Virus record (IMG/VR): IMGVR_UViG_3300026182_000002
Location: 1-41,027 of that record
DNA: 41,027 nucleotides
Source: a virus
Reading direction: 5' to 3' (one strand)
Part shown: one piece after another, positions 1 through 41,027 of the stretch
Layout: every line of letters begins with the position of its first letter
Position numbering within the stretch: the first letter of the stretch is position 1
Position numbers and translations under genes: made by a program
Notes under the pieces: model-generated
Told to the model about the DNA's origin: nothing
The model's input: only the letters and a program-made list of their open reading frames with translations
Database searches by the model: none

Positions 1-483
1 ATCAGAGATACCCTTCTTAAAGGTCTCTGTATCAATTTTCTCTGCTGCATCTCTCATCTTACTTGCGGACATACCTGCAGCACCATCTGCATCTGGATCT
101 CTTTCTCCAGCAGACACACATTCCGCTGACCTATATGTAAATTCCACACCATTATTTCTATCTAATAGTGTTTTATAACTAGGAACTCTATCCGACCCAG
201 CAACCAGTGTCAAATCAGTATAAGTCCCCTGATATTCCTGCAATAGTTTGATGATAGTATTTATATCTTTATTGTAAATAATATGTGCTGCATGAGTAGG
301 AAACATCTTCTTCATATACTCCACCTTCTTATCAGATGGAAGAGGGTCTTTTGGTTTCTTGTTAGTATGAGTAGGATAGATGAAGTAGTCATCTCCTTTA
401 GCAATCTTAGCAACTGCCTCAATGAGTTTTTGATGTCCAATTGTTGGAGGATTAAATCTACCCCACGCTACTACTACTCTCAT
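1..483 (-). CDS. HxGH-type nucleotidyltransferase, C-terminus beyond window
   Basis: The frame opens at ATG 483 and is still open at base 1, so only the first 161 residues are visible. Residues 8-17 read GRFNPPTIGH, the N-terminal nucleotide-binding signature of the cytidylyltransferase/NMN-adenylyltransferase superfamily. AGSDR (95-99) and MSASKMR (138-144) fit the second and third superfamily motifs, the latter resembling ISSTxxR. The family transfers an AMP or CMP moiety from an NTP; NMN adenylyltransferase (NAD synthesis) is one possible activity, but the substrate cannot be read from the sequence. The start overlaps the stop of the upstream ligase-like gene as ATGA, so the two are probably translationally coupled. 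TATAAATA occurs inside the gene (complement of 258-265) and could be a late promoter for genes beyond the window, or chance. Confidence 0.8.
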   Translation of the reverse strand, partial: MRVVVAWGRFNPPTIGHQKLIEAVAKIAKGDDYFIYPTHTNKKPKDPLPSDKKVEYMKKMFPTHAAHIIYNKDINTIIKLLQEYQGTYTDLTLVAGSDRVPSYKTLLDRNNGVEFTYRSAECVSAGERDPDADGAAGMSASKMRDAAEKIDTETFKKGISD

Positions 484-1694
484 TTATCTCCTGCCACCCA
501 GTCTTTGGATACGTTAAAGTTTGCAACACTGAATGACAATCTGTCTACTAACTTGATTGCATTCCTTTCCTCACTGATAGCAACAAATCCTTCTGGTGCT
601 GTTATCTCATAACCGTTTTCTGTTTGTAGATAAGTGCCAATCTTCTCACCCCTCTCCAGTTTACGGACAAAGAATGTTTTAGCATTCTGCAACGTTGTAT
701 ATAGTCCAACTGCCTTAATCATCTGCGCTTCATTTGCTTCGATAAAATCCAGACCCGCATATAGTTTTGCAAGTTTAGTTGCCTTTGCCTTAGGTGTCTT
801 TACCTTGGCAACTGCTTTCTGCACTTCACCCTCAAAGTATTCCTTAAAGTTATTGACAAACTGCTTGGTATTGGTAACCTTGCGTCCCTGTCTAACATAG
901 GTATTGAAATATATTTTTAATCTGGGACCAACAGTTAACTGGTCGTTTGCCTCAATCTGTGCAGCAACCTCATCAAGGAATCCACCAGTTACTCTAACTA
1001 AAGCTGCACTGGCAGTCTTCATCCTCATTAGTTTCACTTTCTCTGCATCTGTCAGTAGGACATCCTTACCTAACTCATCAATCTCAGCAGACAACACAAG
1101 GATATCGCGACTGCTTCTCAATTTCTTGACATCATATCCAAAGGTAGCAGATAAAGTTTCAATAGATGAACCTCTATAAGTGGTGTGAAATACTACACCA
1201 ATCTTAGCATTCTTCGCTTTCTCATATAAGTCACTGTCCTCAGGAATGCAGTATGTAATTGTATTGGGTTTGAAAGTGATGCATCTTTTACCATCAATCG
1301 TTTCAAACTTCTTATCATCTGTAAATAACAAGTCACCCTGTGCTACACCATTGATACCAAGTTTAGGAAAATACTTCAGAGCATCTTTCAACTTGGCAAC
1401 TAGTCCAGGAGCGTGACCATGATTCATATCAACGTCTTCTGGAGCAAAGTTAATCTTCGCATCTTTGTTGAAGACAGATTTTGTGCCAACAAAAAACTCA
1501 CCTGTGCCAGGATACTTACCACAGAAAATAGCAGGAGCACCATCCCACTTGGTGGTTACCTTAAAATTCTTAGTAGGTTTACCAGAAAAAGAAGTGGCAA
1601 GCAAATCTAAAAACTTAAATGCATCCACTGCACCCTGCTTGCCATCAAACAAGATACTATCTTCTAAGTGTTCTAGGTGTGTATTCTTAGACAT
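480..1694 (-). CDS. Putative ATP-dependent ligase-like nucleotidyltransferase (possibly DUF6267)
   Basis: This 404-aa protein carries motifs of covalent nucleotidyltransferases (DNA/RNA ligases and capping enzymes) in the right order. KWDG at 49-52 is a motif I candidate with lysine 49 as the adenylated residue. QGDLL near 119-123 is motif III-like with Asp in place of the usual Glu. GVVFHTTY at 166-173 is IIIa-like. EGFV at 368-371 fits motif IV and AIKLVDR at 379-385 fits motif V. The long stretch between IIIa and IV (about 190 residues) is unusual. I recall cyanophage homologues being filed as DUF6267, but this was not checked. The start overlaps the preceding 540-aa gene as TGATG and the stop overlaps the nucleotidyltransferase start as ATGA, so the three genes form one coupled unit. 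The ligase activity is inference. Confidence 0.6.
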   Translation of the reverse strand: MSKNTHLEHLEDSILFDGKQGAVDAFKFLDLLATSFSGKPTKNFKVTTKWDGAPAIFCGKYPGTGEFFVGTKSVFNKDAKINFAPEDVDMNHGHAPGLVAKLKDALKYFPKLGINGVAQGDLLFTDDKKFETIDGKRCITFKPNTITYCIPEDSDLYEKAKNAKIGVVFHTTYRGSSIETLSATFGYDVKKLRSSRDILVLSAEIDELGKDVLLTDAEKVKLMRMKTASAALVRVTGGFLDEVAAQIEANDQLTVGPRLKIYFNTYVRQGRKVTNTKQFVNNFKEYFEGEVQKAVAKVKTPKAKATKLAKLYAGLDFIEANEAQMIKAVGLYTTLQNAKTFFVRKLERGEKIGTYLQTENGYEITAPEGFVAISEERNAIKLVDRLSFSVANFNVSKDWVAGDK

Positions 1695-3316
1695 CAGTAT
1701 ATCTTTCCGAAAGGTCCGTATCCTTTGCCTTCCTTCTTAGAAAGGAATAACATGTCTGCTAAAAAATTATTTAAATCATCAGGACTCAAATGCATGATTT
1801 TATCCAACCATGTAATTTGCTGACACTTTGAATTCCCCACCCACGGTTGGACCTGTAACGTATACTCTAGTCTATCAGCCGCCTGCTCTGGAGTCAATCT
1901 GGTCGTTTTGTAAAGTGTCACACCCTTGCTATCAAGGAATTTTAATTTCTTCACATAGTCGTCTTTCTTAGAATCAAACTCTTCTGGAGAGAAAGGATAA
2001 GAAGTTTTATTTGTATCAAAATTCAATCCATAACTACTCATCAAATCAACAACTAAACTGACTGTTGCTTTACCTAATCTTGCCCCAGTGCGTGGTCTTT
2101 CGGTGCCTTCATATTTAAGTCCAGACCCACTTTTATCAGAGCTACTATTCGCCTTCACCTGAAAACTTACCTTATCATTAGCGCACCAGATAACTGTGTC
2201 CTGTGTAATAGGACCATCTTTTGCCTCATCAAAATATGAGTGTGCTCCAGAGAATGCATATTGTTTTTTAAATTCTGTGTCACTTCTATCAGAAATAAAT
2301 TTCTCTGTTGTGTTAACTGCCACATAAATCATTTCCTGTCCTTTAGTAATCTTCTTTAAAGACACTCCTATGATTTCATGACTGTTGTATGCATTCCTCA
2401 GAATACTATTCAACTGCTCAAGATTTACCATGGCACTTGCACTACTCTTAGGTCCATCATATTTACATGATGCTTCAATCTGTCTCTTCCACTTATCTTT
2501 GTTTTTAATCAACCAAATATCAGCTGGATTCCAATTATCTTTTTTTGATATGCCATAATTTTTATTAATAAAATCGCTTATGTATTCCATAAAAGAATCA
2601 CTGGAATCCGACCCTGGTATGGTATACGTTGTATTGTTAGCGTGATACTTCCCTCTATTAAATTCTGTAAATGATGGACTAGAAATCACTCGCAGGAATG
2701 CTCGATTAGATTGATAGAAAGTATCTAACCATGAGTCATCTGGTCCGTCTGGCATCTTCCCAATCAGAGTCCAAATATCTACCAACTCTTTCCAAGTCTC
2801 TTTATCTTCTTTAATATCGTCAGCACTATTAAAATTTTTATTTCTTTGTATTGCTTGACGCATTACCCATAAAACTCCCAACTCAGACATTGCTGTCATA
2901 GCAGCTGCGCTGACTTTCACTCCAGCAGCATTTACATTGAGTTTTGATGTCTGCACAAATTTAACTACTTGTGGAAGTTTACCTCCTTGGAAGTTATAGT
3001 TTTGTGCAAACTTAATTTCTACTTCCTGTCCATTTTTATAGTTGCCAATGTTGGGTTTATTTTTATATGCGTTAATAATTTTATTTACTGTGGCAGCCCC
3101 AGTTTTAATAACTATATTACTTAATCCACTTCTTCTAGCATTAAAATTTGGCATGGCAATAAATTCACCATTCATAAAACTATCATCGATTTTAAATTTC
3201 GTTAAATCAAGTTGCTCAACCCCAGCAGCTTTCATCACAGCAGATGCAGTTTCTTTATTCTTTTTCGTCTTAAAAGATTGGACGAATCTTAGTGGTGATA
3301 AACTTACCCAAGCCAT
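1694..3316 (-). CDS. Conserved-looking 540-aa protein of unknown function
   Basis: No function recognised. The frame can be extended upstream to a TTG at 3334, but GGGAGG (complement of 3325-3330) sits 8 bases before ATG 3316, which sets the start at MAWVSLSPLRF. The protein is soluble-looking, basic and without evident membrane segments. A central block (about residues 255-330) contains NWNPADIWL followed by LEQLNSIL and GVSLKKI, which looks like a conserved structured core. Ala-rich helices lie near residues 130-160. It heads a coupled set with the ligase-like protein and the HxGH nucleotidyltransferase, and a CTAAATA late motif lies just upstream. This suggests late expression together with those two enzymes. 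A structural role, a nuclease or an enzyme partner are all open. Confidence 0.75.
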   Translation of the reverse strand: MAWVSLSPLRFVQSFKTKKNKETASAVMKAAGVEQLDLTKFKIDDSFMNGEFIAMPNFNARRSGLSNIVIKTGAATVNKIINAYKNKPNIGNYKNGQEVEIKFAQNYNFQGGKLPQVVKFVQTSKLNVNAAGVKVSAAAMTAMSELGVLWVMRQAIQRNKNFNSADDIKEDKETWKELVDIWTLIGKMPDGPDDSWLDTFYQSNRAFLRVISSPSFTEFNRGKYHANNTTYTIPGSDSSDSFMEYISDFINKNYGISKKDNWNPADIWLIKNKDKWKRQIEASCKYDGPKSSASAMVNLEQLNSILRNAYNSHEIIGVSLKKITKGQEMIYVAVNTTEKFISDRSDTEFKKQYAFSGAHSYFDEAKDGPITQDTVIWCANDKVSFQVKANSSSDKSGSGLKYEGTERPRTGARLGKATVSLVVDLMSSYGLNFDTNKTSYPFSPEEFDSKKDDYVKKLKFLDSKGVTLYKTTRLTPEQAADRLEYTLQVQPWVGNSKCQQITWLDKIMHLSPDDLNNFLADMLFLSKKEGKGYGPFGKIY

Positions 3317-3336
3317 ATAAAAAACCTCCCGCAAAG

Positions 3337-3343
3337 TATTTAG
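3337..3343 (-). promoter_or_regulatory. Candidate late promoter CTAAATA
   Basis: Minus-strand CTAAATA overlaps the stop codon of the 65-aa gene and lies about 21 bases before the start of the 540-aa gene. CTAAATA/NATAAATA is the reported cyanophage form of the T4 late promoter. The position suits late transcription of the ligase-like module. Confidence 0.45.
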
Positions 3344-3537
3344 GGAAGGTCTTTAAGATAGTCTTTTTCTGATTGATATGGATGTTTTTCTCCAGACCAT
3401 ATCTGGTATCCTTCTATTACTTCTGGCAATAACCACTGGTCAACACGATAGCAATATTGCCAATTAACTGGTTGAATACAATTCATTACCACCACTTGGA
3501 AAAAAGCTACCGTGTGAATCCAGAGTGTTTGCATCAT
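3340..3537 (-). CDS. Small hypothetical protein (65 aa)
   Basis: Not recognised. It is aromatic-rich (several Trp and Tyr), with a hydrophobic N-terminal third (residues 3-20, including HTVAFFQVVVM) that might be a short membrane or amphipathic segment, followed by a polar tail ending in KDLP. The start is one of two adjacent ATG codons (3537 or 3534); the first overlaps the stop of the 23-aa upstream peptide as ATGA, which supports it. Its stop codon is part of the CTAAATA late motif. It is the last gene of the run that includes ferredoxin and mazG. Confidence 0.55.
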   Translation of the reverse strand: MMQTLWIHTVAFFQVVVMNCIQPVNWQYCYRVDQWLLPEVIEGYQIWSGEKHPYQSEKDYLKDLP

Positions 3538-3605
3538 TTTTTAGGGGTAAGTTTGTAGGCACCGAACAGTGTTCCAGCGATAAGAGCGATCATTAGAATT
3601 TCCAT
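3534..3605 (-). CDS. Putative 23-aa single-span membrane peptide
   Basis: A 24-codon frame fills the space between ferredoxin and the 65-aa gene. Its ATG shares a base with the ferredoxin stop (TAATG) and its TGA stop overlaps the next start (ATGA), so it is coupled on both sides. The translation is [19 protein letters not shown] followed by TPKK: one hydrophobic stretch of about 15 residues with a basic C-terminal end, which resembles a one-span membrane peptide. Nothing further is recognised. The perfect fit between two overlapping starts and stops is the main reason to accept such a short gene. Confidence 0.5.
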   Translation of the reverse strand: MEILMIALIAGTLFGAYKLTPKK

Positions 3606-3892
3606 TAGTAAAGTTCCTCTTCTTTTTCTGAGTAGATTACTACATCACTGGTGGGATATGAAACACACATTAGAAGAAATCCTGCTTCCAATTGGTCATC
3701 ATCTATAAACGATTGCTCTTCTTGGTCTACTGTACCACTTTCAATTTTACCAGCACAGGTACTACAAGCACCAGCACGACATGAATATGGCATATCTAAA
3801 CCTGCCTCATCAGCAGCGTCTAGAATATATTGGTCTGGAGCACAATCAAAAGTAGATTCTGTACCGTCTGGTGCTTTAATAGTTACTTGCAT
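3605..3892 (-). CDS. petF: Plant-type [2Fe-2S] ferredoxin
   Basis: This 95-aa protein has full ferredoxin length. The cluster ligands are visible as C38, C43 and C46 (CRAGACSTC) plus C76 (LLMC), the spacing of photosynthetic [2Fe-2S] ferredoxins. The protein is strongly acidic, as expected for a ferredoxin that docks on basic partner surfaces. In cyanobacteria such ferredoxins carry electrons from photosystem I to reductases, including FNR and bilin reductases. Phage copies are a known cyanophage auxiliary gene. It lies downstream of mazG with a 29-base gap and no strong ribosome binding site, and is followed by the coupled 23-aa peptide. Confidence 0.95.
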
Positions 3893-3921
3893 CAGTATAT
3901 TTTGTAGGTGCTAACTATATA

Positions 3922-4344
3922 TTATCTATCATCAGAGGCACGATTTTCAGAGAAGTAAGGGTCAAAAGTTCCTTTAGGATATCTCTTCTCTAGTTTCTCT
4001 ACGTTCCTTACGATAACGTCATCAAAAGATATGTCCAAAGCCATACAAGCTTGTGCCACATACCACATAACGTCACCCAACTCAATAATAAGATGCTCTC
4101 TATTGTCGTCATTCCAAGGTTTACCTTGAAACACCATCTTCTTAATGATCTCAAGGAACTCACCAGACTCAGCAGCAAGCCCAACGCCAGCAGTGGTAAG
4201 ACGTTCAATATTGGCACCCTGGCGGTCAAGGTCACCCAGACGGTCAGCAAGACTGACAAAATCTTTAGAACTATCGGATGTGACAGCATCTACAAACTCT
4301 TCATACTTAGAGAAATCAATATTACGTTTCATAGTCTTGGTCAT
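3922..4344 (-). CDS. mazG: MazG-like nucleotide pyrophosphohydrolase
   Basis: This 140-aa protein has the MazG metal-binding helix signature: E59-x-x-E62 followed by E88-x-x-D91 (ESGE...ELGD), with the usual connecting hydrophobic helices and MWYV after the second pair. MazG enzymes hydrolyse NTPs or dNTPs to NMP and pyrophosphate. Cyanophage MazG was once proposed to lower ppGpp, though work on phage enzymes points to dNTP hydrolysis, with possible use in recycling host DNA. The start overlaps the gp41 stop as ATGA, so it is read from the replication transcript. Confidence 0.9.
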   Translation of the reverse strand: MTKTMKRNIDFSKYEEFVDAVTSDSSKDFVSLADRLGDLDRQGANIERLTTAGVGLAAESGEFLEIIKKMVFQGKPWNDDNREHLIIELGDVMWYVAQACMALDISFDDVIVRNVEKLEKRYPKGTFDPYFSENRASDDR

Positions 4345-5732
4345 ACAATAAATTCAGTAAACTTAGTAAATTTGTTTTTGGTTTGAGGTTGCTCCTCATA
4401 TTCGTATTCCTCATCAGCGATCGTGATTGAAGAATCTGGGACATCGACATTATACAACTTCATTTTTGACCTGTCAACACCAACGAGAAATTTCTTATGA
4501 TAATTTAAATCGTTGTATCTGTTTTTCAATTGCTTTACAAGAATGTGACCATCCTTTTCCAAATCCTCTGTAGAGATGAGAGCAAACATAAGGTCAGCAG
4601 TAGCTGGCAAGCCAAAGGACTCACTGGTATCAGTGAGATCGACATCAGAATTACCATACCCAGACCTAGTAGTCTGGGTAGCAGAAACGATTGGAAGATT
4701 GAATTCCACTGCCAACCCTCGTAGTTCTTCAGCGATTGCTTTGACATATGTATAGGAGTTTACAATAGCTCCTTTGTATCTTGCAGAGGCACAGATATTT
4801 AGATAGTCAATAAAAATGATATCTGGTTTAAAAGTCTTCTTCAATGACAACTCATTAAGAAGAGACTTAAAGTGTCCAACGTGTGCAGATGCAGTAGGGT
4901 ATTCTTTGATTATAAACCTACCCATCGTCTTGCGTCCGATGTCTTTGATACGAGATGTGAAAATAGTTTCGGGAAGTGATGCAATATCTCTGATATTTAC
5001 ATTAAGAAGATTGGCGTCAACACGCTCAGCAATCTTTTCCTCAGACATCTCACATGTAATGTAGAGGACATTCTTTCCTTGCTGTAATGCCTGAGCAGCA
5101 CAGTGACACATGAATAGAGACTTACCTACACCTGTGCCTGCCAATGCTACATTGAGAGTCTTATTAGGAAGACCACCTTTTGTAATTAGATTGAATTTCT
5201 CCAAGTCAAAAGGCATCTTATCTTCTTCCAGATGGTAGAAATCATAACGCTCTTCGACGTTTTCGATGTAGTCGTGACCGACGTGCTCGTCGAAAGATAC
5301 CGCCAAGGCTTCTTGGAGTATGCTGGGTATCGCATCCTTTGAAACTTTCTTCTCTCCTCCATCAGCAATCTTGATCGATTCAAGTAAGGCGAGATAGATT
5401 GCTCTGTCTTTACACCACTTCTCCGTCGTGTCAAGTAACCAGTTGTATTCAACGGAGTCATCATGAAGCGACTGAATCGTCTTAACAGCGTTTTGATAGG
5501 TCTCATCATTAAGGTCTTTTCTATTTTGTAAGTTGATAATCAACACTTCTGAAGTGGGCATCAAGTCATAGTTACTTGCAAAATCCCACACCTCTTCGTA
5601 GATTACTTTTTCATGTTGCTCATCAAAGTAATCTGGTTTTACGAAGGGGACAACCTTTCTATAAAATTGCTCATTACACAGAAGGTTGCGTAGAATAGTT
5701 GTTTCAATTCTCTCACTCATCGCCGCTACCAT
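4341..5732 (-). CDS. gp41: Replicative DNA helicase gp41 (DnaB-like)
   Basis: This RecA-fold replicative helicase drives fork unwinding and loads the primase. Walker A is AGTGVGKS near residues 198-205 and Walker B is IIFIDYL about 110 residues later. The N-terminal 150 residues match the DnaB/gp41 helical domain, and the length (463 aa) is close to T4 gp41 (475 aa). Two starts are possible: ATG 5732 ([10 protein letters not shown]) or ATG 5720 (MSERIE). Both overlap the 3' end of uvsX and neither has a strong Shine-Dalgarno. The helicase lies directly downstream of uvsX and gene 43, the usual T4-like replication order. Confidence 0.95.
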
Positions 5733-6735
5733 ACATAAATTCTTTCTTTGCTGCTTCGTCTAATGCTTGCATTATTTCGGGGGTGAAATATTTTTCGGGA
5801 TTAGAAAGTACAACAGAAGGATAAACGGAAGATTCCCCAAAAACAATCCTATTACCCCTGCGCTGGAAGACTCCGTATTTCTGACCCAATTCCAATAGTC
5901 CATAATACTTGTCAAGTCCGCGTGAGTCATAGAATAATCGTGTTTCAATTTGTGAGTTTTCTTTAGTGAATCTCGATTTCTGTGTCTTCACCTTAATAAT
6001 ATTTCCTACAACATCAGTGCCATCTTTTTCTTTCTTCTTAGAAAGGAAAAGAATACTAGATGCAGAATATTTCAATCCAGTACCTCCACCCATTTCTTTT
6101 GTAGGGACATAAGCACCAACAACTTCATAAGTGTGGTTGGTAACGATAAGTGGAATACCTGCCTGTCCAAGTTTGAGTGACAGGATACGGAAGATGGATT
6201 TGATAACCTGAGCACGGGTCATGTCACGGGTCTCTTTGCCATCAGTAGCATCCTGCACTTCCTTGGAGGTAGACAGCATCCCAAGAGAGTCTAGCACAAA
6301 GAGCAGAGGAGGTCTATCCTCTTTCTTCAATTTCATATATTCGTCAACAACCTTAATGCTCTGGGTGCGAAACTCCTGCACAGTAGTGACAGGGACCAAT
6401 CCCACACGCTTCACATCAATGTCGCGAGTCTCCATCATGTCCTTAGAAATAGCAGATTCCGTCTCAAAGTAAATCACCTGAGCATCTGGATTCGACTGAA
6501 GGAAACTCCTGACTACCGAGAGGGCAAAGAAGGTTTTACCTGTGCTGGACTCTCCTGCAAGCGCAGTGATTTTGTTTGCTGGGAGACCACCAAAAATGCT
6601 CCCAGACACAAGAGCATTGAGGATGTAAGAGCCAGTGTCCACAAACGAATCACAATCCCCCGTGGAGACGCCTTCATCAACCACTGTTGCATATTCATTA
6701 TTCAACTCCTTAATAACATTGTTTAGAAAACTCAT
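5713..6735 (-). CDS. uvsX: UvsX RecA-like recombinase
   Basis: This strand-exchange ATPase works in recombination-dependent replication and repair. Walker A is GESSTGKT at 61-68 and Walker B is LLFVLDSLG near residues 143-151; [11 protein letters not shown] further on fits the RecA/UvsX L2 region. The length is 340 aa against 391 aa in T4, typical of cyanophage UvsX. The start is ATG 6735, 6 bases after the gene 43 stop. UvsY and UvsW, its partners in T4, are encoded at 23.4-23.8 and 21.9-23.4 kb. Confidence 0.97.
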
Positions 6736-6741
6736 AATACC

Positions 6742-9234
6742 TCAAAAGAAACTCATTAGATTGCCACGCTTTTCGGACTGCCATCCAATAGATTCTAGCA
6801 CATTTCTTAGTGGGTCAAGAAATGACTTCTCAAACTGTAATTGATAATCTACATACTTCTCAAGATTCAATTCCGTGGGCAGTTGCTGGAAAAAAGAAAT
6901 TACATTTTCACCAATAGGGTTTGGTGTCTTGAGATAGATAAACTTAATCTTCTCTCCCTCTTGAATAACAGGATATTTATTTTCTACATTATTTTTCCTG
7001 ACATAGTGATTATAAAGCAACGCACCCCTAACATGAATTGGAGTGCCCTTAGCATAGATGTCTGTGCCATTACGATACTTGTCCAGACCATTAACACCGC
7101 GAGGGAAAGCAATGTTTAAATAATTTTGCTCACGAGTATCTCCTTTGATTTCATCAATGAAACTAATGACATCATCATTCTTTTGGGTAATGATAATCTT
7201 GAATGCTGTGTATAGTTTATCACGGAAGTATGCAGGTGTCGAGGACCTAGCAGTTTCCAATCCCATGATTTTCATCTTAGGCTCAGCATATCGGACTCCT
7301 TCGCTATCCCACACGTTGAGAATGTATCGCTTCTTAGCAGTCCAGATGCCACGCTCAGCGATATTCTCACGCTTCATCTTCATCTTCTGATCGTACGCCG
7401 CCAAGTAATCAGACAATTCCTGATATGAACATTCAATAAAAGGTTCCAGTTTCTCTTGGCATATCTTGTCAAGTATACCCACAATTGCTGTTTTGTCGCC
7501 AGACTTAGCACTAAAAAATTTATTAACAAGAGGTCCGAGATTAAGATAGATTGAGTCAGTGTCTGATGCAATGACGTAATCCTCCTTGTCTGTAGAGAGT
7601 AGTTTATTTAGATATTCATTTACCTTCTTTTCAATCCAACGAATAGACAGTTGTCCAGAAAGTGTGATGGCTTCTGCAATCTCCAACTTATAATAACGGA
7701 AGTGCTCATTGCCAATCGCGCCATAAGCACTGTTAAGTTGAATCTTACGTGCCATCTGAATGTTGTTACATCTAGAAATCTCTTTCCTCAATTCCATAGT
7801 AGGAGTTTTTTCGTATTGCTGCTTTGCAGCAAGCATCTTCTTCTTATAAATCGTGCGGTCCTGATAGATTTTATCCATCAGTTTAGGCAAGAATCCCTGC
7901 TCCTTGGTTGTGTAATGAGTGCCGTTGGCACACATTGTTTCTCCTACAAGGTCAGAAGTGTCATGATCTTTGTCTAACAGCATATCTACATTGACACTAC
8001 TACGACGTGATAGGAGCGTCTCTGGAGACAAGTTGTATTGCATGATAAGGTGAGGGTATAGAGAGTTAAGGTCAAACGATACCACCCAGTCATACATGCC
8101 AGGGACAGGCTCTTTCACATATGCACCAGCATACTGGGTGTCCTTAAAAGATTTCTGCTTAGGGGGAATAGCAATCTTCTGTTTATCAAGATAGATGAAG
8201 ATAATATTATCCCACATACGGACCTGAGAGTATACATCTTCATAGTTTACCTTGGCATCATATGCCATGGTGAATGCCAACTCCAGAAGTTTCATCTTGT
8301 CGTCAAGACGGTCTACCAGACGCACGTCATGGATGTTATATTCAACAAACTTGTGCCAGTCATTTGTATAGAATTCTCTGAAAGTATCAAACTCAGAGTG
8401 GTCAAGTTTCTTCTGCTCCAACTCCACAAATGCGATGTGGTCTAAGCGATATGATTCCTGGTTAGTATAAGTAAACTTCTTATATAACTCAAGATAATCA
8501 AGACAAGAAACACCAGTGATGTCATATGCAATCTGCTTACGACCCTTGATATAAATTTCACGGTCAGAGACCATCTTCCATGGAGACAACATCCTGGTGT
8601 ATTTGTCGCCAATCATACGAGTCATACGGCGACAGATATATGGAATATCGAATAGTTGGACATTCCATCCAGTGATTACATCGGGGATATTTTGTTGCCA
8701 CCATCCCAGAAACGAGTGGAGAAGTTTTATCTCATCGTCACAATGAATGTAATCAACCTGCTTATCTTTATTAGGGAAAGCTTTGCTACCCCACACAGTG
8801 ATACGATTGGTAAAAGAATCATGCAAAGATATAAGAAGAATCTCTTGGTCAGCAGATTCGATGTTAGGAAAACCATTCTCTGCTCCCGTCTCGATATCAA
8901 CCGTGAAGACACGAATGAGAGAGCTATCAAATTTGACTTCATCTCCTGGATACTTGTCGTTAATGTATTGGTATAAGTATCTAGTATTACCATGAATCTC
9001 AAATTCTTCAACGTCAGCATACTGTTGCAAAAACTGACGACAGTCAGAAATTCTTCCTGGCATTACACGACGCAAAGGACGACCGTCGAGACTTTTGTAA
9101 TCTGTTACATCTTTTTTTGAAGAAACAAAAAGGGAGGGTTTGAAGTCCTCCCTGTATTGCACATCCGTGCCATTCTCATGGGCACGGACAAGAATCTTGT
9201 TACCAACTTGCTCAACGTTCTTGTAAAACTTCAT
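6742..9234 (-). CDS. gp43: DNA polymerase gp43 (family B)
   Basis: This replicative polymerase has a proofreading domain. The Exo I motif is FTVDIET around residues 110-116. Polymerase motif A is DLNSLYP, motif B includes KIQLNSAYGA, and motif C is ASDTDSIYL. It is 830 aa against 898 aa in T4. An upstream TTG at 9261 extends the frame, but ATG 9234 (MKFYKNVEQ) has GAAGAGG 5 bases upstream and is the likely start. That ribosome binding site lies in the acidic C-terminal codons of the preceding gene, which overlaps by 23 bases. The C-terminus ends MSFF, consistent with a clamp-binding tail for gp45. Confidence 0.97.
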   Translation of the reverse strand: MKFYKNVEQVGNKILVRAHENGTDVQYREDFKPSLFVSSKKDVTDYKSLDGRPLRRVMPGRISDCRQFLQQYADVEEFEIHGNTRYLYQYINDKYPGDEVKFDSSLIRVFTVDIETGAENGFPNIESADQEILLISLHDSFTNRITVWGSKAFPNKDKQVDYIHCDDEIKLLHSFLGWWQQNIPDVITGWNVQLFDIPYICRRMTRMIGDKYTRMLSPWKMVSDREIYIKGRKQIAYDITGVSCLDYLELYKKFTYTNQESYRLDHIAFVELEQKKLDHSEFDTFREFYTNDWHKFVEYNIHDVRLVDRLDDKMKLLELAFTMAYDAKVNYEDVYSQVRMWDNIIFIYLDKQKIAIPPKQKSFKDTQYAGAYVKEPVPGMYDWVVSFDLNSLYPHLIMQYNLSPETLLSRRSSVNVDMLLDKDHDTSDLVGETMCANGTHYTTKEQGFLPKLMDKIYQDRTIYKKKMLAAKQQYEKTPTMELRKEISRCNNIQMARKIQLNSAYGAIGNEHFRYYKLEIAEAITLSGQLSIRWIEKKVNEYLNKLLSTDKEDYVIASDTDSIYLNLGPLVNKFFSAKSGDKTAIVGILDKICQEKLEPFIECSYQELSDYLAAYDQKMKMKRENIAERGIWTAKKRYILNVWDSEGVRYAEPKMKIMGLETARSSTPAYFRDKLYTAFKIIITQKNDDVISFIDEIKGDTREQNYLNIAFPRGVNGLDKYRNGTDIYAKGTPIHVRGALLYNHYVRKNNVENKYPVIQEGEKIKFIYLKTPNPIGENVISFFQQLPTELNLEKYVDYQLQFEKSFLDPLRNVLESIGWQSEKRGNLMSFF

Positions 9235-9517
9235 CAACCTCTTCGTCAACCTCTTCGTCAATCACGGATGGGACCACATCGATGTATGCTTTTACAACGT
9301 CTGCATTTGGACTAATGATAGTCAGGATGTTGTCAGACGAGAAGAGCACCTCTTCCTGGTCAGTATAGCACGGCCATGGGCGAAGGTCAACCTCGCTCAT
9401 GACTTCGTATGGTTGGATTAGTTTGCAGTTTGGCATACCGTAGTCAGCAACAATCTCTTCGACTTGTGCGACTACATAAGAATCATTCCTCAGTAGCAGC
9501 AGTTTCAGATTCTGCAT
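9212..9517 (-). CDS. Sm/Hfq-like small protein, copy 2
   Basis: The chosen start is ATG 9517 (MQNLKLLLLRNDSYV), giving 101 aa; it is preceded by GAAGAAGG. An upstream ATG at 9541 is less likely. The protein lines up by eye with two others in the window (9483-9890 and 21517-21912): an N-terminal LxxGExVxA-type strand pair (here RNDSYVVAQVEE), a PYEV strand, then a strand ending DNILTII and a short helix (VVKAYIDVV). This is the layout of a small five-stranded Sm-like barrel. The C-terminal tail is a run of Glu, Asp and Val (EEVDEEVDE). The Sm assignment is inference; cyanophage homologues are usually called hypothetical. It sits directly ahead of gene 43. Confidence 0.65.
   Translation of the reverse strand: MQNLKLLLLRNDSYVVAQVEEIVADYGMPNCKLIQPYEVMSEVDLRPWPCYTDQEEVLFSSDNILTIISPNADVVKAYIDVVPSVIDEEVDEEVDEVLQER
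9236..9259 (-). repeat. 12-bp tandem duplication over the gene 43 ribosome binding site
   Basis: Two identical 12-bp units on the plus strand (9236-9247 and 9248-9259) encode EEVD repeats at the end of the Sm-like gene. On the minus strand each unit contains GAAGAGGTTGA. The downstream unit runs into GATGAAG, the gene 43 start; the upstream unit has GACGAAG at the same place. Confidence 0.85.
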
Positions 9518-9890
9518 CACCTTCTTCCTCCTCTTCTTCATAAGTCAATTCTTGAGTTTCAGATTCTACATCACCTTCTTCCTCCTCTTCTTCATAAGTC
9601 AATTCTTGTGCAAACCTTTCCATGTAAACATCAAGGATACCTTGCTCTACATCGCTAACAGAAACTACAGCATCGTATGGGACATTGAAAGTAATGTCAG
9701 GTGTGAAAGGATTCCACTTGCTGAAATTTACAGAATACTCTTCTGTATCTTCTGATTTTGGATTAAGTGTAAGAATATAAGGACACTTAATATTTAAGCA
9801 AATACCTTTGCCAGTTTTCTTGTCAGTCATTTCAGAAGTGCCAGCAATGACACGCTCTCCAGATTTGAATACTAAAATTTTTGGGACCAT
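9483..9890 (-). CDS. Sm/Hfq-like small protein with acidic repeat tail, copy 1
   Basis: This 135-aa protein has a core (residues 1-92) with KSGERVIAG near the N-terminus, CPYIL in the middle, and FNVPYDAVVSVSDVEQG followed by a YMERF helix. This is the same layout as the two other Sm-like candidates. The C-terminal tail consists of two copies of an 18-residue unit (QELTYEEEEEEGDVESET) that differ at one residue. The tail is probably disordered. No RNA-binding activity can be shown from sequence. It is the first gene after a strong early promoter (9913-9941), so it should be expressed early and ahead of the polymerase. Ribosome binding site AAGAGG lies upstream of ATG 9890. Confidence 0.75.
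   Translation of the reverse strand: MVPKILVFKSGERVIAGTSEMTDKKTGKGICLNIKCPYILTLNPKSEDTEEYSVNFSKWNPFTPDITFNVPYDAVVSVSDVEQGILDVYMERFAQELTYEEEEEEGDVESETQELTYEEEEEEGDAESETAATEE
9501..9608 (-). repeat. 54-bp tandem duplication (two copies, one mismatch)
   Basis: Units 9501-9554 and 9555-9608 are identical except at 9514/9568. They encode the duplicated 18-residue acidic unit at the end of the Sm-like protein. On the minus strand each copy contains GAAGAAGGTGATG. In the transcript-downstream copy this opens the next gene (ATGCAG); in the other copy the single mismatch makes it ATGTAG, a start followed at once by a stop. Confidence 0.95.
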
Positions 9891-9912
9891 AATAACCTCT
9901 TACTTACGTTTT

Positions 9913-9941
9913 ATTATACCACAGATAAAAAAAATGGGCAA
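9913..9941 (-). promoter_or_regulatory. Sigma-70-like early promoter (TTGCCC-N17-TATAAT)
   Basis: On the minus strand, -35 TTGCCC (complement of 9936-9941) is separated by 17 bases from -10 TATAAT (complement of 9913-9918). TGG directly before the -10 makes it an extended -10. The -35 lies inside the 3' arm of the terminator hairpin that ends the upstream unit. It precedes the Sm-like/43/uvsX/41 block. Confidence 0.8.
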
Positions 9942-9967
9942 GGGTTGACTGTGACCAACCTGCCCAT
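9925..9967 (-). terminator. Rho-independent terminator after hsp20
   Basis: On the minus strand ATGGGCAGGTTG pairs with CAACCCTTGCCCAT around a loop of about 8 bases (with a small bulge), followed by TTTTTTTTA. It lies 20 bases after the hsp20 stop and closes the replication-cluster transcript. Confidence 0.9.
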
Positions 9968-9987
9968 GCGGCGACGATACGATTTAT

Positions 9988-10434
9988 TTATTCAGTTAAA
10001 AATTGTTGGTCTGAAGTTACCGCTTCGCCAATATTGTATGTAACTTTTTTCTGATGGTCTGGAATAATTTTCTCTAGAGAAACAGATAACAGTCCATCAA
10101 TATATTTAACATCGGTTACTTTTACATCATCTGCTAGTTGCCATGAATTGTTGAAAAAGCGTTTTGATAATCCTTTGTGGACATAGCTGATGTCAGAATT
10201 TGTTTTCTGATGTCTGCTGGCAACTCGGAGAATGTTAGATTCTGTAGTGACTTCAATCTCCTCTGCTTTAAATCCTGCAAGAGCAATTTCAATTTCGTAG
10301 TTACTGTTATCATGCTTGATGATATTATAGGGCGGGTAGTTTGTATTATGTCCAGTCATCGAATCTAATCGTTGAAATACTGTATCCAAACCAACTCCAA
10401 AGGGAGCATAAATGTCCCAGGCGTATTTTTGCAT
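9988..10434 (-). CDS. hsp20: Small heat shock protein Hsp20
   Basis: This 148-aa alpha-crystallin-domain chaperone has YEIEIALAGFKAEEI near residues 47-60, the strand-turn-strand pattern of the domain start. GLLSVSLEKIIP near residues 117-128 corresponds to the conserved GxLxVxxxKxxP C-terminal signature. Family members bind unfolding proteins without ATP; cyanophage copies are widespread, possibly for late capsid assembly or stress. The frame extends upstream to 10536, but AAGGAGA just ahead of ATG 10434 (MQKYAWDIY) fixes the start. A NATAAATA late motif stands in the 106-base gap after regA. Confidence 0.93.
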   Translation of the reverse strand: MQKYAWDIYAPFGVGLDTVFQRLDSMTGHNTNYPPYNIIKHDNSNYEIEIALAGFKAEEIEVTTESNILRVASRHQKTNSDISYVHKGLSKRFFNNSWQLADDVKVTDVKYIDGLLSVSLEKIIPDHQKKVTYNIGEAVTSDQQFLTE

Positions 10435-10492
10435 TTTCTTTCTCCTTGAAAAAAGCGAGTTATAGAAAGGACCCCGAAGGCATCCATGCAAA

Positions 10493-10500
10493 TATTTATT
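10493..10500 (-). promoter_or_regulatory. Candidate late promoter AATAAATA
   Basis: Minus-strand AATAAATA lies in the regA-hsp20 gap, about 60 bases before the hsp20 start. It fits the cyanophage NATAAATA late motif and its intergenic position supports use for hsp20. Confidence 0.45.
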
Positions 10501-10540
10501 AGAGAACATAAAAAATGGGAGTGTAATTTCCCCCACAAAA

Positions 10541-10969
10541 TTATTCGGTTGCTTCTACTTTCTTGCGACCAATATTATATTTACTTTCAAGAGTCCACTC
10601 TTCCTTCTCTTTAAAGGCAAGGACTTTAATTTGGTTTATGGGTGCAACGTCTGAAATTAATTCAGGTTTAGATACTGCAATTAATCCCCAATCAGAAAGT
10701 AGTTGGACAATTCTGTTTCTACGTTGAGTATCATTCAACGATAAGTTAGTCTTCTTTCCATCCAAAGCAAACAACTCTTTGAAATGAACAATATAATATT
10801 TTCCTTGCTTATGCAGAATATGGCAGGATTGATAGATAATCCTTTCTTTCCTAGATGCCACTCCGATACGAGTAAGAGTCTCACGAACCTTCAAAAAATC
10901 ATCAGGTTCATTAAGAGTCACTTCAATCATATCAGATTGATTCCACTTAACTTCAATGTCAGTTGTCAT
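10541..10969 (-). CDS. regA: RegA translational repressor
   Basis: This early-mRNA translational repressor occludes ribosome binding sites. The protein (142 aa; T4 122 aa) shows the RegA signature clearly: DFLKVRETLTRIG, LYQSCHILHKQ-like YQSCHILHKQGKYYIVHFKE, LLSDWGLI and the C-terminal KYNIG. An extra 13 residues precede the usual MIEV start, so an internal ATG at 10930 (MIEVTL) is an alternative. The longer start at 10969 overlaps the gp62 stop as ATGA. The order 44-62-regA matches T4. Confidence 0.95.
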   Translation of the reverse strand: MTTDIEVKWNQSDMIEVTLNEPDDFLKVRETLTRIGVASRKERIIYQSCHILHKQGKYYIVHFKELFALDGKKTNLSLNDTQRRNRIVQLLSDWGLIAVSKPELISDVAPINQIKVLAFKEKEEWTLESKYNIGRKKVEATE

Positions 10970-11352
10970 CGTCTACCACCTTTATTTACTAAGCGTTTAA
11001 TCTCTTCAAGTTGCTCATTAGTTAAAATCATTAACGCTTGCAAAGCTTTATCGGTGCTATACCCATAATATTCTTTGACTGCATCAAGACAATCAATTGA
11101 AGACTTTTTTTCCCAAGGCGAGAATCTCTTTCTTGGAGTGATACTATTTATAAAAAAGTCATACTGCATCTTCTTGTCTAGATGAGAATTCATATTCATT
11201 TCATTCGCATACAGTACTGTATCTAAAAATCCAGACAGACACTTATTTACAATGAAAGGTGGATATGACTTAACATCCTCCTCTGTATCATACAGATGCT
11301 TCTTCGACTGATTAATTGTGTAGAGAATCTGGGAGAGAGTTGGTGCAGTCAT
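10966..11352 (-). CDS. gp62: Clamp loader small subunit gp62
   Basis: This subunit joins the gp44 tetramer to load the gp45 clamp. The sequence (128 aa; T4 gp62 is 187 aa) keeps PFIVNKCLSGFLDTVLYANEMN, SITPRKRFSPWEKK and a C-terminal LEEIKRLVNKGG, in line with short cyanophage gp62 proteins. The start at ATG 11352 lies 41 bases inside the methylase gene, and the stop overlaps regA as ATGA. The long overlap suggests the methylase was fitted into a pre-existing 44-62 junction. Confidence 0.88.
   Translation of the reverse strand: MTAPTLSQILYTINQSKKHLYDTEEDVKSYPPFIVNKCLSGFLDTVLYANEMNMNSHLDKKMQYDFFINSITPRKRFSPWEKKSSIDCLDAVKEYYGYSTDKALQALMILTNEQLEEIKRLVNKGGRR
11145..11152 (-). promoter_or_regulatory. 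TATAAATA inside gene 62 (possible internal late promoter)
   Basis: An exact T4 late consensus on the minus strand, but within the gp62 coding sequence. It could serve regA/hsp20 late in infection or be chance in AT-rich DNA. Confidence 0.2.
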
Positions 11353-12169
11353 AATTAAATAATACTAATTCTTTTCTTTCATTCTGGTCTTTCATGTAGT
11401 CGCCTACAGACCTCATGGTGTAGGTGAGGTTGAATTCTCCTGCTCTCCACCCTTCAAACCTCTCACGAATAAGTTGAGACGAGTTATAAGATATAAGTTG
11501 ATTACCAGCAAACCTATCACAGTCGCTAGCAAAGGTGTCATGACAGAAGGACTTGTGCATATCGCCCCGCCTTCCATAGAGGTTATCTCTAATATCATAT
11601 GGGGGGTCGAGGTATGTGAATACGTCTCGGTTATCTGTGAGGAGCTCTTCATAAGATAGATTAGTAATTTTCCAATTTTCAATCAGTCCCGAATATCCAG
11701 TGAGTTTATCAATTCCACGCATTGAGAAATTGCTTTCTGACGCTTGTTTGCTGAAGGATGAGGATTCAGTGAGACCAGAAAAAGAGCACTTGTTAACAAT
11801 GTAGAAACTACAAGCGCGACGTAAATTGGATATGGAATCTTCATTAATAATCTCCTTTGATTCTAGAAAAAGATTTTTAGCAGTGTCTGGAGTTGGGTTA
11901 TCAATCTTACATTGTCTCAGTTGCTCAGCAAGTGCCTGACCATTATATTGCAACTCTTTCCAAAAGTTGTAAAGAGGTCCATACAAATCATTCACCCAGA
12001 TATCTAGGTGAGGATGTTGCTTTGTCACATATAGTGCAACACTACCACCACCAAGGAATGGCTCACGATACTCTTTATATTGTTTCATGTCTGGCATATA
12101 CTGTGCCAATTTTACACAGGCGCGAGACTTGCCACCTGGGTAGCGTAAGGGTGTTTTAAAAGATTTCAT
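11312..12169 (-). CDS. dam: Dam-type DNA adenine-N6 methyltransferase (D12 class)
   Basis: This 285-aa methylase transfers a methyl group from SAM to adenine in DNA. RYPGGKSR at 9-16 is the N-terminal SAM-binding motif, PFLGGGSV at 37-44 is motif I, and DPPY at 188-191 is the catalytic motif IV. The order matches class alpha D12 enzymes such as Dam and T4 Dam. The target sequence cannot be read off. It sits between clamp loader genes 44 and 62, overlapping the first as ATGA and the second by 41 bases. It may protect phage DNA from host restriction; this is inference. Confidence 0.93.
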   Translation of the reverse strand: MKSFKTPLRYPGGKSRACVKLAQYMPDMKQYKEYREPFLGGGSVALYVTKQHPHLDIWVNDLYGPLYNFWKELQYNGQALAEQLRQCKIDNPTPDTAKNLFLESKEIINEDSISNLRRACSFYIVNKCSFSGLTESSSFSKQASESNFSMRGIDKLTGYSGLIENWKITNLSYEELLTDNRDVFTYLDPPYDIRDNLYGRRGDMHKSFCHDTFASDCDRFAGNQLISYNSSQLIRERFEGWRAGEFNLTYTMRSVGDYMKDQNERKELVLFNYDCTNSLPDSLHN

Positions 12170-13107
12170 TTGAATTTACACTCCACCATCAATTCAGTAA
12201 GACATGCCAAGAGATTGATTTCCTGGTCAGCAACAAAAGCAACCTGATACTGATACTTAGCAAGCACCAAGACAGCAGGAGGAATCGTAGACCCTTCAAT
12301 AAAGTCAATCAGATTATCATACACTTTACGCATAATAATATTAGGGTCACTATCCATATTGTTTACTACCCACTTACGCACCGTAGTAAACTCTTTATTC
12401 TTCATCGCACGAATCAATTCATCTAGATTGACATCTGCAATATCACACAGCACAGCAGAATCCAGAGACCCACCTGCAGAGTGACGCTGTGCCTCATTCA
12501 AGAGACGACGCCAGTCAGGGTAGTAACGCTGAATAAGTTTGACTACGACTTTATCCTCATAGGTCACCCCAGAGGCGTCTAGGATGCCCTTCAAGCGGTC
12601 GAAGAATAGCACTTGGAGTTTCTGCTGCTCTGCCTGTTTAATACGGAAATCAACCACCGTGCAGCGTGAGTGCAACGGCTCAATAATTTTATTGATGAAG
12701 TTACAAGTAAAGATGAATCGACAATTACTATGATACTCTTCCACAAAAGTGCGAAGAGATAATTGCACGTCATGTGTAGTGTTATCTGCCTCATCAATAA
12801 TAACCACCTTATGAGCACCACCACCAACCAAAGATTTAGTAGTAGCAAAGTTACGGACTTTAGTGCGAATGGTATCCAGGAAGCGACCTTCATCACTACC
12901 ATTGATAACAATATAACTAAGACCTAACTCTTCACATAGTGATTTAGCAACCGTAGTCTTTCCAACTCCAGGAGGACCAGAGAGCATGAGATTTGCAATC
13001 TCTCCCTGCTCAACAAATCCAGTAAATACTTTCTTCAAAGAAGAAGGGAGAATACAGTCCTCAATTGTATGAGGACGATACTTCTCTACCCACAAAAAAT
13101 CATTCAT
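12166..13107 (-). CDS. gp44: Clamp loader large subunit gp44
   Basis: This AAA+ ATPase (313 aa; T4 319 aa) opens the gp45 clamp on DNA. The start MNDFLWVEKYRP is typical of the family, so ATG 13107 is used although the frame is open to 13275. Walker A is GPPGVGKT at 44-51, Walker B is VVIIDEAD near residue 100, and HSRC provides the arginine-finger motif. It overlaps speD by 8 bases and the methylase as ATGA. Confidence 0.97.
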   Translation of the reverse strand: MNDFLWVEKYRPHTIEDCILPSSLKKVFTGFVEQGEIANLMLSGPPGVGKTTVAKSLCEELGLSYIVINGSDEGRFLDTIRTKVRNFATTKSLVGGGAHKVVIIDEADNTTHDVQLSLRTFVEEYHSNCRFIFTCNFINKIIEPLHSRCTVVDFRIKQAEQQKLQVLFFDRLKGILDASGVTYEDKVVVKLIQRYYPDWRRLLNEAQRHSAGGSLDSAVLCDIADVNLDELIRAMKNKEFTTVRKWVVNNMDSDPNIIMRKVYDNLIDFIEGSTIPPAVLVLAKYQYQVAFVADQEINLLACLTELMVECKFK

Positions 13108-13441
13108 TATAAAAAGGTCGAGTAAAAATTTCGGATACAATATCTGTTGCACCCAGTGCTTCATACATGTATGTGGCACCAGCTCGTGGATTTGTATGGT
13201 CTCCACAAGTAAATACATCACATACTGCCATACCATTCTCTGGCCAGGTATGGATGCTGATATGAGATTCAGCAAGAAGTGCCACAGCAGTTACCCCATA
13301 AGGGTCAAACTTGTGGGAAGATACATCTAGTAAAGTACTCAGAGATATTGTAGCAGCATTGGTAAGCACGTTACGAATATGTGCCTCATCATCACAAAGT
13401 GAAAAGGGACAACCTCTCAGAGTAAACAAGATGTGCTTCAA
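13100..13441 (-). CDS. speD: S-adenosylmethionine decarboxylase proenzyme
   Basis: This 113-aa protein matches the short bacterial class. The self-cleavage site lies in AESHISIHTWPE: Ser59 would become the pyruvoyl group, with His64 as a processing residue. C79 in FTCGDH is the likely catalytic proton donor. The enzyme makes decarboxylated SAM for spermidine synthesis. speD is a known cyanophage auxiliary gene; polyamines may help DNA packaging or host photosystem stability. It is embedded between clamp 45 and loader 44 with overlaps on both sides (ATGA upstream, 8 bases downstream), so it is expressed with replication genes. Confidence 0.95.
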   Translation of the reverse strand: MKHILFTLRGCPFSLCDDEAHIRNVLTNAATISLSTLLDVSSHKFDPYGVTAVALLAESHISIHTWPENGMAVCDVFTCGDHTNPRAGATYMYEALGATDIVSEIFTRPFYNE

Positions 13442-14100
13442 GGTTCTAGTGCAACATAATAACTCAAATCGATATCAGTATGTTTCCACTCAGTAATGAG
13501 ATGTTTAGAAGCACCAACAGTATAGTCACCTTGCATGAGACGAAGATTCTCAACCTTTAGGTGGAGGTTATGATTACCTTCAAAGTCACCCTTTACTGTC
13601 ACATCATAGACGTGAGAAGTATCATTCTCAAGGTCACAGACAGAAAGAAGAATCTCATTGTCTGTGCTGATTACAAAGTCAGGAAGTTTATAAACATTAG
13701 ATGCTTTGTTGAGTGACGACAAGTCACTAGCAAACAAAGAGAAGGTAACATCAGACCCAGGATAATTTACCTTCTTATCAGGTGCAGTCTTGAGAGTAAT
13801 TTCAGGGTCACTGAAATAGTATTTCACACGAGAGCGACCAGACTTGATAATCAAGTAATCATCATTGTCAAACACTAGACTAGGATTCTCAAACAGAGAA
13901 AGACCTGCTAGGAATTGATTCAAGTCATAGATAGCAAACGTTTGTGGAAACACTTCTTCCACCTTAGCAGTAGCGAGAATGTTTTCCTCATTACTAATAG
14001 TGCGAAGGACGTTACCCTCTTTGATTACAATCGATGTATTGATTGTAGAGAAATTCTTAAGGATTTCAATTGTGGTCTTTGAAAGGGCAATGTTACTCAT
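13438..14100 (-). CDS. gp45: Sliding clamp gp45
   Basis: This processivity clamp for gp43 also activates late transcription in T4 together with gp55. The 220-aa protein (T4 228 aa) begins MSNIALSKTTIEILKNFSTIN, as gp45 proteins do, and shows repeated beta-rich clamp segments without catalytic motifs. The stop overlaps speD as ATGA and the start is followed downstream of the DUF3310-like gene with the same type of overlap. Confidence 0.93.
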   Translation of the reverse strand: MSNIALSKTTIEILKNFSTINTSIVIKEGNVLRTISNEENILATAKVEEVFPQTFAIYDLNQFLAGLSLFENPSLVFDNDDYLIIKSGRSRVKYYFSDPEITLKTAPDKKVNYPGSDVTFSLFASDLSSLNKASNVYKLPDFVISTDNEILLSVCDLENDTSHVYDVTVKGDFEGNHNLHLKVENLRLMQGDYTVGASKHLITEWKHTDIDLSYYVALEP

Positions 14101-14393
14101 TGGTTGTAGTCTTCACGTTGTGCATTTTTATCATTGAAGTGCAGTAGCAGGACTGCATAGTGGAGAATCTTGATAAGGTCTCGGCGGGCAGTGCCCTTCT
14201 TATCATACCGAGAAGCGTACTTCAAGATGTTACTTCTACAGAATGCTTCCCCATCACCACATGCTTCAATAAGGTCGAGGGTTTGGATTTTGTCAGTGCC
14301 AGTAGAATAGTGCTGGTTGTAAGTTGAAGTAATGTATTCCTTCAACTCATTGAGGATTTCTTCCTCATTGTACTTCCATTGGTGTGGATTCAT
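14097..14393 (-). CDS. DUF3310-like small protein
   Basis: This 98-aa protein starts at ATG 14393 (MNPHQWKYN); the longer frame to 14504 overlaps the neighbour too far. The C-terminal half (CRSNILKYASRYDKKG, then DLIKILHYAVLLL) fits the phage DUF3310/SaV-like family, which is sometimes called a nucleotide-kinase-like protein without proof. The N-terminus shows no clear domain. The stop overlaps the gp45 start as ATGA. Function unknown; the location suggests a role in replication or nucleotide metabolism. Confidence 0.8.
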   Translation of the reverse strand: MNPHQWKYNEEEILNELKEYITSTYNQHYSTGTDKIQTLDLIEACGDGEAFCRSNILKYASRYDKKGTARRDLIKILHYAVLLLHFNDKNAQREDYNQ

Positions 14394-14589
14394 AATTAAT
14401 AACGTGGTCAATACTGTCAATATAACATGTCCCTGGAGCATAGTCAATAGCCTCCTGGTCCAGATATTGGTGTCCAATATAGCAGGGCACTGGTTTGTTG
14501 CCAAATATTTGATTAATTTTACACTTAATCAAAAAAATACCCCCATCTTTTTTACGGACGAGGGTGTGGCGAGGAAGGTCATCATACAT
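14365..14589 (-). CDS. Hypothetical protein (74 aa)
   Basis: Not recognised. ATG 14589 (MYDDLPRHTLVRKKDGG) overlaps the CobS-like stop by 8 bases and the gene ends 29 bases inside the next one, which argues for a real coupled gene. The sequence alternates short hydrophobic strands (HTLVRKKDGGIFLIKCKI) and contains three Cys, suggesting a small beta-rich fold. No catalytic motif is evident. Confidence 0.65.
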   Translation of the reverse strand: MYDDLPRHTLVRKKDGGIFLIKCKINQIFGNKPVPCYIGHQYLDQEAIDYAPGTCYIDSIDHVINYESTPMEVQ

Positions 14590-15631
14590 CAGTTTCAGTA
14601 ACAGATGCATCTATCTTAGCATACAATTCAAGGAATGACGACTTTGTTTCATCATCGAAACGATTGACACAAACTTCAATTGCTTTGCTGCGCTTCTTGA
14701 AGATAGAGAATGCACGGATAATATGCACCAGGCGACGGGTGGAGATGATTTCATCCACGCCACCATCGTAGAAGGTCTTACGAATAATCTCACCCCAAGC
14801 AACCAAGCGGTCAACAAAGTCAGCATCATAGCAGTCAAGTTGCTCAGCAACCTTACGCAGGATGTCAGACTCTACCTTTGCAGTAGGATATGACTGCTCA
14901 AAGGTGATTGGGAATCGCTCAAGGAATGCTTCATTAAGAATATTGGTGCCAATAAAACGACCGTCATCGCTGCCTTTACCTTTAGTATTTGCAGTTGCAA
15001 CAACATTGAATCCTACCGCAGGTCTGACAAACCTACCGATTTTTTTGAGGAACAACCCTTTACCTTCAAGTATGGGTTGGAGGCATAGGATTTTGTTACT
15101 AGCCAAGTCAATCTCATCGAGTAGCAAGATTGCTCCTCGTTCAAGTGCTTCAATGACAGGTCCGTTATGCCAAACAGTTGCCCCATCCACAAGGCGAAAC
15201 CCACCAATAAGATCGTCTTCATCAGTTTCAATAGTAATGTTTACACGAATAAGTTCTCTACCCAATTGAGCACATGCTTGCTCTACACCAAAGGTCTTAC
15301 CATTACCTGATAGACCAGTAATGAAGACAGGGTAGAATAGACGGGACTGAATAATTTTTTTAACATCACTGAAACTGCCAAAGCTGACGAAGGTATCATC
15401 TTTCTCGGGGATAAGGTTTTCTTTCACAGGAGATTGAATAGACTGCTCAAGTTGCTCAACAATAGTGAGATTCCACTGACCGCGACCAGTTTTGTATTGG
15501 TCAATTTTTTTAGTTACAGTTTGATAGGTAACATCTTGTCCAACACACCAGTCATGAATATTAGATGCATTGATGATGTTGCCATAGAGGTCAGCGAGAG
15601 ATGCGCTGATAAATTCAGCAGAGAGTGCCAT
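14582..15631 (-). CDS. cobS: CobS-like AAA+ ATPase (MoxR type)
   Basis: This 349-aa AAA+ protein has Walker A GLSGNGKT at 106-113 and Walker B ILLLDEID at 168-175. GPVIEALERGAILLLDE and VATANTKG further match the CobS/MoxR branch. CobS is a subunit of aerobic cobaltochelatase, and cyanophage versions are annotated cobS. However, the adjacent gene is a VWA protein with a protease-like motif, so a MoxR-VWA type remodelling pair is an equally good reading. The frame extends to a TTG at 15667, but GAAAGG ahead of ATG 15631 supports MALSAEF. A CATAAATA late motif lies upstream. Confidence 0.85.
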   Translation of the reverse strand: MALSAEFISASLADLYGNIINASNIHDWCVGQDVTYQTVTKKIDQYKTGRGQWNLTIVEQLEQSIQSPVKENLIPEKDDTFVSFGSFSDVKKIIQSRLFYPVFITGLSGNGKTFGVEQACAQLGRELIRVNITIETDEDDLIGGFRLVDGATVWHNGPVIEALERGAILLLDEIDLASNKILCLQPILEGKGLFLKKIGRFVRPAVGFNVVATANTKGKGSDDGRFIGTNILNEAFLERFPITFEQSYPTAKVESDILRKVAEQLDCYDADFVDRLVAWGEIIRKTFYDGGVDEIISTRRLVHIIRAFSIFKKRSKAIEVCVNRFDDETKSSFLELYAKIDASVTETDV

Positions 15632-15676
15632 TGAGTGCCTTTCGTTGATGTAGTTATTATAGAGCAAGTTGGAGAT

Positions 15677-15684
15677 TATTTATG
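15677..15684 (-). promoter_or_regulatory. Candidate late promoter CATAAATA
   Basis: Minus-strand CATAAATA lies in the 71-base gap between the CobT-like stop and the CobS-like start, about 46 bases before the latter. It fits NATAAATA. Confidence 0.45.
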
Positions 15685-15702
15685 TCCAGTGAGGACAGTG
15701 CC

Positions 15703-17817
15703 TCAACTGACCATGGTTGCAAAAGAAGAGAGCATCTTCTTATTGACTCCCTTCTTGACGAGGGACTTCTTGAATGCATTCTTGATTTGAGTTTTAGTAG
15801 CATCATCTGGGACATCGATGCCAGTGTCGTCATCATGTAGGTCATTAGCAGACATGAAATACATCATTTGATAACCATTAAATTCTGGCACTGCAGCAGT
15901 CTTCTCTTTCTTCCACTGCCTCTGGACTTTCTCGTAAGAAGTATCGCACTTACCACATGCCATAGCAGTGTTGAGAGCACGACCGTTGAGAAGACGAATA
16001 CCAATCAAGTTGATATCAGGAAACCTATTGCGGACAGCATCAAGAAAGGTGCTGGTGGTCAGGTCGCCGCTGCTGTAATAACCACCATCAAAGGCAGGGT
16101 AGACGCGACCAGTCTTACGGTCACGCAGGACACAATCATGCTCAATGGGACGACGACCCATCTTATCTTCACCACCATAGTGCAACTTACGATTGTAAGA
16201 GATTGACTGTGCCTCACCATCAGAGAGAATCACAACGTTAGTTTTCTGGACTTTGTTGCGCTTAAGGAAGTCAGGGATGATAGCAGTCAGAGAGATTGCT
16301 GCCTCATTAAGAGGAGTGCCAGAGAGACCATATCCAACAGGATTCCTGTAACCACAATACATGACGTTACCACCAACAATACGCCAGAAGTTTTTCAATT
16401 GCTTCTCAAGATTCTTGCCACTCTTTCCATCAAAGGAAACCATATTTAGCATACGGAAGTTTGATTGAATTTCGATATATCCATCAACTTGGTCATGGTG
16501 AGGAGGAGAAGTTTCGTAAAGCTTATCGCGATAGTTGAAGATACGGTCAACCCAATAGTTGTTAGTGAATGCATAGACATCAAAAGGAATTTGACACTTC
16601 TTACAAAACCATGCGATATTGAAAAGTTGCTTGACAGTATTCCGAAGAATTCCACCCATAGACCCAGACCAATCAAGCACGAAAATCAGTCCATGATTCT
16701 TACCATCGGGGACAACGCTAATCTTTTTGAAAAGGTCTTCATTCCATTTGAAAGTATGAAGTTTAGATGTGTCGAGCACACCAGTTTTTGCAGTGGTGGC
16801 GCGAGCATACTGGTCTGCAGACTTCTTCATCTCAAACTCTTTGACCAGATAGTTGACTTCTTTCTGTGCTTCTTTGCGAAACTTCATGTAATCATCATCA
16901 GCATAATCAAAACTACCAGCAGCTTGCTCAGCGTAACATTCCTCACAATCTTTCATGACAGTCTTGTTAGAGACAACAAAGGTCTCAATATCAAGAGGTG
17001 GCATCTCAACATAATGAGTTTCACCATATTCTTTAGAAGTCAAGTCTTTAGCAGACTCATTAAATGCAGCGTCAGTCTCGGACTTAAATTCACCACCAAG
17101 GTCTCCTGCTCCAGTAGTAGGAGTGCCCTCACTACCAGTCTCCTCAGCATCAGCACTCTCACGACGTGCTGCTTCCTCAATCATTTCTTCATGAGTCATG
17201 GAGTCACCATCCTGTGCCATGGGAGAAGGATTGCCCATCTCTTCAGCGTCAGGAATATAAGCAACCTTATCCATTTCCCCCTCTTTGGTGTATGCCAAGA
17301 TGCGACGAGTTGCTTCCACAACATCCTCAAAGGTCTCAGCATCAGCAACCAAGTCAACCAACTCCATCTCTTCTGCAGAGAATGGCATGGGAGAATAGGC
17401 ACCAATCTTGAAATGGAGATTGATACGGTCAATCAGAGTATAAGATTCAAGGTCACGTCCACCAATACCAAAAAAATCGTCGTCATGCAACTCTCTATAT
17501 CCCGTATAGAAGTTACGAGACAGACCAGGAAACTTGCGCTTCATCAGTTTCTCGATACGAGCATCCTCAACCACATTGATGTAGCTCTGAGGGACACCAT
17601 AGTCATGTCCAAACTTCTGTGGTGTGTAGAGAGCATGACCGACCTCATGACCCACCAGCATGTCATATACATCAGCACTCGCTGCTTTCCACATAGGCAA
17701 GGTCAACACACGGTCAACAACGTTAAACATGGCAGTCTCTACGTTACGGTGCTCCACTACCAAATTCTCGGTAGCGAGCAGGCGAGCTAGATTTCCTTTG
17801 ACTTCCAGGTTGAGCAT
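15703..17817 (-). CDS. CobT/peptidase-like protein with HExxH and VWA domains
   Basis: This 704-aa protein has two clear parts. Near the N-terminus HEVGH at 57-61, with NVVEDARIEK at 81-90 supplying a possible third ligand (E84), matches zinc metallopeptidase active sites. An acidic, low-complexity linker follows (about 190-260). A C-terminal von Willebrand A domain begins LDWSGSMGG near 381-389, a DxSxS MIDAS metal site. Cyanophage homologues are called peptidase or CobT-like; bacterial CobT has a VWA domain and partners CobS. Whether the HEVGH site is active is unknown. It is first in the unit driven by the promoter at 17841-17869. Confidence 0.85.
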   Translation of the reverse strand: MLNLEVKGNLARLLATENLVVEHRNVETAMFNVVDRVLTLPMWKAASADVYDMLVGHEVGHALYTPQKFGHDYGVPQSYINVVEDARIEKLMKRKFPGLSRNFYTGYRELHDDDFFGIGGRDLESYTLIDRINLHFKIGAYSPMPFSAEEMELVDLVADAETFEDVVEATRRILAYTKEGEMDKVAYIPDAEEMGNPSPMAQDGDSMTHEEMIEEAARRESADAEETGSEGTPTTGAGDLGGEFKSETDAAFNESAKDLTSKEYGETHYVEMPPLDIETFVVSNKTVMKDCEECYAEQAAGSFDYADDDYMKFRKEAQKEVNYLVKEFEMKKSADQYARATTAKTGVLDTSKLHTFKWNEDLFKKISVVPDGKNHGLIFVLDWSGSMGGILRNTVKQLFNIAWFCKKCQIPFDVYAFTNNYWVDRIFNYRDKLYETSPPHHDQVDGYIEIQSNFRMLNMVSFDGKSGKNLEKQLKNFWRIVGGNVMYCGYRNPVGYGLSGTPLNEAAISLTAIIPDFLKRNKVQKTNVVILSDGEAQSISYNRKLHYGGEDKMGRRPIEHDCVLRDRKTGRVYPAFDGGYYSSGDLTTSTFLDAVRNRFPDINLIGIRLLNGRALNTAMACGKCDTSYEKVQRQWKKEKTAAVPEFNGYQMMYFMSANDLHDDDTGIDVPDDATKTQIKNAFKKSLVKKGVNKKMLSSFATMVS

Positions 17818-17840
17818 CAGTCTCTTGCGTTTATAGACCT

Positions 17841-17869
17841 ATAATACAATGGGGGTCGCCGCTAAGCAA
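17841..17869 (-). promoter_or_regulatory. Sigma-70-like early promoter (TTGCTT-N17-TATTAT)
   Basis: Minus-strand -35 TTGCTT (complement of 17864-17869) and -10 TATTAT (complement of 17841-17846) are 17 bases apart, 24 bases before the CobT-like start. The -35 lies within the hairpin at 17851-17874. Confidence 0.65.
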
Positions 17870-17874
17870 CCCCC
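17851..17874 (-). terminator. Hairpin between genes 46 and cobT-like
   Basis: GGGGGTTGC pairs with GCGACCCCC over 9 bp (one G-T pair) around a 6-base loop. It follows the gp46 stop by 6 bases. There is no clean U-tract after it, so it may be a weak terminator, an mRNA 3'-end stabiliser or a promoter-associated structure. Confidence 0.55.
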
Positions 17875-17880
17875 TATAAG

Positions 17881-19605
17881 TTATGTTGTTGTTTCTTCTG
17901 TGACGTATGAGAAATTCTTATGCTTCTCAAATCGCAGACATCGGTCAAATTTATCTGCCATATTGTCACGGTGTGAAATGACAAATACATTTGTCTTGTC
18001 ATCAAACGTTTTTAGAATCCAACCAAGGTCACTGTTACCAGATTGGTCAAGAGACCCATCAAAAATTTCATCTAGTATAAGGAGGTTAGTATCCACAGAA
18101 TTCTTGAGCTTAGCAATAGAACGCCAAGTAAGCAACAAAGCGATATCAATACGAGCTTTCTCTCCTTCGCTAAAACTTTCATAACTAAACTCATCTCTAT
18201 AACGTGATTTAATTACTTCGGAAAAATTTTCATCAAGCATAAAACTTGAGGAGAATTCCATTTTATCTAGATACTCATTAATGAGTTTATTCATCGTCGG
18301 GAGGTATTTTTTGATGATGCGCGTTTTGATGCCCGAGTCTTTAAGAAGTTGCGTTGCTGTGGTGAAACAATCTTTTTCCTCTTTGGTTTTCGAGATGACT
18401 TCTTGTATCTCTTTGCTTTTGTTATCGAGGGATTTAAGAATTGAAAACTGCTCCCGTTGATTGACATCCGTATCCCTAAGTTTTCTGATGTCTCGGTCCA
18501 AGTCTTCAATTCGTCTATGAAGTGAGTTAATGTCATTCTTTAATTGTCTATTCTTTGAATTGATATTGTTGATTTCATCAATTAAAAGAATAAAGTAATC
18601 CTCTTGACTTTGGAGATCGGAAAGTTGCTGTCCCAAATCAAACATTGCTTTCTCCACCTCAGCAAGTTTATCCGAGAGAAGCGAGACCTTCTCATGTTTG
18701 AAATGCTCCTCAATTCCCTGACCGCATGTCGGACAAGAATCATTTTCTTCAAAGAATAATTTCTCTTTTGTGTATGAGTTTTTTTTAGTTGAGATTTTAT
18801 TCTTGAGTGTTTCGATTTTAGATATCGTCTTTTTAATTTTCTGCGTGTCTGCCATGGCAGAGCTCTTAGTGTCGATTTCCTTGTCGTTATTGAGTATCTC
18901 AGTTTCATAACCTAAAGCCTCTGTTAAGAATTGCTCCTTACGAGATTCCTTTTCCTGGATGTCTTCTTTATTCTTCTTTTCAATGTCGAGCATAAACGTC
19001 TTCTGCATGTCAATTTTCTCTTTGACAAGGGACAGTTTATATTCGTGGTCTTTTAATTCATCATTAATGTTTCTGATTTTATCTTTCAGGTTGACATTCA
19101 TTGATGAGAAAATTTGAATGTCTAGAATGTCTTCAATGATATCTCTTCGTGCTGCCAGCGGCAATCTCATAAAAGGCACAAAAGTAGATGACCCTAATAC
19201 AACAATCTGAGTGAAAGATTTATAATTCATTTTGAGAATGGTTTGCTCAAAATTTTTCTGCTGGTCATTAACAGACGAGTCTTGATTTAATGCTACACCA
19301 TTCTGCTTTACTTCAAATAACGAAGGTTTGATACCTCTCGTCACTTCATATTTATTCCTACCAATATTGAAGTTAAGATTAACAAAACACTCACCCTGAT
19401 TAATGGAGTTAAGAAGTTGAGGTTTGTTAATTTTACGAAAGGGTTTTCCAAACAACGCGAAGGTGAGTGCGTCTAGGATTGTAGATTTACCAGCACCATT
19501 AGCTCCAACAATGATAGTGCTCTTCTCTTGCGCTAGATTAACTTCAGTAAACTGGTTGCCAGTGCTAAGAAAATTTTTCCACTTTAGGTTTTCAAAAATA
19601 ATCAT
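17881..19605 (-). CDS. gp46: Recombination endonuclease subunit gp46 (SbcC/Rad50-like)
   Basis: This SMC-like ATPase partners gp47 in end resection for recombination-dependent replication and host DNA breakdown. Walker A is GANGAGKS at 34-41. Long charged coiled-coil arms flank a zinc hook CPTCG near residue 290. FSEGEKARIDIALLL is the ABC signature, and LLILDEIFDGSLD the Walker B/D-loop. The length, 574 aa, is close to T4 gp46 (560 aa). Its start overlaps the small DUF3110-like gene as ATGA. Confidence 0.96.
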   Translation of the reverse strand: MIIFENLKWKNFLSTGNQFTEVNLAQEKSTIIVGANGAGKSTILDALTFALFGKPFRKINKPQLLNSINQGECFVNLNFNIGRNKYEVTRGIKPSLFEVKQNGVALNQDSSVNDQQKNFEQTILKMNYKSFTQIVVLGSSTFVPFMRLPLAARRDIIEDILDIQIFSSMNVNLKDKIRNINDELKDHEYKLSLVKEKIDMQKTFMLDIEKKNKEDIQEKESRKEQFLTEALGYETEILNNDKEIDTKSSAMADTQKIKKTISKIETLKNKISTKKNSYTKEKLFFEENDSCPTCGQGIEEHFKHEKVSLLSDKLAEVEKAMFDLGQQLSDLQSQEDYFILLIDEINNINSKNRQLKNDINSLHRRIEDLDRDIRKLRDTDVNQREQFSILKSLDNKSKEIQEVISKTKEEKDCFTTATQLLKDSGIKTRIIKKYLPTMNKLINEYLDKMEFSSSFMLDENFSEVIKSRYRDEFSYESFSEGEKARIDIALLLTWRSIAKLKNSVDTNLLILDEIFDGSLDQSGNSDLGWILKTFDDKTNVFVISHRDNMADKFDRCLRFEKHKNFSYVTEETTT

Positions 19606-19871
19606 AAATCGTCGGGTGGCACTATCACGTCATCGGATGTTACCACAGTATAGTGGTAACCTTTATCTTCACACACTTTTGATGCAATGTCAATGTCCAC
19701 CTCAACAACTACCATTTCTGCCAGGTCTTGGTGGTCATCGTGTTGCTCTAGTTGCATGAGGTATCTGTCGGCATCATCTTCCTCTTCAAAGAAAAAGATG
19801 ACCTGCTCACCCTCTTCTGATATTAGAGAATAGACTCCATCAGGTTGGTCCTTGAGGGTGATGAGAAACAT
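19602..19871 (-). CDS. DUF3110-like small protein (cyanobacterial family)
   Basis: This 89-aa acidic protein resembles DUF3110, a family largely restricted to cyanobacteria and their phages. GVYSL near the start, then FFFEEEDDADRYLMQLEQ, corresponds to the family's FEDEDDAxRxxxxLE segment. A later CEDKGYHYTVV matches its C-x-x-x-G-Y motif. Function is unknown. It sits between 47 and 46 with TAATG and ATGA overlaps on either side, so all three proteins should be made together. Family recognition is from memory of the pattern. Confidence 0.65.
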   Translation of the reverse strand: MFLITLKDQPDGVYSLISEEGEQVIFFFEEEDDADRYLMQLEQHDDHQDLAEMVVVEVDIDIASKVCEDKGYHYTVVTSDDVIVPPDDL

Positions 19872-20917
19872 TATACTACCTCACAACTCTCAATATATAG
19901 GGACCGCATGAGAGATTTTAGTTTATCTTTGTTGACTGCTAGGTCAACTTCATCGATATATTCGTTGAGCAAAGTCAATGTATCTTTAACTTCTACATTG
20001 TCATCGTCTTCTAAGAATGTGTCATTTACAAAAGTCTCAATAATTTTTACATCATGTGGTTTCTTACAATAAACATTCTCAACAAACTTTTCAAACTCTT
20101 GATAGTCTTTTTTATCTTCGACTATGACTTTAACAAATGAATGATTACACTTGTCAAGGTCAAACTCTAGATGTGACTCTGTAGTTTCGTTATAGAAAAC
20201 CTTTTGAAAAATCTCGTAAGGATTCTTGACTCTAGTAAGTTTAGTAGTGTCGGGGTCCCAAAGATGAAATCCTCTTTCATCCTTATAGTCATTCCAATAC
20301 AGTTGATAAGGATTACCAAGATATTGAATGTTACCTTTCTTGGACTTGTGGTGAAAGTGACCAGAAAATACTTGCTTAAACTTAGAAAGAATTTTAGAAT
20401 CCATTCCATGCTCCATTCTCATGCCAGGAGTAACTTCAAATCCATTGAGCTCAAGATGTCCCATACAAATTTCAGCATCACTTTCCTCAATCACCTTGAA
20501 TGTTTTTTCTCTGTTTTCAGAATTAATCCAAGGCAATATAAGAATCTTTCGTCCTTCTACTGTAACTTCACGAGCAGTAGAAATAACATTAATGTTATGA
20601 AAACTATCTAGAAGCAAATCGGGAGAATTTACCTCATTAGTATTTTTATAATATACACAATGATTACCAAGAATCATGTGGACTGTAATACCCATGTCCT
20701 CAAGACGCTGAAAGTAATACTGTCGTACACGACTCCATACATTAAAGTCAATACTTTTTCTATTGTCAAATGTATCACCTAGGTCAATGATGTTTTTGAT
20801 TCCTTTCTTTTCCAAGGTAGGAAAGAAAACATCATCATAGAATTTTTTAAAGTATTCCCAAAAAGCAACACTACCTTTTCTTCCGTCTAGGTGTTGGTCA
20901 GTGATAAGAGCAATCAT
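19871..20917 (-). CDS. gp47: Recombination endonuclease subunit gp47 (SbcD/Mre11-like)
   Basis: This metallophosphoesterase nuclease subunit works with gp46. Motif residues are in order: DQHLD near the N-terminus (in place of DxH), GDTFDNR near 47-53, GNHC near 86, and GHFHHKS near 190. It is 348 aa, similar to T4 gp47 (339 aa). Its stop overlaps the DUF3110-like start as TAATG, and its start overlaps the gene 55 stop as ATGA. Confidence 0.96.
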   Translation of the reverse strand: MIALITDQHLDGRKGSVAFWEYFKKFYDDVFFPTLEKKGIKNIIDLGDTFDNRKSIDFNVWSRVRQYYFQRLEDMGITVHMILGNHCVYYKNTNEVNSPDLLLDSFHNINVISTAREVTVEGRKILILPWINSENREKTFKVIEESDAEICMGHLELNGFEVTPGMRMEHGMDSKILSKFKQVFSGHFHHKSKKGNIQYLGNPYQLYWNDYKDERGFHLWDPDTTKLTRVKNPYEIFQKVFYNETTESHLEFDLDKCNHSFVKVIVEDKKDYQEFEKFVENVYCKKPHDVKIIETFVNDTFLEDDDNVEVKDTLTLLNEYIDEVDLAVNKDKLKSLMRSLYIESCEVV

Positions 20918-21405
20918 CGTTTGTATCTAATTTCAAGGGACTCTTTGATACTATTCAAGTCAGAGGAACTACTACTATAACCTGCCATGTCACCTGTATA
21001 ACTATCTGTATGCAAAACTTCATCAAACCCAGACTTCTCTAGAATTTTTGCTTTAATTTCTAACTGTTTCTTTTCTTTAGAGATGCGGCGAAGAAAGGCA
21101 AAGTAAATAATTTGCGTGAAGTATGCAAAAGGATTAGTAGACTTTTCTGGATTAAAATTATGAATGTATTGTAAGCAGTTTTCAATACCATCGCAAATCA
21201 TGTCTTCACGAAACATGTAATTTACAAAGTTTGGTTTATATGATAAGTGTGTTGCAATCTTAAGAAAACACTCTCCAACATAAGGTGGTACACGAGGTTT
21301 CGGTTGCTCGTTTGCTTCTGCTTCAGCAACTTCCTTGCGGTAAACCATTAGAGCGTCTAAGAAGTCTCTGTTGTTTACATAGTTTTCTGTCTTTCTTCTT
21401 GCCAT
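20914..21405 (-). CDS. gp55: Late-transcription sigma factor gp55
   Basis: This 163-aa protein is a small sigma-70-family factor that directs host RNA polymerase to TATAAATA-type late promoters with gp45. NYVNNRDFLDAL at the start, MICDGIENCLQYIHNFNPEK, and NPFAYFTQIIYFAFLRRI follow the T4 gp55 pattern (region 2-like core). The frame is open to a TTG at 21447, but that lies upstream of the predicted transcription start from the promoter at 21429-21457, so ATG 21405 (MARRKTENYV) is used. Confidence 0.94.
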   Translation of the reverse strand: MARRKTENYVNNRDFLDALMVYRKEVAEAEANEQPKPRVPPYVGECFLKIATHLSYKPNFVNYMFREDMICDGIENCLQYIHNFNPEKSTNPFAYFTQIIYFAFLRRISKEKKQLEIKAKILEKSGFDEVLHTDSYTGDMAGYSSSSSDLNSIKESLEIRYKR

Positions 21406-21428
21406 TATATTGCATTTGCCTTGTTTGT

Positions 21429-21457
21429 ATTGTAACACCTTATTCAAGAAAATGCAA
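21429..21457 (-). promoter_or_regulatory. Early promoter for gene 55 (TTGCAT-N17-TACAAT)
   Basis: Minus-strand -35 TTGCAT (complement of 21452-21457), a 17-base spacer and -10 TACAAT (complement of 21429-21434) stand 23 bases before the gp55 start. Confidence 0.7.
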
Positions 21458-21462
21458 GGGAC

Positions 21463-21491
21463 TTGACAAGACCTTCAAATCTCTGTATAAT
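21463..21491 (+). promoter_or_regulatory. Perfect-consensus sigma-70 promoter on the plus strand
   Basis: TTGACA (21463-21468), exactly 17 bases, then TATAAT (21486-21491). It points away from gene 55, back to back with the gene 55 promoter, and would transcribe the antisense of the Sm-like gene at 21517-21912. No convincing plus-strand gene follows; the first ATG (21497) is followed directly by TAG. Confidence 0.75.
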
Positions 21492-21516
21492 TAGCGATGT
21501 AGCGTTTCAAAGATTA

Positions 21517-21912
21517 TTAGCTTCTATTATATAGATCTTCTAAGTACTTACGTGATTCTTTTACTGTAGACATATATCCTTTTTGTTGTTTAATATCTAC
21601 TCTAGTAGATTCTGCAACATCTCCATTTTCTTTTTGTAAAAAACGTTTATAAAACTTTTGTATTTTTGTATCTAATTCTGTAATTGTAAGGATGTGGTCT
21701 TTTTTAATAATAAACGTTTCATCATAAGTTGCTGCCATCCATGCATTAAAAGTAAATCCTTTCAAATTTGATTTACCTCTCTTCATTTCAATCACATGTA
21801 CCGTGCGGGGATTTTCAATAATCAGTACATCTTCATCGTTGTCGTAAGAAACCTTTGCAACGATTTCTTCGCCAGACATTAATTTTATCGATGCATAGAA
21901 TTCTTCTTCCAT
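21517..21912 (-). CDS. Sm/Hfq-like small protein, copy 3
   Basis: This 131-aa protein begins MEEEFYASIKLMSGEEIVAK, the clearest LxSGExVxA strand pair of the three Sm-like candidates in the window. NPRTVHVI follows, and a final strand KKDHILTITELD leads into a helix (KIQKFYKRFLQ). The copies at 9483-9890 and 9212-9517 have the same order but little identity. T4-like phages carry many small proteins of this kind annotated as hypothetical or Hfq-related; RNA binding is inference. It is one base downstream of uvsW and is followed by a 111-base gap holding two divergent promoters. Confidence 0.65.
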   Translation of the reverse strand: MEEEFYASIKLMSGEEIVAKVSYDNDEDVLIIENPRTVHVIEMKRGKSNLKGFTFNAWMAATYDETFIIKKDHILTITELDTKIQKFYKRFLQKENGDVAESTRVDIKQQKGYMSTVKESRKYLEDLYNRS

Positions 21913-21913
21913 A

Positions 21914-23371
21914 TTATACTTTAATTTTAATTACTTCATAATTAAAGTTTTCTTCTTGGTAGATATTAATTCTTTCCTCAAGATGTTTTAGTGTGTAATT
22001 TTTATATGGTTTTTCGGAAATGTCATCTGCAATGTCATACAACGTTGCCAAACTTTTTCCTTCACCCTTTCGCAGCACTCTACCAATTGACTGCAAGTTT
22101 CTTACTCTTGATTTGGACGGTGATGCAAAAACGACGTTGTGTAATTTTTTAATGTTGATACCTGTGCTGAATGTGCCATAGGAAGCAATGATTACAGCAT
22201 CTTTTTCACGCTCAGTAATACGTCTGATCTCCTCACGCTCTTCAGTATCTACTCCACCATAAACGAAGAAAACCTTTCTGGTTTTACCTATGTTACTATT
22301 TATGCTTTCATATAAAGGCATACCATGTCTTTCAACGTAGTTGAATAATACTAGAGTGTTACCATTCAAGTCTGTGACTAGGTTTTTAATTAGATTATTT
22401 CTTTTCTTATGCTCCACAAGATAATCAATTTCATCTTGGTAGGTAAAGAATGTCTGAGGTTCGTGCTCCAACAATAAAATTTTAATTCTAAACTCTGCCA
22501 AGTGACCTTCTTTAATAAGTCTGTCAGTCTTAGTAACTTGAGCACAAGGACCAAACAATCCTTCTAGCACCCACTTATGTGTAGCAGACCCATCAAGTGT
22601 GCCTGTAAAACCAAAGCGATACTTTGCCTGATGTAATTTTGTCATGATACCAGTCAGTGACTTAGACTTAAACTGGTGCGCCTCATCGCCAATGACACAT
22701 TCAAAGTCATCAAAGTATTTTTTAGGAAACTTGTATATAGATTGCCAAGTTGAGATGACTACATTTTTATCAGTATTCTTATCCTTGCCACCATATACTT
22801 TGTGACAATACTCTTCTACATCCCATCCATAGTCAGCAAAGTCAGAATACATCTGCTCCACCAAAGATGTTGTGGGGACAATAATAAGAATACGTTTCTG
22901 TAGACCAGTATAATAACGCACCAAAGAATAAATCATCAGAGACTTTCCAGATGCTGTAGGAGACAGCAAAAGTTTACGGTGATTTTTTAATGCCTCGTAA
23001 ACTGCCATGTATTGATAGTCTCTTGGTTTGTGCTTAACACAAATTTTATTCATAAAATATTTCACACCCTCAAGAGAGACGAGTGGGTCTTTATCATCAA
23101 CGTGACCGTAATAATCATTGCTTTCAAAAGACAAATCATAATTTTTAAACGATGCCCATTCTCTAAGATGGTCTGCTAAACCGCAATACAATTCACCCGT
23201 GCCAGGAGAATACAAACGAATTTTACCATCCCACATTTTGTTGCGATAGAGTGGCATAAATTTTGCATTAGGCACATCGAAGCTAAAGTAGTCAGATAAC
23301 TCCATGTGGATACCAGGATCCGCATTGATAGTCATAAAGACTTCATTTTTTTTCTTAATTAAAATAGACAT
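21914..23371 (-). CDS. uvsW: UvsW RNA-DNA / DNA helicase
   Basis: This 485-aa superfamily 2 helicase unwinds R-loops and branched DNA and shifts T4 from origin to recombination replication. Motif I is SPTASGKS, motif II is GDEAH, motif III is FGFTGTL, and motif VI is QSIGRVLRKG. The first 90 residues match the small N-terminal DNA-binding domain of UvsW. It lies one base after uvsY's stop and shares the operon of recombination mediators. Confidence 0.96.
   Translation of the reverse strand: MSILIKKKNEVFMTINADPGIHMELSDYFSFDVPNAKFMPLYRNKMWDGKIRLYSPGTGELYCGLADHLREWASFKNYDLSFESNDYYGHVDDKDPLVSLEGVKYFMNKICVKHKPRDYQYMAVYEALKNHRKLLLSPTASGKSLMIYSLVRYYTGLQKRILIIVPTTSLVEQMYSDFADYGWDVEEYCHKVYGGKDKNTDKNVVISTWQSIYKFPKKYFDDFECVIGDEAHQFKSKSLTGIMTKLHQAKYRFGFTGTLDGSATHKWVLEGLFGPCAQVTKTDRLIKEGHLAEFRIKILLLEHEPQTFFTYQDEIDYLVEHKKRNNLIKNLVTDLNGNTLVLFNYVERHGMPLYESINSNIGKTRKVFFVYGGVDTEEREEIRRITEREKDAVIIASYGTFSTGINIKKLHNVVFASPSKSRVRNLQSIGRVLRKGEGKSLATLYDIADDISEKPYKNYTLKHLEERINIYQEENFNYEVIKIKV
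21918..21948. repeat. AT-rich inverted repeat at the uvsW/Sm-like junction
   Basis: ACTTTAATT (21918-21926) and AATTAAAGT (21940-21948) are a perfect 9-bp inverted repeat with a 13-base loop. On the plus strand it is followed by TTTCTTCTT, so it could end a plus-strand transcript from the promoter at 21463-21491. The stem is weak and lies within coding sequence. Confidence 0.35.
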
Positions 23372-23372
23372 T

Positions 23373-23846
23373 TCAGTTTCCGTTAATAAATTTCTCCCAC
23401 TCGATAGCGTTTTTAATTTGGAAACTTCTATTTGATACCATTTTTAAGATATGGTCTAAGTAGAAAAGTGCCTTACTAATAAACTCTATCTTCATCTCAA
23501 TGTTAATTAAATCTTCATCTGATTCTAGATAGACTTTCATCTTCTCAGATGTTTTGATTGATTGCCCAAAAGGTTTTTCTTTATAGACTGCAGGGTCTGC
23601 TTCTCCTTGGTAATACTCTCTTTTTTCTCTAACTTTAATTCTGTATTGAAACTCCAACGCACTCTTTTCTGTTGAGAAATCGTTGTAGTAGTTTAAGTAT
23701 TTATTATGTTGATAAGGAATGTTAAGCGAAAGCTGCGCTAGGTCTTCTGTGTATTGTTTGTTTTTAAATTGGAAGTCAACTTGTGAGTCTTCTTGCCATT
23801 GTGCTTTTACATTATCAAAGAGGGTTTTCAATTCAGCAAATTTCAT
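23373..23846 (-). CDS. uvsY: UvsY recombination mediator
   Basis: This 157-aa protein (T4 137 aa) loads UvsX onto gp32-coated single-stranded DNA. The pattern KYLNYYNDFSTEKSALEFQY, KVREKREYYQG and DRSF-like VSNRSFQIKNAIEWEKF matches UvsY helices, including the basic segment and the conserved RxFxIK near the C-terminus. Its start overlaps the gp3-like stop as ATGA, and uvsW follows directly. Confidence 0.9.
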   Translation of the reverse strand: MKFAELKTLFDNVKAQWQEDSQVDFQFKNKQYTEDLAQLSLNIPYQHNKYLNYYNDFSTEKSALEFQYRIKVREKREYYQGEADPAVYKEKPFGQSIKTSEKMKVYLESDEDLINIEMKIEFISKALFYLDHILKMVSNRSFQIKNAIEWEKFINGN

Positions 23847-24358
23847 AGTTTAGTATTTAAGGTGTTTCGTAATTCAAAACTGGTGTATTTAAAAACCGCT
23901 TGTGCAGTAAAGTATTCTTGGTCTTGGTCTCCGACATCAAATTGGACATCCGATAGTGATACAGGAAATACATTGTCGAAGTTACAGTATGCAGCAACAT
24001 TATAATTACTAGTTGTAATTTCTAATCTAGCATTGGAATATTGTGCTTCTTCATTACTATGCTCTTCATAAAGACCATTTTTTCTAATCCAGTTATAAAC
24101 GCTGGCATAGTTTGCTAGGTCTTCATCAATAATAAAAGTAACATTTAAATCACCTGTCTCAATACCACCAGCAGCTGCAATAGGGAAAGACCTAAATCTG
24201 GTCGGGACTTCTGTGAATGGTAATGTGAGGTCAGGGATGTTGGCACGTTGACAGAAAAATTCTATGCCAGGAAATATCTCCAAGTCTAATCGAAATCCGA
24301 CTGGAGCGAGAAAGTTTCTATTCTTAGGTTGCTCTGAATACCACTTACTCTGTGCCAT
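23843..24358 (-). CDS. gp3: gp3-like tail completion / tail-tube-fold protein
   Basis: This 171-aa protein has the tail-tube-like fold pattern (FFCQRANIPDL, LPFTEVPTRF, LNVTFIIDEDLANYASVYNWI, then strands ending FKYTSFELR). In T4-like cyanophages the gene between 23 and uvsY is usually gp3, the tail completion and sheath stabiliser protein; both gp3 and gp19 share this fold, so synteny decides. A separate gp19 is present at 29596-30186. A CTAAATA motif and the gene 23 terminator lie directly upstream. Confidence 0.75.
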   Translation of the reverse strand: MAQSKWYSEQPKNRNFLAPVGFRLDLEIFPGIEFFCQRANIPDLTLPFTEVPTRFRSFPIAAAGGIETGDLNVTFIIDEDLANYASVYNWIRKNGLYEEHSNEEAQYSNARLEITTSNYNVAAYCNFDNVFPVSLSDVQFDVGDQDQEYFTAQAVFKYTSFELRNTLNTKL

Positions 24359-24371
24359 TTTGTTTTATTTT

Positions 24372-24378
24372 TATTTAG
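24372..24378 (-). promoter_or_regulatory. Candidate late promoter CTAAATA
   Basis: Minus-strand CTAAATA lies about 14 bases before the gp3-like start, just after the terminator hairpin of gene 23. Confidence 0.5.
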
Positions 24379-24383
24379 GTCAT

Positions 24384-24411
24384 AAAAAAAGACCCCCATT
24401 TCGGGAGGTCT
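24384..24411 (-). terminator. Rho-independent terminator after gene 23
   Basis: Minus-strand AGACCTCCC pairs with GGGGGTCT (one mismatch) around a short loop, followed by TTTTTTT. It is 24 bases after the major capsid stop. Confidence 0.85.
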
Positions 24412-24435
24412 GATGGGGAAAACCAACAACTGATA

Positions 24436-25827
24436 TCAGTTGATGTTTTTGATTTGTACTCTTCTGTAGTACTGGTTGGTGTTGGCATTCATTGCCTCGC
24501 CAGCAGGTGCGGAACCGTAGTTGCCGTCTGTAGTTACGAATGGGTTTGCGACCATGCCGTAGCGGGTCTTGAAGCCAATCTTGGGCTGGAAGGTGTCCTG
24601 ACCAATGGAGCGGACCATCTGGAGGGGGACATATGGGCAATAGAAGAGACCTGCGTCATAAGGCGAGGTGCCCTTGTAACCCATGGTGTAGTAGTGCTTG
24701 GAAGCAGTGCTCTGGGTGTAAGAAGGACCACCGAATGGATCGATGAAGACCTTAACACGACCGTTGAGGGTGCCAGCAAATACGTTACCAGTGTCATCAA
24801 CACTCATTGAAGTGCTGAGAGCAGGAGCGTAGTCAAGAGCGCCAGTGAGGTTAAGAGCAGAAGCAACGTCTGCAGAGCAGATGATGAAGTTGCCTTTACC
24901 ACGACGGGTTTCCTGAGCGATTGCGTTTGCATCGCGGTCAATCTGGAATAGAAGACCCTTGAATTTTTCTGCCATCCAACGACCGTTGGAGTCAACATCA
25001 AGGTCAAATGTGCCAGGGGTTGCAACGTTGTGCTGAGCACCAGGCTTAGCAACGACGTATACTGTGCGAAGAATTTCGCGGTTGATTTCAGCAAGAATCT
25101 CAGAGGAGAGAATGTTTGCTAGCTCTTGCTCAGCGTCAAGACCATGAATGGCCTTAAGGTCTTGTGCAAGCTCTAGGGTGTATTCTGCCTTGAGTGCTCT
25201 AGACTTAGCAGTCACCGAGGTCTTCTCGATGCTGAATGCCATCTCGCGGAACAGTTTACCTGCTTCGCCCAACTCTTCAGACTCAGCGCGAGAAAGCTTG
25301 CTACCTAGTTCGTATTTGCCAGCAGGGGAATCATTAAGGACTGCAGGGTTGTTACCCTCCATGTCTCCTTGTCCACCATCGCGACCACGGACATCATAAG
25401 CACCCTTAGTAGCATCAAAGCCACCAGAGAAACCTGCATCAGGCTCGTTGTATAGTGCTTCTTCGCCGCCTTGATTCTCGTACTTCGCCTTCATTGCAAA
25501 GATGAGACCTGTAGGACCAGACATAGGCTGGACACCACAGATGTCATATGCAACCAAGTTAGGCATTGCACGACGGATTAGACTGATGAGCACAGGGTCG
25601 AAACCAGCGATAGCGCCAGTCGATGCAGCTCCACCAGTCATGTTGGATGCGCCAGCGAAGTTTACAGCAACTTCGTTAAGGACGCCGCGCTCTTCGCGCA
25701 TGAATTTTTCTTGATTCTCAAGGATAACAGCGGTAACAGCCTTTCTATGTGAATCGGAAATCTCAGAGAGACCCGAATGGTTAAGAACAGGTGCCCACTT
25801 TTCCTGGAGATTTTGAGCGTTAAACAT
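24436..25827 (-). CDS. gp23: Major capsid protein gp23
   Basis: This HK97-fold capsid protein (463 aa; T4 521 aa) starts MFNAQNLQEKWAPVL, typical of cyanophage gp23. It includes the conserved VYDICGVQPM-like YDICGVQPMSGPTGLIFAMKA and the VAKPGAQ/GTFDLD regions. The gp21 cleavage site would be after the N-terminal delta domain (about 60-65 residues). A clear GGAG ribosome binding site precedes ATG 25827, a CTAAATA late motif lies upstream, and a strong terminator follows, as expected for the most abundant structural protein. Confidence 0.97.
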   Translation of the reverse strand: MFNAQNLQEKWAPVLNHSGLSEISDSHRKAVTAVILENQEKFMREERGVLNEVAVNFAGASNMTGGAASTGAIAGFDPVLISLIRRAMPNLVAYDICGVQPMSGPTGLIFAMKAKYENQGGEEALYNEPDAGFSGGFDATKGAYDVRGRDGGQGDMEGNNPAVLNDSPAGKYELGSKLSRAESEELGEAGKLFREMAFSIEKTSVTAKSRALKAEYTLELAQDLKAIHGLDAEQELANILSSEILAEINREILRTVYVVAKPGAQHNVATPGTFDLDVDSNGRWMAEKFKGLLFQIDRDANAIAQETRRGKGNFIICSADVASALNLTGALDYAPALSTSMSVDDTGNVFAGTLNGRVKVFIDPFGGPSYTQSTASKHYYTMGYKGTSPYDAGLFYCPYVPLQMVRSIGQDTFQPKIGFKTRYGMVANPFVTTDGNYGSAPAGEAMNANTNQYYRRVQIKNIN

Positions 25828-25870
25828 TTTTAACTCCGAATGTTTTTTTAGGAAAATGGGTTGACGTAAT

Positions 25871-25877
25871 TATTTAG
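25871..25877 (-). promoter_or_regulatory. Late promoter CTAAATA for gene 23
   Basis: Minus-strand CTAAATAATT stands in the 53-base gap between gene 22 and gene 23, about 45 bases before the start. Confidence 0.6.
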
Positions 25878-25880
25878 ACT

Positions 25881-27017
25881 TCACTTCCAGCGAGCAATTG
25901 CATCCATGTATGACTGCATGTGAGCCGATACATCAGTGCCTTCACCTTCTACTGGAGTTTCATCGGTAACTTCTGCTTTAGGAGCGACTTGCTGAGGGAA
26001 GTATGACTCACGAAGAGTCTTGAGTTGAGTTCTGAAAGAATCTTCAGATACAAACTCTACTCCTTCTGCAAGAGAAGCTAGTTTTTCTTTCTGGGTATCA
26101 GCAAGACCTTCGCTCATCTCTTTCGTGATGATTGTCTTGGAGTGTCCAGAAAGGCGATTATTTAATTCAATGTTGCGCTCAACCTGTTCGTTAAGGCGCT
26201 GTTCCATCTCACAAAGCTCTTGATTAATACCTTCGACAACATCAACTTTGTCTGCAGGAATATCAAGATAGTTTTCTTCAAAGACTGTTTTAAGACCAGA
26301 CATGAAGTTTTCAGCGATTTCAAGTTTAAGACCTGAATCGATGGCAACTACATTTTCTTCCAACCAATTTTGAATGGCATAGTTAAGTGTCTCGTCTACT
26401 TTCTCGGAAAGAGAAACTTTAATTGCTTCTACTTCTTCTGAAAGTTTGGTAGTATACTGCTCTTGAATAGAAGATACTTGCTCATTGATTTTTGCTTTTA
26501 CAGCAGCTTCAAAGATTGTTTTTGCTTTATCTTTGAATGTCTCTGAGATTACTTCTCCTTCTACTAGAGCTTCGATATCCTCTTCAGAGGAATAATCGAT
26601 TTCTTCCATACCAATTACTTTGGTGTCGTTAGGACCACCAGGAATTTGGTAACCTGAAGATTTAACTGATGGCGCGGGATCTTGGTGCTTGTCACGAGTA
26701 ACGTGACCATCATCTACTTTCTTATTATGCTTAGCAGCTTTTGCACCAGGATCGTCTTCACCTTGAGGTTTCTCGTAGGTGGGCCCACCGTTATTTTCTA
26801 CAGACTGACCAGGGACCACAGAAGGTGAAACTGTTGGCATAGGATCTCTGCCAGCAGCCTTAGCGTTTACTGCAGTGTTTGTCTGGGTGCTTGATGGTTG
26901 CATAAAACCACTAGACATTGCGTTACCAGGTACTACACTAGCACCAACACCAGGCATAGGGTCTTGACCTGACTCTGCAATAAATTCCTCAAATTTTTCG
27001 TTTAACATATCTGACAT
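25881..27017 (-). CDS. gp22: Prohead core scaffold gp22
   Basis: This main scaffold protein of the prohead core is degraded by gp21. It is 378 aa (T4 269 aa) and acidic, with an extended N-terminal Pro/Ser/Gly-rich region. Long helical, coiled-coil-prone stretches run about residues 150-300 (e.g. KTIFEAAVKAKINEQVSSI, ELCEMEQRLNEQVERN). N-terminal repeats DPMPGVGASVVPG (19-31) and DPMPTVSPSVVPG (58-70) are followed by a degenerate third. Location between 21 and 23 confirms the assignment. Confidence 0.9.
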   Translation of the reverse strand: MSDMLNEKFEEFIAESGQDPMPGVGASVVPGNAMSSGFMQPSSTQTNTAVNAKAAGRDPMPTVSPSVVPGQSVENNGGPTYEKPQGEDDPGAKAAKHNKKVDDGHVTRDKHQDPAPSVKSSGYQIPGGPNDTKVIGMEEIDYSSEEDIEALVEGEVISETFKDKAKTIFEAAVKAKINEQVSSIQEQYTTKLSEEVEAIKVSLSEKVDETLNYAIQNWLEENVVAIDSGLKLEIAENFMSGLKTVFEENYLDIPADKVDVVEGINQELCEMEQRLNEQVERNIELNNRLSGHSKTIITKEMSEGLADTQKEKLASLAEGVEFVSEDSFRTQLKTLRESYFPQQVAPKAEVTDETPVEGEGTDVSAHMQSYMDAIARWK

Positions 27018-27058
27018 TTTGGTTTTCCCTGTACAGTTATAACATTTATTCTACAGTT

Positions 27059-27066
27059 ATTTATTA
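27059..27066 (-). promoter_or_regulatory. Candidate late promoter AATAAATA for gene 22
   Basis: Minus-strand AATAAATA lies in the 52-base gap between gene 21 and gene 22, about 42 bases before the start. Confidence 0.5.
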
Positions 27067-27069
27067 AAA

Positions 27070-27714
27070 TTATAAATTAAGCATGAAGTCCTCAAAGACT
27101 TTGAGGGACCTCTCTTCAATATTTTTCCGCGTTGCTTCGGAAATATACTTTTTGTATTTATCAACTTTTGATTCTTTTAAGATACCATTATCCCAGACCC
27201 ACTCTTTACCTTCCATGATTCCATTTACAAAGGCATCGGGTGCGGATGGGTCGGCAACAATATCAGCAGCAGTTGCTAGCATAAAATCTTCGCGGACATA
27301 ACTTGCTCCATTTCTTTCATCGATGGACCCCATGCCTCTAGAAGAAACACCAAGTTTAACGCCAGACTCTAAAAGGTTTTTAGCAATATTACCCATAGGT
27401 GTTGATAGGATTTGAGCTTTACCTCTAAAGTTGCTACCCTCGGATTTGAGAGAAACGATTTTGTGGGAAACGCGGTCGAGATTGACAGTAGGACCATCGG
27501 GATGACCCAACTCACCGAGAGCACGACCAGTGACGACATAACTCTCATTGTAACGACCAACCTCTTTCTCTAGTACGGAAAAAGGATAGATTCTACCGTT
27601 GCGATTTTTAACGTCGCCCTGAAGGAATACACCCTCAATGTAGAGATTCTTCCTTCCGTTAGATTCTTCTACTAGGACTTCAACGTCCTCAATACTCTCG
27701 GTGATTAATTTCAT
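27070..27714 (-). CDS. gp21: Prohead protease gp21
   Basis: This 214-aa maturation protease (T4 212 aa) has the herpesvirus-assemblin-like serine protease fold. GDVKNRNGRIYP near 33-44, GELGHPDG with His71, and GVSSRGMGS with the probable nucleophile Ser124 or Ser125 match the family. It cleaves capsid and core proteins during head maturation. Its start overlaps the gp67-like stop as ATGA. Confidence 0.95.
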   Translation of the reverse strand: MKLITESIEDVEVLVEESNGRKNLYIEGVFLQGDVKNRNGRIYPFSVLEKEVGRYNESYVVTGRALGELGHPDGPTVNLDRVSHKIVSLKSEGSNFRGKAQILSTPMGNIAKNLLESGVKLGVSSRGMGSIDERNGASYVREDFMLATAADIVADPSAPDAFVNGIMEGKEWVWDNGILKESKVDKYKKYISEATRKNIEERSLKVFEDFMLNL

Positions 27715-27908
27715 TCTTCTGTAACCTCGGGTGTTTCTACAGTAGTCTCTTCTTCTTCTTCCGCAGCTGCGAAATAAGATTGTGCTAGGACTTCTTTATA
27801 TCCTTTCATCGCATCTGATGCTTTCGCATATAGATGGTCATTAATTTTGTCCATCGCATCGATTTTATTGCCAGCAGCAAGTGCATTAATAATGTCAATA
27901 GTATCCAT
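27711..27908 (-). CDS. gp67: Prohead core protein, gp67-like
   Basis: This 65-aa protein has a helical N-terminal two thirds (DIINALAAGNKIDAMDKIND) and an acidic, Glu/Thr-rich tail. It sits between portal 20 and protease 21, where T4 encodes core protein gp67, which has the same shape (short helices followed by an acidic tail). Sequence identity to T4 is low, so the call rests on synteny and composition. Confidence 0.7.
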   Translation of the reverse strand: MDTIDIINALAAGNKIDAMDKINDHLYAKASDAMKGYKEVLAQSYFAAAEEEEETTVETPEVTEE

Positions 27909-27930
27909 TTAATTTAAACGTATGTGATAA

Positions 27931-29556
27931 TTATTTATCGGAATCTTTATTTCTAGGTGCTGCTGGTACCTCAGGGGGTTGAGCAGACATTTCTAATACC
28001 TTTGCATTCATTTCATTGGTGTGGACAGGATCTGGGACAATACCTTTTTGAATATCTGCCGCCATCTGCACATCCATTTCCTCGTAAACAATATCAGATT
28101 GCTTGAGGACTTCTTTCCTTATATATTCTGTAGAATAATATTTGCCAACAAATTGGTCTAACTTCATTAGAATATCGAGGCGAGTATTTAGAATCTCGGC
28201 ATCGCGTAACTCAGAAAAATGATTGTCAAATAGGAAGTCATATTGAATATTTTCTTCCATCTCTTCCCAGTCTTCTGGGGTGAGCACACCCTTGAGGACT
28301 AGTTGAGTCTTGAGCATATCGTGGAAAACGTATGCAAACTTCTTGCGTAGTCTTCCAACAAATTTGTTGAATTTTAATTCGTCTCGTAATACTTCTGTAG
28401 TCTTACCAAGATTAAAACCTTTATTATCATCGGTAAGACGTGAAGGTGGTAAGTTGAGTGAATTGTAAAGTTTCTTTTTAAAATACTCAACGTCCTTCAA
28501 TTCACCTAAGTTTTGTCCACCAGGAAGTGTAGTAATTTCTGTGCCTCTACCACCTTCACGGCGAGGTAACCAGAAATCCTCAAGCATAGACATATGCTTT
28601 TTATCATCACGAATCTCACCAGTGTTTGCGTCATACACTAGTTTGTTACGATATCTCTGCATAACGTCACGGAGATATTGCTCTGCTTTTACTTTAGGCA
28701 AGTTGCCTACATCAATGTAAAAGATACGACGTTCTGGTGCTCTTGATAATCTATAGATAACAAGAGAATCTTCAATCATCCTGAGTTGATTGAGTGCCTT
28801 GATTGACTTGTGAAGATAACTTAGATTCATCTTCTTATTTAAATCCATCAATCCGCAAGGTGCGAATGTAACAGCATCAGCAGCAAACTTTAATCCACCT
28901 TGCATGGGGTCGGGACCACCAGCAAAAGAAATAAATCCTTTTGGATTATACATGTAGTATTCTAGATACTCACCAAAGTCATATGCAGTTGCAGACTGGG
29001 GATTTGCGTTTCTATCTACCAGTTGTTGCGCTGCTTTTTTTTCTCTGTCTTGAATTCTTTGCTTGACTTTTTTAATCTTTAGAGGGTCGATGTATCTTAA
29101 TTCTACGATACCCTTACCAGGATTTGCTAAGTCAATTACTTTGTGATAATAGACACGTCCGTCGATATACCAGTTACGGAAAATTTCGTGTGCTTTTTTA
29201 TCAAAATTTAAAAGTTTTTTAATATACTCAAACTCTTTGCGAATCTTTCTCTTAATAGGTTCGCCTACTTCTAGGTTTGATAATTCAATCTGCACAGCAG
29301 ATTGGTCTTCATTACTAACGATTGCTTCGTTTACAATTTCGTCAATTGCAGTATCAACTTCTGGATGTAGCGCCATATCACGATAGCGCCTAATGAGGTC
29401 AAACTCATTACGCGCTGTTCCTTCGATATCCACATAATGACCAAAGTAGCCACCAGCTACGGTAGCTACTCCATCGTCTTGCTGCGGAGGAATCGGGGAC
29501 TGTCCCTTGGGTTTAGAGACGGCCCCATTGATTGAAAATCCGAAAAGTTGACTCAT
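27931..29556 (-). CDS. gp20: Portal vertex protein gp20
   Basis: This dodecameric portal for DNA entry and head assembly is 541 aa (T4 524 aa). Characteristic segments are HPEVDTAIDEIVNEAI, VYYHKVID, LRYIDPLKIKKV, RAPERRIFYIDVGNLPK and LPGGQNLGELKDVEYF, the conserved region used for cyanophage g20 diversity studies. It begins a transcription unit with a perfect TATAAATA upstream. Confidence 0.97.
   Translation of the reverse strand: MSQLFGFSINGAVSKPKGQSPIPPQQDDGVATVAGGYFGHYVDIEGTARNEFDLIRRYRDMALHPEVDTAIDEIVNEAIVSNEDQSAVQIELSNLEVGEPIKRKIRKEFEYIKKLLNFDKKAHEIFRNWYIDGRVYYHKVIDLANPGKGIVELRYIDPLKIKKVKQRIQDREKKAAQQLVDRNANPQSATAYDFGEYLEYYMYNPKGFISFAGGPDPMQGGLKFAADAVTFAPCGLMDLNKKMNLSYLHKSIKALNQLRMIEDSLVIYRLSRAPERRIFYIDVGNLPKVKAEQYLRDVMQRYRNKLVYDANTGEIRDDKKHMSMLEDFWLPRREGGRGTEITTLPGGQNLGELKDVEYFKKKLYNSLNLPPSRLTDDNKGFNLGKTTEVLRDELKFNKFVGRLRKKFAYVFHDMLKTQLVLKGVLTPEDWEEMEENIQYDFLFDNHFSELRDAEILNTRLDILMKLDQFVGKYYSTEYIRKEVLKQSDIVYEEMDVQMAADIQKGIVPDPVHTNEMNAKVLEMSAQPPEVPAAPRNKDSDK
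27932..27939 (-). promoter_or_regulatory. Candidate late promoter GATAAATA
   Basis: Minus-strand GATAAATA overlaps the last codons of gene 20 and stands about 24 bases before the gp67-like start. Confidence 0.5.
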
Positions 29557-29583
29557 TTTTTAGAATATCACATTATATACCTC

Positions 29584-29591
29584 TATTTATA
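29584..29591 (-). promoter_or_regulatory. Late promoter TATAAATA for gene 20
   Basis: An exact T4 late consensus on the minus strand (CTATAAATAGAG context) lies in the 39-base gap between gene 19 and gene 20. Confidence 0.65.
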
Positions 29592-29595
29592 GAGA

Positions 29596-30186
29596 TTATT
29601 TTGCGATACTTCCGCCGCCGCTGGCTGCTTGTCCCTGTACTGCATGCCAGTATTGTAACTGGAATTCAACAGTGAAGTCCTCAATCTGGTCATTGCTATC
29701 ATAAGCAACGTCGATTTGAGAAACGTTAGTTGGGAAACAACCCCAGAGTTTGTATTCTCTGAGCACTGAACCTTCATCGGTCGAGTCTCTCTCAAGTTGC
29801 TTGACAGTCAAGTCCTTAAGGAAACCAGTGCCACCGCCGTCTGGAATAAATGCGTCAGCAGTGTTACCCACATGGGTATTCATTGCTTCCATCCATCTCT
29901 CGAAACCATGACGGATGGTGAAGTTTCTATCATTGATGATAGTAACTGTCCATGTGTCGAAGGTGCGGTCACCAGCAATTTTTACTGTGCGACCACGGAA
30001 AGGTACTTCGATAACACCTAAGTTTGATGCGGGAAGAGCAGCAGACTTGCAAAGCATGTTTGCTAAGTCATTATCAGGACCATCGCTAACAACGCTTGGC
30101 CACTGAAACTCAACTAGGAAGAGATTACTCTTTACACCCTGCTTGATATTATTTAAGAAGTTGCTTACATTAGATGTAATTGCCAT
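29596..30186 (-). CDS. gp19: Tail tube protein gp19
   Basis: This subunit of the inner tail tube is 196 aa (T4 163 aa). NVSNFLNNIKQGVKSNLFLVEFQWP, LPASNLGVIEVPFRGRTVKIAGDRTF and FTIRHGFERWMEAMN are strong tail-tube signatures. The C-terminal Gly/Ser-rich end (GQAASGGGS) is cyanophage-like. It follows sheath gene 18 with a 42-base gap and no separate late motif, so it is probably read from the gene 18 transcript. Confidence 0.95.
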   Translation of the reverse strand: MAITSNVSNFLNNIKQGVKSNLFLVEFQWPSVVSDGPDNDLANMLCKSAALPASNLGVIEVPFRGRTVKIAGDRTFDTWTVTIINDRNFTIRHGFERWMEAMNTHVGNTADAFIPDGGGTGFLKDLTVKQLERDSTDEGSVLREYKLWGCFPTNVSQIDVAYDSNDQIEDFTVEFQLQYWHAVQGQAASGGGSIAK

Positions 30187-30228
30187 TTTAGTTTATCCTC
30201 TTACGGTAATTAATTGGTGAATTGTAAA

Positions 30229-31866
30229 TCAAACTTGACCTGTGACTTCCTGGAAGGAAACACCTGTCTTAGTTGCGATGAAACTTAGGGTGATGTAGTT
30301 AATCGACCTTGATGGCTTCAAGTAGATATCAGCAACAAACTCATTTCTGTCAATAACGTCAGCAGTGTTATTGCTTTCGTCACAAACGACCAAGAAGTCA
30401 GTGACACCTCTCTTTGCCTTTACTTCTTCCATGTAAGCATTTACAGTGGAGAAGAATGACCCTCTAGTGGTAGTGTCATTTAATTCAAATAGGACACCGC
30501 GAGCAGCTGCCTGGACTCTTCTTTCGATGTTGAGGAATAGACGACGGACGTTAATTCTGTCGAAAGAACTAGGAGTAGACTGTGCAGTCTTGTCACCGAA
30601 GAGGACAATACCTTGTCCAGGGAATGAAGTGATTGGATTGATTCTTTGGAGATACAACTCATCACGGTGTGCTTTGGTTGGAGTGTATGCAAGTTTAATT
30701 GCATTTCTCAAGTTTCCTCTTTGGAGTCCAGCAGGTGAAAACCAATCTTCAGCTGTTAGTGAAGTCTGGACACATAGTCCAGCAATGTCTCCGTTGCATG
30801 GAATGTAACGATAAACATCGTTGAAACGGTCGTAGATATACTTATAACCGCTATCTAAGACAGAATAGGAACTGCTTGGAAAAGAAGAGTAGTGTGCGAG
30901 GATTGCATCTTTTTGTGCAGTTGCACTAGTTAGAGAAACAAAATCTCTGTATGGAGAGCAGAAAGCAATACAATCTTTTCTAGAATCTGCAATCGCGATT
31001 GCTGCAAGTTGCTTGGTAGCAGTATCTGCACCAGGTTGGGTACCACCAGTGATGCTACCACCAGAGAGTACGAAATCAACAGTGATATTTTCGATATCTA
31101 AGAATAGATTTAAAGCAGTCTGGACACCAGAAATGCCAACTGCATAATCATCAACACCACCAGATAGTGAGAGTGACTCACCTGCTGCTGCAGGAAGGTC
31201 ATCTGCATAAATGTATCTAGACTTTCTGTTGATAACAGTTGGGAGGTATGCAGAAGCACCTTCTCCGTCTACTGCTGCTGCGTCTCTGGAAACATAAAGG
31301 AATGTCTCTAGAAGTGTGCCAGCAACACCACTGACTGCGCCATCTTCATCGATAACTGCAACGTGAGTGATGTTAGCAGATGCAGGTGCTGGTGCTAGTG
31401 CAGACCAGAGTGCAGTGCCGTGATAAGTAGCAGTAGCATAAGTAGCAGTTGTGCCATCAACGGTAGAAACCTTGAGGGAGTTACCTAGTGTGCCTGCAGT
31501 GCGAGCAGCAAAGTGGTATGTAGTTGTGCCTGCTTGTGCTGCCTGGTCATCATCTGACCTTAGAAGGACGCCACTGCCAGTGTCTTCTGCGTTTGCTAGA
31601 GTTGCTGACTCTACTCTTACAACTTGTAGAGTGCCGCCATATGATAGGAAGGTGGCAGCTACATACCAATCTTCGTAGTTACTATTATTTGGTTTTCCGA
31701 ATGTCGCAACTAATTCAGATTCGGATGAAATTGTAGTGATTACACCAACTGGTCCCTTTTCAAAGGACGCTACGAACGCTGCAGAATTTGCCTGAGAAGG
31801 CACTGCAACGGCATTGGTTAAATCACGCTCTCGCAATACAATTCCAGGTGATACTTGACCCGCCAT
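30229..31866 (-). CDS. gp18: Tail sheath protein gp18
   Basis: This contractile sheath subunit is 545 aa (T4 659 aa). It opens MAGQVSPGIVLRERDLTNAV and contains SAAFVASFEKGPVG. The C-terminal domain has FLNIERRVQAAARGVLFELND and the final KPSRSINYITLSFIATKTG, conserved in contractile sheaths. The central Ala/Ser/Gly-rich part (about 100-230) is the variable protruding domain. A CTAAATA motif and a GGAG ribosome binding site precede it. Confidence 0.96.
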   Translation of the reverse strand: MAGQVSPGIVLRERDLTNAVAVPSQANSAAFVASFEKGPVGVITTISSESELVATFGKPNNSNYEDWYVAATFLSYGGTLQVVRVESATLANAEDTGSGVLLRSDDDQAAQAGTTTYHFAARTAGTLGNSLKVSTVDGTTATYATATYHGTALWSALAPAPASANITHVAVIDEDGAVSGVAGTLLETFLYVSRDAAAVDGEGASAYLPTVINRKSRYIYADDLPAAAGESLSLSGGVDDYAVGISGVQTALNLFLDIENITVDFVLSGGSITGGTQPGADTATKQLAAIAIADSRKDCIAFCSPYRDFVSLTSATAQKDAILAHYSSFPSSSYSVLDSGYKYIYDRFNDVYRYIPCNGDIAGLCVQTSLTAEDWFSPAGLQRGNLRNAIKLAYTPTKAHRDELYLQRINPITSFPGQGIVLFGDKTAQSTPSSFDRINVRRLFLNIERRVQAAARGVLFELNDTTTRGSFFSTVNAYMEEVKAKRGVTDFLVVCDESNNTADVIDRNEFVADIYLKPSRSINYITLSFIATKTGVSFQEVTGQV

Positions 31867-31902
31867 GTTTATCTCCGTGTAGAAGCATTTTTAATCTACA
31901 AA

Positions 31903-31909
31903 TATTTAG
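31903..31909 (-). promoter_or_regulatory. Candidate late promoter CTAAATA for gene 18
   Basis: Minus-strand CTAAATA lies in the 96-base gap upstream of gene 18, about 37 bases before the start. Nothing else was recognised in the gap. Confidence 0.55.
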
Positions 31910-31962
31910 GCAAATGAGTATTTCAGATGGTCATTTTTTTGCAGGAACAACGCATGAACTCT

Positions 31963-32226
31963 TTACCAATCAGGGTAAATATCGGGTCCGAATCTAGGGA
32001 CAGGATCATATGGTATGTCTGGTGTATTGTTTTTTTCTTTTCTGGTTATAGTTACTCTTTCCGATGCACAGTCTTTACATTCATATGCATATGATGATGG
32101 TAGATGTGGTTTTGATTTCCTATACAGATAATATTCAGAGACCAAATCTTTACTTTCTTTACAAGACCTACACCTTCTTTCTTTAAAGAGTAAATGCTCT
32201 AGTTTTATCTGAGAATCAAAGTCCAT
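31963..32226 (-). CDS. Small zinc-binding protein (CxxC...CxxC)
   Basis: This 87-aa protein has two Cys pairs, CRSC at about 19-22 and CKDC at about 50-53, separated by an aromatic linker (YYLYRKSKPHLPSSYAY). This resembles the zinc ribbon or treble-clef start of HNH/endonuclease VII-type proteins. No catalytic His/Asn follows, as the remaining 30 residues are Pro-rich, so nuclease activity is unlikely. The start shares bases with the gene 17 stop (TGATG), so it is coupled to the terminase. Confidence 0.65.
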   Translation of the reverse strand: MDFDSQIKLEHLLFKERRCRSCKESKDLVSEYYLYRKSKPHLPSSYAYECKDCASERVTITRKEKNNTPDIPYDPVPRFGPDIYPDW

Positions 32227-33890
32227 CAGAAACCTAGCATATAAGAAACATCAGTTGCAGAATCTCCATATTCATCTAGATGCCACACCTCCCCGTCTTT
32301 ATCTACAAAGGTCGCCTCTTCATCATCAACACCATTTAATACAAAACCAAAAGGTGCCATGTCTTGCTCAATCTGATTTGACTGCTCTTCGTAGATTCGT
32401 TTCCTAACATCATTATCTGTCATCTCTCTGAAGTATGGTTGGACTGCCAACCAAGCAAACAAGACTAAACACATCACCAAGTCATCATGGTGACCTTCGT
32501 CTGCTTCAAACGATTGATTTTTTTGAATGAAAGTAGTTAACTCTGCGATGATTTCATAATCATTTATGATAAGTTTATCATCCTCAATTAATGTCTTGAG
32601 ATTTGAGCAACCAACTTTCTTTGTCACTTTAGACATCTTAAGACCAAGTTGAGATTTAGATCCAGAAAACCCCTGTCCCACAACCTGTCCTGCTCTTCCT
32701 CGCATTGCACACATTAAAATATTAGGATACTCTAAATCGTAATGAAGAATATTACCTACCTGCTCTCCGATATCATTAATTTCAATTAAGATATATGCAT
32801 CATTATAATTTTTTCCTACCTGGTCTACAATGCTAGGAAATAGAATTGGTTTAATTTGATTATTTCTATACTTTGCTACAATACGCCAAGGTAGTGTGGT
32901 AATGTCAAATACAATAAAAGCAGAATAATCATTGTCTGTGCCACGAGATACGTCAACCGTTACGATATAATCTTTTTCTTCATCGGCATTTTCATATACC
33001 ATGAGACCTTTATTGTTATCAACAATAGGGTCTTCATAAACCATTGTGCGAAGTTTGGAAGCAGTAATGAGAGTATCAACCGACCCCAAAAATTCACATT
33101 CAAATTCTTGTGTAAATTGCCTTTGGGAAGTATTGGCAATTGTTTGCTCTTTCCAGGTTGCGTCTCTTCCTGGGACTTGAGACCAATGGACCTCCAAAGG
33201 TTTATAACTATTCTTTCCACGCTCAGCATCATGCCAAAGTTTATAAAACATATTCATGCCATTAGGCGTGGAAATGATAATAACTTTGGTAGTCTTACCA
33301 GAGGAGATGGTAGGATATACAGACGAGAAAAACTGCTCCGAGATGTGGTTTGGAATGAATGCAAATTCGTCCAAGAAGATGATGTTGAAAGAGTTACCTC
33401 GGACAGATGCAGATGATGTAGATGCAGCAATAATTTTACTGCCATTTTCTAATTCCATAGAGCCTCTATTCCAAGCGATGATGCCCATCTGCATCCACTT
33501 AGGAATATTCTCATATGCGAGTTGAAGTCTCGATAGCAATTCTCTAGCAGTCTCTGCTTTGTTAGCAAGAATTGCAATCTTTACGTTGTCATTGAACAGA
33601 GCATAATGCAACAGATAAGCTACAACAGTAGTTGACTTACCTGTCTGTCTAGGAAGCTTTGCAATATTAAATCTTTCTTGGTGGAAATTTTTAATTAGTT
33701 GCTCTTGAAAATCCCACATATTAAATGGAACTAAACCCTCATCCAAAGAAACAATTTTAATATAGTTTTTGGTAAAATATACGGGGTCGTCTTTACACTT
33801 AATAAATTCAGCAACCTGCTTCTTTGTGAAGTTGATTGCAGTGTTTGTTTTCTTTAAATTGGGATTACCAAGATATACGGCGTTTGCCAT
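32226..33890 (-). CDS. gp17: Terminase large subunit gp17
   Basis: This packaging motor and headful nuclease is 554 aa (T4 610 aa). Walker A is RQTGKST at 81-87 and Walker B with catalytic Glu is IIFLDEF at 171-177. STPNG is the coupling motif. The RNase H-like nuclease starts at DVSRGTDNDYSAF (first catalytic Asp), with a later DIGEQVG and DDLVMCL. A GATAAATA late motif is just upstream. Confidence 0.97.
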   Translation of the reverse strand: MANAVYLGNPNLKKTNTAINFTKKQVAEFIKCKDDPVYFTKNYIKIVSLDEGLVPFNMWDFQEQLIKNFHQERFNIAKLPRQTGKSTTVVAYLLHYALFNDNVKIAILANKAETARELLSRLQLAYENIPKWMQMGIIAWNRGSMELENGSKIIAASTSSASVRGNSFNIIFLDEFAFIPNHISEQFFSSVYPTISSGKTTKVIIISTPNGMNMFYKLWHDAERGKNSYKPLEVHWSQVPGRDATWKEQTIANTSQRQFTQEFECEFLGSVDTLITASKLRTMVYEDPIVDNNKGLMVYENADEEKDYIVTVDVSRGTDNDYSAFIVFDITTLPWRIVAKYRNNQIKPILFPSIVDQVGKNYNDAYILIEINDIGEQVGNILHYDLEYPNILMCAMRGRAGQVVGQGFSGSKSQLGLKMSKVTKKVGCSNLKTLIEDDKLIINDYEIIAELTTFIQKNQSFEADEGHHDDLVMCLVLFAWLAVQPYFREMTDNDVRKRIYEEQSNQIEQDMAPFGFVLNGVDDEEATFVDKDGEVWHLDEYGDSATDVSYMLGF

Positions 33891-33914
33891 GCTTCAATAT
33901 GTTCCTTACAAAAG

Positions 33915-34172
33915 TTATTTATCTTTTGCTTCAGATTCAAGTCTTTCTAATTCTGCTAGGCGTTTCTCCCAAGTATCACCACCTTCGCTTCCTTTCATTG
34001 GATTGATGCACTGCTCGTTACCGTAGTTGTTGCATACTAATCCAGCTAAGTCCAATTCGTTACCTTTGGCCGCGGTGCCAGACCAACGGTGTTGACCGTC
34101 AATCCAAACTGCACCACACTTAGGGCATTCTTTTCTGCTCATAAACAAATCAGACAGCTCTTTGTCAGCCAT
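33915..34172 (-). CDS. Zn-ribbon-like small protein (85 aa)
   Basis: This protein contains CPKCG near residue 16 and later single Cys residues (VCNN and QCIN), a possible four-Cys zinc site, with a charged C-terminal helix (WEKRLAELERLESEAKDK). DGQHRWSGTAAKGNELDL between them includes a possible extra ligand (His). No known family recognised. A perfect-consensus early-type promoter stands directly upstream (34198-34225), which is unusual among the surrounding late genes. Confidence 0.7.
   Translation of the reverse strand: MADKELSDLFMSRKECPKCGAVWIDGQHRWSGTAAKGNELDLAGLVCNNYGNEQCINPMKGSEGGDTWEKRLAELERLESEAKDK
33917..33924 (-). promoter_or_regulatory. Candidate late promoter GATAAATA for gene 17
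   Basis: Minus-strand GATAAATA overlaps the stop of the Zn-ribbon gene, 27 bases before the gene 17 start. Confidence 0.55.
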
Positions 34173-34197
34173 ATAAATTGCGCCGTGTTACAGTGGT

Positions 34198-34225
34198 ATT
34201 ATATAGGTCCAAAATATTATGTCAA
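34198..34225 (-). promoter_or_regulatory. Sigma-70 promoter TTGACA-N16-TATAAT in the structural region
   Basis: Minus-strand -35 TTGACA (complement of 34220-34225) and -10 TATAAT (complement of 34198-34203), with a 16-base spacer, occupy the 54-base gap before the Zn-ribbon gene. Confidence 0.75.
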
Positions 34226-34226
34226 G

Positions 34227-34409
34227 TTATTCTAATTCTGAAAGATGACCTATAGGAGTTTCACACATTCTTGCTTTGTGTTTTAGGGTTGCTTCCAGTA
34301 TTTTCTCTTTTGTAAAACTTTCTTTTTTCTTCTTAGAGTCCACCTTAGGTGAATTTACCAGACTTTTCTGTCCAGGTTGCTCCGTCATTTCTGTTTCTGC
34401 TGGGAACAT
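34227..34409 (-). CDS. Small hypothetical protein (60 aa), Lys-rich
   Basis: Not recognised. It is charged, with KKKK near residue 26 and a helical C-terminal half (FTKEKILEATLKHKARMCE). An internal ATG (34388, MTEQPG) is an alternative start; neither start has a strong ribosome binding site. It lies between the split mini-gene and an early promoter. Confidence 0.5.
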   Translation of the reverse strand: MFPAETEMTEQPGQKSLVNSPKVDSKKKKESFTKEKILEATLKHKARMCETPIGHLSELE

Positions 34410-34416
34410 CCAAGGG

Positions 34417-34578
34417 TTAGCTTACTCCACTATCCATATAATCAGCTACAGTATCAAGGTAATCTGTGGCGCGGGTAATTTTAGATTGTACCCATGCCTC
34501 AAGGTCACCGTCGCCTTGGACATGCCTATTTATTCTTTCAATAGCAGTCATTGATACAGCTAGTTCTCTACGAACCAT
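34417..34578 (-). CDS. Small 53-aa protein, probably the 3' part of a stop-split gene
   Basis: ATG 34578 opens 53 codons. The region GDGDLEAWVQSKITRATDYL is well-formed and looks like a conserved phage helical motif (I recall it at the C-terminus of other small cyanophage structural-region proteins; not verified). There is no Shine-Dalgarno at ATG 34578. The same frame continues upstream through a single TAA (34585-34587) into 15 more codons that start MKSFKQLR, a typical phage N-terminus. So the intact gene was probably 71 codons. Confidence 0.6.
   Translation of the reverse strand: MVRRELAVSMTAIERINRHVQGDGDLEAWVQSKITRATDYLDTVADYMDSGVS
34528..34535 (-). promoter_or_regulatory. AATAAATA inside the small split gene
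   Basis: A minus-strand NATAAATA match, within coding sequence. It could drive the 60-aa gene late or be chance. Confidence 0.2.
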
Positions 34579-34584
34579 GCTATA

Positions 34585-34632
34585 TTAAGAATATTCGTTT
34601 AATTGAGTGCGGAGTTGTTTGAAAGATTTCAT
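34585..34632 (-). pseudogene. 15-codon N-terminal piece of the stop-split small gene
   Basis: ATG 34632 opens MKSFKQLRTQLNEYS, then TAA. After the stop the same frame reads Y-S and then the 53-aa protein. Either the gene is broken by a nonsense change, or the stop is read through, or two tiny proteins are made. Confidence 0.4.
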
Positions 34633-34637
34633 AGAAA

Positions 34638-35084
34638 TTAACCAGTAATAGCAACGGGAGAAACGTAGATAAATCCAGTGCCAGCAGTTAGTCCTTCAGC
34701 AAGTCTTAACTGAATAGTCTCTCCACCGCTTTGGGGAGTATCTAGATAAGTTGGGACGTTGGGGTCGTCAAGTACCGTGGCAGTTGCATGTTTTGAAACA
34801 TACACTGTTTCATGAGGTTTGACAATCATGTCATAATAATTAAAAGTCTCTGTATTATGTTGCTGGAAAATACTTTGTGATTCTCCAGTAGAAGTATCAA
34901 GGACTTGTACCTGGACCAGTCTTACTACAACAGGACTGTCTGATTCGTTATTAACTTTAACCGTAGTTGCTCTGAGAATTTCCTTTGCGCCAATCACTCC
35001 TCCCCCATTGCCAGAAGGATATGCTGCGTCAATCGTTGAAGCATCGACGGTTGTGATTCTACCAAGTGGTCTTACAATGTTCAT
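34638..35084 (-). CDS. Putative virion structural protein (148 aa)
   Basis: The protein is beta-rich, with Thr/Val-rich strands (ILRATTVKVNN, PVVVRLVQVQVLD, HETVYVSKHATATV) and a glycine-rich turn GNGGG. It starts MNIVRPLGRIT. No enzyme motif is seen. Its place between small terminase 16 and terminase 17 and its composition suggest a head, neck or decoration protein; cyanophages often carry such a gene here. The exact role is unknown. Confidence 0.7.
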   Translation of the reverse strand: MNIVRPLGRITTVDASTIDAAYPSGNGGGVIGAKEILRATTVKVNNESDSPVVVRLVQVQVLDTSTGESQSIFQQHNTETFNYYDMIVKPHETVYVSKHATATVLDDPNVPTYLDTPQSGGETIQLRLAEGLTAGTGFIYVSPVAITG

Positions 35085-35099
35085 TTTAGTATCCCTGTT

Positions 35100-35507
35100 T
35101 TATTCTTCGACCTTCCCACGTTTAAGCATCTTTTGCAATTCTGCAGTGCTGCCTAAGAAAATCGCGTTATTGGTAACCGAGGAAGGACCTTTTATATCCT
35201 CATCCTTATTTAGGTTTTTCATCTTTTGTTGTAGGTCAATCAACTTGTCAGACACGTCGGCAACCTGCTTCATGGCATTGACTGCCACTTCAAACGCTCT
35301 GGGATGACCAGACTCCTGAGCGACCTCTAGAGCGCCCTGTACTGCCTCTTGACCCTGCTCGATGAGTCTATACAACTCTCCTCTGCTATATTGGTAATCT
35401 TTAGTAGCATCAACGTTTTCTTCTTCCTTAACAATTTCTGTAGGTTTAGTCTCCTCAGAAACTTCTATATCAAAAATTTCTTCCATATTATTTTCAAACT
35501 TTGTCAT
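35100..35507 (-). CDS. gp16: Terminase small subunit gp16
   Basis: This 135-aa protein (T4 164 aa) is acidic at the N-terminus, has a central helical coiled-coil part (LIEQGQEAVQGALEVAQES ... KQVADVSDKLIDLQQKMKNL), and ends with NAIFLGSTAELQKML, matching the conserved NATVFMGSPTELM end of T4 gp16. It recognises or regulates packaging initiation with gp17. Its start overlaps the gene 15 stop as ATGA. Confidence 0.9.
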   Translation of the reverse strand: MTKFENNMEEIFDIEVSEETKPTEIVKEEENVDATKDYQYSRGELYRLIEQGQEAVQGALEVAQESGHPRAFEVAVNAMKQVADVSDKLIDLQQKMKNLNKDEDIKGPSSVTNNAIFLGSTAELQKMLKRGKVEE

Positions 35508-36304
35508 AAGATTTCAATCCCCTCATTAAATCCAAAGTCATCATCTGGGTTTAATAATAGTGAGTCAGCAGCATCTACAACATTATCTGCATTGAGGTCT
35601 GTTTTTGCTTTTGGTTGTGTGGTATAACGCATTGTTCTCTTATGTTGATTCAAGTCACCAATAGAAGATTCCACAACACTCTTACGAATGAGGTCTGCAT
35701 TGACAAGAGGACCGTAAAAATATGTCTTAGCAGTAAATTGTAAAGTATAAGTGATGCTTCTTCGAGTCATGAAGTCATCTTCAAAATCATCTTCATAATC
35801 AATGGAGTTGAGGACATAAGCAATATCTCTCTTCTCTTCCATATCAGGAATCATGTTTATTGTTACTGTAAATGCTGGTTGGAAAAATGGAAGAATCTGC
35901 TCAATAATCTGTAGAGCATCATCCTGTGACTTGGCAATGATACCCATTTCAAAACCAATGTTGTATGGCACAGGCATATATTGCTTTTTAGCACCAGTAG
36001 TAGACCCATCTTCTTTCAGATAATACTGAATAGGACTAGTCTTTCTAGAAGGGTCATAATCCATATTGGTCATCTCGAATGAGATTCTAGGAAGAGTAAT
36101 AGCAACCTTGCGACCTACCTCAGGATTCTGCTCAAGGCGAGCAAGAAACTTATTCTTTGGTCCATAAGCAACTGCTACTTTCTGACGCTCAATCTCAACA
36201 TTAGTCTCAGGGTCTTTCTTAATGACCTGAATGTTGTTAAACAGCGTGCCAAAAGCAACTACAGTTTTTTTAATACATGAATGGTAAAAATGATTCCCTA
36301 ACAT
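35504..36304 (-). CDS. gp15: Tail sheath stabiliser / completion protein gp15
   Basis: This 266-aa protein (T4 272 aa) caps the tail and joins it to the neck. It opens MLGNHFYHSCIKKTVVAFGTLF and has FNNIQVIKK, LPRISFEMTNMDYDPSRKT, QIIEQILPFFQPAFTVT and RSITYTLQFTAKTYFYGP, all close to gp15 features. Its start shares bases with the gene 14 stop (TGATG). Confidence 0.95.
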   Translation of the reverse strand: MLGNHFYHSCIKKTVVAFGTLFNNIQVIKKDPETNVEIERQKVAVAYGPKNKFLARLEQNPEVGRKVAITLPRISFEMTNMDYDPSRKTSPIQYYLKEDGSTTGAKKQYMPVPYNIGFEMGIIAKSQDDALQIIEQILPFFQPAFTVTINMIPDMEEKRDIAYVLNSIDYEDDFEDDFMTRRSITYTLQFTAKTYFYGPLVNADLIRKSVVESSIGDLNQHKRTMRYTTQPKAKTDLNADNVVDAADSLLLNPDDDFGFNEGIEIL

Positions 36305-37212
36305 CAGAAGCTATCCGTTTTGTTTCCATACTCACCGAATGGATTACCTTCGGTCCAATCAATAATATTATCACCAAAATCCTCAAGATATTGATTTTGA
36401 GCAAAGTCATTATTCTCAAGATCTATGTCAATAGTAGAGAAGGATTCAACTTCCCATGTAGCACCAGTGGTTTGTCCAATGATGTTAGCATTCTCTACTA
36501 AATCACCATTTATATAGGTGAGTTTTAACTCTCTTGCAGTTGGATCCCAAGCAGCAACTGTTGCATCTACCTCTACTTGATTGCCAGCGGTGTCTGTATA
36601 TATTTGACGGACCTTCTCCATAATGTCATAGTTGCCAGTGCCACCTTCTGCAAGGTATACTGGGAATTCATATGCATTCTTTTCCTTGCCAATGCTATCG
36701 AGGTTGGTATTGCCAGTCTCAAAGATAGCGTTACCTGCCTCGTAGATTTCAGCAGTCATAGTGAAGTAATAAATTTTTCCTAACTGATAGAAAGGAGTTT
36801 CTCTTTCTACAAATTTAATTTCATAGAAATTATTTGTTAGTGGGTAATAAATCAAGTCCCCTTCATTTGGTCTTGTAGAAACAGTAAGACTCAATTGTCT
36901 TGCCATGACATCTTCCCATCTTCTCTGTGATACGACAAAAGTAATCTCGTCGGTAACACGAAGACCAAACTTGGAAATAAATTCAGACTGAGCACCAAAA
37001 CCTTCCACGTTTACTAGATACATCTCAATGAGATATGCCTCTTTAAACTTGGACATTACAACGTCTTGCAGTGCTCTATCAATGAGCATCTGTCTAGGAA
37101 TGTAGAAAACCTCAGCACCAAATAACTTTAGTTGCTCATCAACTAAATCTTGGACTAACCTTTGCTCACCTGTAATGCCCCCTTTCTGGGGAAAGTATAC
37201 ACTCTTAGCCAT
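36304..37212 (-). CDS. gp14: Neck protein gp14
   Basis: This 302-aa head-completion protein (T4 256 aa) begins MAKSVYFPQKGGITGEQRLVQDLVDE. EVFYIPRQMLIDRALQDVV and FEIKFVERETPFYQLGKIYYF-type segments match gp14. The acidic C-terminus (NNDFAQNQYLEDFGDNIIDW) is also typical of cyanophage gp14. It follows gene 13 with a one-base gap. Confidence 0.94.
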   Translation of the reverse strand: MAKSVYFPQKGGITGEQRLVQDLVDEQLKLFGAEVFYIPRQMLIDRALQDVVMSKFKEAYLIEMYLVNVEGFGAQSEFISKFGLRVTDEITFVVSQRRWEDVMARQLSLTVSTRPNEGDLIYYPLTNNFYEIKFVERETPFYQLGKIYYFTMTAEIYEAGNAIFETGNTNLDSIGKEKNAYEFPVYLAEGGTGNYDIMEKVRQIYTDTAGNQVEVDATVAAWDPTARELKLTYINGDLVENANIIGQTTGATWEVESFSTIDIDLENNDFAQNQYLEDFGDNIIDWTEGNPFGEYGNKTDSF

Positions 37213-37213
37213 A

Positions 37214-38026
37214 TCAACCGATTGCGTCTAGTGGTGGTAATTCGTAATCTGAAATCATCTTTGCTTCGATTTCATCTAACTCTCTTTGTCCATCAGAGAA
37301 TAACTTTTCGCCATTAAGTGACACAGCACCAGGAAGTTGGATGCCATTAAACTTGATTAGATTCTGACCCCATTGTCTTTTGATGAGAGCAGTTAAATAT
37401 CTTTTCAAGAAGAAATCATTAAAAATTGCTGTGTGGTCTGCTGGATTCAATGCACGATAACATTCAACGATGATGTATCGGTCATCATTCATATTCTTTG
37501 CTTCATAATCAATGTAGAGTCTATTCTGTCTTTTGGTGTATCTGAGTTTAATAAACGCACCAGTATTCAATACCATATCCAGAGTTTCTAGATATGATTT
37601 GGTCATGTAATAGTTTAAAATATCTAATGACCCAAATGCATATAAGTCATTTAAAAACATTTGATATTCGATACCAAACAAGTCACCACGAATACTACTA
37701 GCAACAAAAGAAAATAATCTTTCAACACCAATAATATGCTCTGGCATTTCAATATAGTTATTTCTCTCTTCCCACACATCTCCATTTGGAGCAGTGGTGT
37801 TGGTATTACTCTCTTGAAAACGAGTTACATCTGCAGGAGTAATTTTGTGCTTGAGAAACATTTTCTCAACACCATCAAAATGCCTTTCGTTAAAATACTG
37901 CAGTGCCTCATCTACCAAGTCTTCTACTTGGTCTTCGTCTACGTTAATTTCTAGAACTGGAGCACCCAGTCTACGAAGGCAGTAATCAATTAATTCTTGC
38001 CTTGTAGCAGGTTTGGATTTGGACAT
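37214..38026 (-). CDS. gp13: Neck protein gp13
   Basis: This 270-aa head-completion protein (T4 309 aa) begins MSKSKPATRQELIDYCLRRLGAPVLEINVDEDQVEDLVDEALQY-like sequence. FNERHFDGVEKMFLKH and DYEAKNMNDDRYIIVECYRALNP are conserved gp13 blocks. It is the first gene after a terminator and a CATAAATA late motif, so it starts the neck operon. Confidence 0.94.
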   Translation of the reverse strand: MSKSKPATRQELIDYCLRRLGAPVLEINVDEDQVEDLVDEALQYFNERHFDGVEKMFLKHKITPADVTRFQESNTNTTAPNGDVWEERNNYIEMPEHIIGVERLFSFVASSIRGDLFGIEYQMFLNDLYAFGSLDILNYYMTKSYLETLDMVLNTGAFIKLRYTKRQNRLYIDYEAKNMNDDRYIIVECYRALNPADHTAIFNDFFLKRYLTALIKRQWGQNLIKFNGIQLPGAVSLNGEKLFSDGQRELDEIEAKMISDYELPPLDAIG

Positions 38027-38050
38027 GAATACAAAGAGACCCTTCTTTAT

Positions 38051-38058
38051 TATTTATG
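38051..38058 (-). promoter_or_regulatory. Late promoter CATAAATA for gene 13
   Basis: Minus-strand CATAAATA lies between the terminator hairpin and gene 13, about 26 bases before the start. Confidence 0.6.
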
Positions 38059-38060
38059 AT

Positions 38061-38091
38061 CAATAAAAAATCTCTCTTTACAGAGAGATTT
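38061..38091 (-). terminator. Rho-independent terminator after the tail-fibre chaperone gene
   Basis: A perfect 10-bp stem (AAATCTCTCT / AGAGAGATTT, 38068-38091) with a 4-base loop is followed by TTTTTTATTG on the minus strand. Confidence 0.9.
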
Positions 38092-38108
38092 AAAAAATTA
38101 TATTTATT

Positions 38109-38318
38109 TTAACTAAAATTAGGAACTTCTGGAAGCTCTAATTCTTCCAAACCTTCTTCTTCTGCTTTCGCTGGTAGGTCTCTTAACTCTTGACGATATG
38201 CTACTACCAGATCTGTTAAAGCTTCTGGTCTTGGTGCATCGGCAAGCATCATGAAATCAGTTTTTGATAAAGCTTCATCCCTAGCAACACGCAACTCTTC
38301 TAAACTATTGAATGCCAT
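38109..38318 (-). CDS. Tail-fibre assembly chaperone-like protein
   Basis: This 69-aa protein resembles the phage tail assembly chaperone family (Phage_tail_APC type). LRVARDEALSKTDFMMLADAP matches LRxxRdxLLxxTDw...Dap, and YRQELRDLP matches its C-terminal YRqxLRdlP. These proteins help fold or trimerise tail fibres. It is directly downstream of the large fibre gene, has AAGGAG ahead of ATG 38318, its own TATAAATA late promoter and its own terminator. Confidence 0.75.
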   Translation of the reverse strand: MAFNSLEELRVARDEALSKTDFMMLADAPRPEALTDLVVAYRQELRDLPAKAEEEGLEELELPEVPNFS

Positions 38319-38340
38319 TTTTATTACTCCTTTTGTTTTT

Positions 38341-38348
38341 TATTTATA
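38341..38348 (-). promoter_or_regulatory. Late promoter TATAAATA for the chaperone-like gene
   Basis: An exact T4 late consensus on the minus strand, in the 32-base gap after the tail-fibre gene, 22 bases before the next start. Confidence 0.65.
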
Positions 38349-38350
38349 AA

Positions 38351-41027
38351 TTACATATTAGCAATATCCATGGAGCTTGCATCATACACATTTACTCCAT
38401 TCATACTACATACGACTAGGAATTCGTTATTCGCTCCACCAAATCTAAAGTGAGTAGTTGCATTTGTCCTCCCCTGGTTTGCAGGAGGTATCACTCCATT
38501 CAAAACACCTTTCAGTGTTCCATAACCTTTGTTTCCATTAAACTCAAGTTTCCAAATTATGCAATCACCATTGTTAGCTGAGGTAGCAAATAATCCTGGT
38601 TTGATACCGAAGTTAGCATTATATGATGCAGCAGTCATCATGTTGTTATCGCTATTGAAAAACATATTGAATGTATAGGTAGACTCAATTAATGACCCCT
38701 GGCAATTAGTGGTGATTGCTGATCCATTTCTCGTATTGCAATAAACTGCTTTAGATGAGTCTGCAGACTGCCATCCAATAGTATAATTATAATCGTCATT
38801 GGTAGTGAAGCATTCAGTGCCATACCCAAGACCAGTATAACTGCTACCATGATACTCAGTCCAATAGAATCCAGGAGAGTTGTTTCTGTGCTCATAACCT
38901 ATTCCACAACGACTGGATGTTTGTTCCCAAGCTGCCTTGGCAGCAGTGCCTCCACTAGTACTACTGTAACTGTTAAAGATAGCTCCTGTTGAGTGACTCA
39001 TCGAGGTATCAGATGAAGTCCATCTTGTATATCCACTGCCGCCGCCGCCATATCCCATATGGAAGGTATCGCCGCCACTACTAGTTGCAAATGGATGACC
39101 TGTTTGAGGATGCATGATCGTTGAGCTGTAATCGCCTGGTGCATCTCTACCCATGTCCATGGTGTTATCACCAGTAATATGTGCCCACCAGTGCATAACA
39201 TAATAGCTATTTGACCAGTAATGTCTACCTACACAAGAAACTCTTCCAGGATATGTTTCACCCATCGACCCAGTTGACATCGAAGTGCCAGAACTGTTTG
39301 TGACATGATTAGCAGTGCCAGCAGTCACATTGCCACTTGAATCAATTTTAAATGGTTGAGCCCAATACCAAATTTGGTTAGATGGGTTATTATATCCACT
39401 TACTGCCATAATGTATTGGGTTGCATTCTTCTGCGACATTGCAGTATTCTGCATATATGACAGAGTGCCCGTGTAGATGACATTAAGGGATGCCGAATCT
39501 ACTAGAGGAAGTGTGCTCGTGACGATCCCGCCTCCACCAGAAGCTTCTGTCCATGTAATCCCAGAAGCAGCAGTGCTATCTGCAGTTAATACTTCACCAT
39601 CTGCTCCTACACCAACTTTAACTAAAGTCGAAGCATCAGTTGCAACAAGAATATTTCCTTTTGCGTAAGATGTTTGACCAGTACCACCACTGGTTGCTGC
39701 GACTTCAGTGCCATTCCAAACACCAGATGTAATGGTGCCTACTGATGTTAGAGAAGAACCTGTAACACCACTACCAAGAGCAGCTGCAGAAATTACATCT
39801 GTTCCACTAATTTTATATGATTTTGTGCCTGCAAGGTCAATGTGCTCAGAAGATGTCCAAGAATCAGTATTGTTAATCCAATTGAAAGTCTTATCGGACG
39901 ATCCACTGAGTGTGATGCCACCTCCGTCAGCTGTGCTATCAGAGGCGCTACCAGTGGCACCAAGCACGACATTTTTATCTTCTACTGTTAAAACAGTTGT
40001 GTTGATAGTAGTTTGAGAGCCACTAACTGTGAGGTCGCCAGTGATTGTTAGATCGCCAGTAATACTACCAGTGAGTGTAAGATTACCATCTTTATCCAAC
40101 GTAAATTTATCAGTGCCATCTACCTTAGCTCTAATTAGAGATGTGCCAGCACCAGACTGCGTATCAGTTGCATCAATTACTAGACCATCTACACTGCTAG
40201 AACTATTCCAAGTAGGATTAACCTCAAAAAGACCTTCGATTTCTAAGTCACTACTAACTCTTTGCTTTCTTTCGACAGCAATTGATCCAGTAGCAGGAGA
40301 AGCAGCAGTCCCATTCATAATGTATGAGAAGGAATTTGTTGCTAAATCTATTGATACTACTTCAAATGCCCCATTATAATTTGCATCAGATGCACCAGAG
40401 ACTATAACAGTGTCACCCACATAAACATTATTAGCACCAAATGAAGTTACTGTAGCTGTAGTACCAATAGAGGTTAATCCACCTGGAGATACCACACTGA
40501 CGGTTGGAGCAACCCTACCAACACCAGACCCACTTTGACTATCTATATAAGTCTTAACTGCTAATTGACTTGGGACAGCACCATCTCTTGCAAATTCTCC
40601 ACCTAAAGTTGGGTCAGATGAGAATTCATTAATAGCAACACCAAGCTCAGCACCAAGAGTACCTAAACGTAGTGAAGCAAGACCACTTAGGTTGAATGCA
40701 CTAGCATCAAGTGTCGCAGTACCTGTTGCCTGCTCGACTGTGAAGAATTCACCAACGCGGAAATTACCGTCTTGGTCAGTTGAAACATAATAAACACGTC
40801 CTGGGAAGTCCTCGATAACTTCATTCTGCTGGTCAGCTTGCTGAATTGGTTGATCGGGCCAGTTAGTTGTTGCCTTGCTTCCTGTGCCAATTTGCAAGAA
40901 GTCATGACCAGTTAAACGTACTTGGGAATAACGTAAGCGAATTTCAATGGATTGAGCATCAGCAGCATTGATTTGTTTTGGTTGAGCAAAGATAATTGTT
41001 GCTTTTCCGACAAGTGGAGAATTTACT
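38351..41027 (-). CDS. Large tail fibre / receptor-binding structural protein, N-terminus beyond window
   Basis: The frame is open through base 41027, so at least 891 residues are visible and the true start lies outside; TTG 40897 is internal. Near the visible N-terminus, FPGRVYYVSTDQDGNFRVGEFF is a block common in cyanophage structural proteins. A fibrous middle follows (LTLTGSITGDLTITGDLTVSG, TINTTVLTVEDKNVVLG, GVWNGTEVAATSGGTGQT), typical of tail fibres. The last about 390 residues, after a GGGG linker, are rich in Trp, Tyr, Ser, Gly and Asn and look like a globular adhesin domain. Host binding is inferred. Confidence 0.85.
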   Translation of the reverse strand, partial: VNSPLVGKATIIFAQPKQINAADAQSIEIRLRYSQVRLTGHDFLQIGTGSKATTNWPDQPIQQADQQNEVIEDFPGRVYYVSTDQDGNFRVGEFFTVEQATGTATLDASAFNLSGLASLRLGTLGAELGVAINEFSSDPTLGGEFARDGAVPSQLAVKTYIDSQSGSGVGRVAPTVSVVSPGGLTSIGTTATVTSFGANNVYVGDTVIVSGASDANYNGAFEVVSIDLATNSFSYIMNGTAASPATGSIAVERKQRVSSDLEIEGLFEVNPTWNSSSSVDGLVIDATDTQSGAGTSLIRAKVDGTDKFTLDKDGNLTLTGSITGDLTITGDLTVSGSQTTINTTVLTVEDKNVVLGATGSASDSTADGGGITLSGSSDKTFNWINNTDSWTSSEHIDLAGTKSYKISGTDVISAAALGSGVTGSSLTSVGTITSGVWNGTEVAATSGGTGQTSYAKGNILVATDASTLVKVGVGADGEVLTADSTAASGITWTEASGGGGIVTSTLPLVDSASLNVIYTGTLSYMQNTAMSQKNATQYIMAVSGYNNPSNQIWYWAQPFKIDSSGNVTAGTANHVTNSSGTSMSTGSMGETYPGRVSCVGRHYWSNSYYVMHWWAHITGDNTMDMGRDAPGDYSSTIMHPQTGHPFATSSGGDTFHMGYGGGGSGYTRWTSSDTSMSHSTGAIFNSYSSTSGGTAAKAAWEQTSSRCGIGYEHRNNSPGFYWTEYHGSSYTGLGYGTECFTTNDDYNYTIGWQSADSSKAVYCNTRNGSAITTNCQGSLIESTYTFNMFFNSDNNMMTAASYNANFGIKPGLFATSANNGDCIIWKLEFNGNKGYGTLKGVLNGVIPPANQGRTNATTHFRFGGANNEFLVVCSMNGVNVYDASSMDIANM

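Follow-up and report, generated by a model that had tools for sequence, protein, structure and literature searches.

A sigma70 promoter on the strand opposite to the surrounding genes, followed at once by an inverted repeat over its predicted start site, lies upstream of the late sigma factor gene 55 of T4-like marine phages. The window analysed here, a viral contig of 41,027 bases, carries uvsY, uvsW, an Sm-like gene and genes 55, 47 and 46 of the T4 type, all encoded on the minus strand around the site. Since promoter and start-site motif are kept in 138 of 138 distinct sequences from related marine phages, their conservation suggests an unrecognised control switch and not a chance match. 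The reading we favour, at a little under even odds (about 45%), is an operator-controlled divergent promoter: early in infection it would rival the promoter of gene 55 and send transcription antisense through the Sm-like gene and uvsW, and a repressor would later close it. The sequence supports promoter and putative operator well, and from them we infer the function.

A Conserved Rightward Promoter

As the first-pass annotation had read it, an exact TTGACA-N17-TATAAT promoter faces right at 21463-21491 (+), with 12 of 12 hexamer positions matching. Its −35 hexamer, TTGACA, occupies 21463-21468 and its −10 hexamer, TATAAT, 21486-21491; both are exact consensus, both are kept across loci, and the predicted start site lies at about 21499. 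Under a first-order Markov model, 0.016 perfect sites are expected in the whole window on both strands, and for a single strand of the 111-base gap between the genes the figure is 2e-5. The window holds one further perfect TTGACA-N17-TATAAT and no third, at 4449-4477 (−) inside gene 41, where the coding of a 10-residue peptide of that gene explains it; a perfect consensus alone is therefore not proof of a promoter. Sequences similar to this second site occur in other cyanophage genomes. For the rightward promoter, a chance match is ruled out by the low expectation together with the conservation in 138 of 138 loci, and coding constraint by the intergenic position of the site.

The comparison was built from 160 related viral loci, found with the Sm-like protein (31-100% identity) and gp55 as queries, to which 12 named cyanophages were added; 138 distinct upstream sequences were compared. 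The promoter of each locus is the best of a 190-base scan, and the evidence rests on position-by-position conservation. An antisense-strand promoter with 10-12 of 12 matches stands at the same place in every one of the 138 cyanophage-type loci, and its spacer is 17 in 136 of them. The −35 is TTGACA in at least 131 loci, with positions 1, 2, 5 and 6 invariant; in the −10, T1, A2 and T6 never change. These hexamers follow sigma70 preferences position by position, and the TTGACA-like −35 (TTGCCA in phage ACG-2014f), the TANNNT −10 and a spacer of 16-18 are those of a group 1 sigma70 promoter. Disruption of the hexamers in all close relatives, the outcome named beforehand as speaking against the promoter, was looked for, and instead they are kept in every relative.

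In the 12 complete cyanophage genomes, TTGACA-N17-TANNNT sites fall mostly on one strand (5 to 20 versus 0 to 3), and in at least four of them (Syn10, S-T4, S-PRM1 and S-SM1) the sole antisense site of this form is the rightward promoter. The arrangement extends to Pelagibacter phage HTVC008M, which has the same synteny and an antisense promoter before gene 55 with 12 of 12 matches and spacer 17, and to Sinorhizobium phage phiM12, with 12 of 12 and spacer 16. In Pseudomonas phage pf16, whose gene 55 follows an RNase H gene, no such promoter was found. Only the stretch from about −40 to +15 of the rightward promoter is conserved, and beyond it the signal falls to background level. Taken together, the alignments strongly support a rightward promoter that is real and under selection, and by their pattern this purifying selection is strong. 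Published cyanophage start-site tables may already list it.

The Gene 55 Promoter and the Genes Opposite

Gene 55 (20914-21405, −; PHROG 234, E 2.3e-67) has a predicted promoter of its own, and the earlier description of it is borne out: TTGCAT at 21452-21457 (−), a spacer of 17, and TACAAT at 21429-21434 (−) with TG before it, its −35 lying 5 bases from the rightward −35. The same pair is the best leftward one in locus L003. Across the comparison, the leftward −35 falls within −1 to +13 of the rightward one in 126 of 138 loci, so that the two are adjacent or overlapping. A single −35 common to both promoters (offset −1) is true in only 41 loci and was rejected as the rule.

The first gene opposite a rightward transcript is the Sm-like gene (21517-21912, −; PHROG 471), whose identity holds up in a PF16243 match of 45.8 bits (cut-off 29.4). 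Next comes the uvsW helicase gene (21914-23371, −), an open reading frame at whose place relatives carry a uvsW or DNA helicase annotation. By geometry, here as in the annotated relatives, the predicted rightward product is antisense to the Sm-like gene and then to uvsW, as had been claimed. In public records of relatives the Sm-like gene carries the name "methylamine utilization", which looks like a propagated misannotation because its Pfam match is Sm_like. Two small genes elsewhere in the window, at 9212-9541 and 9483-9890 (both −), give weak to good matches to DUF6561 and also match PHROGs shared with the Sm-like protein; the phage thus appears to carry three related Sm-like proteins.

An Inverted Repeat over the Predicted Start Site

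Directly after the −10 begins a block, TAGCGATGTAGCGTTTCAAAG (21492-21512, +), that the first-pass annotation had not noticed, nor its return at other promoters. It is conserved to about +15, where the information drops to background, and is proposed here as an operator. It tends to take the form of an inverted repeat with variable arms around a TG centre at the predicted +1: AACTC-TGTCA-GGGTT, AACCT-TGTAG-AGGTT, GCTCT-GTC-AGAGC, CTGG-CTTGT-CCAG, AGGCA-TG-TGCCT and CAGGA-ATG-TCCTG are examples. Several clades, the window's own among them, have it in an imperfect form. With one sequence per distinct left arm (n=29), own pairing of the arms reaches 3.97 of 5, above the highest value, 3.52, among 2000 re-pairings, a contrast from which relatedness is not fully removed. 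The arms thus co-vary, and the repeat sits at a constant distance from the rightward −10, unlike its spacing to the gene 55 promoter, which changes between loci; such a co-varying repeat at a fixed promoter position, imperfect in some clades, is the form expected of an operator.

The repeat spans about −6 to +9 of the rightward promoter, which is where a repressor would act. An RNA hairpin at the 5′ end of the transcript is unlikely, as the left arm lies upstream of the expected start site; because a transcript begun at the usual distance would exclude that arm, the repeat is read as a DNA operator.

The divergent PR/PRM promoters of lambda form a well-known phage switch and offer a useful comparison. 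Both systems have opposed promoters that adjoin or overlap, a repressor-type repeat over one start, and arms that change between phages. Unlike the lambda switch, the gene 55 site belongs to T4-like lytic phages, its repressor is putative, and one of its promoters has no conserved product.

Recurrence at Other Promoters

Nine complete or nearly complete genomes were searched, each with its own repeat. Seven of them carry it again, at the identical offset, immediately behind between one and three further sigma70 promoters: S-SM1 (14275 and 49015), S-ShM2 (53021 and 163219), S-PRM1 (63376, 91530 and, more weakly, 141254), S-RIM8 (41953), S-PM2 (162760), Syn10 (97280) and S-T4 (15159). All copies with at most two mismatches in the genomes of S-SM1, S-ShM2, S-PRM1 and S-PM2 sit behind such promoters; shuffled repeats never do. 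One sequence thus marks several promoters of a genome, as an operator of a small regulon would, and because the genome's own version recurs in this way in seven of nine, the repeat looks like the operator of a phage-encoded DNA-binding protein. The sense promoters that bear it lead small genes of unassigned function, a SegE-like GIY-YIG gene and a CP12/cpeT pair. Published start-site work may already treat the repeat as an established element of early promoters.

P-SSM2 and P-HM1 gave no further copy behind a promoter, and HTVC008M none behind a promoter of matching type. The repeat of the window's clade has no second copy in the 41-kb fragment or the clade's contigs, and a scan of viral contigs with it gave further matches, none with a −35. 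S-T4 also carries three further near-copies of its repeat, CTGGATTGTCCA(T/A)GA, at 7279 (+), 118546 (−) and 178848 (+), with no sigma70 promoter ahead of them.

Within cyanophage genomes the spacers and flanks differ among copies, which are therefore not recent duplications. The exception is phiM12, in which a near-identical whole promoter-plus-repeat cassette stands before nrdJ, on the strand opposite to its neighbours (cassette sites 156273-156291 (−) and 22191-22209 (+)). This calls to mind the PeSL (promoter early stem-loop) of T4-type phages, an early promoter joined to a terminator stem-loop. In both, an intergenic promoter and an inverted repeat appear at several places in a genome, and the second phiM12 cassette adds to the likeness; here, however, the repeat follows the −10 and straddles the start, and the cyanophage sites share the repeat only, not the cassette. 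With the repeat over the start site instead of before the −35, and no T-run after it, the site falls outside the PeSL class so defined.

Different repeats are carried by S-PM2, S-T4 and S-PRM1, all from host strain WH7803, and this makes it probable that the phage itself encodes the factor recognising the repeat. One lead, and only a lead, to a candidate repressor is an AbrB/MazE-like small protein (phrog_661, T4-GC 390). In S-SM1 it is encoded at 49681-49848, about 650 bases downstream of a repeat-bearing promoter, and in S-ShM2, S-RIM8 and Syn10 it belongs to the same gene cluster, so that four genomes have it near one such promoter. At E ≤ 0.1 it occurs in 10 of 12 genomes, P-HM1 and Bellamy being the two without it, on a match below the Pfam cut-off.

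The Rightward Transcript and Alternative Readings

The first-pass annotation had envisaged a discrete RNA of about 450 nt, ended by an inverted repeat at 21918-21957 (+). The hairpin there exists, whereas its role as a transcript terminator is unsupported: it is weak (−5.5 kcal/mol, z −1.85), its stem contains A-T pairs and no G-C pair, and its complete preservation is limited to some near relatives. A hairpin at 22029-22048 within uvsW was rejected as a terminator, since it recurs weakly against synonymous shuffles (mean z −0.5). No conserved intrinsic terminator was found downstream of the rightward promoter in cyanophages, and a search of Rfam for a known RNA family gave nothing above noise. 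With conservation ending near +15, and with neither a conserved terminator nor an RNA family nor a conserved reading frame found downstream in cyanophages, a discrete 450-nt regulatory RNA is not upheld.

These results bear directly on a plain cis-antisense RNA, a defined early transcript that would pair with the Sm-like (and uvsW) message and repress it with no competition at gene 55. Orientation and position of the promoter fit such a role, and the promoter is conserved where the transcribed sequence is not, which would suffice for an RNA whose complementarity is given by construction. There is a precedent in cyanophage S-PM2, where CfrI, an antisense RNA of about 225 nt, was observed opposite psbA and a homing-endonuclease gene (PMC2984593, PMC5931967). 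CfrI resembles the present case as antisense transcription in a T4-like cyanophage, predicted at gene 55 from the promoter; it differs in belonging to another locus of one phage, whereas the gene 55 site is known family-wide from a promoter and a putative operator. The searches for a conserved terminator, RNA structure and RNA family were all negative, however, and a cis-antisense RNA by itself leaves the start-site repeat and its recurrence at sense promoters unexplained. It is an unlikely, though credible, account of the site.

The nearness of uvsW invites a second alternative, an R-loop replication origin in which the transcript, hybridised to A+T-rich DNA, primes replication as at T4 oriF, with the repeat as its shut-off. 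T4 oriF consists of a promoter and an A+T-rich unwinding element of replaceable sequence (PMC3016281). Like oriF and ori(uvsY), the gene 55 locus has a promoter whose transcript need not code for anything, with uvsW and uvsY nearby, and over the first 120 downstream bases the duplex is weaker than in 77% (median) of local windows. That weakness is mild, though, as is the A+T-richness of the locus; no GC-skew shift was present at it in nine genomes, the T4 gene order differs, and ordinary sense promoters bear the same repeat. We regard an origin as quite improbable.

Since the repeat also lies upstream of the gene 55 −35, at around −68 to −82 by arithmetic from the promoter offsets, a protein bound there could conceivably stimulate the leftward promoter, the rightward hexamers being just part of the shared region. 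Such an activator site is very unlikely: the repeat is fixed to the rightward −10 while the gene 55 offsets vary (mostly −1 and 8 to 13), the rightward hexamers match sigma70 preferences throughout, and other copies sit at the start sites of sense promoters. Least probable is a promoter for an unannotated small protein, as may hold in phiM12, where a 50-residue reading frame with a good ribosome-binding site (SmphiM12_050) is annotated after the gene 55 cassette; no conserved plus-strand reading frame was found to begin in the first 150 bases in cyanophages (median about 23 codons in 97 representatives), and in the window a TAG comes after the first ATG, in agreement with the earlier reading.

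A Proposed Switch at Gene 55

An operator-controlled divergent promoter is suggested because the repeat covers the start site and the gene 55 promoter adjoins it. Host RNA polymerase would use the rightward promoter early in infection, before phage factors build up. A point on the other side is that its timing may be middle instead of early: host-like promoters reportedly drive the middle genes of phage Syn9. Polymerase engaged at the rightward promoter would exclude polymerase from the gene 55 promoter, which adjoins or overlaps it, or compete with it there. The antisense transcript would dampen the Sm-like and uvsW messages. A putative dimeric DNA-binding protein encoded by the phage would then bind the repeat and shut the rightward promoter, releasing gene 55, and with it the late sigma factor, as well as uvsW. 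What is selected would be the act of transcription and the occupancy of the promoter and not a structured RNA. Transcription, competition, antisense repression, timing and the repressor are what we infer from this arrangement of elements. T4 may offer a reason to keep uvsW off early: there the expression of UvsW depends on a late promoter, and the protein unwinds R-loops at origins (PMC3016281).

Implications for T4-like Phages

We tentatively propose, as a possibility held with less than even confidence, that an undescribed switch at gene 55 is common to T4-superfamily phages whose hosts are cyanobacteria, SAR11 and rhizobia. In cyanophages it would comprise a phage-encoded repressor, a fast-changing operator and a small set of sigma70 promoters. 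One of these promoters, antisense in direction, would keep both the late sigma factor and UvsW in check until the switch to late transcription. Were this true, selection would act on the firing of an antisense promoter and not on the sequence of its RNA. Cyanophages are without the MotA and AsiA of T4, and the control of their early-to-late switch is still unclear (PMC2984593). A family-wide promoter next to the gene for late sigma, whose putative operator recurs at a handful of other promoters, would be a concrete place to seek the missing phage regulator.
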